A stretch of 64,000 bases of DNA from Neelides folsomi (Eukaryota > Arthropoda > Collembola > Neelipleona > Neelidae). Positions 1 through 64,000 of this stretch are shown here, piece by piece. The stretch is taken from assembly GCA_034687125.1 (NCBI GenBank), contig JAQGBZ010000083.1, forward strand, positions 1 through 64,000, given 5' to 3'. Positions within the stretch are counted from its first letter, which is position 1; each line of letters starts with the position of its first letter. The position numbers were made by a program, and so were the translations under genes. The notes beneath the pieces were generated by a model. The model worked only from the letters and a program-made list of their open reading frames with translations. It was not told the origin of the DNA and searched no databases.

Positions 1-1920
1 ATTAGCATAGTTGAATTAGTATTAAAACACTTACCTTATATTTAAAATCGAATATCCCCACATTCTTCAATTATTCCATTTTCTTAACATTGCAATTAAC
101 CATCGTTTAGCTATGAGTGATCGACCTGAGTTGAATTATTAATCAATCAAATAAGGAATTTATTCAAGATTCAAGATATAATATTTATTACAATAAACCC
201 GTTAGTTAAAATTATAAACATTATCAATTTCAAACTCGTGAACTAAACTTTCATTTTATTAAGTTACTGTTAAGAATAACAAAGTGCAATATTTTTGCAT
301 AAAGATTACAGGAAGATTATATAGGTATTGTATTTATATGAGGATATAATATACCATCATTTATGGAAATGATGGAGATTTGGAGATGATGAGTGAGGAG
401 TCTTGAATAATAATAAAACACAAAATAAACGTTTCCTGAAAATTAGACAAACTACGATACTATAAATGTAAGTAAATTGTATGGTAAGCCTAAGAGCATT
501 ATAAATAATAATACTACAAAACTGCAATATTTATGGATTTTTTTTATTTTCTCTCATAACTTTTGCTTAATGTTTAAAGGTTCCATTCATTAATTTATTA
601 TGAGTTATGAACTAACCCCAGTAAGCATTCTGAAAGTTAATTTCAAAAAATCTAATTAACAATGAATTGTAAAAAAAACTATAATTTTATGAACTCAATT
701 GTTCAATTTCCTCTCTTTACACACGAAAAATTAATTCACCCATTTTTAAATTAAGAAATTTAAATTTACTCTTTTTACTAACTAAATCGTGTCAAAATGG
801 TATTGAAAAAAGTAGTTTTCTCCTGCCATTTAATCGATAGAAAAAATGAGTGCAGTTCATTCCATTGTTGTTTCTCGAGAATCATTTTGACTGCACTTTC
901 AAGCTTCAATTTGTATGAATGACTGAACTAGATTGAAATGCTCTGAAATGCTGAATCTGAAAAAAATGTGTTCCTACCTAATATAACTAGTTCGAATTTA
1001 AGGTCATGAATGCTATTCTTAATCATTTGTTGCAATCAGTTGAGAACTTGCAAAAATATTACTTTCGTCTAAATGTTTTAATTATAATTTTCTTAGATTA
1101 TTCCAAATTGTATTATGAAAAAAATAATTTGATAATTTCTTTATTGTAATACAAAATAGTTTATTGTTTGAATTTAATCGAATATTTCATATGATAAGAT
1201 CTTTATTTGTAATTTGATCAAAATTGTTTATACCATGCAAGCAAACTGAATGGATACAAAGTTGAGTTTCGTCTACCAATTTGACAAGGTATAAAAGCCA
1301 GTCATGGTTAAAAAATAAATCTATTGTTTTCATCTGGTAACTCTTTCCACTTTTTGCATTACAGTACTTATCTTATACTGGCACTCAAAAGGAACACACA
1401 AGCTGTGTACATGGATGTTTATTGTCATCTTGTTGTTACCCTTTGGTTCATTCATTCTTTAGTCAATGAAGTCTTGTGGTTTTTATCAATTCGCTTTTAC
1501 TTCTAGATAAGCTTATAATAAAAACAGAGATATAAGTTTACCCAGACAAACCTATTCAAAATACGTACTGATAGTTGTGTCTATGAAAGCGAAACACAAA
1601 AGTGTTTAAATGTTCAATTGTTACATCAGAAAGAAACAACAGAAAATAGACGACCGCGCGAATTATGCATCAAAGCTCATATCAAAGCTTTTAGCAAACT
1701 TGTGCAATGCCATTTTGCTTAACATTGTAAATAAGGAAAAATTTGATAGTATTCATTTCCTTGAATTCCATAGCTCAGAAATGAGAATAGCTAAAGGGTA
1801 AAATCACATATATTTTAAGTTCCTTCATTTTGAACTCAAATTGCATGATCGGAAATTAAATACATAGATAATAAATACCTTTCAATTTCCCATACCTTAT
1901 TGTCACGATGTGAGAGAGTT

Positions 1921-1961
1921 GAACCGCTGCGGTTCTCTTGATCTGCCGGTCACCGTCAGAT
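1921..1961. repeat. Two adjacent palindromes
   Basis: A perfect 15-bp palindrome with a 3-nt centre (1921-1935, arms GAACCG/CGGTTC) is followed five bases later by a near-perfect 21-bp palindrome (1941-1961, arms ATCTGCCGGT/ACCGTCAGAT, one mismatch). The second contains a GGTCA half-site. The patch is more GC-rich than its surroundings. Function is unknown; paired binding sites for dimeric regulators are one possibility. Confidence 0.6.
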
Positions 1962-3746
1962 TGGCAAATTGGGACGGAAGTTTTTCAAAGTGCGAAGTGC
2001 ACTCTCAAAGACCAATTGACCAACTCAGCTTGAAGACAATTAAGAAGTGATGGAAAGAGTTTTGGAAATCTTGTCATTAAGGTCATTCATTCATTCACAC
2101 GAGGCAAATTACCCAGTTGAATGAGCAATCAATTTTCTAAATTTCTTGAACAGGCAGCACCAGACATGAAATATTCCGGTTTTCTTCTTTCCAATTCATT
2201 TCTTTGGACAGCAGCACGCGATGATGGATATTCAAAATCGTTCATTAAGAAGCGCACTACCGTCGTCGGCACAATCTTTTTGCCATCATTATCATTCATT
2301 CACAATTGGGAGTCATCGTTGGCAATAAAGACTTAAAATACTAATTATTTAAGCTTGTGAAAAGTAACGTAAAAAGATTCATATACCTATGCATCAATAT
2401 AAGAAAAATGTAACCCAATGCTCAAGTGCTACTCTTTAGTTTTTTAATACACGAGTAGCTCTGTATGATATTTTCTTGCCATTTTATTATTTTAAATTAG
2501 CTAATATAAAAATATAACCCAATAAGACTATTCGATTAATATTAGATTTCATACATGGAGAATTTATGTGTGCTAAAGTCGTATTTTCTGTGCTGTCTGT
2601 CTCTGTAACCTGAACTCAAAAATGACTGCCTTGGTGCTCGATAAAAAATGAAGTTTCTATTAAAAATTAGGCAATTTGTCGAATTAAAGGAATAAAGGAA
2701 ATAATGGGGATATTTCCAGGAAATAGAAAAAAGGAAATAAATATCATGTTTTGACAAGTGACAACTAGACTAAAATCCTTAACCTTAAGCTTTAACCATT
2801 GATAAAGGTACCCGTAGAGATTTAATAATTTTATGAATAGCGCTACTTGTACAGATATGATAATTTTATTGTTTTATTGATACGGGTGGCGTTACCACCT
2901 TGAGTTGAATTGAATGAGAAACAGTAAACGTCATTGGGTTGGTGTGATGAAGCCTGTCGACATTCCCCCTCTTCCTATCAATTATTTTCAATTGTCAATT
3001 TTCACCGTCATTTTGTCCTTTGGCCACTGTCACTGAGCGTACCTTGGCCCTCTCATATAATTTAACTGTAAGATAACAAAAACCAAAGCTGAATATCCCG
3101 TTTTTACTACCTATTTTAGTGAGCTTAATTTTTACCAAAAGCGCACAAAACAAGTTTTCTTTTAATTATTAAGATTTTTATATCTTTTTAAAATGACACT
3201 ATAACCAGTGTCAAACAAGTCAAATGAACCTCGCCGTATTGTATTACTAAACATTTGATATTATTTATTGAATCTGTTGACTGATAAAATCTTCTTTTTA
3301 TTGATACTAAAAATTCGTTTTTTATTAATTTATCTAATTAACTAAAGTAAATTTAATAGTAAAACAAGAGTTGTTAAACGCTGAAGTCCATTAAAAAATT
3401 ATTACATCAATTACCGTTAAAACATCCGTTTATAATCAAACGCTATCAAGAATCTGGAAATGGGTTTTTTAACTTGCTTAATTGTGAACAGAAACTCCTT
3501 GAAATCAAGATATAGAGATTCCCTCCCTACAGCTATCTTAATTGATGAGAAGGAACAGCTTACATGTAATGGAGTAATGGATGGTAGGGAGTCATAATGT
3601 GACTCTCTAATGAATGATATTGATAGTAAAAGTAATGGAGTTGGATAAATGGATTGACAATTGTTGAGTGAGACCTGCCTTGTTCTTTATAAATAAGTAT
3701 ATATCTACATTATGTTGATCTGTAGTGGAAACCAGAGGTGGTTTCA

Positions 3747-3763
3747 GGTGGTGGTGGTGGTGG
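3747..3763. repeat. GGT microsatellite
   Basis: A short uninterrupted run of GTG/GGT triplets in a non-coding context. Confidence 0.85.
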
Positions 3764-5638
3764 AAGCTTCGAGGGAACCAAACCCACGACGGCCGAAGGA
3801 GGAGTGAATGTGCTTCAAGAACTTTGTAGTTGCATATCTCTCCAATAGTGAAGGAACGTTGAAAGGGTTTGCCATTTACCGTGTGTAATAATGAGGAGAG
3901 AAGAAAGTAGAACTTGGGGAACTTCTATGGTCTAGAAATCCGCTGAGAATCCAACCATTTGGGATTTGGTGTCAGGCGGCCGAGCACTGCGAAGAAACAG
4001 AGATTTACCCACAGAAGTATCCATATACAAGAGAGATATTAAATCCCCAAGTACCCCAAATCAGTGTTCCTGACGTAAACAAATTCCGCTCCGATCTCTG
4101 CATGCAATTGTGGAAGAGGACTTCAGAGTTTTGAGAGCTCGTCTCGACCGACTCTCTCCCGTACACCTGTCCATTGTACACATCCAAGCTTAATCCCTGA
4201 GTGAATTGAAATCTCCAACTTCACAGTGCCATGTGTCTTCTCCCTTGATCCAACTCAACCAATTCTTTCAAAGTTACTCTAGTGAGTAGATGAGTTTCTA
4301 CTGAACTTATTTTGACAAAATGCTCAATTATATGTATAGGTAAGAATCTTTTTTTCTACTTTTAATAATTTTAAGTGATTCCCCTTTTTCATTCTAATTA
4401 AGACATGTAAGAAATAATGATGGGGGTTTGAGTGAGATTTTAAACCCTTTTCCACATTCTATTCATTACCTCTTACAATGAAAATGTTCAACCCTTATAA
4501 CCTTAACCACATGGATGAATGAGACTCTCAAGCCTGTCTTCCACTTTCTTTCGAGTTTCACTCTTCCTGATTAAATTTCCACAGTCAAAGCCTCATTTCT
4601 TAATTCCAGAGTTAGTTGGTTTGGGTTGGAAATGAATGCAACCGAATGGTTTCCCTTTCTTCCAAATACCATGCTAGATTATGAGCAAGTGAGGGAATTA
4701 AGGTTAAAGTAACGGAAATGAGAGTCGGAGGAGCTGCCACATTTCTCTACAATATTTTCACATCATTGAAGCCCATTATTTTAGATAAAAAAGGAAGATA
4801 TAAAGGTCAAATCTAAGGATTACACCTGTAAGGTTTAATTGTTAATTAAATCTTTATTCTTCTAAGCTCAGCGAAGGCATTTTGTATTTATAATTGATGT
4901 TAATATCGAGGGAAAGTATCTTAAAGACGTTATAAATGAGCTAAACAATGGGAGATAATAATAGGTTGAGGAAATCATATTTGCCAGTTACCGTCAGTCA
5001 ATCAAACAATAAGTGTACGTGTATAGACCTTTATAATGGATATCGAGATTTGAGCTATTAAATCTCTTTACCAGCTGCAATAGCAACAAGAAAAGGCCGG
5101 AGAGATTTGAGGTGTTTTGCGTATATACATATTTCCTCAACCCACCAGTGCTCAGTGAGAAGCTTCATTCATTTCTTGCCATTTCCTTGAAACTCGTTTA
5201 CTCATTCAGTGATTGTATTTACATGGAGGTGTGCATTGTTGGGTGTAGGCAGCCTTACCAGTTTCTCACTCTCAACTCAACCGGATTAGCTTATAAATAT
5301 GGACCAAATATCAGGTTTAATTCTCTCGGCGAAAGTGAGTGATGTGGATTTATGGGCTAAATCCAAGTATTTTATTCCGACTCCAACAAACAAACCAAAT
5401 ACACATAGGGAGACAAAAATGAAAATTCACAGCTAGGCTATTAAGAATAATAAGAGGTCAAATGATCAACTATATATGATTCACTCCGATTCATTCAAGT
5501 CACGAGCAAATGAGGGTTAAAAATTCACAGAAATGGTCTTGGATGATAGGAGATAGCAAAAGTGCATCTCATTTGCATTTAATTCCAAATGCATATCCTG
5601 AAAACCGGACTCCAATTTTCACGTTGTTCCAATCTTAT

Positions 5639-5686
5639 AAAGATATAAACCCTTCACAATCTCCTTAATAAGGTTTATATCTCTTT
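5639..5686. repeat. Imperfect inverted repeat
   Basis: AGATATAAAC at 5641-5650 pairs perfectly with GTTTATATCT at 5673-5682, and the pairing extends on both sides with single-base bulges. The loop is about 15 nt. AT-rich, so chance is not excluded. Confidence 0.55.
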
Positions 5687-8600
5687 AAAGGACCTAATAA
5701 ATACATGTATATCTGTCGTAGAAGTGGAGAAGGCCATTCTCACTTCACTCGGTCGTCGCCTACGGGTGGTCAGAAGTGCAGTTGAGATTAGAAACACACT
5801 TTTGCATTTTCACTCTCCTAACCTAGCCCACTGGGGAGCTCGGGAATTTTTATCTTCTCATTCTCTCACCTTCTCCGTCCAACTCCCATCCTCATCATGT
5901 GTCCTCAAATGTTCACCCGACACCTCCACCTCATTTGAAAAAAGGGGAAAAATATCTCTGGGAGCTCTCAGTCAGAGCACACTTTTAATTAAGGATATCT
6001 CGAAAGATCTTATCTGAATTATGAAAGCTTCACAACATTCCACTTTGAGTATTATTTGTAGTTAGTTGTTTATAGTAAATAAAGTATAGTAAATAGAGTA
6101 AACATTATATTAATGTAGTCCTTCCGATAGAACTTCATGAGCTTAAACATTTATGTATTTTAACTAAATAATTATTATTCAGCCCGCATGTTTAATATCA
6201 GTTAATTATACTTGTATCTGTATTCATAAGGGCCCAAAAGAACTAATTTATAATAAAATAACTTAAAACATTTACAAAAACAGGTGGAAGCAATTTGGTA
6301 TGAATTTTGGTTTAATGAACAAACCGCGCCTACTGATTATAAATAACAAAGCTCTTACTTTGATTTCATTTTACTCAGACTGCATTATTATTTATTGTTA
6401 TTACTATTATTATTTAAATGACTTGAGGGAGTTTTTATTCTTAAAGCTTATTGACTTCATTGAATTTTCTTGGATTGGTGGTGGTAGGAATTAACATCGT
6501 TTAACATGAGGAATAACTACTGTATGGTTAAATGTATGAAGTGGAAATCCTATTGTGGAAGAGCATCTATCTCCTTCACCATCTTGCTATCTCGCCTTCC
6601 ATCCATCCCAGAGAAGTTATAAAGCTCCATCAAAGTGAATCAGGCTTGTAAAAGAGAAAGTGTACGACGAGCCTCATCCAAGTCAAGTCGAGTCAAGTAT
6701 TTAAGAAATACCTTTAGCTAGGAGAAGGAGGCAGATGTGATTAAGGGGATTCTGCAAATCCAAGGCTCAAATTCTGCCACGAAACTTGCATTGGACCATA
6801 CTTGTACTCTCATACATAAACACAAGTCTGGGGGAGCATAGATTTTGGCAAATGGAAGGTAAAGTTGTTTTAGGTGGAAATACCAACACATTTGCAATTC
6901 TGTGCTTGGAATCATGAACTCCACTCACACAGACCCCTGTTACGCTCATGAGCCCGAGACCTAAAGAGAAAATCCACATTTTGGTTCAAAAAAGTTCGCT
7001 GACTCATCTTAAGCTCTTTGGTCATATCACTTCGCGCAATTCGGCTTCATTCACTCAATAATTATTTTACAAAAATATATTCTCTTACATAATTGCCTTA
7101 TTACCGGTCTTTTCTTTTGCCACCTCGCGCATAAGCTCCGTAAGATCTCTTTCTCAAATAGGAATTATGTATGGCTTAATCCCTCTCACTTACTTACTCC
7201 AATTCTCTTATTCATGCCGGCTCCTGGTTAAATTCCTCTCAAACAATTGAGTCCCTTTTCTTACCATAAATCCTTAATTTAATTTTAGTAGTTTTACTAA
7301 TGTGCATAGAATCTTATTGCACAATGGACAAATTTGCAAACTCCAATTTGATACATTATGCACCATTGGGGATAAGCGTAGAGACCTACATTTTTAATTA
7401 AAGAATTTAAATTGATTTGGAATCTCAATTAAATAAATCCGTGTTCTAAGATAATTTGATAATGAAATGGCTGTAAGGAAAATTAGGTTTTCCTTGTAAG
7501 TACATTACATAGATTTATCTGCATTGGCCTGGGGGGAGATTGAAATTGAAACACTATAAATATTTTCTGGTTGAGCAGAATCAGAGCAGAAATACCGTTT
7601 TAAAGAAAATGTTCTGCTGTGCACATCCAAGCAAATAGGATTATAAAGGAATTCTTGCATTTGTTTCGACTTTTACACAAAGAATGCATTTCCAATCATT
7701 ATAGGTTTTACCTTTTAAACCAAACTTTTTGTGAGTTGAAACTACGCAATCTCAAAGTAAGGTAAGCACAAGTAGGCATAACCCATAGAATCATTAGCAC
7801 CATTTTTTACATTGGTTCATAATATATGAGCGAATCAGTTCGGCGAGGTGTAATGAATATCATCCTGCCAAGATTTATGTTGTACAGATAAATAGTTCAA
7901 TTACATATTGGCGTATGTGGGTTTGTGGACTTCAAAATTGTATTGAATATTTTTTTAAACCTCACTTTGAAGGAACCGTGCGGTTGAGGGTTAAACAAAC
8001 TAATGGGATTAAACAGTATTAACTAAACGAGATCGGCCGAGAGCCTAAACAAGTTAACTTACAATTTCCAACACCTTGTAGGTGTAATGTAAACTTGTTA
8101 AAATAAATAAAAAATGAATATCAAATGATAGAAGTTTCTAATCAATATCAATTTATATGAATTTGATCTCATTTTTTTAAAAAATTCCTTTTATGACTGC
8201 ACATTTCATACTTGAAATAATTCATTTATATTTTTATAAAATGATTGAACTACATAGGAATATTAACGAGGAAAGGGAGTAGGACAGAGTTAATTGGATG
8301 GTAAATCGGGAGGGTTTGAGAACACTACTTCTACTGTGTGACTGACAAGTCAAAAACATTATAAACGAAAATCTCATAATGAAGAGATGAATAATTAGCG
8401 TGAGACGTCCCTCACGACCAAAGGAAGTTCCCTTCACTTACAATATAAGTAAAGTATCCCCTCTTTTGTATGTATTATTAAGGCCCATTCATACCTTCAT
8501 CGATGAGGATTTCCATTCCGACTTGTTCCATTTCATTTATTTTTATTCCTCGATCCATTTCTATTTACTTGGAACAATGAGTTCCCTGTTGAGGGTCATT

Positions 8601-11600
8601 TACACTCTCGTTGCACTTGCATTTATTTTTCATTTCTAATTACATCCACCCCGTAAGCAAACAAGGAGTGAAGGAAAAAAGAAACTCGAGAGATTTTCGA
8701 GTCCTCGTAGCTCCCCACTTGGTCATCGACTCTTCTCGCATCCAAGAACTATTTAACATTCAAATCTTATGAATGCAGAATTCCACCTATATGATTCTAT
8801 TCACCATCCTGAATGGAGAATGAAACCGATTCTTTTAATTCTCAAGTACAACTTTTGTGGGTTCAATTAATAGAAATATCCCTCTTGGTCCATTGAAGGA
8901 ATATTCAAAATTATTCAAGGCGTTTATTGACATAGCCGTTGAGGGCACCGCTAATTTACCTGTCAATTCCTCCCTTGTGTCTCTTGAGTAGGAAGGATAA
9001 ATAGAGGAATTAACTATGACTTACTCTCACAAATGAATCACATAGAACAAATTTTATTCCTTTGAGCCAATAAAATCGGACATGAAGGCTCCTACTGTGG
9101 AGGAGACTCGCTTTCAAAGGATCATTCTCTCTAATGCTGTGAGTGTCGAGACCGAGAGTATTCGAGGGTGAGAGTTTGTTGGTTTCGATGGACAGCTGTC
9201 AAGGATGTAAGTAATTGCCCTCATCGATTTGCAAATGTGCTTCCCCGAGAAACCAAAAGGTTAAATCCTCCGCCGGCTCTGCCATTGACCTCCTTCTCTC
9301 ACTTCTCTCTCACTCAAAGTCACAATAGAGGATTTGGCAGACGGAGGACTGTGAAAATAATATGCAAGTCTCCCTCGAGAGTCGAGACAGAATGCTCCTA
9401 AACCTCGTTATTTTTTATCATGCCCCAAAGGACAATTAATTGTGCTGCTGGTGTTGCCGCTGATCGTTCATTTGTAATTGAACGGGTTGGGGAGTTCAGT
9501 GCCAAGTTGAGGGTTCGAACACATTTGGATGAAAAGTATATATTATGATTTTATGATGATGATGAAGAGAGTATTAGGGCTACCAAATGAATATGATTAA
9601 GAATGGAATTGATCGTTTGGCGAATTTTCCATTATTTTCCCATTTCCTCGGGTTCCTTTCGGCGACGAGGGTTTGTCAATCTGGAAACGAGTTACGCCCT
9701 AATCGTGAAGGGATGAGGTCCATACACATACCTCTTTGAGTCATATCTTTCAAAGGTCATTTTCCTTCCTACTGACCTCATGGCCTGGAATTAGCCGGTT
9801 ACTCTCGACCTGCAATGAAGAAGCAGACCCTCCACCCAACTACCACAATGAGTAAAAACGCTGAAAGTCTTTCCTCATTTGTATGACCAACTGATGCACT
9901 TTAATGATTTAAAACATCCTTTAAGTCTTTTTCCCAATATGAAAAATACACATGTTCAATCTTGGGGGAGCCAAAAGTCTTGAGCATCTTTAAGGATTGG
10001 TGTTTGAGGTACACATACATCAAGAGCTTTTGAGCAACCAATAATGAAAATTCTGGTTAATGGTTATTAACGATTGTATTGCAATTTCACAATACAGTTT
10101 CTTCCCCTATCTGGATCCTCCTTCAATGATTCAATGAAGGTTTATCATCCTCCGAGAGCTACTTCATCTTTTGGGGCTAAAGCCGCAATTTGGATGGACT
10201 GCCATTCAACGTGTCTTGAGTTAATTCTTCCATGGTTGAATCTAGGAATGTGATCAAAATATATGACCATAGCGAAATTGAATCATTTGACCATTGTGAA
10301 TTCATGCCCTTCCTTTTAAAATGAAAGGAACAAAGGGATTCTGATTTCTGGGTTCCTCCTTTTCCTCACAAATAAATATTTCCGAATGTTCATTCCATTC
10401 ATTGTTCCGCTTATATTTCAAATAATTAGGAAGAGATCAAAGTCAATTTTCACTTCCCACTCACACACGACATTTAGAGAAATTCTACAATTAAACAAGG
10501 AAAGAGAATTAACAAAAGTGGCATGAATTGAAGCAATCATGAGTAAATACTTAATAAGGTTGAATGTGATGTATCATTTGTATGAATTGTCGAGATAAAT
10601 AAGTAGGGTGTACAAGGAAATATGATAAGTGCATGGGCAGGGTAAAAAAACTTTACAAGTTTATAGCAATTAAGGGGGTTTAGAAAGGCTTATTAACATA
10701 TTTAGTTATTCACTTTCGTGATTGACAGAAGAAGTTTGATTGATCACATTGTTTATCCCTGCTCAAATTTATCAACACATCCAAATGTAATTCCGTGCAT
10801 GGAGCCGGATCCCCATCCATTCTTCATCATTCACCCAACTCTTAATATCTCTATTTTCTCTCTTCATTAGCTCAAGGAAAGGAATTAGAAGTTAATTCTG
10901 ATACCCCCGATGGCAAATCCTATCAGTATTAATGACTGGAACATAAATCTCTTAAAAACAAAGGAACCTTTGTCGTGGGGTCATTCTCCCATATCTCACA
11001 ACCACCAGAATTGCAATTCATTATTAGATATTCAAATTCCAAATTTCCATTTACGTATTTAAATAATAATAATGTTAAATACAATTTACGACAGAGTGAA
11101 ATTTCAAATAAAAATATAATCAAATCAACGTGTTTCCCATATATGCGAATGCCGCGTCGTAGTTTACTTATTAGTTTAGAAAGTGTCGACAATTTCCCCT
11201 CAAACATTTAGGAAGAGAGTCGTAGGATTTTTCTTTCACACATGCATGGTCAAGTTTAGGTGTTGTGTGAGAAGATCGAGGAACGTGTGTGGAGCCATGG
11301 GAGGGTCTCTCTCGAATGTCTTGAATCATGATGAAGATGAGAAGTTGGTATGCATTGGTGGTAAGGGATATGAGTACAACTATGGAGTCCTCGTTGAGAG
11401 TGTAAGTACATGTAAAGGTGAAGCAGGTTGACTTCATCTTTATCTCCCATCCAGCCCATCCTGCAAGACTTGAATGACTCGAAGAAGGGAGATCCAAACG
11501 CGAGAGAATAACGAGAGTTGGTCATATTTGAAATTTGGCAAAAGTTTCCTTTACTTCAATTCTCGACATGGTGAAGAATATCGAGAAATCATCAATTGGT

Positions 11601-12775
11601 TCGCAATAGTGAGAAAATGACTTTCATTGTTGAATCATTTTGTCTGATGGATCGAGATGAAGGAACTCCGTTGATGTTTATTATAAATTCATGGGATTCT
11701 TCGACTGTCTCGTTTTGCTAAATGGATTTGGAGCAAAGGAGGAAGTGAGAGGATTTTCTAATAAAGTCGTTAGAGAGATTCGGCGGTGAATGAGAAATAT
11801 TTGAATACAATGCTATTAATTTCCCCTCAAGAGTCAAGTTTTAATAATGGAGATAATTGTCTCATTTCACTCGAATTGAGGGGCAGAAGAAGGCGGCTCA
11901 CAATTCACTCAAACTAGCTTTTCCCTTAGTCAGAGTGAATTCCTCCATCGTTGAATTGAATCAGAATCAAGTCAGGTTAGTTTCACCTGTCACACCTCAC
12001 AAAAGTAAACCTGACGAATCCGCTCATCGTGCTCGACCAACGAGAGTGATTTTCCATTGAGGAATATGAAAATGTGAGAACTCCTCGTTGATCAATAGGA
12101 ATCGATGAGGAGATTCCTATTTGGCAAAGGTACACAAACACAATCACAAGATCATTTGCCTTAATTTCCTTTTCAACTGCCTTATAAAATAAATGCAAAT
12201 GAAATGGAAATGGAAAATGCAGAGCTCACGGCAAGTCCAAAATTCTGTACATTTGGTATTCCTCGCAAGATTCGTGGAAATTTTGACGAAGGGTAAAGGA
12301 ACCAAATGTTGATTTCCGAATTGAAATGTAGGTGAAGAACACTTGTCTTTGTTCTCTCCTTCTTCTCAAGAGGAAAGTCGACTTTTAACTCATATGGAAC
12401 TCTAGACGATGTATGTACACGATGTCTGTATCTTATGTACATTTCTCTGATTGTGTAAGGATAATATGTAAAATCCAGCATGACCGGAAATGGTATAATA
12501 CATGTGAAGAATGAATTCGACTGTCTTTGCTCCAACTCACGTATTTAAATAAAGTTCATTCAATTCAAATTCTCTTGACTTCCTCCACTCGACTTAATTT
12601 CACATCTGTTGAAGCGAGCCGTAAAAATAAAATCAAAGTGCGAAGTTTTTTACATTCGCGATTCAAGCCTCATTTTCTGATTCTAATCTCTTTGAATTTC
12701 GAGCGTACAATGCGTGTAAACGCTTGAAATTTCTTTTCCATCTCCTTCGTCAGAAGGAAAAGTTTGGTTGTTTGT

Positions 12776-12808
12776 TGTTATTATTATTATTTGTTATTAT
12801 TATTATTA
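12776..12808. repeat. TTA microsatellite
   Basis: Two runs of TTA triplets interrupted by one TTG, about 400 bp upstream of the peroxidase start codon. Confidence 0.85.
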
Positions 12809-13186
12809 AACTAGGGATTTTGTAGGGGACATAAGAAAAATAAGAATGGAGATCTCACTTTGGCCCACGTGGTCTGGCGACTCAGCTTATTTTTATCTCC
12901 ATACACCTCACGACATCACGATCAAAAGTGATTTGATGAACAATCACGTTCCTTATCACTAGACCCATATCTTTCCCATTGAAATACCATTATTAGGATA
13001 TGTCTAAAAAGTATTCCAAGCTCTGTAAGTAAATGAGTTTCTTCCTCCAAAAACCCTCGTCATCTCTTCATCATTATCTCGACTGTATCTTAATTCGTCT
13101 CATTATTTCCATCCCGCTCACCTGCCTTCCCTAATTAAACTCTCCCCTTCGGAATGAAAATTGATAGATAATGGAGACTTAATGAA

Positions 13187-13374
13187 ATGATTGTTTTTGA
13201 CAGAAAAAGCCAAATACTCCTCCTTTGTGCCTTCCTATCGCTCGCATGGGGAATACAACACTTCGAACCCGTCCTCGACGACCATGGGGGAAGTAGCGAA
13301 TGTGCCCTGCTTTTAGAAGGACCAGGGAGATCTTCAGCCTACGACTACCACCTTAATACATTAAGAGGGTCAAA
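13187..13374 (+). CDS. Peroxidase exon 1: signal peptide
   Basis: Encodes residues 1-62 plus two bases of codon 63. The start ATG gives a hydrophobic leader (core [13 protein letters not shown]), the best reason for choosing it. A tiny upstream ORF (ATG GAG ACT TAA) lies about 15 nt before it. The donor is AA|GTAAGT at 13375. Confidence 0.85.
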
Positions 13375-16300
13375 GTAAGTGAAAGATTTATTTAATTCCT
13401 TATTTATTTAATTAATATCATATAAGTGTATTCTGCACCTGTGGTCGAACTTAAAATAAATATTTGAAAAGAGAGATGCAATTACTTGTGTGTTAAAGTG
13501 ATAAATAAGCAAGGCCATTCACAAGGACGAATAGAAAGTGACATGAAGCCTGCTTTTTGAAATTCGTCTCGCTTTGTGCTAAAATTCTGTGGAGTAGGCT
13601 GTTTGGTATGATGAACAAATGGGTTGATGCTTCATTTGATGCAAATTAGAATAATGGTTGGTGATTTAATTATGAGAGAACAATAAATAGTAGATTCGTA
13701 TGGAAGAATTATTGGAATTTACCAACGGTCCAACAATGTGCTTTAAGACTCGGTGCATTGTTTAAGGAAGGAGTAATAAAAAGTTCTAACGGCAGAATGT
13801 TTGTGCTGTTAAGGCGAAAAGCTGGTAAGTTGGTAGAGACAGAGCCGTCGGCGATAAAAGTAAAATCCGCTTCGTTTCTCTTGAACTGTTTTGTTTACTT
13901 TTTGTTCATTTTTTATGGTTTTCATCCATCCATGGTATTAGCTTGTAAGCTTCAATTCCTTTCAGTCTAAACATCTTACATTTTAAATTCCTCTGTGCAA
14001 TCGAGTGGATTTCATATTGCTTTATCTTCGAAGAATTTATTTAGAATCTTCAATCAAATCTGAAGATATGAAATTTTAAGCTAATAAAACCTATAATTAA
14101 AATATTTTTTCTATATATACCAACTTTGCAAAAAATCGAACGAGTCTTGCAATCCGACTTGCATCACCAAATTTCACGATTCATTGCAAATGATGGAAAA
14201 AAGGAATTAAAACTTTTTACAGTTTTAACGAGTTCTTGTGAAACGCCTCTGTGTTTTAATAACAAATGCGAGGCCATAATTGGTATAGTGTTCCAATTAA
14301 ATAAACTTCTATAAATAAATAAAAGGGAAATCCTTTGTTTCATCTCTTGCTCTTGGAATTCAGAGGGAAAAGTTGAAAAAAATGAGTAAATTAATAAACA
14401 TGACCTGGGTTTTGATGAGTAATAAGAAATTTTATGGCAGATTTTATGAATTAAGACGAGTGAATGGACTTGGAATAATAAGTAATTCCAATTCAACTTC
14501 TTCGTCAATATTTCTCTTGAATGCTCTAAAGCCCTTTAAGGTTTTTTACATTAAGTAAAATAAATTTAACGAACAATGCCGTCTTAAAAATTATATTATT
14601 ATTGATGGGATAGGAAAAGATAGGAGAACAAGGGTGAAATGTGAAATGTGAATCAAGATAAGGAAAATTCCTTGTGTAGCTCATTATGAGAGAAATGGGT
14701 GAAAAATGTATTATCATAGTAATGTGTATTGTCCCTCGACAAAAGGACCGTTGGAGAATGACAGGGGTGTGCATGGAGTATTTAAAGTTGAAAAAGGAAG
14801 GTAATGCATTGGAATATATACAGATTATATTGGCATTTCCGTAGTGTAGTAAAAACATTTATTATAACTAAGAATGAGGAGATATAGTGAGGAAGAAAGT
14901 GAAAGCGAGCTTTGCTCGTCGTGCTGTTGGACGGTCGAAGCTGTTTTATGGAGCGACGACTCCTCTGACTGACTAAAGTCAATTCTCTCATATTAACGAC
15001 GACTCTCTTTTATATATAAATATTACAATCTTCTACAATACATGTATATAGTATAATTGCAATAAATGAGTTCCCTTTTTAAAATATTTACCTACATTCT
15101 TCGAGGAAATGGAGAGGTGAGAGGGGCAGGAGATGAGCAGAGAAATAATACAGTAATAATGGAATAAGAATGTGGGAAGGGAAATTCATTTCCTCCCAAA
15201 CAATCTCAAAATTCGTATGTATGGTTTACGCTGTGAAACACATTCCTGTTCAGATATTCATCTTCTCCCATTTTTCAACTCGGAATTTATCTTGCGTCAT
15301 TCTTTTCTAAGAATATCCTTTACAATAATGTCTCTTTTATTATTAAACTCAGGCTAGGTGATTACACTTCATAATTATAACTATAATCTTATATAGGTAG
15401 TCCTTCACTATTATAATCATAAGTATCATTATGTTTATATTATTATTACTTATGAAGCCCATGAAAGAATATTAATTATCGTTACATTAAATTGCTTCTT
15501 TTATCCTAGCCCTATTATTGCGTTTTTTTGCATGGAATGTGAAACTTTATGAAAATTATTTTTTTTCTGGTGATGAAGTTTTTAATTTAAGATGTTTCAA
15601 TACTTTTTTAACTTTTATATCTTAGTCATGACATGCACGAGAGTTGTGATCGATATGTTACATAATACATATTTTACGCCTATGCACTAACGGCTTCAGA
15701 ATCATAGAAATGGAAAGAATAGTTGGCAGTCAGTTTTTTCCTCAATTGTGCCAATGGTTCTTCTTGTGCGAAACACAAGGCGACGCAATGACGGGGGGAC
15801 GAGCCAACGAGCTTTTTCATCTCCAAGTTGACTCGTTATCGAATATATTTTTTATATATATCTCGTATATTTATATGAATGATTTTCCCCAATATTTCCA
15901 CTTGGCCATCACTTCCTATAAAAACGCGAAATCTTCGTCTATTACTTTTATTGTCCTACTCATCGATAACGGGAAAAGGGGGACTATATATCAAAGTTTA
16001 TTATATTACTCGAACAAGTTGAAAAGTTTCTCAATCGACTATTATATGCTCTTTTATCAAATTACCGAAACATCTCGTCTGCTTCTCCTTTTCATTGTTT
16101 TCCATTCTTATCTCTTCAGCTTTTATCCCAAAAGCATTTGAGCTTCAAAGAAGCGATGATAACGTAATAGAAGTGATAGAATTCATTCTAAGAAGATCAA
16201 AGCAGCAAAGTGAACGGCGCAAGAATGACATTTTGGATTTGATGTCTAGGGGAAATATTGCGACTCAACAATCATCGAAGAAGTTCCTTTATAACCTAAC

Positions 16301-19300
16301 ATGAGTTCTCATACGATGAAGCAATGAAATTAATTTATAAAAGTAATTTTAACTTTGACACAATGAGATGATTCAACTCGAAATATTTACCCAAATCTCT
16401 GTATAAGATACAATGACAAAATTTTTTCGACAGCTCTGACCTAAAAATTCTATTCATTAAGACTGTCGAAGATGTAAGGATTAAATTTTTCAATGTAAAT
16501 GTAATTAGAAATTAGTATTTTTACCATCCATCAAATGACAATGACAATTGGTTCATAAAAAATAATGTGAATGAACCATTTATTATTTTTTGGAGTTGAA
16601 TCATGAAATTACCAAATTCATTCCCCATACATATGTGTATAATGTAGGATGTAATCCAAGGGATTATTTGAGTCATTTTGAGTATGTGTAGAGTAAGTAG
16701 GTCTTCCATGTTGAGTAAGGCCCTGCAATATAATACAAAATAAATGCATACATCTAAATGCAAATCTCAATTTAAGACTCATTCTCCACAATAATGAGTC
16801 AATAGAATGAATTGTCGGCGTTTGGCCAATTTCAAATCCTCATTCAAACTTGGAGTTTATAAGCTCCGAGTTAATTAAGCGTGGCAAGAGAAAAACAAAG
16901 GATTTTTCTATGTTGACCTTTAGCTCATTATTCCGATTTAAGGATGTCTTTTTGGCCATTTATTGGACTCCACGAAGGGGATAATTGAGAGTGCGAGGTA
17001 GACAATTAGAAAAGCGAGCAGAATTTGCAGAAAAAGTAATTGGAAGTTACAACAATCGAATTTAAGAGACGTATAAGGCAGTGGAGGGTACGACGAGGCT
17101 TTGGATTTACAGACAGTTCTAACTGGGGGACGGGGAACGAAGGCCTTTTTTCGCGAGCCGTGACCACCAACAACGTGAAAAGAAAATTGCGAGTTGTATC
17201 ACTATTTATTAGAGTTGTCCTATCACAACCCTTAATACACTTAATGGTTTCTTATACTTATTCCCTCTCAAATTCCTGCTTAGTTTATAAAGCCTTTTTC
17301 CGTAATTGCTTCTTGTATGCCTCTTGTCCCAACTGGCACTACATAGCTACATTAGATTCAAGGCATATAATATTCTATACGTACGTTACAAAAAAACAAT
17401 AAACAATGTGTTCCTCCAAAGACTCACCTTTTGAATTTATAGCAAGCTATCAAATCTAAAATTCTTTGCTGGTACTTATTGGGTGAATAAAATCTCGCAT
17501 AACTCTCTGTACTTTTATTATCTTATAAGCTATCTTTTACACAGTAGCACGCGCTCCTTCATCCATACTTTATTTAGGGATTTTTACCTTCATTGAAGAG
17601 TCTTTACTCAAAGTACAGTTGATTCTTTCTTTCCTTTGATAAACTCATTTTGCACTTCCTTTTTTATTGTATGGACACTTTATGAGAAAGTGGTTTCAAG
17701 ACTACATGATTTCGTACTAAAAAATCCTTTTGGACGCTCGCATCGACTCGGTCATATAATATGAATAAAATGGAGGTGTAAGGAGAATTGCTAAAGCTGT
17801 CATCGAGATTGAATGCATTTTTTACTTTTTTGTTGAGCCTCGAAGGATTTACACTTTTTCCCATTTTCACCCCAAGAGAGAGAACGACGCGGAATTTGAA
17901 TGCATCGGATCCAAATTGCTCCCTTCCTTCCTTTTGGCCAAAAGCTCTTTGGATCTCTTGCAGACAGTTAAATCCCCTTTACGTCTCTCTGAGGTTTTGG
18001 AGACGTAGGGGATGAAACTGACGGTGGTGAATGAAGTAGAAGTAATAATGAGTGACCTCGAAGTTGAGAACTTCATTATACGATTCCATACAATTTCTGA
18101 CACTCGAGTTGATCCATTTCCACTTCATTCAGCAAAGTTCTCATCTGTGAATTGATCTCGTGAGTTGAGCGAGCTTGAACAATTTACTTTTTTCTTACCA
18201 CTTCCGCGTATCGCATTGATGTATTTAATTTGGTTTTCCTTCAATAATCCATTAGAAGACATTTTTAAATTTGGAATTTATATTTATATATTGCATTTGG
18301 AATAGCATTTTAATTTTAAGTCCTGTCCAGACGAGTAACTTTTTTCCTTTAGCAAACAATTTAATTTTATTATGCATTAATATCAATATTAGTATTAAAA
18401 TATTTAATTTACTATTTTGAATACAATGCAATGCAGACAATGCAATTTATTCATGCATATACGCAAATTGCATCTATTAATGCTTATGATTTATTTAATT
18501 GCTATTTAACGAATAATTAAATAAATAATGGTTTAATAATTATGTTGGTAGTTAGAAATGAATGCATAAATATTAGGGATAACCTGTTAATAATCATGAA
18601 AGCAAAAGTTTTGGTAAAATGTGCGTTAATGCTTGTTTTCTTGTCTTTGCCAATCAAGTTGTGAACTACAACTTATCTTAACAATTGAATGAACTTGTTT
18701 CAATTCATTTCTACTAAAAGTTTGTAATTGAAAAATTAGGTAAAGATTGTAAAGGAAATTTTTATGGGAAATTCCTTTATTCTTTAAATCATCATAAGTC
18801 TATACCATGGCCGAAGAATTTATACTATTAGTAGGTGATATAAATGATAGTATACTATATTGTAAATTGTACAATTTCACTTTTCACTCTTTAAATGACT
18901 TAAAGATATGCCTGTGGGAAGACTGCTACAAAACATTAAAATCATGTGGAAGCGTCAAAGGAAAAGAAAGAGACAGCGGATATTGCAATTAAATTCAATA
19001 ATCCTTGAAGTCATTGTGTCAGTGAGTTACCTGTTAATAAAACCAGAAATTTTTGGTTAAAATGATTCGAATTGTAAAATAGTATAGTGTGGTAATATGG
19101 AGGTATCTGGATATTTCTGGTTTAAATAACACAAACCATTCATTGTGACGGATCGAAATCTCATTGTGAAGAATCATTCGTTCCTCTTCAAATCTCTTCA
19201 CTATGAGAAAGAACCTACTTATGAAGAAGCGAAAACGGTTCTTTTCATTGAACATTTTACGCAAAATCATATGAAGGATTCTGCAGTCAGTCGCATGACA

Positions 19301-22300
19301 AATAATATTTCTTATGAAGTTGTATTCGAACAAATTATATTAAATATTATAAAATACGTATTTAAAAGTATTTATATCAATTTAAACCACACTGACTGAC
19401 CCTATTTAATGTATATTTTCATTTTCATTTATAGTAGTAATATTTTAAAGTGATAACACTAGCTAAACTTTGATATTAGTATTGCCTTATTAATATGAGA
19501 GTTTTATTTCATTTGGTTTTGTTGAAATCATAAGTATTTAATGGAGATAAATACATAAACGTTTACCCCAATTAAAATTGAAGAAACGCTTGATTTATGT
19601 GATGTTTTTTATTTGAAATGTTTACGTTCATGTTCCTTCATGTCCTTCAATGCTTTCTATGTATTTAGTTTGTGCATTGTTTATCCTTTCTATTTGTGCT
19701 TGAGGTGGTCAGTGACATTATTTATCCGCATTAAAGTGATTACTCTGACAAACTGAAACGATTAATGAGCTTAAGTTTATAGCTAATATCCGGATTCCCA
19801 TTCTTGTTGCATTTCAAATTTCAAACCACGACATCACGAATTCTTCCACTTTCGCTTTATGGTAGTTGTAAAATGAATTTATTGGGATCTCCTGTGTAGC
19901 TTTTTACGTTGACTTCAATTAGATCATCCAATTAACTTTATTTCTGCAAAAGAGAACAAGTGAAGAAATACAAAGGTCATAAGAGCGTAGAGATAATAAA
20001 AAGTTTAAGGGGTTTTCCGTAAATGTTCAAAGATCTTTTCACCAAATGGTTTATTAGAGAATATGAAATATGTAGGGACGCGTACGTGGCTAGAAAGGAT
20101 AAATATCGAAGATATATGCTCATGTCTGTATTAATACCTGCATCTCAATCAAAAGAGAGATTTAGGGTAAGAGATAAAAGAAAGGGTCAAACTCTGATTG
20201 CCCTTGGCCTAAACACATGGAGAAAGAGAGAGAGGAAGGAGGAACACAGAGACTGCGGAATACACATTCCTAAATAACTATAGGAGGTCAATAGCTTAAA
20301 ATCAATTATTGAACATGGGTCATTAATTATTTTGGTTCTTTGCAGTCCATACGGGGGTCCTCATACTTGCATCACTTACGATGCCGTCAACAATGCCTAC
20401 GTCCAAGCGAGGAAGTATATCAGTAAGTGAATCTTTTCATACTCTCTTTAATTATCTTGACTTTAATACCATACTCTTAACTATATTACTTGATTTATTG
20501 TTAAACGGTTGTCTAACACAGCACAGGTCTGAAATATATTTTACAAAGTGTATTATACCCGTATCAATTAAATTTATATTTCATAGATCCTTTAATAAAT
20601 AAATAGGTAATTATTTGTTTATTGTTTAGATTTAGATAGTTCCATTGTATTTAAACCATTCAGTCTATTTAATATTGATAGGGCTAATATTCACTTTCCA
20701 GCCTAGCAAATGCTAGTATGTAAATTAAGACATTATAATAAGCTTTAATTGCAAATATCAGATAATAATGCGAAAATAGTATTGGTATTTACTATCATTT
20801 TTAATACAATGGAACACGATACTTATTACGTTATTACATTTTTGTGCTATGCACAAATTAACCGTAATAGACTGTAATACCATTTACATTATGTAAATGT
20901 TTAATACCTGCTAATGGTTGTAAGATAGAAAGGAGCGTGTTTTAATAACTCAGCTCAGATTTGGAGCAGAGTGAAAGAGATGGGTAATAAAGATACCAAT
21001 TTTAACTATCGGAATTCTCAAGATGATTATCATGAGATGCCCTCGGTCTTATGCAAGCAAAAGGAGTGTTCCGAGTTCTATTTCTTCCAAACCCCACACC
21101 CAATGTGTATCATTGTTGATTGTCCTTTATTCAATAGGAGTGGCCGAAAGGAGGGAAAGATACATGCACGAAGAGTTGGCGACCGTTGGAGAACTCCTGC
21201 TCGAAATTGCTCGGATCCTCTCAAGGACGTGAGTCTCACAATTTCACTTTCAAGAATAAATCCAACCCCTCAAAATAGCTCAAACAAACAATTTGTAAAA
21301 TAAAGAAATTTTTACCTCCTACGATTTTTTGAAGGAGTTGGGGGAGCCTTGGATCATTTGATTGATGATGATCATGATGAATTAGATAAAATAAATTGGC
21401 TCATTGACATTTATTAATAAATAGGTATGGGTTATCGGTTGACGAGATTGAACATGGGCTTCCACTCATTGACACTTCAAAGACACTCGTTCGAGAAGTG
21501 TGCCCTGCTTTCCTTTCCAATGTCCATTGCCAACCAGGAAAATACCGAAGATATGACGGTCTCTGCAACAATCTCAAACATCCAACTTGGGGAGCAGTGC
21601 AATCCACCTTTGCTCGGTTAGATTTATTAACCATCTAATCTTACTATTGTATGTTATGTATTAACTTAACTTTTTACATGTGATTTTCATAAATGACGGT
21701 TAATCAAACTAACATTTGTTTATTTATTCAACTTTGTTATTTTTGAGGTGTTTAAATAAGGGTAACAATAAGTATTATTTTAATCCTGAGTAATTGAATG
21801 CTAATGCCAAGATGCTGATAAGATAAGTCCCTTCAATAAGTGAAGTGAAAAACTTACGAACCCATATTTACCGTTGAGGCAACACCTTCAAAAACACTCC
21901 TTGTATCGGAGCCTATTCCCAAAATAAAATCAACATTATTCCTCTCCACTTCACCACGTAAATATATCCTTAGGGAAAGTCGAACAAGTGTCAATTTGAC
22001 TTTTCTTTGTTCGACAATTCCTAGAAAATTCTTTAAGTGAAATTTCTATGAATGAAATCTTTTCATGCTTTTTAAAAATATATCAGATATCAAGTTACTA
22101 AATATTTTTCAAAGGAGCTACATAATCATTTTTCATTGATGTAAAGATTGGATTAAAAAGTTAAATTAATAACCCATGTTTAAAAAAATACATAATCATA
22201 CCTAAAATTCTAAACTTCAAATCGAGTCGATGTAAAAGTGATGTAATCTTGATTAATTTGCAGTTTATTGTATTAATAAGGTGAAAATTAAATTAAAATA

Positions 22301-25300
22301 TTCATTTTAGATTGTTAAAACCCGTGTATGCGGATTCAATTTCGGAACCAAGAGTTGGACACCATGGGTCCCAACTCCCTCCCCCTCGTATCGTGTCGAG
22401 AACGATTCATCCAGACGAAGGCTACCACGATCACGCCGCTACGATCCTCCTCATCTCTTGGGGTCAATTTATGGATCACGACTTGACTCTCACTGCTACT
22501 CCTTTAGGTAATCCCAGATAACACGCCGAATTGAGCCTAATATAAAACGAATTCTGAAGACGATTCATCTCTTCTCATTCCAATCATAGGAGAGTTTCAT
22601 ATAGCCTAAACACACAAAGATTCTTTGAGGTTGAGGTAAAAGGGAATAATATTATAATTTCCACAAAGAGAATCTCGAAATCCCATTTGGAACGTTCATT
22701 GTGAGTTCAGTGTAGCACGGCGAGTTTAATCGGATCTTCGTGCTGCATGCGAGAGGAGAGAGAGAGGCTGCGAGATGATCTAAAATTCATTCTCCAATTA
22801 CGAAACATTTCTCCTACTACAAACTCTTCTAGTATTACATTAGTCGAATGTGTTCCGACCCAACTCGACTTTGTAACCATTTTAATAAGGAGAGATTAAG
22901 ATTCCTCTTCAATCTCCAGATCCTGTAACACGGAACGAGCCTGAGGAGTGTTGCCACCGACCCCCGAATTCAAGGAATCCTTACTGTCTCGAAATCAACA
23001 TTCCTCATGATGACTCTTTCTATGGAGTGTATGGCGTCCGATGCATTGACTTTGTCCGTGGCTTCCCTGGCGTCCGGGCTGGATGCAGATTAGGTGACGA
23101 GAAAAATTAATTCCAACCGCGACATCCGTAAATTAATACAATGACAGAGTGATGATAGTGTTGTTTATGAACAGGTTCCCGGAATCAATTCAACATCCTT
23201 ACAGCCATCATTGATGGTAACACGGTTTATGGAGTTGAGGAGAACTTTGCGAGGTCACTGAGGTCTGGCTACGGAGGCTTGCTGCGAATGAACCCCGTTT
23301 TCGCTCAATACGGTCTCCATGACCTCCTCCCACTCAAGTTGGACATTCCTGACGAAGGATGCACTCGCCCGAATCGCTCCATGTACTGCTTCGATGCTGG
23401 TAAGTGTGGTTTTCCAAATTTCCATTTCTCGGCTCTGTTTAATATATAAATTGTTTTAAATTAATATAAATTATTCTTCTTTGGAATGTAGGTGAAATTC
23501 GAGTCAACGAGCAATTGGTCCTCACATGCATGCACACACTCATGGCTCGAGAGCACAACCGCGTTGCTCACAAATTGGGAGAAATCAACCCACACTGGGA
23601 TGATGAAACAATTTACCAGGTACACTCCCATTGAGTTTAAATGCTCCTTTAATTGTCTCTCCAGTGGTAGAGAAAAAGTCTTGTTGATTTTACCTTATTT
23701 TAACCACTTCCTCGGGTTTAAGAGACATGAAAATGAAATTGAATGCTCTCCTCAATTTCCTAATGATATAACACATATCGTGGTTGGGGTAAAAGCCTCA
23801 TTGTTTCTCCAACTGACTGACGGCCACCGGATTGTTTATCCTCAAGTGCTTGCCTTATTTCCCTATTGTTTTCCCTCTCTTCTTGACAGCCATTAATGGC
23901 ATTGGTTGTACAATTTACAACCTCTTTGGCTCATCAAAGGGAAAAGTTTCTTTTTTCCCCACTACACAGACTCGGTCACTCTTCATTAATCAAGGTTTAT
24001 TTTGTAATTGCAGGAGACGAGAAGAATCGTCATTGCCGAAATTCAACACATCACGTACAACGAATTCCTTCCTCTAGTCCTCGGAAAGGAAGTTATGGCC
24101 AAATTCGGACTCCTTCTTCAAAAAGAGGTTTCAAAAGCAATTTCACTTCTAATCAACTTCCAATTAAGATGAAAAGAAATGAGCTATAAAAATTCTCTAC
24201 AGCATTCATAATTACTGTTATATTTATAAGCACAAATAGTATAATTTCTTGTTCTATATCACATCAATGATTTTTATAGGGATACTGGGACGGATATGAC
24301 AATAGTGTAAATCCAGGAGTTTTGGCATCTTTCTCCGCTGCTGCTTTCAGATTCGGTCATTCTCTCTTACCTACAAATGTCGAACGATGGTCTAAAGCTC
24401 ACAAATTCATTGGTGAGGAAAATTATAAAATATATTTTGTATAATGACAATGACAATCGTGATACTAAGAGTAAAATACATGAAAATATTAATTTAATTG
24501 AATTAAAAATTAAAAATGTTCAGCTTCACGACGTCTCCGAGATTTAATTCGTCAACCTTTCGACTTGTATCGAGCTGGAGTCATTGATGAGTACTTTATG
24601 GGAATGTCCAATCAAGTGGCACAAGCCATGGATGACTCCGTAACCCAAGAGGTATTCAAAAGACCCCTTAGGAAACAAACCCTCACGCTTTCTTTTCTAA
24701 CCCAGGTGACGAATCACTTGTTCAGAAAACCCAACCAACCGTTCGGAGTTGACTTGGCTGCTTTCAATATGCAACGAGGTCGTGAATTTGGACTCCCCTC
24801 GTACATGGAATACAGGTAAAAGATGAGGACTCAGTTGGCGTGTAAGAACTAGGAACCAAATACATACACAATCAACTTCTGCACCCTTCTCTCTTATACT
24901 CTCAATACTAAGAAGAGATGCAGGAGGCTTTTCATTTCCTCTGTGCCCAATGAATAGGACGCGTCGGTGTCCCAGGAATCTCGTTAATTGTGAATTCAAA
25001 ATTGAATTTCTCATTAGAAGAGAATGCGAGAGGGGCGGGAGAGAAACAATGGGATTGAGTTTGATGGAAAGGATTTTTCCGATTTGACTCCCATTCCCTT
25101 AATTTGTCATTTTGTCACGGTTTCATTATCCCGATGTTGCAAATCCTACTTATAAAGATAATTTAAAAAGATGATGAAAGGATGAAGAAGATTTATTCCT
25201 TTTGGTCGTAATGGCACAAGTGAAGATCTCATTCGATTCCTTTTACAAGAGTCGAAGGACCAATAAAGCTCTATACATAATCCTGGTGATTTTTATTAAT

Positions 25301-28300
25301 GGAAGCCAGAGTGAATCTGATCATGGCCTTAAAGCCTCAATAGGGGAAAAGGATTCGCCCAAAGAAAAAAGACTCACATTTTGATTGAGGATTACGAAAG
25401 GCATTGAAATGACGATTTTTTATCTTCATCTCTTTAACATTTTTTTTGTAAAAAATATCCCCATTTAAAAATACAGTAGTTGGGAGTTAATAAATTCATG
25501 TTTATGGAAAAGATAAAAAAATTCACAACGCACGCGACATTTTTGAGAAATTAAAATAATCTCCAACATGAATATATTTTCAGTGACAATGTCAAATTCC
25601 CGCAGTGGAATCAAACGATCTTTAGTTTGAAGATAGGGGGGAAATTTTTATCTTTTTTATGTTTCTCGTAATTTCTCTATTACCTCAGATGGGTGGCTTA
25701 ATTTATTCCATCTTCTCCCTATCGTTAAAGAGTCGAAAAACTCGTAATGGGATTTTATATGCCAACACATCGTCTTGAGGATCTTTTTATCAGGGAGTCG
25801 AATTGTACTCTTGCAGTGGAATAGAAGATCAGCTAAGGAACAAACGACGCAGCAGTGCGGGGATCGTTATATTCTGAATCTAATGAAACGTCGTTTATAG
25901 CCTCCACTCTTTCCACGCTGCGAAACAGAGAGAGGAGAATGAAGAAATCCTTTAACTTATTCTTTTTTATGGTGAATTTGAATAGGAAGTACTGCGGGTT
26001 GCCAGGAGCTGAAGGCTGGGACGATCTTTTTGGTTCCATGAACAACATCACTGTGAAGAGATATGCCCAAATCTACGTCCACCCTCAAGACATCGACCTT
26101 TGGTCCGGCGGAGTGTCCGAGCGACCGTTGCCCGGCGCTATGGTCGGCCCCACATTTGCTTGCATCATTGCCTCCCAGTTTTCCAATGCCCGCCGTGGAG
26201 ATCGGTTTTGGTACGAGTTGGGCGGACTTCCGCACTCTTTCTCTCACGAACAGCTGAGTGAATTGAGGAAGGCCCGACTCGCCCGTATTGTCTGTGACAA
26301 TACTGATATCATCGACACGATTCAACTCTACCCAATGGTCCTTCCTGATCATGAGATGTAAAAACCGTTTGTTCAATTGGCTTTTATCCCTATGACCGTA
26401 TTTTCTAATTCTTATCTCTTGCAGCAATCCTCGAGTTCCATGTCGATCAGGTGTTCTTCTCCAGATTGACTTGAGTAAATGGGCCGACTATGGGGGACAA
26501 TATACTCATCAAAACCCCGTCCATGTAAGTATAACCTGATCTTTACCTTTACATCGCTCCTTTTCAGATATGCATAATTATTGTTTATTCTCTACGAATC
26601 AGATCACAAGAAAGTCTTTCGTTGATCGATTTAAATAATATTTCATATACAAGGTAGAGAGATAAAGATAATATCATTTATATAATAAATATCTTTTATG
26701 TACATACATAAATACCAAACAAAATGTTCAATATAAATTCTTTTATTAATACAAAGCTGTACAAAGAAAAGCTGATCTAAATTGAACATTTGCATATACA
26801 GATAATATAATATACTTCACAATTAATAAAGGGTTGTTTACAACTTGTCAAAATGGAAATTGACGAATCAAAAGAAGGCCATGCCATATGTCAAATATTG
26901 ACAAAGAAAACAATGAAACTGGTACTGTACAGTGCTTTCAACTTAAAATTCTGGGCCATGATATACCATAATATGTAAAAAATGTGAATTATGTGAGAGC
27001 TTTTAAACGCAATATGATTTCAGATGAAGTCGAAAGTGAAAGCTTGTGTAAAAAAATACCAAAAAATGATATTGTAAATAACAAATAGGAAGAACTTCTA
27101 ACTTTTATTTCCATCAAATGTCTAGACATTTGCAGTTTAAAATGAAAAATTGGGTTTTTGTCAGTTATAGAAAAACAATAGTTGTGTGTCAAGTTACGTA
27201 AGAACCCCGAAAAGTATAGTAGTTATTCATTAAGCGTAAAATTGATCCTTTATGATGAGGCACGTTACGTAGTAATTCAAATTAGTCAAATAATTCAAAG
27301 ATTGATCATGAAATTTTAGGATGTTTTTTCTCTCTTTGAGACTTCGAAATCTCACAGTGGAAGATAAAAACGGAGATGAAGAGAAAAATATCTCTGCTCA
27401 ATTGGATTCGGTGCTATAAAGGCATTAAAAGAATTGCATAATAAGACTTGAGCTTATTTGAGGACAATAGTCCATGGAGTGAGGGAACAATGGGAAGGTA
27501 AGGAGCATAAAAGATTTGGACGTAGTTGAACACATACGTGATGGTTAGATAGAATGACATCAAACTTTCAACTCTTCCCATTTTCCCTCCTCCCTACGAC
27601 GATGCTCGGACAAGGAATTATTAAGAAGGAATTACAGAACTTTATTACCTCATAACACTCATAAGTGTACTTACTCTTCATTTTGATTAGGTATAATTAT
27701 TTATCAAAGAACGCGCATTTTCACTCTGTCTCTTTCAATTAATGAGCGTTTAAGCCTCATGGGAGCGACAGATTAATTTAGTAATAGTTATTGCTAGGAA
27801 TTTAGGACTTGATAATACCGCTCACTGGGAGACCCATTTTATTCTCTAACAATTGAGCAATGGCCCTTATTGCTTGCTCTTATGGCGTAGGAACAAAAGT
27901 AACATGGAGTTTTATTTGGAAAGACACTTTGTCAAGGCCGTTGTCATTTCTCAAAAACCACTTGAGACACTTCAACAATAGATTTAAACTTTTAAGAAAA
28001 CAATTATTTGGATTGTTTACATAATAATACAAGCAAGCAATACAGTTACAAAATAATATGTATGAGAATAAGTTTGGTTATATTTGTAATTTTTGTAGAA
28101 AATATTAAGCTTGATAATAATGGACCATGGAATTGATGGAATTGTATAAAAGAATGTATATGACGAATGTATAGGTGCCAGCTCCGCATGGAGGTCTTCC
28201 ACCTCCTCAAGCTCCTTCATCCCGATTGATTCCTGAAACGGTTGTGGCCAATTTGCTCCCTAACCATCATCAAGGGCTTAGTTCGAATCGGGTCGTGAGG

Positions 28301-28390
28301 ACTTTCCACGGAAAGGCCAACATGGCTCCTCTCTTTGGTGTCAATGTCAATTCGGGCCATTCGAGAGCTAACCAACATAATTTCTTTTAA
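13187..28390 (+). CDS. Secreted haem peroxidase, peroxinectin-like
   Basis: Fifteen coding exons join in phase into an 814-aa protein: 13187-13374, 20346-20422, 21138-21228, 21425-21616, 22311-22507, 22920-23093, 23175-23399, 23492-23619, 24014-24127, 24280-24412, 24524-24651, 24706-24815, 25986-26357, 26425-26524, 28175-28390. All introns are GT-AG. Residues 1-22 are a signal peptide. The single animal haem peroxidase domain follows, with WGQFMDHD (Q235, D238, distal H239), AREHNR (R401, E402) and FRFGHS (proximal H489), so the catalytic set of the myeloperoxidase/peroxinectin superfamily is intact. No Ig, LRR or EGF module precedes it, which argues against peroxidasin. The family oxidises substrates with H2O2 outside the cell; arthropod members act in cuticle or chorion cross-linking and haemocyte adhesion. 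Which applies here cannot be told. NRS and NIT are N-glycosylation sequons. The tail after about residue 735 is longer than usual and may be alternatively spliced with exons at 29885 and 31952. Introns 2, 4, 5 and 8 (about 390-720 nt) show little beyond splice signals. Confidence 0.93.
13375..20345 (+). other. Peroxidase intron 1, about 7 kb
   Basis: Long AT-rich intron between the signal-peptide exon and the second exon. It contains many short chance frames. The only stretches that look like possible exons are 15700-15830 and 16120-16304 on the + strand, each preceded by a reasonable acceptor; they do not join the peroxidase frame as cassettes without breaking it. No transposon ends or RNA genes were recognised. 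Confidence 0.8.
16120..16304 (+). CDS. Candidate nested terminal exon, unknown
   Basis: A pyrimidine-rich acceptor (TCTCTTCAG) is followed by 61 codons and a TGA stop. The peptide is charged and helix-like, with [13 protein letters not shown] in the middle and no recognised domain. A possible partner exon begins at 15700 after CGGCTTCAG and carries CQWFFLC, but I found no clean donor linking the two. This could be a nested gene, an alternative exon, or chance. It lies wholly inside peroxidase intron 1. Confidence 0.18.
20346..20422 (+). CDS. Peroxidase exon 2
   Basis: Residues 63-88, entering with two bases of codon 63 and leaving with one base of codon 89. Encodes [16 protein letters not shown] and following residues, the N-terminal pre-domain region with a single Cys. 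Acceptor TTTGCAG, donor GTAAGT. Confidence 0.85.
20881..20899. repeat. 19-bp perfect palindrome
   Basis: CATTTACAT and ATGTAAATG flank a single central T inside peroxidase intron 2. AT-rich; function unknown. Confidence 0.6.
21138..21228 (+). CDS. Peroxidase exon 3
   Basis: Residues 89-118. Encodes a charged, probably helical segment ([13 protein letters not shown], then [13 protein letters not shown]) typical of the region before the peroxidase core. Acceptor TCAATAG, donor GTGAGT; it leaves AC to be completed to Thr by exon 4. Confidence 0.88.
21425..21616 (+). CDS. Peroxidase exon 4: domain start
   Basis: Residues 119-182. Contains [17 protein letters not shown] and then [16 protein letters not shown] and HPTWGA, the canonical opening of the animal haem peroxidase domain. 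The donor is GTTAGA, weaker than its neighbours. It is fixed by phase: CG plus A of exon 5 makes the Arg of FARLLKP, a family-conserved join. Confidence 0.93.
22311..22507 (+). CDS. Peroxidase exon 5: distal haem site
   Basis: Residues 183-248. Carries [12 protein letters not shown] and the distal motif [12 protein letters not shown], with Q235, D238 and catalytic distal H239. In the family the Asp forms an ester link to haem and the His acts on H2O2. Acceptor TTCATTTTAG, donor GGTAATC. Confidence 0.95.
22920..23093 (+). CDS. Peroxidase exon 6
   Basis: Residues 249-306. Completes Asp of TPLDP, then [17 protein letters not shown] and the [15 protein letters not shown] stretch. The paired cysteines match the disulphide-rich part of the peroxidase fold. 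Acceptor ATCTCCAG, donor GTGACG. Confidence 0.93.
23175..23399 (+). CDS. Peroxidase exon 7
   Basis: Residues 307-381. Encodes [18 protein letters not shown], the family's substrate-channel and calcium-proximal region, then [13 protein letters not shown] and an NRS sequon before CFDAG. It is separated from exon 6 by an intron of only 81 nt. Confidence 0.94.
23492..23619 (+). CDS. Peroxidase exon 8: RE motif
   Basis: Residues 382-424. Encodes [19 protein letters not shown] followed by REHNRVA. R401 is the catalytic arginine and E402 the second haem-ester residue by family analogy. Ends in phase 0 after DDETIYQ. Confidence 0.95.
24014..24127 (+). CDS. Peroxidase exon 9
   Basis: Residues 425-462, phase 0 at both ends. 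Encodes [20 protein letters not shown] and VLGKEVM, a highly conserved helix of the domain. Confidence 0.94.
24280..24412 (+). CDS. Peroxidase exon 10: proximal His
   Basis: Residues 463-506. Encodes [19 protein letters not shown] and then [12 protein letters not shown]489 is the proximal haem ligand by analogy with the family RxGHS motif. Confidence 0.95.
24524..24651 (+). CDS. Peroxidase exon 11
   Basis: Residues 507-549. Encodes [18 protein letters not shown] and [14 protein letters not shown], ending in phase 0 after VTQE. The next intron is only 54 nt. Confidence 0.94.
24706..24815 (+). CDS. Peroxidase exon 12
   Basis: Residues 550-585. Encodes [19 protein letters not shown] and [17 protein letters not shown]. 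The family usually has RGRDHGLP here; this protein has RGREFGLP. Confidence 0.94.
24816..25985 (+). other. Peroxidase intron 12
   Basis: 1170-nt GT-AG intron. Short frames on both strands are unsupported. No repeat or RNA gene seen. Confidence 0.85.
25986..26357 (+). CDS. Peroxidase exon 13
   Basis: Residues 586-709, the largest exon. Encodes [16 protein letters not shown], an NIT sequon, [29 protein letters not shown] and [12 protein letters not shown], all hallmark C-terminal motifs of the domain. The RGD inside RRGDRFWYE is a conserved structural motif and should not be read as an integrin site on sequence alone. The donor splits the Ile codon (AT|C). Confidence 0.96.
26425..26524 (+). 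CDS. Peroxidase exon 14: domain end
   Basis: Residues 710-743. Encodes [20 protein letters not shown], the usual end of the catalytic domain, then YTHQNPVH. It ends in phase 0, so it can join either 28175 or 29885, both of which also open in phase 0. Confidence 0.92.
26525..28174 (+). other. Peroxidase intron 14
   Basis: 1650-nt AT-rich intron. An 11-bp inverted pair (AAATGTTCAAT and its complement, near 26722 and 26783) is the only structure noticed. No gene seen. Confidence 0.8.
28175..28390 (+). CDS. Peroxidase exon 15: C-terminal tail
   Basis: Residues 744-814 and stop, after acceptor TGTATAG. Encodes a Pro/Gly/His/Asn-rich tail with no recognised domain. A GTGAGG at 28295 sits after exactly 40 codons, so a shorter version of this exon (28175-28294) could splice in phase to 29885. 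Which form predominates cannot be told from sequence. Confidence 0.8.
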   Translation: MPAPHGGLPPPQAPSSRLIPETVVANLLPNHHQGLSSNRVVRTFHGKANMAPLFGVNVNSGHSRANQHNFF

Positions 28391-29884
28391 TTACTAACCA
28401 ATACTCTTCTTCTTCGCAACTCCTTTTTCACTTTGTGTCTTTCCGGGTTCTCAAAATTATTTTCTTTCCTTCTGCCTACAAGCCAAAAAGTTGCAAGAAA
28501 TAATAATTTTAGTTTTATTGTGAAAAAATTAATCTTTCAAATATGTAATTATTAATTATTATACTTGTGATACAGACCTACTACTTTTACCTCATTTTGA
28601 TCTTTTTTACATTTCGATTCTTTAGTATGTATTGAATGGCTAAATATATTAACTTTACGAACTTTTTTGTAAGTATGGTATATAAATTGTACACAAATGG
28701 TTGCTGTAATTATTATTTACAATTTGTATTTGTACTTAATGGTTAACATCATTTCTCGCTCCAATCTTTCAGGATGCGAAGAGATTAGTTGAATGTTCTC
28801 GCAGCATTGAGAACTATTTTTGTAAAATCGAGACATTTATGTAATCTATGGATGTATATTATAAAATTATTTTCTCGCATAGATTTTACAAAATTTTGCA
28901 ACCAATATCGTGCGTTGCCACTTTTATTTCCTATAATAACCAGCAAACCAGCATCGATTCATGATTAGCAGAATCTGAATGTAATATTGAAAAATTAATA
29001 TGTATGATTTTAAACACCAATTATTTAAAAGGTGAATTTGTGAATATTTTAAAAAAGAAATGCTTATTTACCCTAATACTTACTATACCCTTCATACTCA
29101 TAAGTCCTCATATATTATTACTTTTATATATCTAAATAATTAAGCGTTTGAATATTAACATTCTACTTTTTTGTATATAAAAACGGTTTTAGTTTAAAGT
29201 ATTGAATTCAAAGATAATACTTGTAAAATATAAATACATGATATATTTAAGTGTCCCTAAAAGTTCAATTCACTACCAACTTGTATCCAATTCCAATAAC
29301 GACCAATATTTTCGTCTTCCCTTGTCATGAATGTATAAATATTTTAAATATGAAAATGTCAAATGCACATAAAATTACATTTAAAAATATTAATTTAATT
29401 GAGGTCAAAAGTGAAGATTTTAAAAGTTGAAATATATTTAAAACAAAAGTATTATTATAGATACCTTTTATATGATTTTCTATTGTCTATAATTTACCAG
29501 AAAATGAGAAAAATGAAAGTTTATTAAATACTTATATCTTCATGCTACATCAATTCTCCATTTATTTTCCAATAATTAATTAACAATCAATTTGTACAAA
29601 TACGAAAAACCCCAATCACGTCTGACAACTAAGGTAAGATGTCAATAAATCTGGCTTTGTAGAAACCTTGTATTTACTTGTATGTATATAATTGTAATTT
29701 ATTGAACTCCTTGTTGTGTAAAGTACTTGTAAATGTAATCACAATCACCTTAGAGTAAATAATTAGCTACTCGTAATCAACCTACAAAAAGATTGAAATG
29801 AGTAAATTGGGTTATTGCTTGGAAATGCCAAATTAGTATTAGTTGGGTCTTGCATTGTTTTAAAAGATTGTTTTGTTTTTTTAG
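28391..29884 (+). other. Spacer or intron before alternative exons
   Basis: Very AT-rich. It is 3'UTR plus intergenic DNA if exon 15 is terminal, or intron if the downstream exons are used. No clear AATAAA lies in the first 200 nt after the stop. No gene seen. Confidence 0.6.
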
Positions 29885-30046
29885 ACCGACACTCCTAATT
29901 TAGGCGAGTACGAGAACGACCCAAGCGTTGGGAAATACGTGAACCAAGATGGACTTCAGCAACTTCGCCATTACCTTAAAGTTGGCCCCTACAAGAATTT
30001 CCTCGATGGATCCTCACACAATCCGTTCTACGGATACCTCCGACAA
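29885..30046 (+). CDS. Alternative peroxidase tail exon A
   Basis: 54 codons open throughout, between acceptor TTTTTTAG and donor GTAATT, phase 0 on both sides. Encodes DTPNLGEYENDPSVGKYVNQ, then LRHYLKVGPYKNFLDGSS and NPFYGYLRQ. It has no start codon of its own that gives a leader, lies on the same strand and is phase-compatible with exon 14 and with the short form of exon 15. I therefore read it as part of a longer peroxidase isoform (about 893 or 933 aa). A separate gene with an unseen first exon is the alternative. Confidence 0.55.
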
Positions 30047-31951
30047 GTAATTTTGAAGAAGAAAAGAGATGTTGACTCACAGCTATTAAATAATAATTCA
30101 GAGTTAACGAAATACTAACGATGCCTCTTCGCCTCTAATTGCTCACTCACATGATAGAGACCCAGAACAGGAGTCAAAAAGGGAAATAGGCCAACTTAGC
30201 TTATAATAAAAACCAACAAATTTTATATGAATAATGAATATGATAAACTTTATTATCTTATTTCACTAAAAGTCGATTACAATTAAGGTTAATATGATCC
30301 AATGGCCGATTAAGATGTACAAATTTGGAGCATCTTGAGGTATATGACTGCTTAATGGACAATGTTTAATATTAACGACGGTTTTGAGATAAGTAACCCG
30401 ACATTTTATTTTAAAGTTTATGACAATTGCAAATGTCGTTTCTCTCCCTGAATATTACTTTTTTTTAAATAATACCGACACCTTTTATATACGTAAATAT
30501 TTCACATATAAAATTTTAATGTATTAAAAGTTTTGAGAATTGCACTTTTATATTAAACCAAAGTAGTTTTATATTAGCAGTGTTTTTACGATAATTGCAA
30601 AAATAATAAGTTTCCCTTTTCTGTTCAAAAATAAAAGAGAGATTCATCTCGAAAGCTCAGGATGAAAGTTCGTGATGATGTTTTTAATAAAAAGGAAATG
30701 TTATGAGCGCTTTTTATCAAACTGCTTACAATATTTTATGAACTAACATGCAATTGTGTCGTTGAAGACAGACATGATATTAATTTTCTCATTTCATTAA
30801 CTTGTGAACTGAGGGCCTAACTGCGAAAACAGTAATGCTATAACTTATTACAACTAATAAATTAACCTCATCGTTTGTTTCACGTCAAAATTTAGCGGCT
30901 TTGATGGTTGAAAACATAAAACTGATTTCTTCATCTCTCATGACTAACTCAATTACCTTGTAGGTTTTTGCCGGTACTTTAAAGTACTTATTGTTATACA
31001 AATATTATTTGTTGAATATGAGTTGATTTATTGGTCAATCAAGTAAACAATTTTAAACAATTAATCAGTACGTCAAACACATTGTAATTTACTCAATCTA
31101 CTTACTTATGTATAAGTAACACAATTAACTAATTTCACTTTTAAAAGTGTTTTACTTCAGATTTTATTTTACTTTAATGACAACACTAAGCTAAAATATT
31201 TATAAACCGCAAGCAATTAATTACAATTAACACCCCGCTTAATGGAACGTTAAATAAATAAGCGAAGATCCGCTGGGGCTATCTGGTTGGTTGTGGAAAA
31301 AACAAAGGAAGAGCTAAATTGGACCCAAGACAAAATTCACCTCTGGTATGTGTTTAACTGACTTTATTTTGACACTTTAGACCTAAAAACTAAAAGATAT
31401 TAACTAAAAGATAATAACATTTTCAAATTCTTTCAAGCTGCTTTTGACTGACAAGCGCACACAGGGAGCCAGGAAAAACTTTTATTTTTCAGCAGAATTA
31501 CCAAAATATACGAATCCACTTGAAATATGCCAAGAGCGATAACATTATTTACAACTAAAATACTTAAACGCTTACTTATAATTAGTTAAAAGTTAGTATG
31601 CTTTTACATCGGTCCAAGCTCGTTTTGTAAGGTGAGAAGGATGGTGGGTTGGAGATACTAGCTTTTTTAATACCTTTATTTAACTCCCTTCATATCTCAC
31701 ATGAATTGTGGGATTAAATAACGTAAATGAAGTAAATCAGTAAATGAAGCTTGAAGACGCTGGATATTGTCTATAAAAGTGGCCTATACTAAAATCCTAA
31801 TGATACAAATTGCTTCACATAATAATGATTTAATGGGAACGTAAATACGATCCCTTCCCTCCGTTTCGCTTTCTTCTTGGCAAACCCCATAACATTGGCT
31901 TGACGCATAGTTGAGAGAATAAATTGGAAGATTGTGGTTTATGGATTGTAG
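30047..31951 (+). other. Intron between alternative tail exons
   Basis: 1.9-kb AT-rich intron with GT-AG ends. Nothing recognisable inside. Confidence 0.6.
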
Positions 31952-32242
31952 GTGCTATCGAAGCGACCAGTGACGCTAATCCACAACGCAAAGGGCCATG
32001 ACGCTTCTAGCATTGCGAACGTCCACTACTCACCCGTACCTGAACATGAGGAACATCCAGAGCCCGGGATCGACCATTCACCGCGCGGGTTCCCTGTAAG
32101 GAGCCCAGGACACAAGTTCAACAAGGGTCCTTATACGCCGGTGATTCCCTTTCTGGAGCACGATCACAAGCCGATTTACGGCCCTCCACACAAATCGACA
32201 GGTTGGAGTTTCCACATTTCCAAAAAATTCGCCGTCCCTTAA
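31952..32242 (+). CDS. Alternative peroxidase tail exon B, terminal
   Basis: Acceptor GGATTGTAG opens 96 codons and a TAA stop, in phase 0 with the 29885 exon. The peptide is rich in Pro, His and Gly (HYSPVPEHEEHPEPG, GPYTPVIPFLEHDHKP) with several aromatic residues, a composition seen in extracellular structural proteins. The base composition is clearly coding-like against the AT-rich flanks. No domain recognised. Confidence 0.6.
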   Translation: MLSKRPVTLIHNAKGHDASSIANVHYSPVPEHEEHPEPGIDHSPRGFPVRSPGHKFNKGPYTPVIPFLEHDHKPIYGPPHKSTGWSFHISKKFAVP

Positions 32243-33546
32243 AACAACAACACACAAAAGCAACACCAACACCTAATAATAACGACTACAATCCACAACA
32301 CACAACAAAGCAAATATCTACATGCTATTATTTTTGCAAGAAAAATTTAGAAAATTATATCGAGAAAAATATTTAATTTAATTTTATATAGTAAAATGAG
32401 CCAAATTAGTCTCACGTATTTTTATTACATTTTTCTTGGATTTGTTTTTAATTAAAAATTAAATCTATTGTGCTGAGTCTTGCCAAAATATTGCAAGGGT
32501 AGTCAGAAATATTTACATATTTAATAACACATAATTCTACATAAGTATTCTATCAAAATTACATAAACTTTCATTAATCACTTTTGCATTTTTGTAAAAT
32601 GGACATTTGAAAGAAGATGATAGTGAGCAACTTATAAATGCTAAGTATTTTGCGATTAAAAACCTTACAAAGCTAAACTATTGTAAAAAGGGAATCTATA
32701 GCTTGTTAAATCTTTAGACCATTCTATACTTACTTTTATAATATCAGTACATACATTACTGAGTGCCATGTCGATTAATTTAATAGAAAAAATGAAGCAA
32801 CGCAAAGTTGGGAAAAGACGATCAAACGATGATTGGATCTATCAATATTAAATACTTAGCTTTTATACACAATTCTTATAAAAAAACACACACATTTAAT
32901 TGGGTTAAATGAATAAACATAAAGATATATTTCTTTTATATAAATAATCCAAATGCCTTCTCTTTCTCCGAAGAGCTCTGCTGCAAAATAAATTCTCATT
33001 TGCCTCAAGGAACCTTTCAATTCCGGGTGTCTTCCACTTTCCAAGACGAGTCGAATGACCCTCTAAATATTGATTTGCATGGCATGGCATTTTCATCTTG
33101 CTTTCTCTGTCTCTGTCTCACTCAATTTCCACCGCCGTCTCATCAGCCGGTCCATTAAGGAACCTGGAAAATTGCCAATTAGGTGAAATGAAATTTTTGA
33201 GTGTTTGTGTACATTTCTTCCGGTCCTCTGGCTCCAGTTGTAGCCAAAGTTTCCTCAACGCAACGGCGTGGTAATTGAGGAAGGTGAGATCTAATGAACG
33301 GGACCGCCTTCATTTAAATAATTTACACTTTTGCTCTCTTTCTCTGATTGTCTATCAGCTCTTTTCTCATCATTTCAGCAGCATCCTCAATCCTCGTCTT
33401 CGAAGGTCGATGAGGAAGATTTCTCTTGTTGGCGGCGCCTTCTCTTTTCTTTCCTACTAACACCAAACTATCAAAATCTATTTAACCACATACATTTTTA
33501 CTGATGAAAGTGAAACATCGCACCATTTCAAACTACATAAATATTT
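32243..33546. other. Intergenic, no gene seen
   Basis: AT-rich at first, becoming more mixed near 33000. Minus-strand frames near 32856-33096 have no supporting features. Includes the presumed promoter and 5'UTR of the next gene. Confidence 0.7.
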
Positions 33547-33897
33547 ATGTACCACAACATCAGAAATCCGTCCTTCCTCTTCGCTATTATACTTTTTTCT
33601 TATTCTTTTTTCCAATCTTGTTCAGCAGGAGGGGTAAGACATACAGGTGGTCCATTAGGTGACCTCTCCGTCTCGAGTCACTACTCAGGTGGCCGAGGTT
33701 ATGGAGCTCCCTCACTGCTCCATTTCTCTGGGTCGCTCTCACTCCACTACGGGTTTAAGCCCGTGTCCTCCCCTTATGGCAACATCACTGGGTATGGAAC
33801 TCCTTTCCGCCGCTACGGAACCGAAGTTCCTGAAACGGTCTTCCATGAATTGAACACCGTTCGGGAGAGCGGGTACAAAAAGCGAGAAATCACTCCA
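33547..33897 (+). CDS. Secreted protein exon 1
   Basis: Residues 1-117: signal peptide and Gly/Ser/Tyr-rich region (SSHYSGGRGYGAPS, YGNITGYGTPFRRYG). The frame runs past the donor to 33954, but phase and composition favour splicing at GTAAGA. Confidence 0.75.
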
Positions 33898-35106
33898 GTA
33901 AGATTGCATTTCAAAAAATTCGACTTTCTTCTCATGACACGAACCCGACCTTAAAGATCGTAATAATGTGTTTATGCATGTTGAAACACATTGTGATTTG
34001 CATACAATGAGATAATTTATTTTTAATGGACAAAAAACTATACAAAACTATTATTTTGTAGTTGTGACTTGTAGTCGTAGTTGGTTGCATGGTTTGTAAA
34101 AGTAGTCTTATGATTTGTAGGTTCTAACAAAGATTAAAGGTGTAGTTTAAATATTCGTAGTTATACTTTTACATGGAACAAACAGTATTTATGATAATTT
34201 AACTTATTTTTGACTATCATGGACAAAATACACCCGTCTTTCTAATGAATGTAAATTATTAACAATTAATTACAAACTTCTTAAGCTTTTGTAAATGCAA
34301 CAAACTTGACAAAACCTGGACTGACATTGAGATGGCAAAGCTCCTCAAAATTTTGTAAATAATTTGACAAATTGTGTGAAATCCCCAAATCCCTTTGTGA
34401 CTTGTAATTGAAAAATTTTGGATTCTTTTTATTTCAAAATCTTGACATAAGTAAATGTAATTTTTCTCTTTCCGTCTGACTTTAGATTATTGACGAAGAT
34501 AAAGTAGGGGAAGATGTAGAGATAAATGAGAGTGGCGAGAGGATTTTGGTTCCCTTGCAAAGACCGAAAAGAGGAGTAGCCGGACAAGAAGAGACTCAAC
34601 TACAGCCAAACGATCAGGACAAATTGATTAACGAGACAGTGAGGAATTCGACAATTGACCGTGACCGCGAGACAACTTTACATTTAATCGCCAGCATGCA
34701 GGAGGCATTTGTCTCCACCGCTCTTGACTTGATGACCAACATAGCTGATATGAGCCAAGAGTTGATGATGAGACTGAGAAATACTCTAATGTCATCAGAG
34801 GTGATCGAGAAGCCGCTCAACTCCACCACCACAACGACCAACTCGACGTCCCAAGAACCAAATAATTCCACAGTCAATGAATTGGAGTCGACACTTGGAG
34901 AAGAAGGAAAAATTGAATCGTCGTCCCAGAGTAGCAGTAATAGTAATCATAGTCATTTTAATAGGAACGCTACAAAGTCCCCCAAAGTTAAACCAATCCA
35001 AACTGAAGAACTTGTGCGGAAAACTTCCTCATTTGTTCGGAATATCCTGAAGGACATCAGTAAGAATCTTAACAAAAGATTAAATGATTCCTATTCTTCC
35101 TCGTAG
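33547..35106 (+). CDS. Secreted N-glycan-rich protein, unknown family
   Basis: Two exons, 33547-33897 and 34486-35106, join in phase 0 (CCA|GTAAGA ... CTTTAG|ATT) into 323 aa. Residues 1 to about 27 form a signal peptide with a strongly hydrophobic core (FLFAIILFSYSFF). Residues 28-117 are Gly/Ser/Tyr-rich. Exon 2 has an acidic stretch, then a furin-like RPKR at 143-146, a long amphipathic segment (DRETTLHLIASMQEAF and on), and a Ser/Asn/Thr-rich region with many N-glycosylation sequons (NETV, NSTI, NSTT, NSTS, NATK, NDSY among them). A second helical segment ends the protein. It may be processed to a C-terminal product starting GVAGQEE. I recognise no family. It lies 1.3 kb downstream of the peroxidase tail exons on the same strand. 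A good ATTAAA lies 74 nt after the stop. Confidence 0.75.
34486..35106 (+). CDS. Secreted protein exon 2
   Basis: Residues 118-323 and stop: acidic linker, RPKR cleavage candidate, amphipathic helix, sequon-rich region, C-terminal basic helix ending NDSYSSS. The 588-nt intron before it holds nothing recognisable. Confidence 0.78.
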   Translation: MIDEDKVGEDVEINESGERILVPLQRPKRGVAGQEETQLQPNDQDKLINETVRNSTIDRDRETTLHLIASMQEAFVSTALDLMTNIADMSQELMMRLRNTLMSSEVIEKPLNSTTTTTNSTSQEPNNSTVNELESTLGEEGKIESSSQSSSNSNHSHFNRNATKSPKVKPIQTEELVRKTSSFVRNILKDISKNLNKRLNDSYSSS

Positions 35107-35179
35107 TCCTTCCAGAATTAAGAAGATACATTTGATGACAAAATTGTTTTTATAGTAACTTTTTTTATATATTTTTATT

Positions 35180-35185
35180 ATTAAA
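35180..35185 (+). terminator. Polyadenylation signal for secreted protein
   Basis: ATTAAA 74 nt after the stop codon at 35106, followed by a T-rich stretch (TTTTGTGGTTCTTG). Confidence 0.55.
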
Positions 35186-36214
35186 GATTACTTTTACATT
35201 TTGTGGTTCTTGTACTTTTTGTTGAAAGTTTTAAGAATATAAAAATCATTTATGTAAACGAACTTGCTGTTGTTCGGCTGTTCGGGAAAAGTTTATTTTG
35301 AATATTTTAAGATATATGAAATTGTCTGACGAAAGTTCAAGTTACGAGAAACGAGAATGCGGCTTATGTTCTCTTCAATTGCTCTGATATCCTTCTGAAA
35401 CTTGAAAATATTTGAGGCGATCAACTTTTCCGAGTTTGGCTTTAATGAGCGTCATTTTGGGTAGTTAGAAAGTTTTTGAATGAAAATACTTATTCTAAAA
35501 TTCTCCTTCTTAAACCTAATCATTTACAAATGCTGTAGTTGAATTTCTCCTTGTGTAGGTTTGTATGCAGAAACTATTATTGTTGACGCGGACAGTTGAG
35601 ATTCCTTTGCTGACGCGTTTTTGTTATCATTGTGCCCAAATATTTTAATTAATGTATACATTTAAGAGAATAATAATTATAATTTAATTTTTAAGTAAAT
35701 GTTAAAAATAAGAAGATCAATAAGCTCTTCTTTATCTAAAGTACTTTAGAGTAATTTTACCTATATTATTTCCATTTACAACAATTTATCTTGCGTATTA
35801 TTAAACACGTTTTTACAGTAGATAGCAATCCCGAATTTGCCATAAAGTCGTTTTCTAAATAGTTAATTAAAATAAGAAGTTATTTTTATACAGTAATTAT
35901 TTCAATCGTTTGTATTAAAGTATAAGATTTTAATAAAAAAACATGTTAATAAATAAAACGAATTTTAATTGAATCACATTTTAATTATTTATCCGCTCCT
36001 TGAAATCTTACCAATTAAGAGTTAAACTGTTAGTTTTTTAATTAAAATTATCAAAATTATTTTCTTAGGGTATGAGCTAATTGAATTTCAACAAGGCATC
36101 TGTTTTTTGGTCGGATGAGCAATTTTGGAGCTGAAATTAAAAGGAAATCACCAGCGTCATTACTAAATTAGCAGTCTAAGGGTCCCGCATGTGTCAAATC
36201 TTTTTTGCCCTTCT
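35186..36214. other. Intergenic, no gene seen
   Basis: AT-rich spacer between the secreted-protein gene and the first eclosion hormone gene. No frames of note. Confidence 0.75.
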
Positions 36215-36225
36215 TATATAAATAG
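36215..36225 (+). promoter_or_regulatory. TATA box of eclosion hormone gene A
   Basis: TATATAAATAG about 118 nt before the start codon. It places transcription start near 36245 and gives a 5'UTR of roughly 90 nt with no upstream ATG that interferes in frame. Confidence 0.65.
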
Positions 36226-36332
36226 GGGAGAGAGGAGAGATGAAAATCACATCTTTCAAACTTCTCCTTTTCCAAATTACAACTTAAATCTTTGTTTCGA
36301 CAAGAAGTAAAATAGCGAGAAAAGTTGAGAAA

Positions 36333-36424
36333 ATGGGTTTTCTCCTCAAGTTTCTCTCCCTCTCAATCTTCATTGCAATTACGGTCTCTCTACCTCTGGC
36401 TGAAGGGAACCCCACTTGCATTGT
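36333..36424 (+). CDS. Eclosion hormone A exon 1
   Basis: Signal peptide and the first Cys (PTCI plus two bases of Val). The start is the first ATG after the predicted TATA-driven start. Confidence 0.88.
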
Positions 36425-36676
36425 GTAAGTTAACAGATATGTTCTTCATTCAAAGGCATCTAATTAAAAGATATGAGACAGATTACTCTGGACCATTATT
36501 TGAGGAAATAATACACAAAGTTATGATTATTTAGGAATTGTGCACAATGCGTCAAAATTTATGGGGACTTCTTCGACGGCCATTCTTGTGCGGAAATGTG
36601 TCTGAAGTCGTATTTGGACTCTCACGTCGACTGCGCCGACCCAACAACGATAACAAGATTCATCAAATACAAATGA
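36333..36676 (+). CDS. Eh: Eclosion hormone, gene A
   Basis: Two exons, 36333-36424 and 36535-36676, encode 77 aa; the intron is GTAAGT ... TTTAG, phase 2, inside codon 31. Residues 1 to about 25 are a signal peptide (GFLLKFLSLSIFIAI core). The mature peptide has six cysteines at 29, 33, 36, 49, 53 and 64, that is C-x3-C-x2-C-x12-C-x3-C-x10-C, the eclosion hormone spacing. NCAQC, IYGDFFDGHSCAEMC are family signature stretches. Eclosion hormone is a neuropeptide that triggers ecdysis through a receptor guanylate cyclase on endocrine cells. After the fifth Cys the sequence departs from the family: KSYLDSHVDCADPTTITRF replaces the usual Lys/Gly-rich, Ile-Pro-x-Cys and Ser-Ile segment, and the C-terminus is basic (FIKYK). 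A second copy faces it 612 bp downstream. Confidence 0.92.
36535..36676 (+). CDS. Eclosion hormone A exon 2
   Basis: Residues 31-77 with five of the six cysteines and the stop TGA. Acceptor TTATTTAG. Confidence 0.92.
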
Positions 36677-37046
36677 TTCTTTTTTAAAAACTTTTAGTCA
36701 TTTTGAGAATATTGCTATCATTAGTGAATGGCAGAAACATGTTTAGAGTTTCAATTTTAGACTGCTAGGCTCCCTTTTATTATTTGGATTGTATTTTGTA
36801 GTAGCAAATCAATTGTAATATGAGTCCTTCCAAAACTTTATCTTGAATTTATAATTGAATGAAATTATGAAATATTTGATAAGGAATTTTCATTCACGCT
36901 CTCTAACTACCTAGCCAGTCCAGAATATAACATATCTAATTAACGCATATTTGTAAACTTATTATTCTAATTATTTATTGTATGCTTATTTGCTTATTCA
37001 TATCATGTTCAAAATTTTGAATAATTATATTAAATTGGTACTCTGA

Positions 37047-37052
37047 AATAAA
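37047..37052 (+). terminator. Poly(A) signal, hormone gene A
   Basis: AATAAA 371 nt after the stop; an ATTAAA at 37029 is an alternative. Confidence 0.4.
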
Positions 37053-37137
37053 CGTATTGAATTGTTTTATTCAAATAGTAAATCACAAATCAGAACCGTT
37101 TACACATCAAATAAGCATTGATTAAAATTAATTGTGG

Positions 37138-37148
37138 TTTATTTTATT
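37138..37148 (-). terminator. Poly(A) signals, hormone gene B
   Basis: Two overlapping AATAAA copies on the minus strand, about 140-150 nt after the stop of gene B. Confidence 0.45.
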
Positions 37149-37288
37149 TACATAAATATCAAGAGAAATAGAAAATGCCATAAACATATTACATAAATAG
37201 TAATAAATATTTATATACAAACTTCATATGCATTTAACCATAAATAATTTCAAAGATACATAAATATTCATTAGCAGTTAACTTACAT

Positions 37289-37546
37289 TTAGTCAAGCTT
37301 AGATAGAAAATCCCCAATAGAATAAAGATCATGGCAATCGGGAATGAATCTCCCCTTTTTCTGTATGCAAAAGTCAGCACATCTTCTCCCGTCGAAATAA
37401 TCTCCGTAGATTCTCTTGCATTCTCCACAATTGTTGAGACAGATCTTTACACTGCTGGCCCATGAGATCCTATTAGACAGCATCATTTGACCCTTGGTGG
37501 TGCATAGGAATATTAACATTGCCACAATGATGTTCAAAGATTTCAT
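37289..37546 (-). CDS. Eh: Eclosion hormone, gene B
   Basis: Single uninterrupted frame of 85 aa on the minus strand. Residues 1 to about 19 are a signal peptide (SLNIIVAMLIFLCTT). Cysteines at 36, 40, 43, 56, 60 and 71 repeat exactly the C-x3-C-x2-C-x12-C-x3-C-x10-C pattern. Signature stretches are NNCGECKRIYGDYFDG and RRCADFC, followed by KKGRFIPDCHDLYSIGDFL, which matches the family C-terminus far better than gene A does. This is therefore the more canonical eclosion hormone of the pair. It has no intron at the position where gene A has one. It is encoded tail to tail with gene A. The role is as a secreted ecdysis-triggering neuropeptide, by family. Confidence 0.93.
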   Translation of the reverse strand: MKSLNIIVAMLIFLCTTKGQMMLSNRISWASSVKICLNNCGECKRIYGDYFDGRRCADFCIQKKGRFIPDCHDLYSIGDFLSKLD

Positions 37547-37953
37547 CTTCAGGATTCAATTGAAGCAAATAGAGGTTAAAAACCTTTAGAATAGACGCAA
37601 ATATTACAGTTAATTAAAACATCACAGTTTTATTCATGCACTTAAAAATCAAAGGCTAGAATTAAAATTTGCAATTGTAATTTTATACTCTACAAATTAA
37701 ATTAGCAATTTATGTTTTCATTATTAAGAAAATGAAAGAATGCTTTCAAGTACCTTATTTAAGTGAGAAGAGAAACGCAGAGTTGATTTCAATTTACAAC
37801 TGGCATTAAATAAGTGTTAATTCTCAATTTGAACCGAATAGGAAATTAGCGCTCAAAACTTGACTTTTCCCTTTTAAACGTTCTCTATTGACTCGGAAGA
37901 GCGGAGGTGAGAAGTGAAACGATAAATAATTGTATTCTTCTTCCTCTCACCTC

Positions 37954-37962
37954 ATTTATATA
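37954..37962 (-). promoter_or_regulatory. Possible TATA box of hormone gene B
   Basis: TATATAAAT on the minus strand about 410 nt before the start codon. If used, the leader is about 380 nt or contains an intron that I could not place. A weaker TAAATAAG near 37755 is an alternative. Confidence 0.3.
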
Positions 37963-38667
37963 TGCAGAGCCTTTTCATTGAGACGCGAAGAAGGTCCAAT
38001 TGACTCGCATTTATAGACATATTTCATTGTTTGGCTCTCCCGCATCTCTTCCGCGACCACCCTCATTTCCCAAGCCATGAATGAAGATTATAAGGTTCGA
38101 TTGAGTCCATTTATGGATCCATCAAGAGACGACGATTCCGCTTTGTCTCTCTTCCCCTCGCTTTATTACAGAGCCATTGAGAGAGATGATGGGGAACGCT
38201 CATTCTTCTGACTCTCGAGAGAATACTTACACAGAACCTGCAGAATTGCATCAAAGGACCGGAATTGGAAATATTTGATCCAGCTCCGCAGCCAAGGCTT
38301 TTTTCCACTTCCTGGTGCCAATCAAGTTGGCTTTCAATATCGAGCAGAGGAATCTTCCCTTCGACTCTTAATCTTCATGCTAATACCCTCATCAATATGA
38401 AAATTGAAGATTGAGACCTCTTGAACAATGGGAAATGGGAATCAGAGAAATTTTAAAAATTCAAATTACCCTTTTAAATTTCCAAATATTCCTCGGGATA
38501 TTTCCCTTCGTTGCAGATTTGGCATTTCCTATTAGGGAAATGAACTTGGACCAAATTAAATATACCTCAAACTTGCCAAAAATCGTCGAATATCAACATT
38601 ATACTATACTACTCATATACCTTATGATATACTATAGTTAACAAGAGAAATTTATAGTGGATGAGGG

Positions 38668-38778
38668 CCAAATATTTGCCAAATAAAATATCCACAAAGT
38701 CCACAAGAAGGTGTATGCTTTAAAAAACTATGTAAATTGGAATCACACACAATACAAATATATTTGGCAAATATTTGG
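38668..38778. repeat. 18-bp perfect inverted repeat, 75-nt spacer
   Basis: CCAAATATTTGCCAAATA at 38668-38685 and its exact complement TATTTGGCAAATATTTGG at 38761-38778. The arm itself is built from a repeated TTTGGCAAATA unit. It could form a hairpin or be a remnant of a small mobile element; no target-site duplication was identified. Confidence 0.7.
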
Positions 38779-41700
38779 CAAAAATGGAACAATTATCATT
38801 TTCATCATTGCCCGTTTTGGTTTACGTAAAAACGTCCCACCATATTTAGGATATAAAAGTTTTAAGTAATACCTAAATACATTTAATCAATAATTTAAAT
38901 GACTTTGATTTTTGTATTATCAATATATCAAGCCAATCAAAATGAAATGTGGGGTTTAGAAATTGGAATGAAGCCGAATAAATTTTTTTGGTTGTTCTAC
39001 GACTCCTATGTCTCTAGTAGTTAATTACGTTATATTATTTTTCCCCAATACATTACATAAAATTTAATAATTTTACTTACCAAAACAAGAATTGTTTATA
39101 CCAACTCACATGTTTATAATGTAACTTTCGTTTTCTTTAACAAATGCCAATAAACCCCCATACATGGTATATTTGGTACTTACTAAATATTTGTATGTAA
39201 TAAAATGCTCATTTGGTTTTTACGAATGTAAAAATTCTACAACATTATTATTTATTTGTGATCATACACATGCAAAAGTTCAAGTGAATAAACAAAGTAT
39301 TGAAGTGGAGCTAATTTCCAAACTGATTTCAGCCTAAGCATTTTGGGATTTTATAGCATAAATAGGATTTGTTATGTGCACACATACAAGGGAAAAAAAG
39401 AGGAGATAAGAAATGCTTACACATGCATAAAATGTTAAAGTCCATCGAGCTTGGTCCTGGAATGGATTCTCATGGCAGGGCTATTTCCAAACGTTGTTCC
39501 GAGGGTAATGATATGGGATCTTTATTATGTATTTTATGCGTACTCCTTGGAATACATGAAGGAGCAAAGGTAGAGATATAATATTTATGCAAACGTTGCA
39601 AATGCTCGTTGGTCCAGGGAGAATCTGTAAAAAAGGGTTCTTGTAGGGTAATGGGATTGACTTCTTTGTCAAATGGGAGATGTCTCTTCAATGGGAAGGA
39701 ACCAAAGGCGGATTTGAACGACCGAGGACGACACACTCGGAATCTTCCCAACTTGGCTAAACGGCCCTTCTTGAACAAACTCTTCTCTTTCTTGTATAAA
39801 TCCACATCTCTCCTGATTCCTAGAGGTGTTCAAATGGGGAATTTTGAGAATGGGAAAAGCTGGCGGCGTGAGGAGAAAACGTGTGCGGGATGAGAATGAA
39901 AGGAAATGAAACGGGTATTGGGGAATTAGACTGCGACGGAGGTTGTTGGCAAATTCCAAATTTCCAGCCATTATGCAAAGTGAGTGACAACGACATCCCA
40001 AATCTGACATTTAATTATATGCATGATATAGAAAAGGAAACCGTTCGCACACGAAATCCTCGAAGCCCCTCAACAAACACATATCCATGTTGAGTTGATA
40101 ATAATAGAAATTTAATTGATAAGAGCCACACGAAACTATTAACCCAATTAATGAAAAATATCACATTTATGGCTATGAACCATATGCACATAAACCGATG
40201 AACAATCGTGCAAGGGAATCATAATTAAAATAAAAACTGTACACATTAATTCACTCTACAATTATATAAGGAACCAATTATAAATGTTGAGCCCGGAACC
40301 ATTTAAATGGAAAATTGAATACTTTAGCTCCAGCGACCGCATTTGCTATTATTTATCAATTATCAAGTTCAAAACAAATTTATTTGTTGAATAGCTTGTT
40401 TGCACAATTGTAATGTGGCTCAAGTCGACTTCATCATTTATAAACCAAATTGTAAATAGGAATAAAGAGGGTTTCTTCAATTGTCATTTGCCAATTTGAA
40501 AGGAGTTAAAAGTGGCTTGTGAGGTGAAACTGTCGATAAATGGAATTCAGCTGCACGCGTAATAGCCATTGAAAGTCTTTCCAAATGAGGTCTAATGGTT
40601 TATTAATTAATTACAAACGAAGACGTTGATTACGTAAGAGTTAGACGAAGCGAAGGACTGAAGAAAGAGCCTTTAATTACTTCAGCTCCCGAACTTTCTC
40701 CTGCATCGATTTATCAATTAATCCTCCTCCTGCCCTACTTCTTTAGATTAAATCTAACGAAGGAGAAACCGTAGTTTGATATTCAATCATTGATACGTGG
40801 CAATTACAAACCAATCATCATCTCCGCAGATGGGGAAAAGAATTAATGAGCCAAGGTTAAATAATTTGAGCGAAGTACAAATATAATAAGGGGGAATTGA
40901 TAAGATAAGAGTTCTTGAGGTTTTTCCTCCGGTTCCCAGTTAGTCAAGTAGTTAGTGGAGAGACACACACACGCATCAAACAAATTCCTTCGTTCGTTAA
41001 GCAAATTGGAAAGTCTCCGATTTTCCACTTTGGTTCATCTCAAGTGGTTTTCTTTCTCTCGGTTTTTCCTTGTCCAGTTTCCTCTTCCCACTCAATGGGG
41101 CCAAGATGAGGGAAAACAAAGAGAGGGAAAAACTCTTCAAACTCTACACAAAAGTATCCTTTAAAAGTTTGGGAAAGTTCCACTCTGAAAAGCCGTTTTT
41201 GAAGAAGGGGAAAGTTTTTGTCTCTTCTCTTCTGATTATCCATCTTATGATCGAGCTGATTAAATCGGATGGGTGTGATGGGAGCCGAGGGACCCAAAAA
41301 AATTCCTTCAACATTCAAAAATAGGGAGGAGGGGAAGTTCGAAGGGTCTGTCGGCTGCTGCTGTCCCCCCTCATGTTTGAGATTCACAGGGACACTCTTG
41401 TCTTTTGAGAAATAATCTAATGTAAAGGAGACGGGGAGATCCCAGATAGAGAATACATATATCCCTACACAGGGACGGGAAGGGAATTGCAATGGAAGAT
41501 GAAAGGAAATAAAGCATTAGATGAAACCTCACGTCTCCCTCATATTTTATTCGGATTGAAAAATTATACAAAAAACGAACCCGTTGTCTTTTGAAGGAAA
41601 ATATGCAAAAAAAGGGCCAGAGCGGGTGGTGAGCGAAACGCTGGTGTGTGGGGCTGATTCTGAACAATGAGGACATTCGGATTTGTTTTTAAGTTCCTCC

Positions 41701-44700
41701 TCTTCCGCTCAAGATAACTTGGCTCTTCCGACCGATTTTCAACCGAGGGAATGTACATATTACAAGGGATGATATAATAATTAAGTGAAGCAATAAAAGT
41801 AGTTTGTAAGTTCCGCCGGGTGAGCCAGCGACTCTCCGCCCCGTGAAATCCCTCTGTTGTATTCCTATCTTTTCCCCCATGGAGAACTTACTGGTTGAAA
41901 ATTTAGAAATGCATGTGGGCCGCGACTGTAGATTCAGTTTGAGAAATATGCCGGATTTCCAAACCATTTCCCTCCTTTTATGTGGGTTCTCGTAAATGTT
42001 TTGACATTCGCTCTTCCGTATGATTATGATTTGTGAGCTCCTCCTTCTAGAAAGATCAATTCTCTCTTTAATTATTCTCCTTTATATTCCCTTTGTTTAA
42101 TCTCACAAAAAATTGAAATACCCCATGAGTATATGTATATTATGTCCCCTATCCGTACGAGGTAAACAATGTAAAGCCATTCTTTAAGTTGTACACTGAA
42201 GTTTGAGCCATTCCCAACTGGTCGGAATTGAAGTATCAAAAGGGACTTGCTTAAAAATCGTGTTCAAAAGGGTCTTCACAAATGTTCCTTCCAGTTAAGT
42301 AAGATTGTAAATAAGGATGATTCTCCTCCTCTTTGTCCCAGAAGCATTGTGAAGTTGTGAAGTCAGCAGATGGGGAAGTTTTCACCCGAATTCCTCCTCA
42401 ATCCGATTTCTCCTTTTATCACTCTCCATGCCTCAGTTCCCTAAAATCCCCAACTTTCATTTTAATCTCTCCTCGTCGGGACTCAAACCCTCAAGTCGGA
42501 AGAAGGCATATGTAAGGAGCGGAAATTTCTTTGTCGCTTCTCCAACCTCTCTAATTCCTCTAGCAGTGGTGTAAGTAGGCAAGTGGAGGGCCAAGAAGTG
42601 AAGTTGGGGGATGCATAAGGGGAATTTTTCACATCTCCATTTTACCCTCGTTGTGTGAGTGAGGGGACGAGGAAGTTTTCCTGGAGACGAACTTCTGGAT
42701 TTTCCCTTCCACTGAACAGTTGCGAGATGAGGGAGAAAACAATTGGAAGACTCGTGAGGAAGTGAAGGGGAACAAAGGCAAAGATTCTTCTCTGATCTTT
42801 GGATTGTAAATTGTAGCGGATTCTTTGAAATTCAGATTTTCCCTTTAAATGTAATTTAATCGCGGGTGGGCGAGAAGCAAAATATTTTTTATCCGAAATT
42901 CAAATCCAAATTCGAGAAACTCGAGATCGCGGCTTTGGAAATTTCTTTTCTTATTGAACGGCGTAGACGGTCTATCTACAGATAGTTTATGATGTAAAAA
43001 TGAAGAGATTGAAGGAGGGAATGATAGGAGAATAAAAAAATGATTTTGAGTTATCGATTAGGAATGGAAAGTGTCAAAACAGGGAGGCTTTTGTACGAAA
43101 AGGCTTTTGAAGTTGATTCCCTGCCGAGAGAAGATCCAAAGTGGATTCGAAAGTACTTTCCCTTTTCTCCCCATTGATTTTATCGAACGTGTATCGAGCA
43201 AAATCACATCGTCCGTCGATATTCGCACTCCTCACCCGGACCGGATGAGACTCGTCTTCATCAGGAGGGCATGAGGGGTGAGTTTACCCCATCCACTCCA
43301 TTTTTCATCGTTTCATTCAATTTGAGTTGAGTAATCAAATAGAGAGCCACTCCAATTACACTCTCCGTTTCTCCCCCCTTCCAAAGAACCACAAGTCTAT
43401 TTACCTATTTACATTTCTCCCACACACACATACATTTAAGTATACACAAACATTGCACAATATTTGGGAACTCCATAAGCTCCGTCGCTTTCCCTCATCA
43501 TTCATTTGAATGGAGAAAAGTTTTTCCGCTACTTCCCCACAAGCTTATTAAGATCCTTCGCAGGAGGGGATTGAAGTAAATAGAATTCATTCCTCCCCAC
43601 TTCTTTTCTCCCCCACCACATGTAATGCGATTTAAGTACTTTGGTAATTAGAGGGAGCAATTGAAATTACCATAATAATAACTCATCCCTTATCCCCCCA
43701 ATGAACAAGGAGATTAAAGCAATGTCAACTATCTTTTATTCATATCACTCAAGTGAGAATGTTGAAAATACTTTAATCCCATGTACAATTACCCATGTAA
43801 ATTCATATTATCAATGTAGTACAAACTAATTAACATAACTTATCTTTATTTCTGCATCATCCGGCATTTTAAAATGGTTTAAAATGGCAATATATCGTTA
43901 ATATCCATCTCAAATAAAAAAAATAGCTCTATTAAAATCAATTTTAATTCCCCAATAAACCATTGACTCATTGCCTCATTAAATAAAGTAAACTAACATA
44001 AAAGTACCAATAAAGTTTTATAAAGAGAATATTTTACGATTTCATACTATTTAGTACATACCATATTTCAATAATATGTTTATTCTATTTTTACATACGT
44101 ATAAAAGCCAATTATAAACCATAAGATAAATTAGGTAATGGATATTTTTAGATTTTCAAAGGCGAAGTTAAATTATCTTAAATAATAAAAAATGACTTCT
44201 TATGCAAATAAGGCTATTTGCATGTAAATCGTAAAAGTAAATTAATGTAAAAGAAGGTAAAAATAATTTTCAATTTTTAACTTAAAAGACGATTTTTGAG
44301 TTATTATCCTGGGAGAGGTGAGTTTCAAGGCCTTAAATATGGTTATGGAGGACTGAGAGAGGGGATAATGGAATTCAATATTAACTGCGCTCGAGGGACG
44401 GGGGGGGGCAAACAAATTGTTATGTACATTATAAGGTACGAGGAACATTTTTCGAAGTTGTGTGAAGTCGTCGCGTGTAACTTCAGATAAACTTTAAGAG
44501 CTCCTCTCCAAGATTCTTACATTTTACGCCCCAAAAATACTTTAAAAGAAAGTTTCCAAATACTTCGACCATACTTTATTACCCCTCTCGTACTCTGAGC
44601 TCAATTTTTCCCTATTAATTCTCTTCAGATTAATATTCATCCCCTGGAAAGAAATAAACATAAACCAAACTTGGTTCCTAAATGCAAATAAACAACCATA

Positions 44701-47700
44701 AATAAAAAAAAGGCTTATTATATCGCATTCCTTTGAACCTCCCGTTCTCAACGAAATTCAAGAAAATAATATCTGCTTTTAATCTAATGTTCTTCCACAA
44801 TTAGTTCTCCATTTATCAATGTTGGCTTAAAACCCGTCTGCGCTGTCATGAAAAGAAAATAAATAGAGCCAAAAAAAGTCGCTTTCACTTCACTTCCCTA
44901 TAAGAATCATACAGAACTCATATACTTTCAAACATAAATATAACTGCACAAATACTGAATATTTGCTATCACAGTTTAATTAATATACTCTCAAGATTAA
45001 ATAATGGGTCAAATATTAATTGTTTTGAAAATATGAGATCGCATTAGTATTAGAATTCCAGAGGAAAGAACGTGATGGGGGTTGAAATGGAGTTTCTTTC
45101 ATCAGACCATCATGAATTCCCGCGACGTTTCTCCAAATTCCATTTGGATGAGGCGAAGGCGGGACGAGGACAAAGTCTGAAGAGGTGCAGCCCTGAATAC
45201 ATACATTCATGAGCATTATCGCTCTCCGACCTGATGCTGAACCTTTAATCTAAATATTAGAATAAAACAGAAGGGGTTCAAAGGTCCGTCTGCTCCCTCC
45301 TCGTGTTCATAACTCCATACTTAACATAGGGTTAAAGGAGGGCGGGAGATTGAAGAGAGGGGAGATTAATTAGCCGAGGGTTCAAAATGGGGGACGAATT
45401 AATAGAGTGTGAGGGATGGGGTGACGTTTATGGTAGCAGGGTTAGGTTATGACTCTCATAATTCTAGTCTGATGAAAAAGTCCTCAGAGACCCGCGACTA
45501 AAAGGTATTTTTCTCCTCAGGAGTGAAAGAGGGGAAAGGTGAAGATTTATTCTCACTCTCTCTCCTTCAAGAGCACTCGAGGCCATATTTCCATAGAGAA
45601 ACAGTAAATCAAAATCAAAATCTCTCCGCCTTCTCTAAATATTCACTCGGTGGCTCAACACTCTCTTCACCTCTCCCCTTCTCTTCACTCCGGAGATAGA
45701 AGGAATTTATTCAAAGCTCCACACATCCAAGACATCCACTCCTATACTCATACATATCAATACAATATACAACCCAAATACATAGAATACATATAAGTTG
45801 AATGCATCCCACTAATACAGACTCCCAACTCCGCATTCATCTCAACTGTGCGGGGTCTCCGAGATCTTTCAATTTTCCTCTTTAGGGAAAAAATTAGATT
45901 CGTATCTGTAATAGAAGTCAAACATTTAGAAAGATTTTCATGCTCCGAAAGACCAATAAAAGTATTCTTGCCGAACTCGTCAAAATCTTACTCTTTTACG
46001 CCCATCCGAAGAAGGAATTTTTCCATCAGAAATGAAAACATTGACTCCTATCTTTATCGCCATTGGAATTGTACACTCTCGGCTCTGCACACTTTTACCC
46101 CTCAAATCCACTCCTGGTCTCTTATTGGAAAACTTTAGGAGATAATAGATAATGCTATAGATGTATGTGGAGGAGGAAACTGCCGACTTCTGATTTACGG
46201 CAAAGGACGGACGACGAGGGGTTTGAAAACTTGAGTGTATGTGGACTCAATGTGCCATTCATATTATGTAATATCAGTTTGGTAAAAAGCACTCGGGGTG
46301 ATAGGACATAGGTAATGGAGAACTATGTTACATACATTCTGAAAGAAAAAAGATTTAAGGTCAAGGCCCAATAAGTATTTGTAAAAAGGAAAGTAACTTT
46401 GAGATTTACTACGTGGGACTTAGAATCTCAATTCAATTTGCCCTTTCTGCAAGAGTGCCAATGGGCCTGAAAACAGAGACAAAATGTCCCAAAACCTTTT
46501 TATAGGCACATGTTCCCATTTAATCGCCTCTCCCGTTATTCCCGTTTCAACAGAGTCCATTCAATTGTGCATTTGCTCTTAAAATCAATTTGGGTCTGAA
46601 TCATTTATTTTATGATTATATGGGAAGGTTTTTCCGAGTCTTTTTATGAAGTAATAATATACCAGCTAAATTAAAGACATTTCCTTCTTGTTTTTGATTC
46701 AAAGGGAATTCCTTTTTCGATACTCAAATTACTGACTCTGATAATATGCAATTTAGTTGGTGAGCATTTTGATGAAGGCTTAATAGTGCCTTTTCGAAAT
46801 TCTTTGTCATAACTAAATTATTTGCATGAAATAATACAATGTACTATAAGGGGTTTAGACTTCCAAGAAGAATTCTCGGATATGCTTATAAAGGAGGAAA
46901 GAGAATGAAATGAAGGGAGCGATTCGGCGAGCAAGAGATATTTTTCGGCTGAATTCTCTCTCAATCAGACTTATCAGACTCAGCTTTCAAGTTGAAGTCT
47001 AAATATGCATGAGCGATTTGGCTCCGAAATCTCTCAAATTCACTCTCTTTTCATAACCGAGGGGATCTATATTAAAATATTCGGACAGTTGGACTGAAGG
47101 AGGGGCAGAAGCATGCGGAAGATCTACAACGTACAAATCCCAAGTTCAGATTCTTCTCTCGCTCGTTGGGGCTTTCCCCTCTTTAAACCGGCCATTGGCT
47201 CAAATGGTGACTTCGCCTTGGTTTATGGGTCTATTAGGGAAGCCCACGGGGATCTCCATTTCATATTTTATGCACCATCGAGAGTGAAGGAGGCGAAGGG
47301 AGTATTGATCAAGGATGCTTTTGATGAATATGAATGTGCTTTATTACACCGAACCTCCGCTTTGTCTCAACGTCCACAAATCATATTGAAAGTGAATGTG
47401 TCTTTTTGAGAGGCCTTCACTCTCTCTGCGTCGAGAACTGTGGAGAGGGAGAGAGAATGGACATAAAATTGTTTAATTTCTCCTCCGACTGGAGGAGGTA
47501 ATGAAGATTTAACTCGGTTGCTTCTTCATTTATTCATCAACAACTTCATCGGAACTTGCATTTGTGCCCTTTATTAGGACCGATGAGGGGCAGTTGAATT
47601 GTATGGGGAATAAATAATACATAACTGTTTATACAACTCCTTTCCCTTCGGGTTTTCCGTCTTTCTGAATAAACCTCATTCCACCCGTCTCTTCTCAAAA

Positions 47701-48044
47701 TAAACAATAGTCAGAGTTGACACTCCACATTTAAAATTTAGTGAGACAATAGGAAAGAAACATTTGATAGAGAACAAAACAAGAGGCGTTTATGGACACG
47801 AGAGCGAAATTCCGCCCGGAAACATTTTGATGAGAAAATACTTTGACGGGTTGAAAAAGTAAGGATCGGGCAAGATGAATATATTATAGCAGAGGGGACC
47901 TGCGGGGTATGAATGATGGTATAAAGTATATCTGATATCTTCCATTCACATTCAAAGATTGTACAATACAATTGGGAGTGTTCATTTTTAAATTCTGTTT
48001 GTCGAGAGCGGACGAGCGAAGGGAGAAGAACGAGGAGCTAGAAG

Positions 48045-48145
48045 TGGGGAAGCGGAATGGGGGTAATTAGGGAGAAAAATAAAATCTTTGGCCCAACTGG
48101 CGAGGACGTGACTTTCCCTCTCGAACCTCTCTTAAGCTCTAGAGA
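48045..48145 (+). repeat. Duplicated non-coding element, copy 1
   Basis: Shares with 54285-54405 the ordered blocks GGAATGGNGGTAATTAGGGA, AAAAATAAAATCTTT, AACTGGC, and GA(C)GTGACTT followed by CCCTCTC and AACC. Copy 1 lacks two short insertions present in copy 2. Confidence 0.6.
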
Positions 48146-51100
48146 TGGGAATAAATACACACAGGCCATTTTTCAGTCTTATTCCATTCTACCCCTCAAG
48201 ACTCCAACTCATAAGGAGCTGGAGAAATGCGAGAAAGCTCTCCCTGAAATGAAACGCGTCGCTTTCCCGGAATCGGATTTGATCAACTTGGGGGGTTTAA
48301 AGGGAGATGCAATAATTATGAAAAAGCTCTCATCCTTTCCCTAATTCCCGATGCATCATCAGCATTTGTAAAACTCTTCCTCACACGAGAGCATTTACTC
48401 GGAGTATGAGGAAGTGGTGGAGCGTGCGGTTGGTGAGCGGAAGCTCCTGGGAACTTCTTCGGCTGGGGAGGATTAGTGAGGTGCGAAGGGCTGAGTTGAT
48501 TTATCGGAAAGACCTCTCGGCCATATTTCCAGAGGCTTACCGGCCCCAGATGAGGGCGGCCAAGTAAATCAAAGGAGCCTCGGCTTCAGGCGGCTTTCTC
48601 CGATAAATCTCACTCATTTTCATGATTGAGAAGAGGGGTGTGCGGGTCCAAGGGCTGAACCTAGATTTAAAGAGCTAATGGAGGAAAGAAAATAGGGAAT
48701 GATTAGGAAAGTGAAGGCAAACAAAGATCGGACAAGAGTCAACATTGAGCATATTGCATTTCCAAATATTGATGGACCCAAATGCCCACCACGAGAAATG
48801 AAGAGTGTGTGGCCGAGGGGAGAATTCCAAAAATGTTCCAATAACATCCCACCATTACAATAATGGCCACTACAGGACGAGAGCTTACAAGCTCGTAATA
48901 AGATGGGGAAACCGTTTTGCTCCTTTTCAATCCCCCATGATGTTCCGAGAGAATGCCTCCACATCCACGTATTGGGCTTACAAGTCTTTATAAAAGGGGT
49001 TTTCTTTTCTCAAGATGGACTTTTGAATTCCAATTCCTTCAAGTTGGCTAATTGAATAGGAAGGAATAGTTTTGCCCCGAGTGATGAGATAACTTTCAGC
49101 TAATTTAAAGTTTCAAATTCAAAGAGAAAGTTCTGGATTCTTTTTCTCTCTCACTCCGCTGCACAAACACACATTGGGGCCAGGAGGAATGGAAGGATGA
49201 AGTGGGCGGGTATCCATTAGGCATGTAAGAACAAGGAAAAAGAGAAATCCTTTGTTTTCACTTCCTGGCTTTCCTCCTCCCCTCTCCAAACCTCGCTGTC
49301 CATCGCCGAGTCCCTCGTGGAATTTGGCCATGAATCGAGTTGGAATAGGGAATGTCCGTGCGGAGCCTCGGGGATCCTTCATCCTATTTTGTCTCGGCGG
49401 TGGAGAGCTCCTGAGCATTCAATTGGATTAGACTTGAGGGAAGGTGATTTAGAAAATTGATGATGTTGAGAGGGAGGAAGAGATTTGGATGAAAAGTTGG
49501 TCTCCCAGTCCGGGAGAAAGAGACGACGAAGCCATAACCATCAAATCAAAGCATCTTGTCAAGAGCACAAAAGAATCCAATTCCTTTTTCTATATTCCAC
49601 TCTCAAAGGTCGCTCTTTGGCCCTCTTGTGCTGACGGAATGGGAAAAGGCTCAAGTCTAATTAATACCCGTTCCATAAAAGACATCTTTAGTTATTTATT
49701 TATCAACAAGGCGATTAATTTACTTTCCTCATTTACCATTTCTGAGAGTGGATTTTAAAAAGAGCGGTTGGGGGAACTGGTAACCGAATGTATGTGCACA
49801 ATAATGGGGGCTTACCCCACGCCGGCTATAGACAAAAGTGGAGGCAAAGAATGCCAAGAGCCTTTTCAACTCCTCTTCACTCAAGTATTTTCTTCTCTAA
49901 TTAAAAGACAGGACCATTAGGATGTCTTTCGAGGACGTAAAAGGGAGTTTAATTAGAATGAAAGCCTTCTCCTGTCCTTTCCTTGAGAGTCAATGAGGGG
50001 AACACGCGGTCGTCTTTGAGAGATCTTCAGCCGTTTGGTCAGCTGGGATCTCTCAAATTCACAATTCAATTCCTTCCAAAGTGAAATTTTCAATTCAATT
50101 CCTTTTCTCCCATTCATTTATTCTTTTCTCCTCCGCCCACTGTTTTCCTTTGGCCGAGTGTAAATTCAATTCCGATGGACTTTTTCATCTTCTTTACCCT
50201 CCCAAGCAAAGGGAATGAATAATAGGAGGTAGGAAGACAGAGATTAAAAATCTAATTTAAGAAAGCGGAGAAGAATTGCTTCCTCTTTAAATGCCAATCC
50301 GCGCCTTTGTAGCATCCCTAAGAAGACAAATCTTGGCCATTAAGGCTCATTCCTCCGCCTTCAAATATTCATCATCTCTGAATTTATGAATCCAAGGCTC
50401 ATCGTAAAAACAAAATGTTTGCTCTCTCATTCACTTTCACAGGGCGAGCGGAAGCCCATTTCTCTCCCACGCTATGGAGAATCTCTTATATTCAGATCTA
50501 CCCAATAGGTATATGTAGAGGAACAGGGGGATTAAACCTTGATTCATTTTAATGAAAATAAGGAAATGATTTATTCGAAAGAAACTCGGGAAAAGGATTC
50601 ATTTGAAGGAATCAATTTGAACAACCTTCTTGTTCAAGATGGACGAAGAAGACGTGAAGTAATGGAGGAGTAAGAGCTCTCGAGATAGAAACAAAACTTC
50701 CTTTCTTTCCCACTTTCTCTCTCGACTTTACGACCCTCGGAATGAGCGATAAAAAAAGAGTCGTTATAAATCTCTCATTTCAAACCTAAATATTTCCCCT
50801 TCAACGTCGCTTCTCTTTCAATTAAAAGAATCAATAGGCACAATACGGTTTTTAATCCTTGTCCTCTTTCCGTCTTTATGGAAGGAAAAAGAGAGAGAAA
50901 AATTGATTTTTCCCTCCCCAATCTGATAGAAAAGTTCTCGTGGAGAAGGTATTATCATAAAAATGAAAACTTTTAAAAACTTTGTGGTTCAAATGGAATT
51001 CATATTATAGGTTTTATTACCCTCTCTCTACACTCCTCAGTTTCTTAAAGGAAAAAGCGGAGAAGTGAGTGGAAGAAGAAAGGTGAATTTCATCACTTAA

Positions 51101-54100
51101 CTCAACCAAAAACTTGGGTTTTTAAGTACTGGCAGTTTCACTAACTTCGCCCAACTGTTACTACAATCTTACTTTTTCACTCACTCATTTTTTTCATTAT
51201 TATGAGAATTGAAATATTGTTATCTATATATCAAATGCATAGCTCTATCGTATTCCTCGAAGGATATAAGGGTCGTTGAGAGTAAAAAAAATTGAAAAAA
51301 TTTAGGTTAAAGAATTTGGCATTTGAGTTTAACCGTCGAATTTAATAAAAGTAATGGGGCGTTTTATTCTCGGCTCCGTTATTACAGTTTAAGTAAATAA
51401 TGAAAAAAAGGAGTAGATGAAAAGATAAGAACAAATGGTAATTAAGATCCAGACAAGATTTGAAAGGAGAATAAAAGGGAGAAGGAACAATATTATTTTG
51501 TAATTTCCAGTTCCTTTAAGAAGAGAGCTGATGTAGATTTGGCCCATCAGGAGGATGCTGGAGGGAAATCAAGTTGTATATTTCTCTTTTGTAAGTAGAG
51601 AGAGTTAATGTAATTGAATTAAGTGCTCTTCTCCCTTCGCCCGCGCCCCGTCTTTCTAATGGACTTCCATATGTTAATGTCACTTACTCTCTCTGCTCAC
51701 ATTTTTCTTGAAGAAAATCTCCTCACTTCCACTCTATAAAACAGTGATCGGTGGGTTGGGCAGATTTGAATGGATCTTCTCCTCGAGAGCCTCTTGGAGC
51801 CATAAATGTAAATTAAGGGGAGCTCCCAATGACCTTCCACGTCCCTCTATTTCTCTCATTCTCCCTCGCTTTCTCTTTGCTCTTTTATCCTTAAAAGTAT
51901 CTTGGTTTTCTATATATGTAGCAGACCTACAGAATGGAAAAGGGGCGTCCAGACCACTAGGGACATTGACACCTTACGAGTCTCCGGAGTGAAGAATGAG
52001 GCGAGTGATCGGAGCGAGATAATTCGACAGTGCCAAGTGCGAAAGGGAAAGGAGTGATAAAGAAAGTAAAGATGAGGAAGTGTTATAGGAGAAGGATGCC
52101 GGCCTGCGGTCGGCCCTGTTTTGGTGCAAGGAGATTAATTACAAAGTTTTCCAAGGAAGTGAGTTCATTACGAGGGAACAAATTGGTCTTGGGCTCCCCC
52201 CATCCTCCCACCGCCCAGAAAAACTTTCCAAACTTTCGACAAGGGATTCCCTTCCTGATTTATTGTCTCCACCAGCTCCTGAAGATATACGCGGAAGGAG
52301 GGCGATAAGAACGCAGAAGGTTCCGAACGATACATCTGTATCTCCTCGGACCCCAGGAGAAAGGATGTATGGGAGATGGAAAGTTGGATGGATACATTTT
52401 CCGGATCGGAGGTTGACGGCCGACAGGTGAAGTCGGATGCCGGAGGGGAGATGAGAACAAGGGAATCCCATTATTTGCCTTCTTTGAGGTTAGAAAAGGG
52501 ATGGAGGGTCTTGAGAGGCCCTCGAGGCTCTTTATTTTCCATCTCATCCACCAGCGTCTCCTCGGTTCAATTTACATTTAATTAAAAAGGTTTAAATAAT
52601 TAAAGACCCGGCATTCGACTCACCTCTTCAATAATTCATCACATCCCGTGAGGACTCGCGGACCGCCTTTCTGAAATTATGTATTATTCATCTACAAATC
52701 CATCTTCCGGGGGCTCGGAAGTGAGGGAAAAATGCCTCGGTTTCATCTCTCGGATTACAAGAACGTCAACAGAAGGGGGTGGATTTAGGAATTCTGAACC
52801 GCCAACGTTTAATATCCTCAACTTTCCTAATTAAAAGTTTTCTTTTAAAATTCACTAATGATGAAGGATCTGAAGAGGAAGTTTGTAAGGAATTAAGCGA
52901 CTGGGATTCCAAGACGCCAACCCCTCATCTTCTTAAATGCTAAATAAATATATAAAATTCGAGCTTCTTCTCAGCCCAAACTTGTCCATTAGCCAAGGAG
53001 GGCTTTTAAAAATGGAAAGGTAGATTGTGGAATCTGTGTGGCGACAAGTCCCTCTGGGTCCGGAAATGGCCAAAGTTGGGAAACATGAGTTCCTGAGGAG
53101 ATTAAATGACTTTATCGCCACTTTTCTCCAACAACCCCTTCTTGAATTAATTTTTAATCAATCCGCATTCAGATTGACTCACTCATCTGTTCCCATAAAA
53201 CTAATTCTCGATGAGAACACCTTTTCAAATGATCATCTTCTCAAGGATGTGAATATGGCGTAATATCCATATCGATTCCCCTCGCAGTCGCCCGTACACG
53301 TTCGCTCCTTATGAATATGAAAATATGAATCTAACCTGACGACCTGAGCCTTCTCCCGAATGGGATCCCAAATCCTCTCAAACCCCATCTCCACACAAAT
53401 CATGTGGAGCGGAGTGTCAGTCCGCTTAGGAGAAATGCATAAAACAGAAAAGGAAATGTCGTGGAAAGCTGGGCGTCTCTCCCTCATGAATTCCAACGGA
53501 GGAGAGGGCAAGTGGGAAAAATTAGAGTCTCTCGCAAGGGTGTGAGGAATGGGACTCACTTCTTTATTCACCAACTTCAAGCCCATTACAGTCCTTATGA
53601 GGACCTCGAGAATTTTCAAGAGGGTAGATAAGGGATCAAGAGAGGAAATTTAGAAATTTGGAACGAGGGACCAAGAAATACGCACATAAAGTAAAATACA
53701 AACTGGATAGTAAATATAGAGTTGAGGGTCTGTTTTTAACAGGGCGCCTTCCATCGATTTTCTACACTTTCTCTCATTCATCTTTCTCCCTCAGATTTGA
53801 ATGAGAATGGGGAGTGCAATTTAGTAACGAGATTTGCCCTCTCCCTTATTCAATCCCTAAATCCACATTTCCGTATTCACTCTTTAATAATAATTCTCCT
53901 CCCTTCCAATTATCCTCCTCAATAAATAAATTGACTTTTCTTCTCACTCCCAGTAATTTGGAAAATACGGGCGTAAAAGTTGGGAGTTTAATCGCCGCGG
54001 TTTCCCGTATTTTACAACCATGTTCAGTTGTTCAGAGGCTCGTGATTGTGACTGAGTGTGATCCGTCGGATGAGGGTCGCTAGTCAATTAAATGTAAGAA

Positions 54101-54284
54101 TGGAGGTCTGAGGTCTTCTGGGACCGACAAGCAATTAAAGATTCAAGCTCAGGGGATGAGCCGGTGGGCGAGACAATGAACGTCTCTCTTAACCCTCTCC
54201 GACTCAGATCCCTAATTTATGAGCTGAGAGTCTGTCCACCTTACCAGCCCTCCCCTGCTCACTCACTCCAGATCGATGTGGGGA

Positions 54285-54405
54285 GGAGGGGAGGGCTGAA
54301 GTGGAATGGAGGTAATTAGGGAAGCAGTTGGCAGGGAAAAATAAAATCTTTCCATTCTCCACATTCTCCACAACTGGCAGAGACGTGACTTCCCTCTCCA
54401 ACCAT
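54285..54405 (+). repeat. Duplicated non-coding element, copy 2
   Basis: Same orientation as copy 1 and about 6.2 kb away, 2.1 kb before the Toll 5'UTR acceptor. It includes AAAAATAAAATCTTT and GAGACGTGACTTCCCTCTCC. A weaker third resemblance lies near 55150-55210. Confidence 0.6.
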
Positions 54406-56403
54406 TTTTGAGCAGAAGAGAGTCAAGCTTTTAAAAGGTCTGCTCAATACATACATACATCCCACGCACACAGAGAACTCGTCATCACATGAAGGGACTG
54501 AGAAAGCTTTTCAATAAATGAACACTCTCCTCGCATACCCATATTATTACCGAGCTGAAATTGTTCGAAAGCTTCCAAACTTACTCCGAATGCATTATCC
54601 AAAACTTTCCTATATATAATATTCACCAGATGAAAAAAATCTTTTCCAAAGAATTTACGTTGCTTGGAGATGTCCACAAGTATGGTAGAAGTAAGTAGTT
54701 GAATATGTTTCACCGTTGCGTGTTCCACCAAATACATAATGTTCTCCCTTCACATCCAGATGCAATAAGAACTTGTAATTGTTATTATTATTTGGAAAGG
54801 TCAATATTGGGAATGATCTTGTAATTGGATCTCAAGTTTTTGGCTGAGACACTCGAGGAGTTGAAAATGGAAGGAGAAGCGAAGAGGGCTCAATTACAGA
54901 ATCATCAACGGGACTAACAAGTCGGAAGTTGTGTTTGTTTAGACCTTGATTGCTCCCTTTTCCCTCCCATGTCGAGGTAATTTGAGCACCACTTTATCGA
55001 GTTTCCGCTCAAGAGCCAGGTCGGGTCAAACATCCACGTGGTTCACAATTGAGTGAGTTGCAGCTCGGAATTGAAAGGGATGATTCATGGCGTGGGAGAG
55101 AAAGACATAAACACTTTCACGCCTCTTTTCGACTTTTTGTATCGGAGGTTGGCTGGGAAGGTAAGTTCTCCTGCCAGGGAAAATAAAAGAAACAATCTTT
55201 CAGCTCCTTTCTCCATATTTTGACGTAAAAAACGGAGAAAACCTGTCTCAGACCGGAATTGAAGTTCCGGAATCTCATCAATGGAAGGAGGGGGTCTTTC
55301 TCTCGTCATCTTCCCAAAGATCACCCGCCCGTTTTGTGAATTTTAAAAGGTGATCCTTACAACGCTGTAGGCCCATATGGGAAAAGTTTGAGAGACTCTC
55401 GGCCCCGTGATTGTGTCTTTTATGGGAGATGGCCTCTCTCTTCCGCCGTTCCGGCCGAAGCTTCCTCCTCGTCAACGACTTTTCTATCTATTGAATAGAC
55501 TTGAGTGAGAATGGGCGTGTGAGAGAGGGGAAGAATCGCCTCCTTTTATTACTCCCTTTTATTACCACGAGACCAGAGGAAGAGTTGAGGAGAAAAATGG
55601 AACCTCCATGCTTTAAACACTTCTCGAGATGAGTGAAGAGAAATGTGGGCCGATTACATTCAACTTCCAAGATTAGAGATCCCTCGACTTATTGATTGCA
55701 AAACCCTCAAAGGACATCAAAAGGTGTATTGGATTCTCTTGTATAAATACATAAATACATTTTCCACCTTTATCTCTCCCGTATATTGACCCCCGAATAA
55801 ATTCATGTGAAACATACCTAGGTATACAAGTAAAGTCCAACCATGAAAGAATTTTATTTAGAAAATAAGGTGATATGAGAAATACTCAAATACAGCATGT
55901 ATATGAATGAGTATATCTGCGAGAAAGTGAAAGCATCTTTTTAAATAATAGTGACAGGAGAAATAACTGTATGAACTTTGTGAACATATTGGATATATTA
56001 CATATAGTAAAACGTATAATACTTATATTCCCCACATATAGTAAATTGTGGATCTTTCTCTTTGGAGCTGTGGAGTTGCGAGTGCGACGCTCCCACGGCG
56101 CACTCCCATCCAAGAGAGACTTGTAGGTGTAGAAGAAGAGTAGTTGGAACTTTGGGCCTCTCAGTTAACCGCATCTCCTCGACCTGTCGACAATGGTCCT
56201 CTTTCAACTCTCGAGCTTCAGGTGAATTCCTTTGACATAATTTGAGTGTGAGGCATTTGGATTGATCAATAAATTATTCCACTTATAGTTCATCATTTAT
56301 TTAATTCCTTTAATAACTATGTATTACTAGTATTTACATAAATTGTACTTATATACTTAATGTAGTTCGTTTATTTAACGTTCTTTTGTGTTTTTATTCC
56401 CAG

Positions 56404-56492
56404 GGTTGAAAAGCGGAAAGGAATGGTCAAATGGATTTTTAGAATGTGAGAAATTAAAGAAGAGTTTCACCTTCGGCCAAGTTTCCATCATA
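56404..56492 (+). other. Toll 5'UTR exon with acceptor
   Basis: A strong polypyrimidine tract and CCCAG at 56399-56403 mark a 3' splice site 89 nt before the Toll ATG, so the gene very likely has an upstream non-coding exon. This exon contains a short upstream ORF (56423-56449, eight codons and stop) out of frame with Toll. The Toll frame itself stays open through it but has no ATG. Confidence 0.6.
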
Positions 56493-59400
56493 ATGGGCCA
56501 AATAATATATTTTGTTTTCCTCCTCGCGGCCTTTGTGGCCCACACTGCCCAATCGGACTTTTGCAATCAAGTTGATTCGGAAACTGTCGAATGCGAGCTT
56601 CGCGTCTTGAATCCAAACATTGATCTTTTGAATCTAACTAGTCCATTTTCCTTCTCTTCGCTCCGCCTCTTGTGCAATGAAGTGATTTTGTTTGAAACAA
56701 GCATTAGTTCCTCCAATACTTTCGAGGGTCTTCCTTCCCTCTCTGACCTCAACATCCAAGGGTGCAAGTTGGGGCACATGGGGTCAGACACTTTCGCGGC
56801 GATTCCCCATCTACGAACCCTCACCCTCAACACGGGTCATTGGAAACGAGTGGAGTTGAGTGGGCGAGTGATCGGGAGACTCAAAGGGCTCCAGCGGTTA
56901 AATCTCTCCCAGAACCATTTGAAGGAACTTCCCCCGCTCCCTCCATCACTTAATTTTCTCAATTTGAGTCACAACGTCCTTCACCACCTGTCATTGACCG
57001 GAGCACCGAACCTGAAAGCCCTCGACCTCTCATCCAACCTCCTATCTGACCTCCAGATCGAGGGCCCGAAATTAGAGATCCTTGATCTCAGTTGGAATCT
57101 GTTGGAGACTCTCGAGTTCCTCTCATCCGCTCTTCCGCTCAAAGAACTCAACGGGAGTTGTAATCTTCTTACGGATGCGAGTAATCTCAAGGATCTTCCC
57201 CTCCTCCGCGTTCTCGACCTGAGAAACAACTCGCTTAGCAATTTGGTCCTCGAGGGACTCGGCCATTTGCAGACCCTTTCCCTTGGAGAGAACAAACTAG
57301 AAACAGTGAGGCTCGAAGGTCTCCTCCGTCTCGTCATTCTCGACTTGAGGGAAAATCGGCTCAGCACGGTCCCGCAGGGACTCGCCGAATTGTTCCAACT
57401 CCAAGTTTTGGATCTCAGCGGCAACCAACTATTAAATTTCGCAAATCTCCACCTCTCAAATCTCCATTCACTCAACTTGGGGAGGAATTTGGTTCAGAGC
57501 GTGGGAAATTTGAGTCTTGTCTCCCTCCACAAATTGAATCTCGACTACAACAACGTTTCAGCCATGTTCAATTTGTCAAATTGCACAAGTTTGCAAGATT
57601 TGGGTTTAGCAGGAAATGGACTTAAAAATGTGCCCCCGGCACTCCGTGACCTTACCCTTTTGAAATCTCTCGACCTGGGAGAAAATGAGCTTGAGACTCT
57701 GAGCGGAAAGGAATTTGAAGGCCTTGGACAATTATTTGGATTAAGATTAGTGGCCAATAAGCTCACAGCTCTCCCCACAGACTTATGCCAATTTATGCCA
57801 AAGATGCGGATTCTCAACGTGGGAGCCAACAAGTTGAAAAACGGCGGTGACCTGCGATCCTGCTTGGATCTTCGTGTTCTCCGTCTCGACTCTAACCAAC
57901 TTCATTCGGTCCCTGCCTTGAACCCACAGCTCCTCTGGCTCAACATCTCTAGTAACTTCTTGGAAGAACTCGACTTCAACCGCCTTGTTTCTCTTGAGTG
58001 GATCGACGTGAGTTGGAATCGAATCAAGGCCCTCTTCGGAGGAGACAAACAGCGAGAATACAAACTTCGAGTGCTTGACGCTTCCCACAACTCCCTCACT
58101 TCAATTTCCTCGTGGTCTCCTCCAGAGTCTCTCGAAGTCCTTCGATTGAGTAATAATCGGCTCGAGAAGGTTGAAAGTGACATTTTTTCCAATTGCGGCC
58201 GTCTCCGTCGTGTGGATCTCGTGGGGAATGAGCTTGAGAGCCTTTCGATCCGCCTCCCGCTTCTCGTTCCCCAGCCTGAATTCCTCATCGGCGGGAATCC
58301 TTTCCTCTGTGACTGTGCAATGGAGTGGCTTATGAGAAGTTCAGCCCTTCGGTTCTCAGTGTTGGACCTTGATTCGGTCATGTGCAAGGTCACTCACTCG
58401 CCCCAACGAATCATTCTCCCTCAAATGAGACCTCAAGATTTCCTCTGTCCTTATGAGTCTCACTGCTTTGCCCTGTGTCACTGTTGTGACTTTGCTGCTT
58501 GCGACTGCGAAATGACTTGTCCAGACAATTGTTCCTGCTATCACGATGACATGTGGACGACGAATCTCGTCCATTGCCAAGCCGGATCTCATACAGCAAT
58601 CCCGCACAACCTCCCCATGGACTCAACGGAGGTTCGACTGGATGGGAATGTAATCAGGGTATTGAAACCTCATGGGTTCATTGGGCGGAAGAATCTCAAA
58701 GTCTTGTACCTCAATGGGAGCAAAGTGGAGGGAATTAGCAACAAGTCGTTCAATGGTCTTGTGTCTCTCAATTCCCTCCATTTGAATGACAACCGACTAA
58801 CGAGGCTCCTCGGGTATGAATTTGTAGGCCTTACCCGCCTCGTTTCTTTGTTCCTTCAAGACAACCGCCTGGTGTCTATCAGCAATGTCACTTTCCTTCC
58901 GCTGAAGGCATTGGAAGTCCTGCGTCTGGATGGGAACTTCATTGTGGTGTACAACGTTTGGCAACTCAGCCTCAACCCATATTTGGTCGAGATCGGACTC
59001 GGGAGAAATCCCTGGCTCTGTGACTGTACGCTGCTCCAGAACCTTTATGGATGGCTTTCGGAGAATTCCAAAAAAGTCCTTGACTTCTCCGCCGTCCATT
59101 GCGTTTATAATGAGAGCGGGGCTATGACCAAAGGCCCGCACCTCATCGACTACAACATGACGTGCGTGGAGACGGATCAGTTTTTGTTCCAAATTCCGCG
59201 TCCAATTTGGCTCGGGTTGGCTGGTGCGATCCTCCTCATCTTTTTCGCCTTTCTCTCCCTCCTCTTCTATTACATCCTCGTTAAGCGAAGATTCATCCCG
59301 TTCTATGACGCCTACTTTGTCTACGCAGAAGGAGATGAAGACCTCGTGGTCAAAGGAGTGGCCGAGAATTTGAGGGAAACCTATCGTCTGTGCCTCCACC

Positions 59401-59849
59401 ACACAGATATTGACCTGTCGCGGGATCCGGTCAAGGCCGTTTGGGAAACTTTAGACAATTCAAAATCTCTCGTCATTTTTCTTTCGCATTCGTTTCTCTC
59501 GGACCCTCTGCTCCGTTCACTTTTCAAGGGTGGGAAAGGACGAAGGCGAATCATCGTCCTTCTCGAGGACGCTCTCGACGTTCCTAAACGCCGCGATGAG
59601 CGATGGATTTCCTTTGGGCAAAAGGGATTTTGGGCCCATTTGAAAGACGCTCTTCCTGATCCGCATTACAACGCGAGCACCACGACGACCAATTCCTCAA
59701 AGAGCATTTCCCCTCTGCCAGACGAGCGACGAGTGCGGAGGGAAGAAGAAGAGGAAGAACATGTTTACTCAACAATTCGTCTGAGCCCCACGAGCAGCCA
59801 CCCGATCCTATTCCCCCACAAAGGCAATTCTCACACTTACCTTGTGTGA
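56493..59849 (+). CDS. Toll receptor, Toll-6/Tollo/18w class
   Basis: Single-exon 1118-aa type I membrane receptor. The start at 56493 gives a signal peptide (GQIIYFVFLLAAFVAHTAQS); the open frame 35 codons upstream crosses an acceptor and is not used. Residues about 40-600 hold about 20 leucine-rich repeats. A first LRRCT (NPFLCDCAMEWL) covers about 602-650, then the cysteine cluster SHCFALCHCCDFAACDCEMT plus CPDNCSCYHDDMW at about 656-690, which is diagnostic of the multiple-cysteine-cluster Tolls. About five more LRRs precede a second LRRCT (NPWLCDC, about 839-890). A transmembrane helix lies at about 904-930. The cytoplasmic TIR runs from YDAYFVYAEGDED (box 1, 938) through LCLHHTDIDLSRDP (box 2, 966-979) to FW (box 3, 1046-1047). 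A tail ends NSHTYLV. Long Tolls of this class are usually intronless in coding sequence and 1300-1500 aa; this one is shorter. The TIR is compact and lacks the usual Trp-Cys and Glu after the SxSFL segment. The family acts in epithelial patterning and immune signalling. Confidence 0.94.
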   Translation: MGQIIYFVFLLAAFVAHTAQSDFCNQVDSETVECELRVLNPNIDLLNLTSPFSFSSLRLLCNEVILFETSISSSNTFEGLPSLSDLNIQGCKLGHMGSDTFAAIPHLRTLTLNTGHWKRVELSGRVIGRLKGLQRLNLSQNHLKELPPLPPSLNFLNLSHNVLHHLSLTGAPNLKALDLSSNLLSDLQIEGPKLEILDLSWNLLETLEFLSSALPLKELNGSCNLLTDASNLKDLPLLRVLDLRNNSLSNLVLEGLGHLQTLSLGENKLETVRLEGLLRLVILDLRENRLSTVPQGLAELFQLQVLDLSGNQLLNFANLHLSNLHSLNLGRNLVQSVGNLSLVSLHKLNLDYNNVSAMFNLSNCTSLQDLGLAGNGLKNVPPALRDLTLLKSLDLGENELETLSGKEFEGLGQLFGLRLVANKLTALPTDLCQFMPKMRILNVGANKLKNGGDLRSCLDLRVLRLDSNQLHSVPALNPQLLWLNISSNFLEELDFNRLVSLEWIDVSWNRIKALFGGDKQREYKLRVLDASHNSLTSISSWSPPESLEVLRLSNNRLEKVESDIFSNCGRLRRVDLVGNELESLSIRLPLLVPQPEFLIGGNPFLCDCAMEWLMRSSALRFSVLDLDSVMCKVTHSPQRIILPQMRPQDFLCPYESHCFALCHCCDFAACDCEMTCPDNCSCYHDDMWTTNLVHCQAGSHTAIPHNLPMDSTEVRLDGNVIRVLKPHGFIGRKNLKVLYLNGSKVEGISNKSFNGLVSLNSLHLNDNRLTRLLGYEFVGLTRLVSLFLQDNRLVSISNVTFLPLKALEVLRLDGNFIVVYNVWQLSLNPYLVEIGLGRNPWLCDCTLLQNLYGWLSENSKKVLDFSAVHCVYNESGAMTKGPHLIDYNMTCVETDQFLFQIPRPIWLGLAGAILLIFFAFLSLLFYYILVKRRFIPFYDAYFVYAEGDEDLVVKGVAENLRETYRLCLHHTDIDLSRDPVKAVWETLDNSKSLVIFLSHSFLSDPLLRSLFKGGKGRRRIIVLLEDALDVPKRRDERWISFGQKGFWAHLKDALPDPHYNASTTTTNSSKSISPLPDERRVRREEEEEEHVYSTIRLSPTSSHPILFPHKGNSHTYLV

Positions 59850-59955
59850 AACTTCTTCACGTCCACAAGAGTAAAGTGAGATCTTCAAGACCTTTCAGCG
59901 AGGAAATGAAAAAGGGCCCTCCTGCCTGGAGACTGATAGTCTTATTGAAGGAAAT

Positions 59956-59961
59956 AATAAA
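59956..59961 (+). terminator. Polyadenylation signal for Toll
   Basis: AATAAA 107 nt after the Toll stop codon; a further AATAAA lies near 60124. Confidence 0.55.
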
Positions 59962-62900
59962 CGGCCCACTCGCGCTTCCTTATTTAATTTCTAGCTCCTC
60001 CTCATATACTACAATATAAGGATATTATATAATTACTAAAGTTCTAATCATGAAGATCTAATCATCTTATTATTAATTAAATGACTTGTGAAATAGTCGC
60101 ATTATGAAGTTGAATTGTTTTTTGAATAAATTTCCTATCCAATCACTTATTTTTCCTTTATTACAAGGAGTATTTATTGGGGGAGCTGAGAAGTGAAGGG
60201 GGAGGATGATTTGAATTGGCTTAGTGAGTTTGAGAAAGGAGTGAAAATGTCAAGGCGTCAGTCAAGGAGCGGGAGACAGTTCCTTGACATTTCCACTCAA
60301 GAGTCGACTATCTTTCTCTTGATTTATGTCCCGTACATAATCAATCTCATATTACACTCGAACAACGAAGGCCTTCCCTTTTGTCAAACAAGGAAGAGAA
60401 AGCTGTTAGCAGAAGGCCACCGCCACGAGAAGGTGAGGAGGAGATTGATGGATTTTAATAACAGTCCCGAGAAATGTAAATGGGAGGGGGAATATAGTAA
60501 GGCCCAATTAATCCAACCCATCAGATGTTACGGAGAGAAAGACAAAGTGAAAATTCTTCTTTCCTCCTTCCACGTAACATTTAAGTGTCGGGGAGCTCGT
60601 GGAGCAATAAAAGGAATGAAAATGTACGGAGTTGCAAATATTTGGCAGGCTGAGAATCGGGAACAGATATTTTGTTCCGAGGAGGAAAAGATGTGACCAA
60701 AATCCAGAGACGGCCGCCCCTTCCGAAAGTAACTGAAATGGAAAGGGGCGAATTTCCCCGTTTTTCCTCTTTCTCACCCAAAATGCGTGTGTATGTATGT
60801 GTGAGAGAATAAGACTCAACAACTGGTACGAATTGACACTGGATCAGATCCAAAAAAAATTAATGTCTTTTGCCCACCCTCGCCCACAATATCCGTTTTT
60901 CTTCTTAGTCCCCTCCTTGACAAGGCGAGGGCGATGAGGAGAATGGAAAAGGTAAAAGAAATGCGAACTCCCACGGAGAACCCGATTCTCATCTCGAGGA
61001 ATATCGTAATAATATCAACTCAAGCTGGGCCGGTGGGAAAAACAAATGTTATGATCATGGTGTTTAAAGTAGGACAGAGGGAAATTGAGGGTGGTGCATG
61101 ATTAAATTCTTACGTGTTTCTATTCCTCACGGACTCCTATCTTCCCCTCAAAAAGTAAATCGATTTCGAATGTATAATTATTCAATTTTTCCAACTAGAG
61201 ATTATTCATATAAGTTTATTCACTGATTTAATCTCCTCATCTTTGGACCCAAACTGACCAAAAATATCAAGAACATAATTTAATCTCTTGTTCATGCGAA
61301 ACAGGAATATTTATATTTTCGATCTTGTGAACAAATGTTGAGAAAAGTTCTTTGAATATTTTAAACCAACGAAGGGAGAATAACCTTAAACTTATAAACA
61401 AAATACGTTTGTTCAAAGCAAATACGAATGTATGGTACAGCACAGCATATAAATACATACACAACCCGAGCATTCATGGTAAGCTCTGTAACCATATTAC
61501 ATGCATCTGCACTTTTATGTAAAGAGCATACAACTTTACGTTTTTCCTCTAGCTTCTGGCGTACAATTGTTTCTCATTGCAAACACTCAAGAGAGCATTT
61601 TCGTGTTGAAGACGCTCCCATTTTTTCTCCTTAAATTTATTTGAATGGAGAGATTTTTCCCGCAAAGCAATAATGAGAATTGTTTTCTCTCGAGTCCGCT
61701 AAATATTATTGCAATTTACCTCAAGGAATATAAAATGTTGATTTTAAAGTGAGATAAGAAAACGAGCTTCCTGTCTCAATGTAAACCGTGTAGGTCTTGG
61801 TGAGATACTTATCTCATTTAGATATTAACCAAGATAGGGGAAAGGATGAGAGCGGTGGGAGCCTCACCGGCACACGTCACACGTCGTTTCCTCACGAGAA
61901 TTTCTCCCCGTTCCTTCAAAATCTCTCTCCATTGGGAGGAATCCGGGACCGGATTTGGAAAATGTAATGAAGCATGTGGAGACGGGGTGGAAGCACGTGT
62001 TGGCCGACTCACATCTGCTCCCAATATCTCAACTCTGCCAATATGCAGATCTTAAGGAGTTTATTTGTCGAGCAAATTACCCTTGACGAGGGATCGGTCC
62101 CCTCCTCTCCACTTACTCCATGCTAATGAGATTACCTTTTCCTTTCCCTGGAGAAGGAATGTAAAGAAGTCGTAGACATTCCTGGGTCTTATCGCTCTCG
62201 TCTCATTACAGTCCACCTACAAGACGAATGGGAGGAACTGGGAAAGAATACTCGAATTCCTAATTCCATCAGGGCCCTTGATTGCAATTGGAGACGTCTA
62301 TGTCTATCGTTATGCATTACTCCACCACTCAGTCAGTCAGTCTTGATGGAGTTCAGAGTTTCACCCCTGACTCCCCCATAGTATTTTTACTCCATTCCCT
62401 GCTCCAGTATATAAAATATATATTTTATATCCGGTTTTATTAGGAGCTATTGGTAGTGTGAGGTTAGGAGATCGTATGGGAAGTAAACCTGAGTCCCGCT
62501 TCGGCCCCAAAAGAACCATAATACAAAGATATCCAGTTTCTTCGGCTCCTCCCGTTACATACTTGTGCGTGAAATAGGGGAGACTGTGGGGAGCCCCGAA
62601 TCACGAGTCTCACTTTGTATCCTGTTCATATCTCACATCCTTTCCTATATTTATAAAAGTACATGAAATTTCGAGCGTAGGAACAACGGTAGATTTCATA
62701 TCCTCACACAGACACCCTCGTATGTCATATTACGTGTGTATGAGAGGAAGATACGGGAGAAGATAGCCAGGGTGGTGCATGTGGGGAACTTAATTCCTTT
62801 TGCCCGAAACCCCAACTACCGTCTACTTCGTCTACATGACATCGTGAGATCATTAGTGTAATGCAATAACGCTGTACAACAGCTCCGCACGCGAAGAGAG

Positions 62901-64000
62901 ATGAGACGTTGACACAATTTCATAATCCTCCCCACTTATCAATTCTTAATAGACAGCTATTTATTAATTCATCACTCAGGGTTTGAAAGGCCCAGTTTGA
63001 TGGCGGGGGCGGAAGGAGGCAGCTGGAGAATATTGGACACATTTTTATTGATGAGTTTCTCGCTCCATTGTCCGTGAACGAAGTTCTCCCGGATAAAGCC
63101 ACCCAACAGTTTGCTATGTATTAAAAGGATTTTTTCATAAGCTCAAGGACTTGCATTTGCTCTGGTCCTTTAAGATCATACATGTGGAATGAAAATGTAT
63201 TCAAAATTGAGTGTGAGTTGAAGAGGGGGAGATGGGCCGATTGAGAGGCTCTTGGTCGCCAACCATGAAGTATCACCACAAAAATCAGACGAGTGTCGCA
63301 TTCCTTTGTCTTTCCCCCTGTGGAATTGAGGGCTTCGTGAATGTTATCTAATAGAGAATCCTCCACTCAACTTCCTCTCGAGGAGACGTTCACAAACAAG
63401 GCACAACAATATATTTTGCAAGGATATAACAAGTAAAGTAACTAACTATTTGTATTTTATAAGTGTATATGTAATTTAGTAGGTAGGTTGAAGGAGAAAA
63501 ACAAAAGGGAGCAAAAGGGCCAGATTTCTCTCTCAGAACACCCGAGAGTGCCTCAATGAAACAATGAGACCGCGAAGGAGATAATTTATTCTCACAATCG
63601 AATCCATTCCGCTTTGGGCCTTTCCTTATTTTTATTCCTTCTTATCTATTATGCTCCGAGACCCCACAAATTCTCCGGGAACAACTCATCGACCTTATCT
63701 CAGTTTGAGTGGCTGCTGGGTGGGGATACCGGGAGGCGTATGGAGATACCCGGGAGAGAGGAATGTCGTGGAAAAATTCCAACTTCCCCTCTTTTGACTT
63801 ACAGGGCTGGGGAGGTGAATTGAATGATCTCATTTGTTTTAATATTGTGAAACTCGTGAGTTCGCGTGTGCCTCTGCGAGTCTTGATAATTTAACAGCAC
63901 GTCGTCATCGTAGGGAAGTTGACAGGTTGTTGAGGAGGCCCACGCCCTTCCCCTCCAATTAATGATTCTATGTATTACGCTGCCCGGGAGTTCGCAACGC
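59962..64000. other. Toll 3' flank, no supportable gene
   Basis: Mixed DNA with GA/CT-rich tracts like the 40-56 kb region. The longest frame (60193-60696, 167 codons from a GTG) has no recognised domain and a purine-biased composition, so I do not call it. A 22-bp palindrome lies at 62409-62430 and a short CAGT repeat near 62332. Confidence 0.65.
62409..62430. repeat. 22-bp perfect AT palindrome
   Basis: ATATAAAATAT followed immediately by its complement ATATTTTATAT. Entirely A/T. Confidence 0.8.

Follow-up and report, generated by a model that had tools for sequence, protein, structure and literature searches.

Two short genes on opposite strands, with start codons at positions 36333 (plus strand) and 37546 (minus strand) and stop codons that face each other, raise a double question: are both of them eclosion hormone genes, and how did two such genes come to lie side by side? 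The stretch analyzed (the window) covers the opening 64,000 bases of a contig 213,195 bases long; the assembly has 840 contigs and totals 75,104,828 bases. The best explanation overall, in which we have considerable confidence, is that the locus holds two genuine, long-diverged, convergent eclosion hormone genes: the minus copy is the canonical and conserved one, and the plus copy is a diverged second hormone.

Two facing genes of one family

Membership in the family was assessed with the Pfam eclosion hormone model (PF04736; cut-off 25 bits) and with the arrangement of cysteines. The minus protein scores 84.3 bits (E 4.7e-24) and the spliced plus protein 51.7 bits (E 7.5e-14); exon 2 of the plus gene matches by itself with 47.4 bits (36533-36667). 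The cysteine spacing, C-x3-C-x2-C-x12-C-x3-C-x10-C, is identical in the two copies and common to the hormone of Macrobrachium rosenbergii too, which agrees with the sequence-only reading that both genes carry the six-cysteine pattern of eclosion hormones. Pfam scores and cysteine spacing together rule out chance open frames. Both proteins begin with a hydrophobic leader, as judged by eye. The same reading had placed the genes tail to tail, and that is how they lie (Table 1): the stop codons face each other 612 nt apart, and each gene passes the PF04736 cut-off. Their description as convergent paralogs is supported.

The unspliced frame of the plus gene hits a stop after 31 residues; the copy therefore reads as an eclosion hormone only when its 110-nt intron is removed, which yields a protein of 77 residues. 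The intron splits a codon two residues past the first cysteine; that cysteine is in exon 1, apart from the other five. When the window was scanned in six frames, the complete six-cysteine pattern appeared once, at the minus copy, and the last five cysteines appeared in two places, one per copy.

Table 1. Features of the eclosion hormone locus, in window coordinates
Feature	Position	Strand	Basis
Candidate TATA box of the plus gene, TATATAAAT, 118 nt upstream of its start codon	36215..36223	+	putative promoter function
Plus gene, coding exon 1: contains the first cysteine and, by eye, a hydrophobic signal sequence	36333..36424	+	splice model
Plus gene, intron: 110 nt, phase 2, GTAAGT donor, TTTAG acceptor	36425..36534	+	splice model
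Plus gene, coding exon 2: cysteines 2 to 6, C-terminal tail, stop codon	36535..36676	+	PF04736, cysteine spacing
Spacer between the facing stop codons, 612 nt	36677..37288	.	gene models
Four poly(A)-signal-like hexamers in the spacer	37029, 37047, 37121, 37202	+	putative functional use
Four poly(A)-signal-like hexamers in the spacer	37148, 37071, 36979, 36781	-	putative functional use
Minus gene: single coding exon, 85 residues, six cysteines	37289..37546	-	PF04736, open frame
Candidate TATA box of the minus gene, TATATAAAT, 416 nt upstream of its start codon	37954..37962	-	putative promoter function

One way to understand the lower family score of the plus copy, together with its divergence in the loop preceding the last cysteine, is to suppose that this gene is decaying or silent. 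We regard this as improbable: the frame is open, the splice sites are consensus, all six cysteines are retained, and the tail is like that of the Macrobrachium hormone (5 of 12 residues alike). Another supposition starts from the coding intron, which only the plus copy has: the minus gene could have arisen by reverse transcription of a spliced eclosion hormone mRNA, as a retrocopy without introns inserted beside its parent. This too would be a long shot, as of the two genes the minus one is better conserved and has its own upstream TATA-like box, and a landing adjacent to the parent is unlikely to begin with.

The two genes appear to be the whole of the family in this assembly. A PF04736 search of all contigs gave two matches, the plus and minus copies, and a query with the protein of plus exon 2 (E up to 10) recovered the same pair, with the minus copy 42% identical; these searches proceeded exon by exon and scored the first-look candidates (two each), so that copies with very short exons, or in unassembled DNA, could escape them. 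Beyond the assembly, scanning with the minus protein produced 39 pattern matches among genome contigs of bacteria and archaea and 23 among viral contigs, none of them confirmed. A sequence search of the PDB with the minus protein returned a single unrelated match (E 0.32), and a search of NCBIfam returned no match for the plus protein and one weak, unrelated match for the minus protein. The predicted structure of the minus copy, the only one modeled, has three helices; the model was built on a two-row alignment and is uncertain (mean pLDDT 76.2 for the best model and 41.6 to 55.5 for the four others), and with it a search of solved structures in the PDB gave 7 matches, the best at E 6.8, and hence no similar fold.

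Age and origin of the pair

The sequence-only reading derived the pair from a local inverted duplication giving two paralogs. The paralogs stand, as members of the same family in convergent arrangement; a recent duplication does not. Compared between the first cysteine and the conserved phenylalanine, the copies are identical at 19 of 45 residues, 65 of 135 bases and, among third codon positions, 13 of 45; dS is not estimable. Ungapped repeat finding over 35800-38300 yielded 7 direct repeat families, along with 14 inverted pairs of up to 25 nt; none of the 14 joins one coding region to the other. Randomized-looking silent positions, the lack of a coding inverted repeat among these pairs, and an intron on one side only do not fit a recent inverted duplication, which is rejected on these grounds. 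An old duplication, local or otherwise, is still compatible with the data.

One perspective keeps the local event and moves it back in time, as an older version of the earlier proposal: a local inverted duplication specific to the lineage, after which the plus copy diverged fast and the minus copy lost the intron (or the plus copy gained it). The genes are adjacent, inverted and of the same family. Both contain IYGD[YF]FDG, a motif absent from the Drosophila, Manduca and Macrobrachium sequences. In Locusta, Danaus and mosquitoes the second gene is described as relatively recent, in the available part of one paper (PMC4237046). The weakly similar TATA regions, if the similarity is real, would mean that promoters were copied too. 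Against this scenario stand the third positions and the inestimable dS, the missing inverted link between coding regions, the one-copy intron, and a tree that prefers another grouping, albeit without rejecting sister copies. On balance, this account has somewhat less than an even chance of being right.

The promoter argument deserves separate weighing. The sequence TATATAAAT occurs nine times in the window (5 on the plus strand, 4 on the minus strand), so that the box alone is weak evidence, and transcription from the minus candidate would mean an extended 5' untranslated region that may contain an intron. One inverted pair (17 nt, 82%) does join the two TATA-like boxes. The local alignment score of the two regions, 18, was reached by 12 of 500 shuffles and by 19 of 838 other pairs of stretches from the window; judged by sequence similarity, a duplicated promoter for the two copies is suggestive at most.

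A second perspective supposes an ancient split: the minus copy would be an insect-type EH1 and the plus copy an EH2-type hormone, linked (with inversions) since before chelicerates and mandibulates parted. Placement was judged over 50 columns with five sequences: the two copies and the hormones of Macrobrachium, Drosophila and Manduca. The minus copy is closer to all three references than to its neighbor, both in identities (Drosophila 27/50, Manduca 24/49, Macrobrachium 23/50, plus copy 19/49) and in BLOSUM62 sums (159, 150, 144 and 108, respectively). The plus copy is nearer to Macrobrachium (23/49, sum 131) than to the minus copy (19/49, sum 108); its identities to Manduca and Drosophila are 20/49 and 19/49, and against the insects it sums to 98 and 100, below its figure with the minus copy, which speaks against the ancient split. 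The best tree joins the plus copy with Macrobrachium and the minus copy with the insect hormones (bootstrap 79, LG+G4, five sequences), and hints, on sequence grounds, at an older split of the two copies.

That hint has its limits. The tree with the copies as sisters is 2.5 to 4.3 log units worse over four models and is not rejected (AU p 0.078 to 0.189, with a program warning that replicates were too few). The whole tree signal is carried by the 14-column C-terminal tail; the 36-column cysteine core makes no choice among the three trees, and its nominal preference places the plus copy with the insects. The reference set consists of a single EH2-like sequence and two insect hormones, with no chelicerate, and the motif IYGD[YF]FDG, which among the five sequences is confined to the two copies, also counts against an ancient split. 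Partial texts of three published studies lend it some support: decapod eclosion hormone paralogs differ within a species and resemble their counterparts in others, and a loss of EH2 is stated for Drosophila (PMC4888303); the second gene is described as quite old in a termite, Tribolium, Nilaparvata and Diaphorina (PMC4237046); and lobster isoform 1 is most like planthopper EH2, and isoform 2 planthopper EH1 (PMC4018349). We hold the ancient split to be possible but doubtful.

A still stronger form would make the convergent pair a remnant of an eclosion hormone doublet that predates the chelicerate/mandibulate split and whose members have been neighbors ever since. This we consider rather unlikely; in such a remnant, shared regulation or abutting 3' ends may characterize the two hormones. 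With 14 columns and five sequences behind it, the idea that EH1 and EH2 have been linked since early arthropods is no more than a lead.

Action, molting pathway and genomic surroundings

Each of the two long-diverged genes would be expected to give a secreted peptide, some 50 to 66 residues long after cleavage at sites judged by eye, with three putative disulfides. By analogy with insects, the peptides would be made in neurosecretory cells; by analogy with insect eclosion hormone, each would then activate a receptor guanylate cyclase and raise cGMP in the molting circuit. The assembly offers material for such a receptor: at least 35 guanylate cyclase exon matches on at least 9 contigs, and at least 26 matches to ANF-type ligand-binding domains on at least 15 contigs. 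At least four contigs (C14, C46, C328 and C58) have a match of each kind, both on one strand and separated by 6 to 17 kb; candidate receptor guanylate cyclases therefore exist.

Other parts of the pathway give a mixed picture. Bursicon-alpha-like exons can be read by eye in translations of the assembly, and thus another part of the molting pathway is present; bursicon, including bursicon alpha, is reported absent in tardigrades, in a source available in part, which speaks against a tardigrade origin of the assembly. No exact coding match to the core of crustacean cardioactive peptide occurs in the assembly, a count from which a copy with an intron in the core or a changed residue could be hidden; the downstream circuit may therefore be unlike the insect one. 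For the house dust mite, the part of the paper available reports neither eclosion hormone nor crustacean cardioactive peptide (PMC12105342); were the present genome a mite's, eclosion hormone copy number would vary among mites, none against two.

Several further features of the window and the assembly were recorded. Upstream of the hormone pair (33541-35106, plus strand), a 137-residue open frame that seems by eye to begin with a hydrophobic leader and a second one of 206 residues have no Pfam match; they are possibly parts of a gene for a secreted protein. An animal heme peroxidase exon (PF03098, 143.3 bits) lies in an open frame at 25837-26361, plus strand. A Toll-like receptor candidate occupies 56379-59849, plus strand, as an open frame of 1,156 residues (stop to stop) with many leucine-rich repeats; its C-terminus is weakly TIR-like (TIR_2 22.6 bits, under the cut-off of 28).

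The mitochondrial contig (C742, 15,157 bases) has the ancestral arthropod order of protein genes, from translations read by eye. Pancrustaceans carry a leucine tRNA between cox1 and cox2; the gap between these genes here, also read by eye, is about 37 nt, too short for a normal tRNA, and on this reading would favor a chelicerate or a myriapod over a pancrustacean. Between nad1 and cob (L030 1713-2160) there are about 450 bases with no long open frame and with short repeated stretches. Intradiol dioxygenase (PF00775) is typical of spider mites; a search for it gave no match, which tells against a spider mite origin.

Paired eclosion hormones in other arthropods

Pairs of eclosion hormones are familiar from several arthropod lineages, as described in the portions available of the papers cited here. 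Most beetles have two genes for the hormone; many of their genomes carry both on a single contig, and all four orientations occur, tail to tail among them (PMC6585902). These pairs resemble the present locus in gene number, linkage and orientation; they belong to another lineage. Two genes are also reported in a termite and a locust (PMC4237046). The statement elsewhere that insects invariably have one eclosion hormone (PMC6158917) is contradicted by the beetle, termite and locust reports. The centipede Strigamia maritima likewise has two hormone genes, with two receptor guanylate cyclase genes as receptors (PMC4244043), as against the four candidate places found here. As to mites, no eclosion hormone pair was found in a partial view of the literature, exclusive of the spider mite survey of Veenstra and co-workers (2012).

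Among decapods, two eclosion hormones are reported in Sagmariasus, Carcinus and Litopenaeus (PMC4018349, PMC6158917, PMC11641175, PMC4888303). The two lobster hormones (Sagmariasus) share 47% identity (PMC4018349), and are thus about as diverged as the plus and minus copies (19/45). Six cysteines are stated for the Sagmariasus and Litopenaeus hormones (PMC4018349, PMC11641175), as in both copies here, and the numbering of cysteines given for LvEH I and II of Litopenaeus (PMC11641175) fits the spacing of both copies. The decapod EH1 and EH2 are known from transcripts and cDNA, and the available text is silent on linkage and orientation.

In Tribolium, the paralogs TcEH and TcEHL are reported to divide their roles, one acting in eclosion and the other influencing adult lifespan (PMC11650714); this is a paralog pair like the present one, known there from functional data. 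The Litopenaeus and Tribolium studies together describe two hormones that differ in role or expression (PMC11641175, PMC11650714), and by analogy with this shrimp and beetle work, different roles for the two hormones of the present locus are plausible.

The tail-to-tail pair of old eclosion hormone paralogs is, then, a new case of a known arrangement, and adds a small-genome example to the known paired eclosion hormones. A further implication would follow if orthology of the copies to EH1 and EH2 were true: the doublet could then be traced to the base of the arthropods, and one compact locus would serve to test the division of labor between its members.
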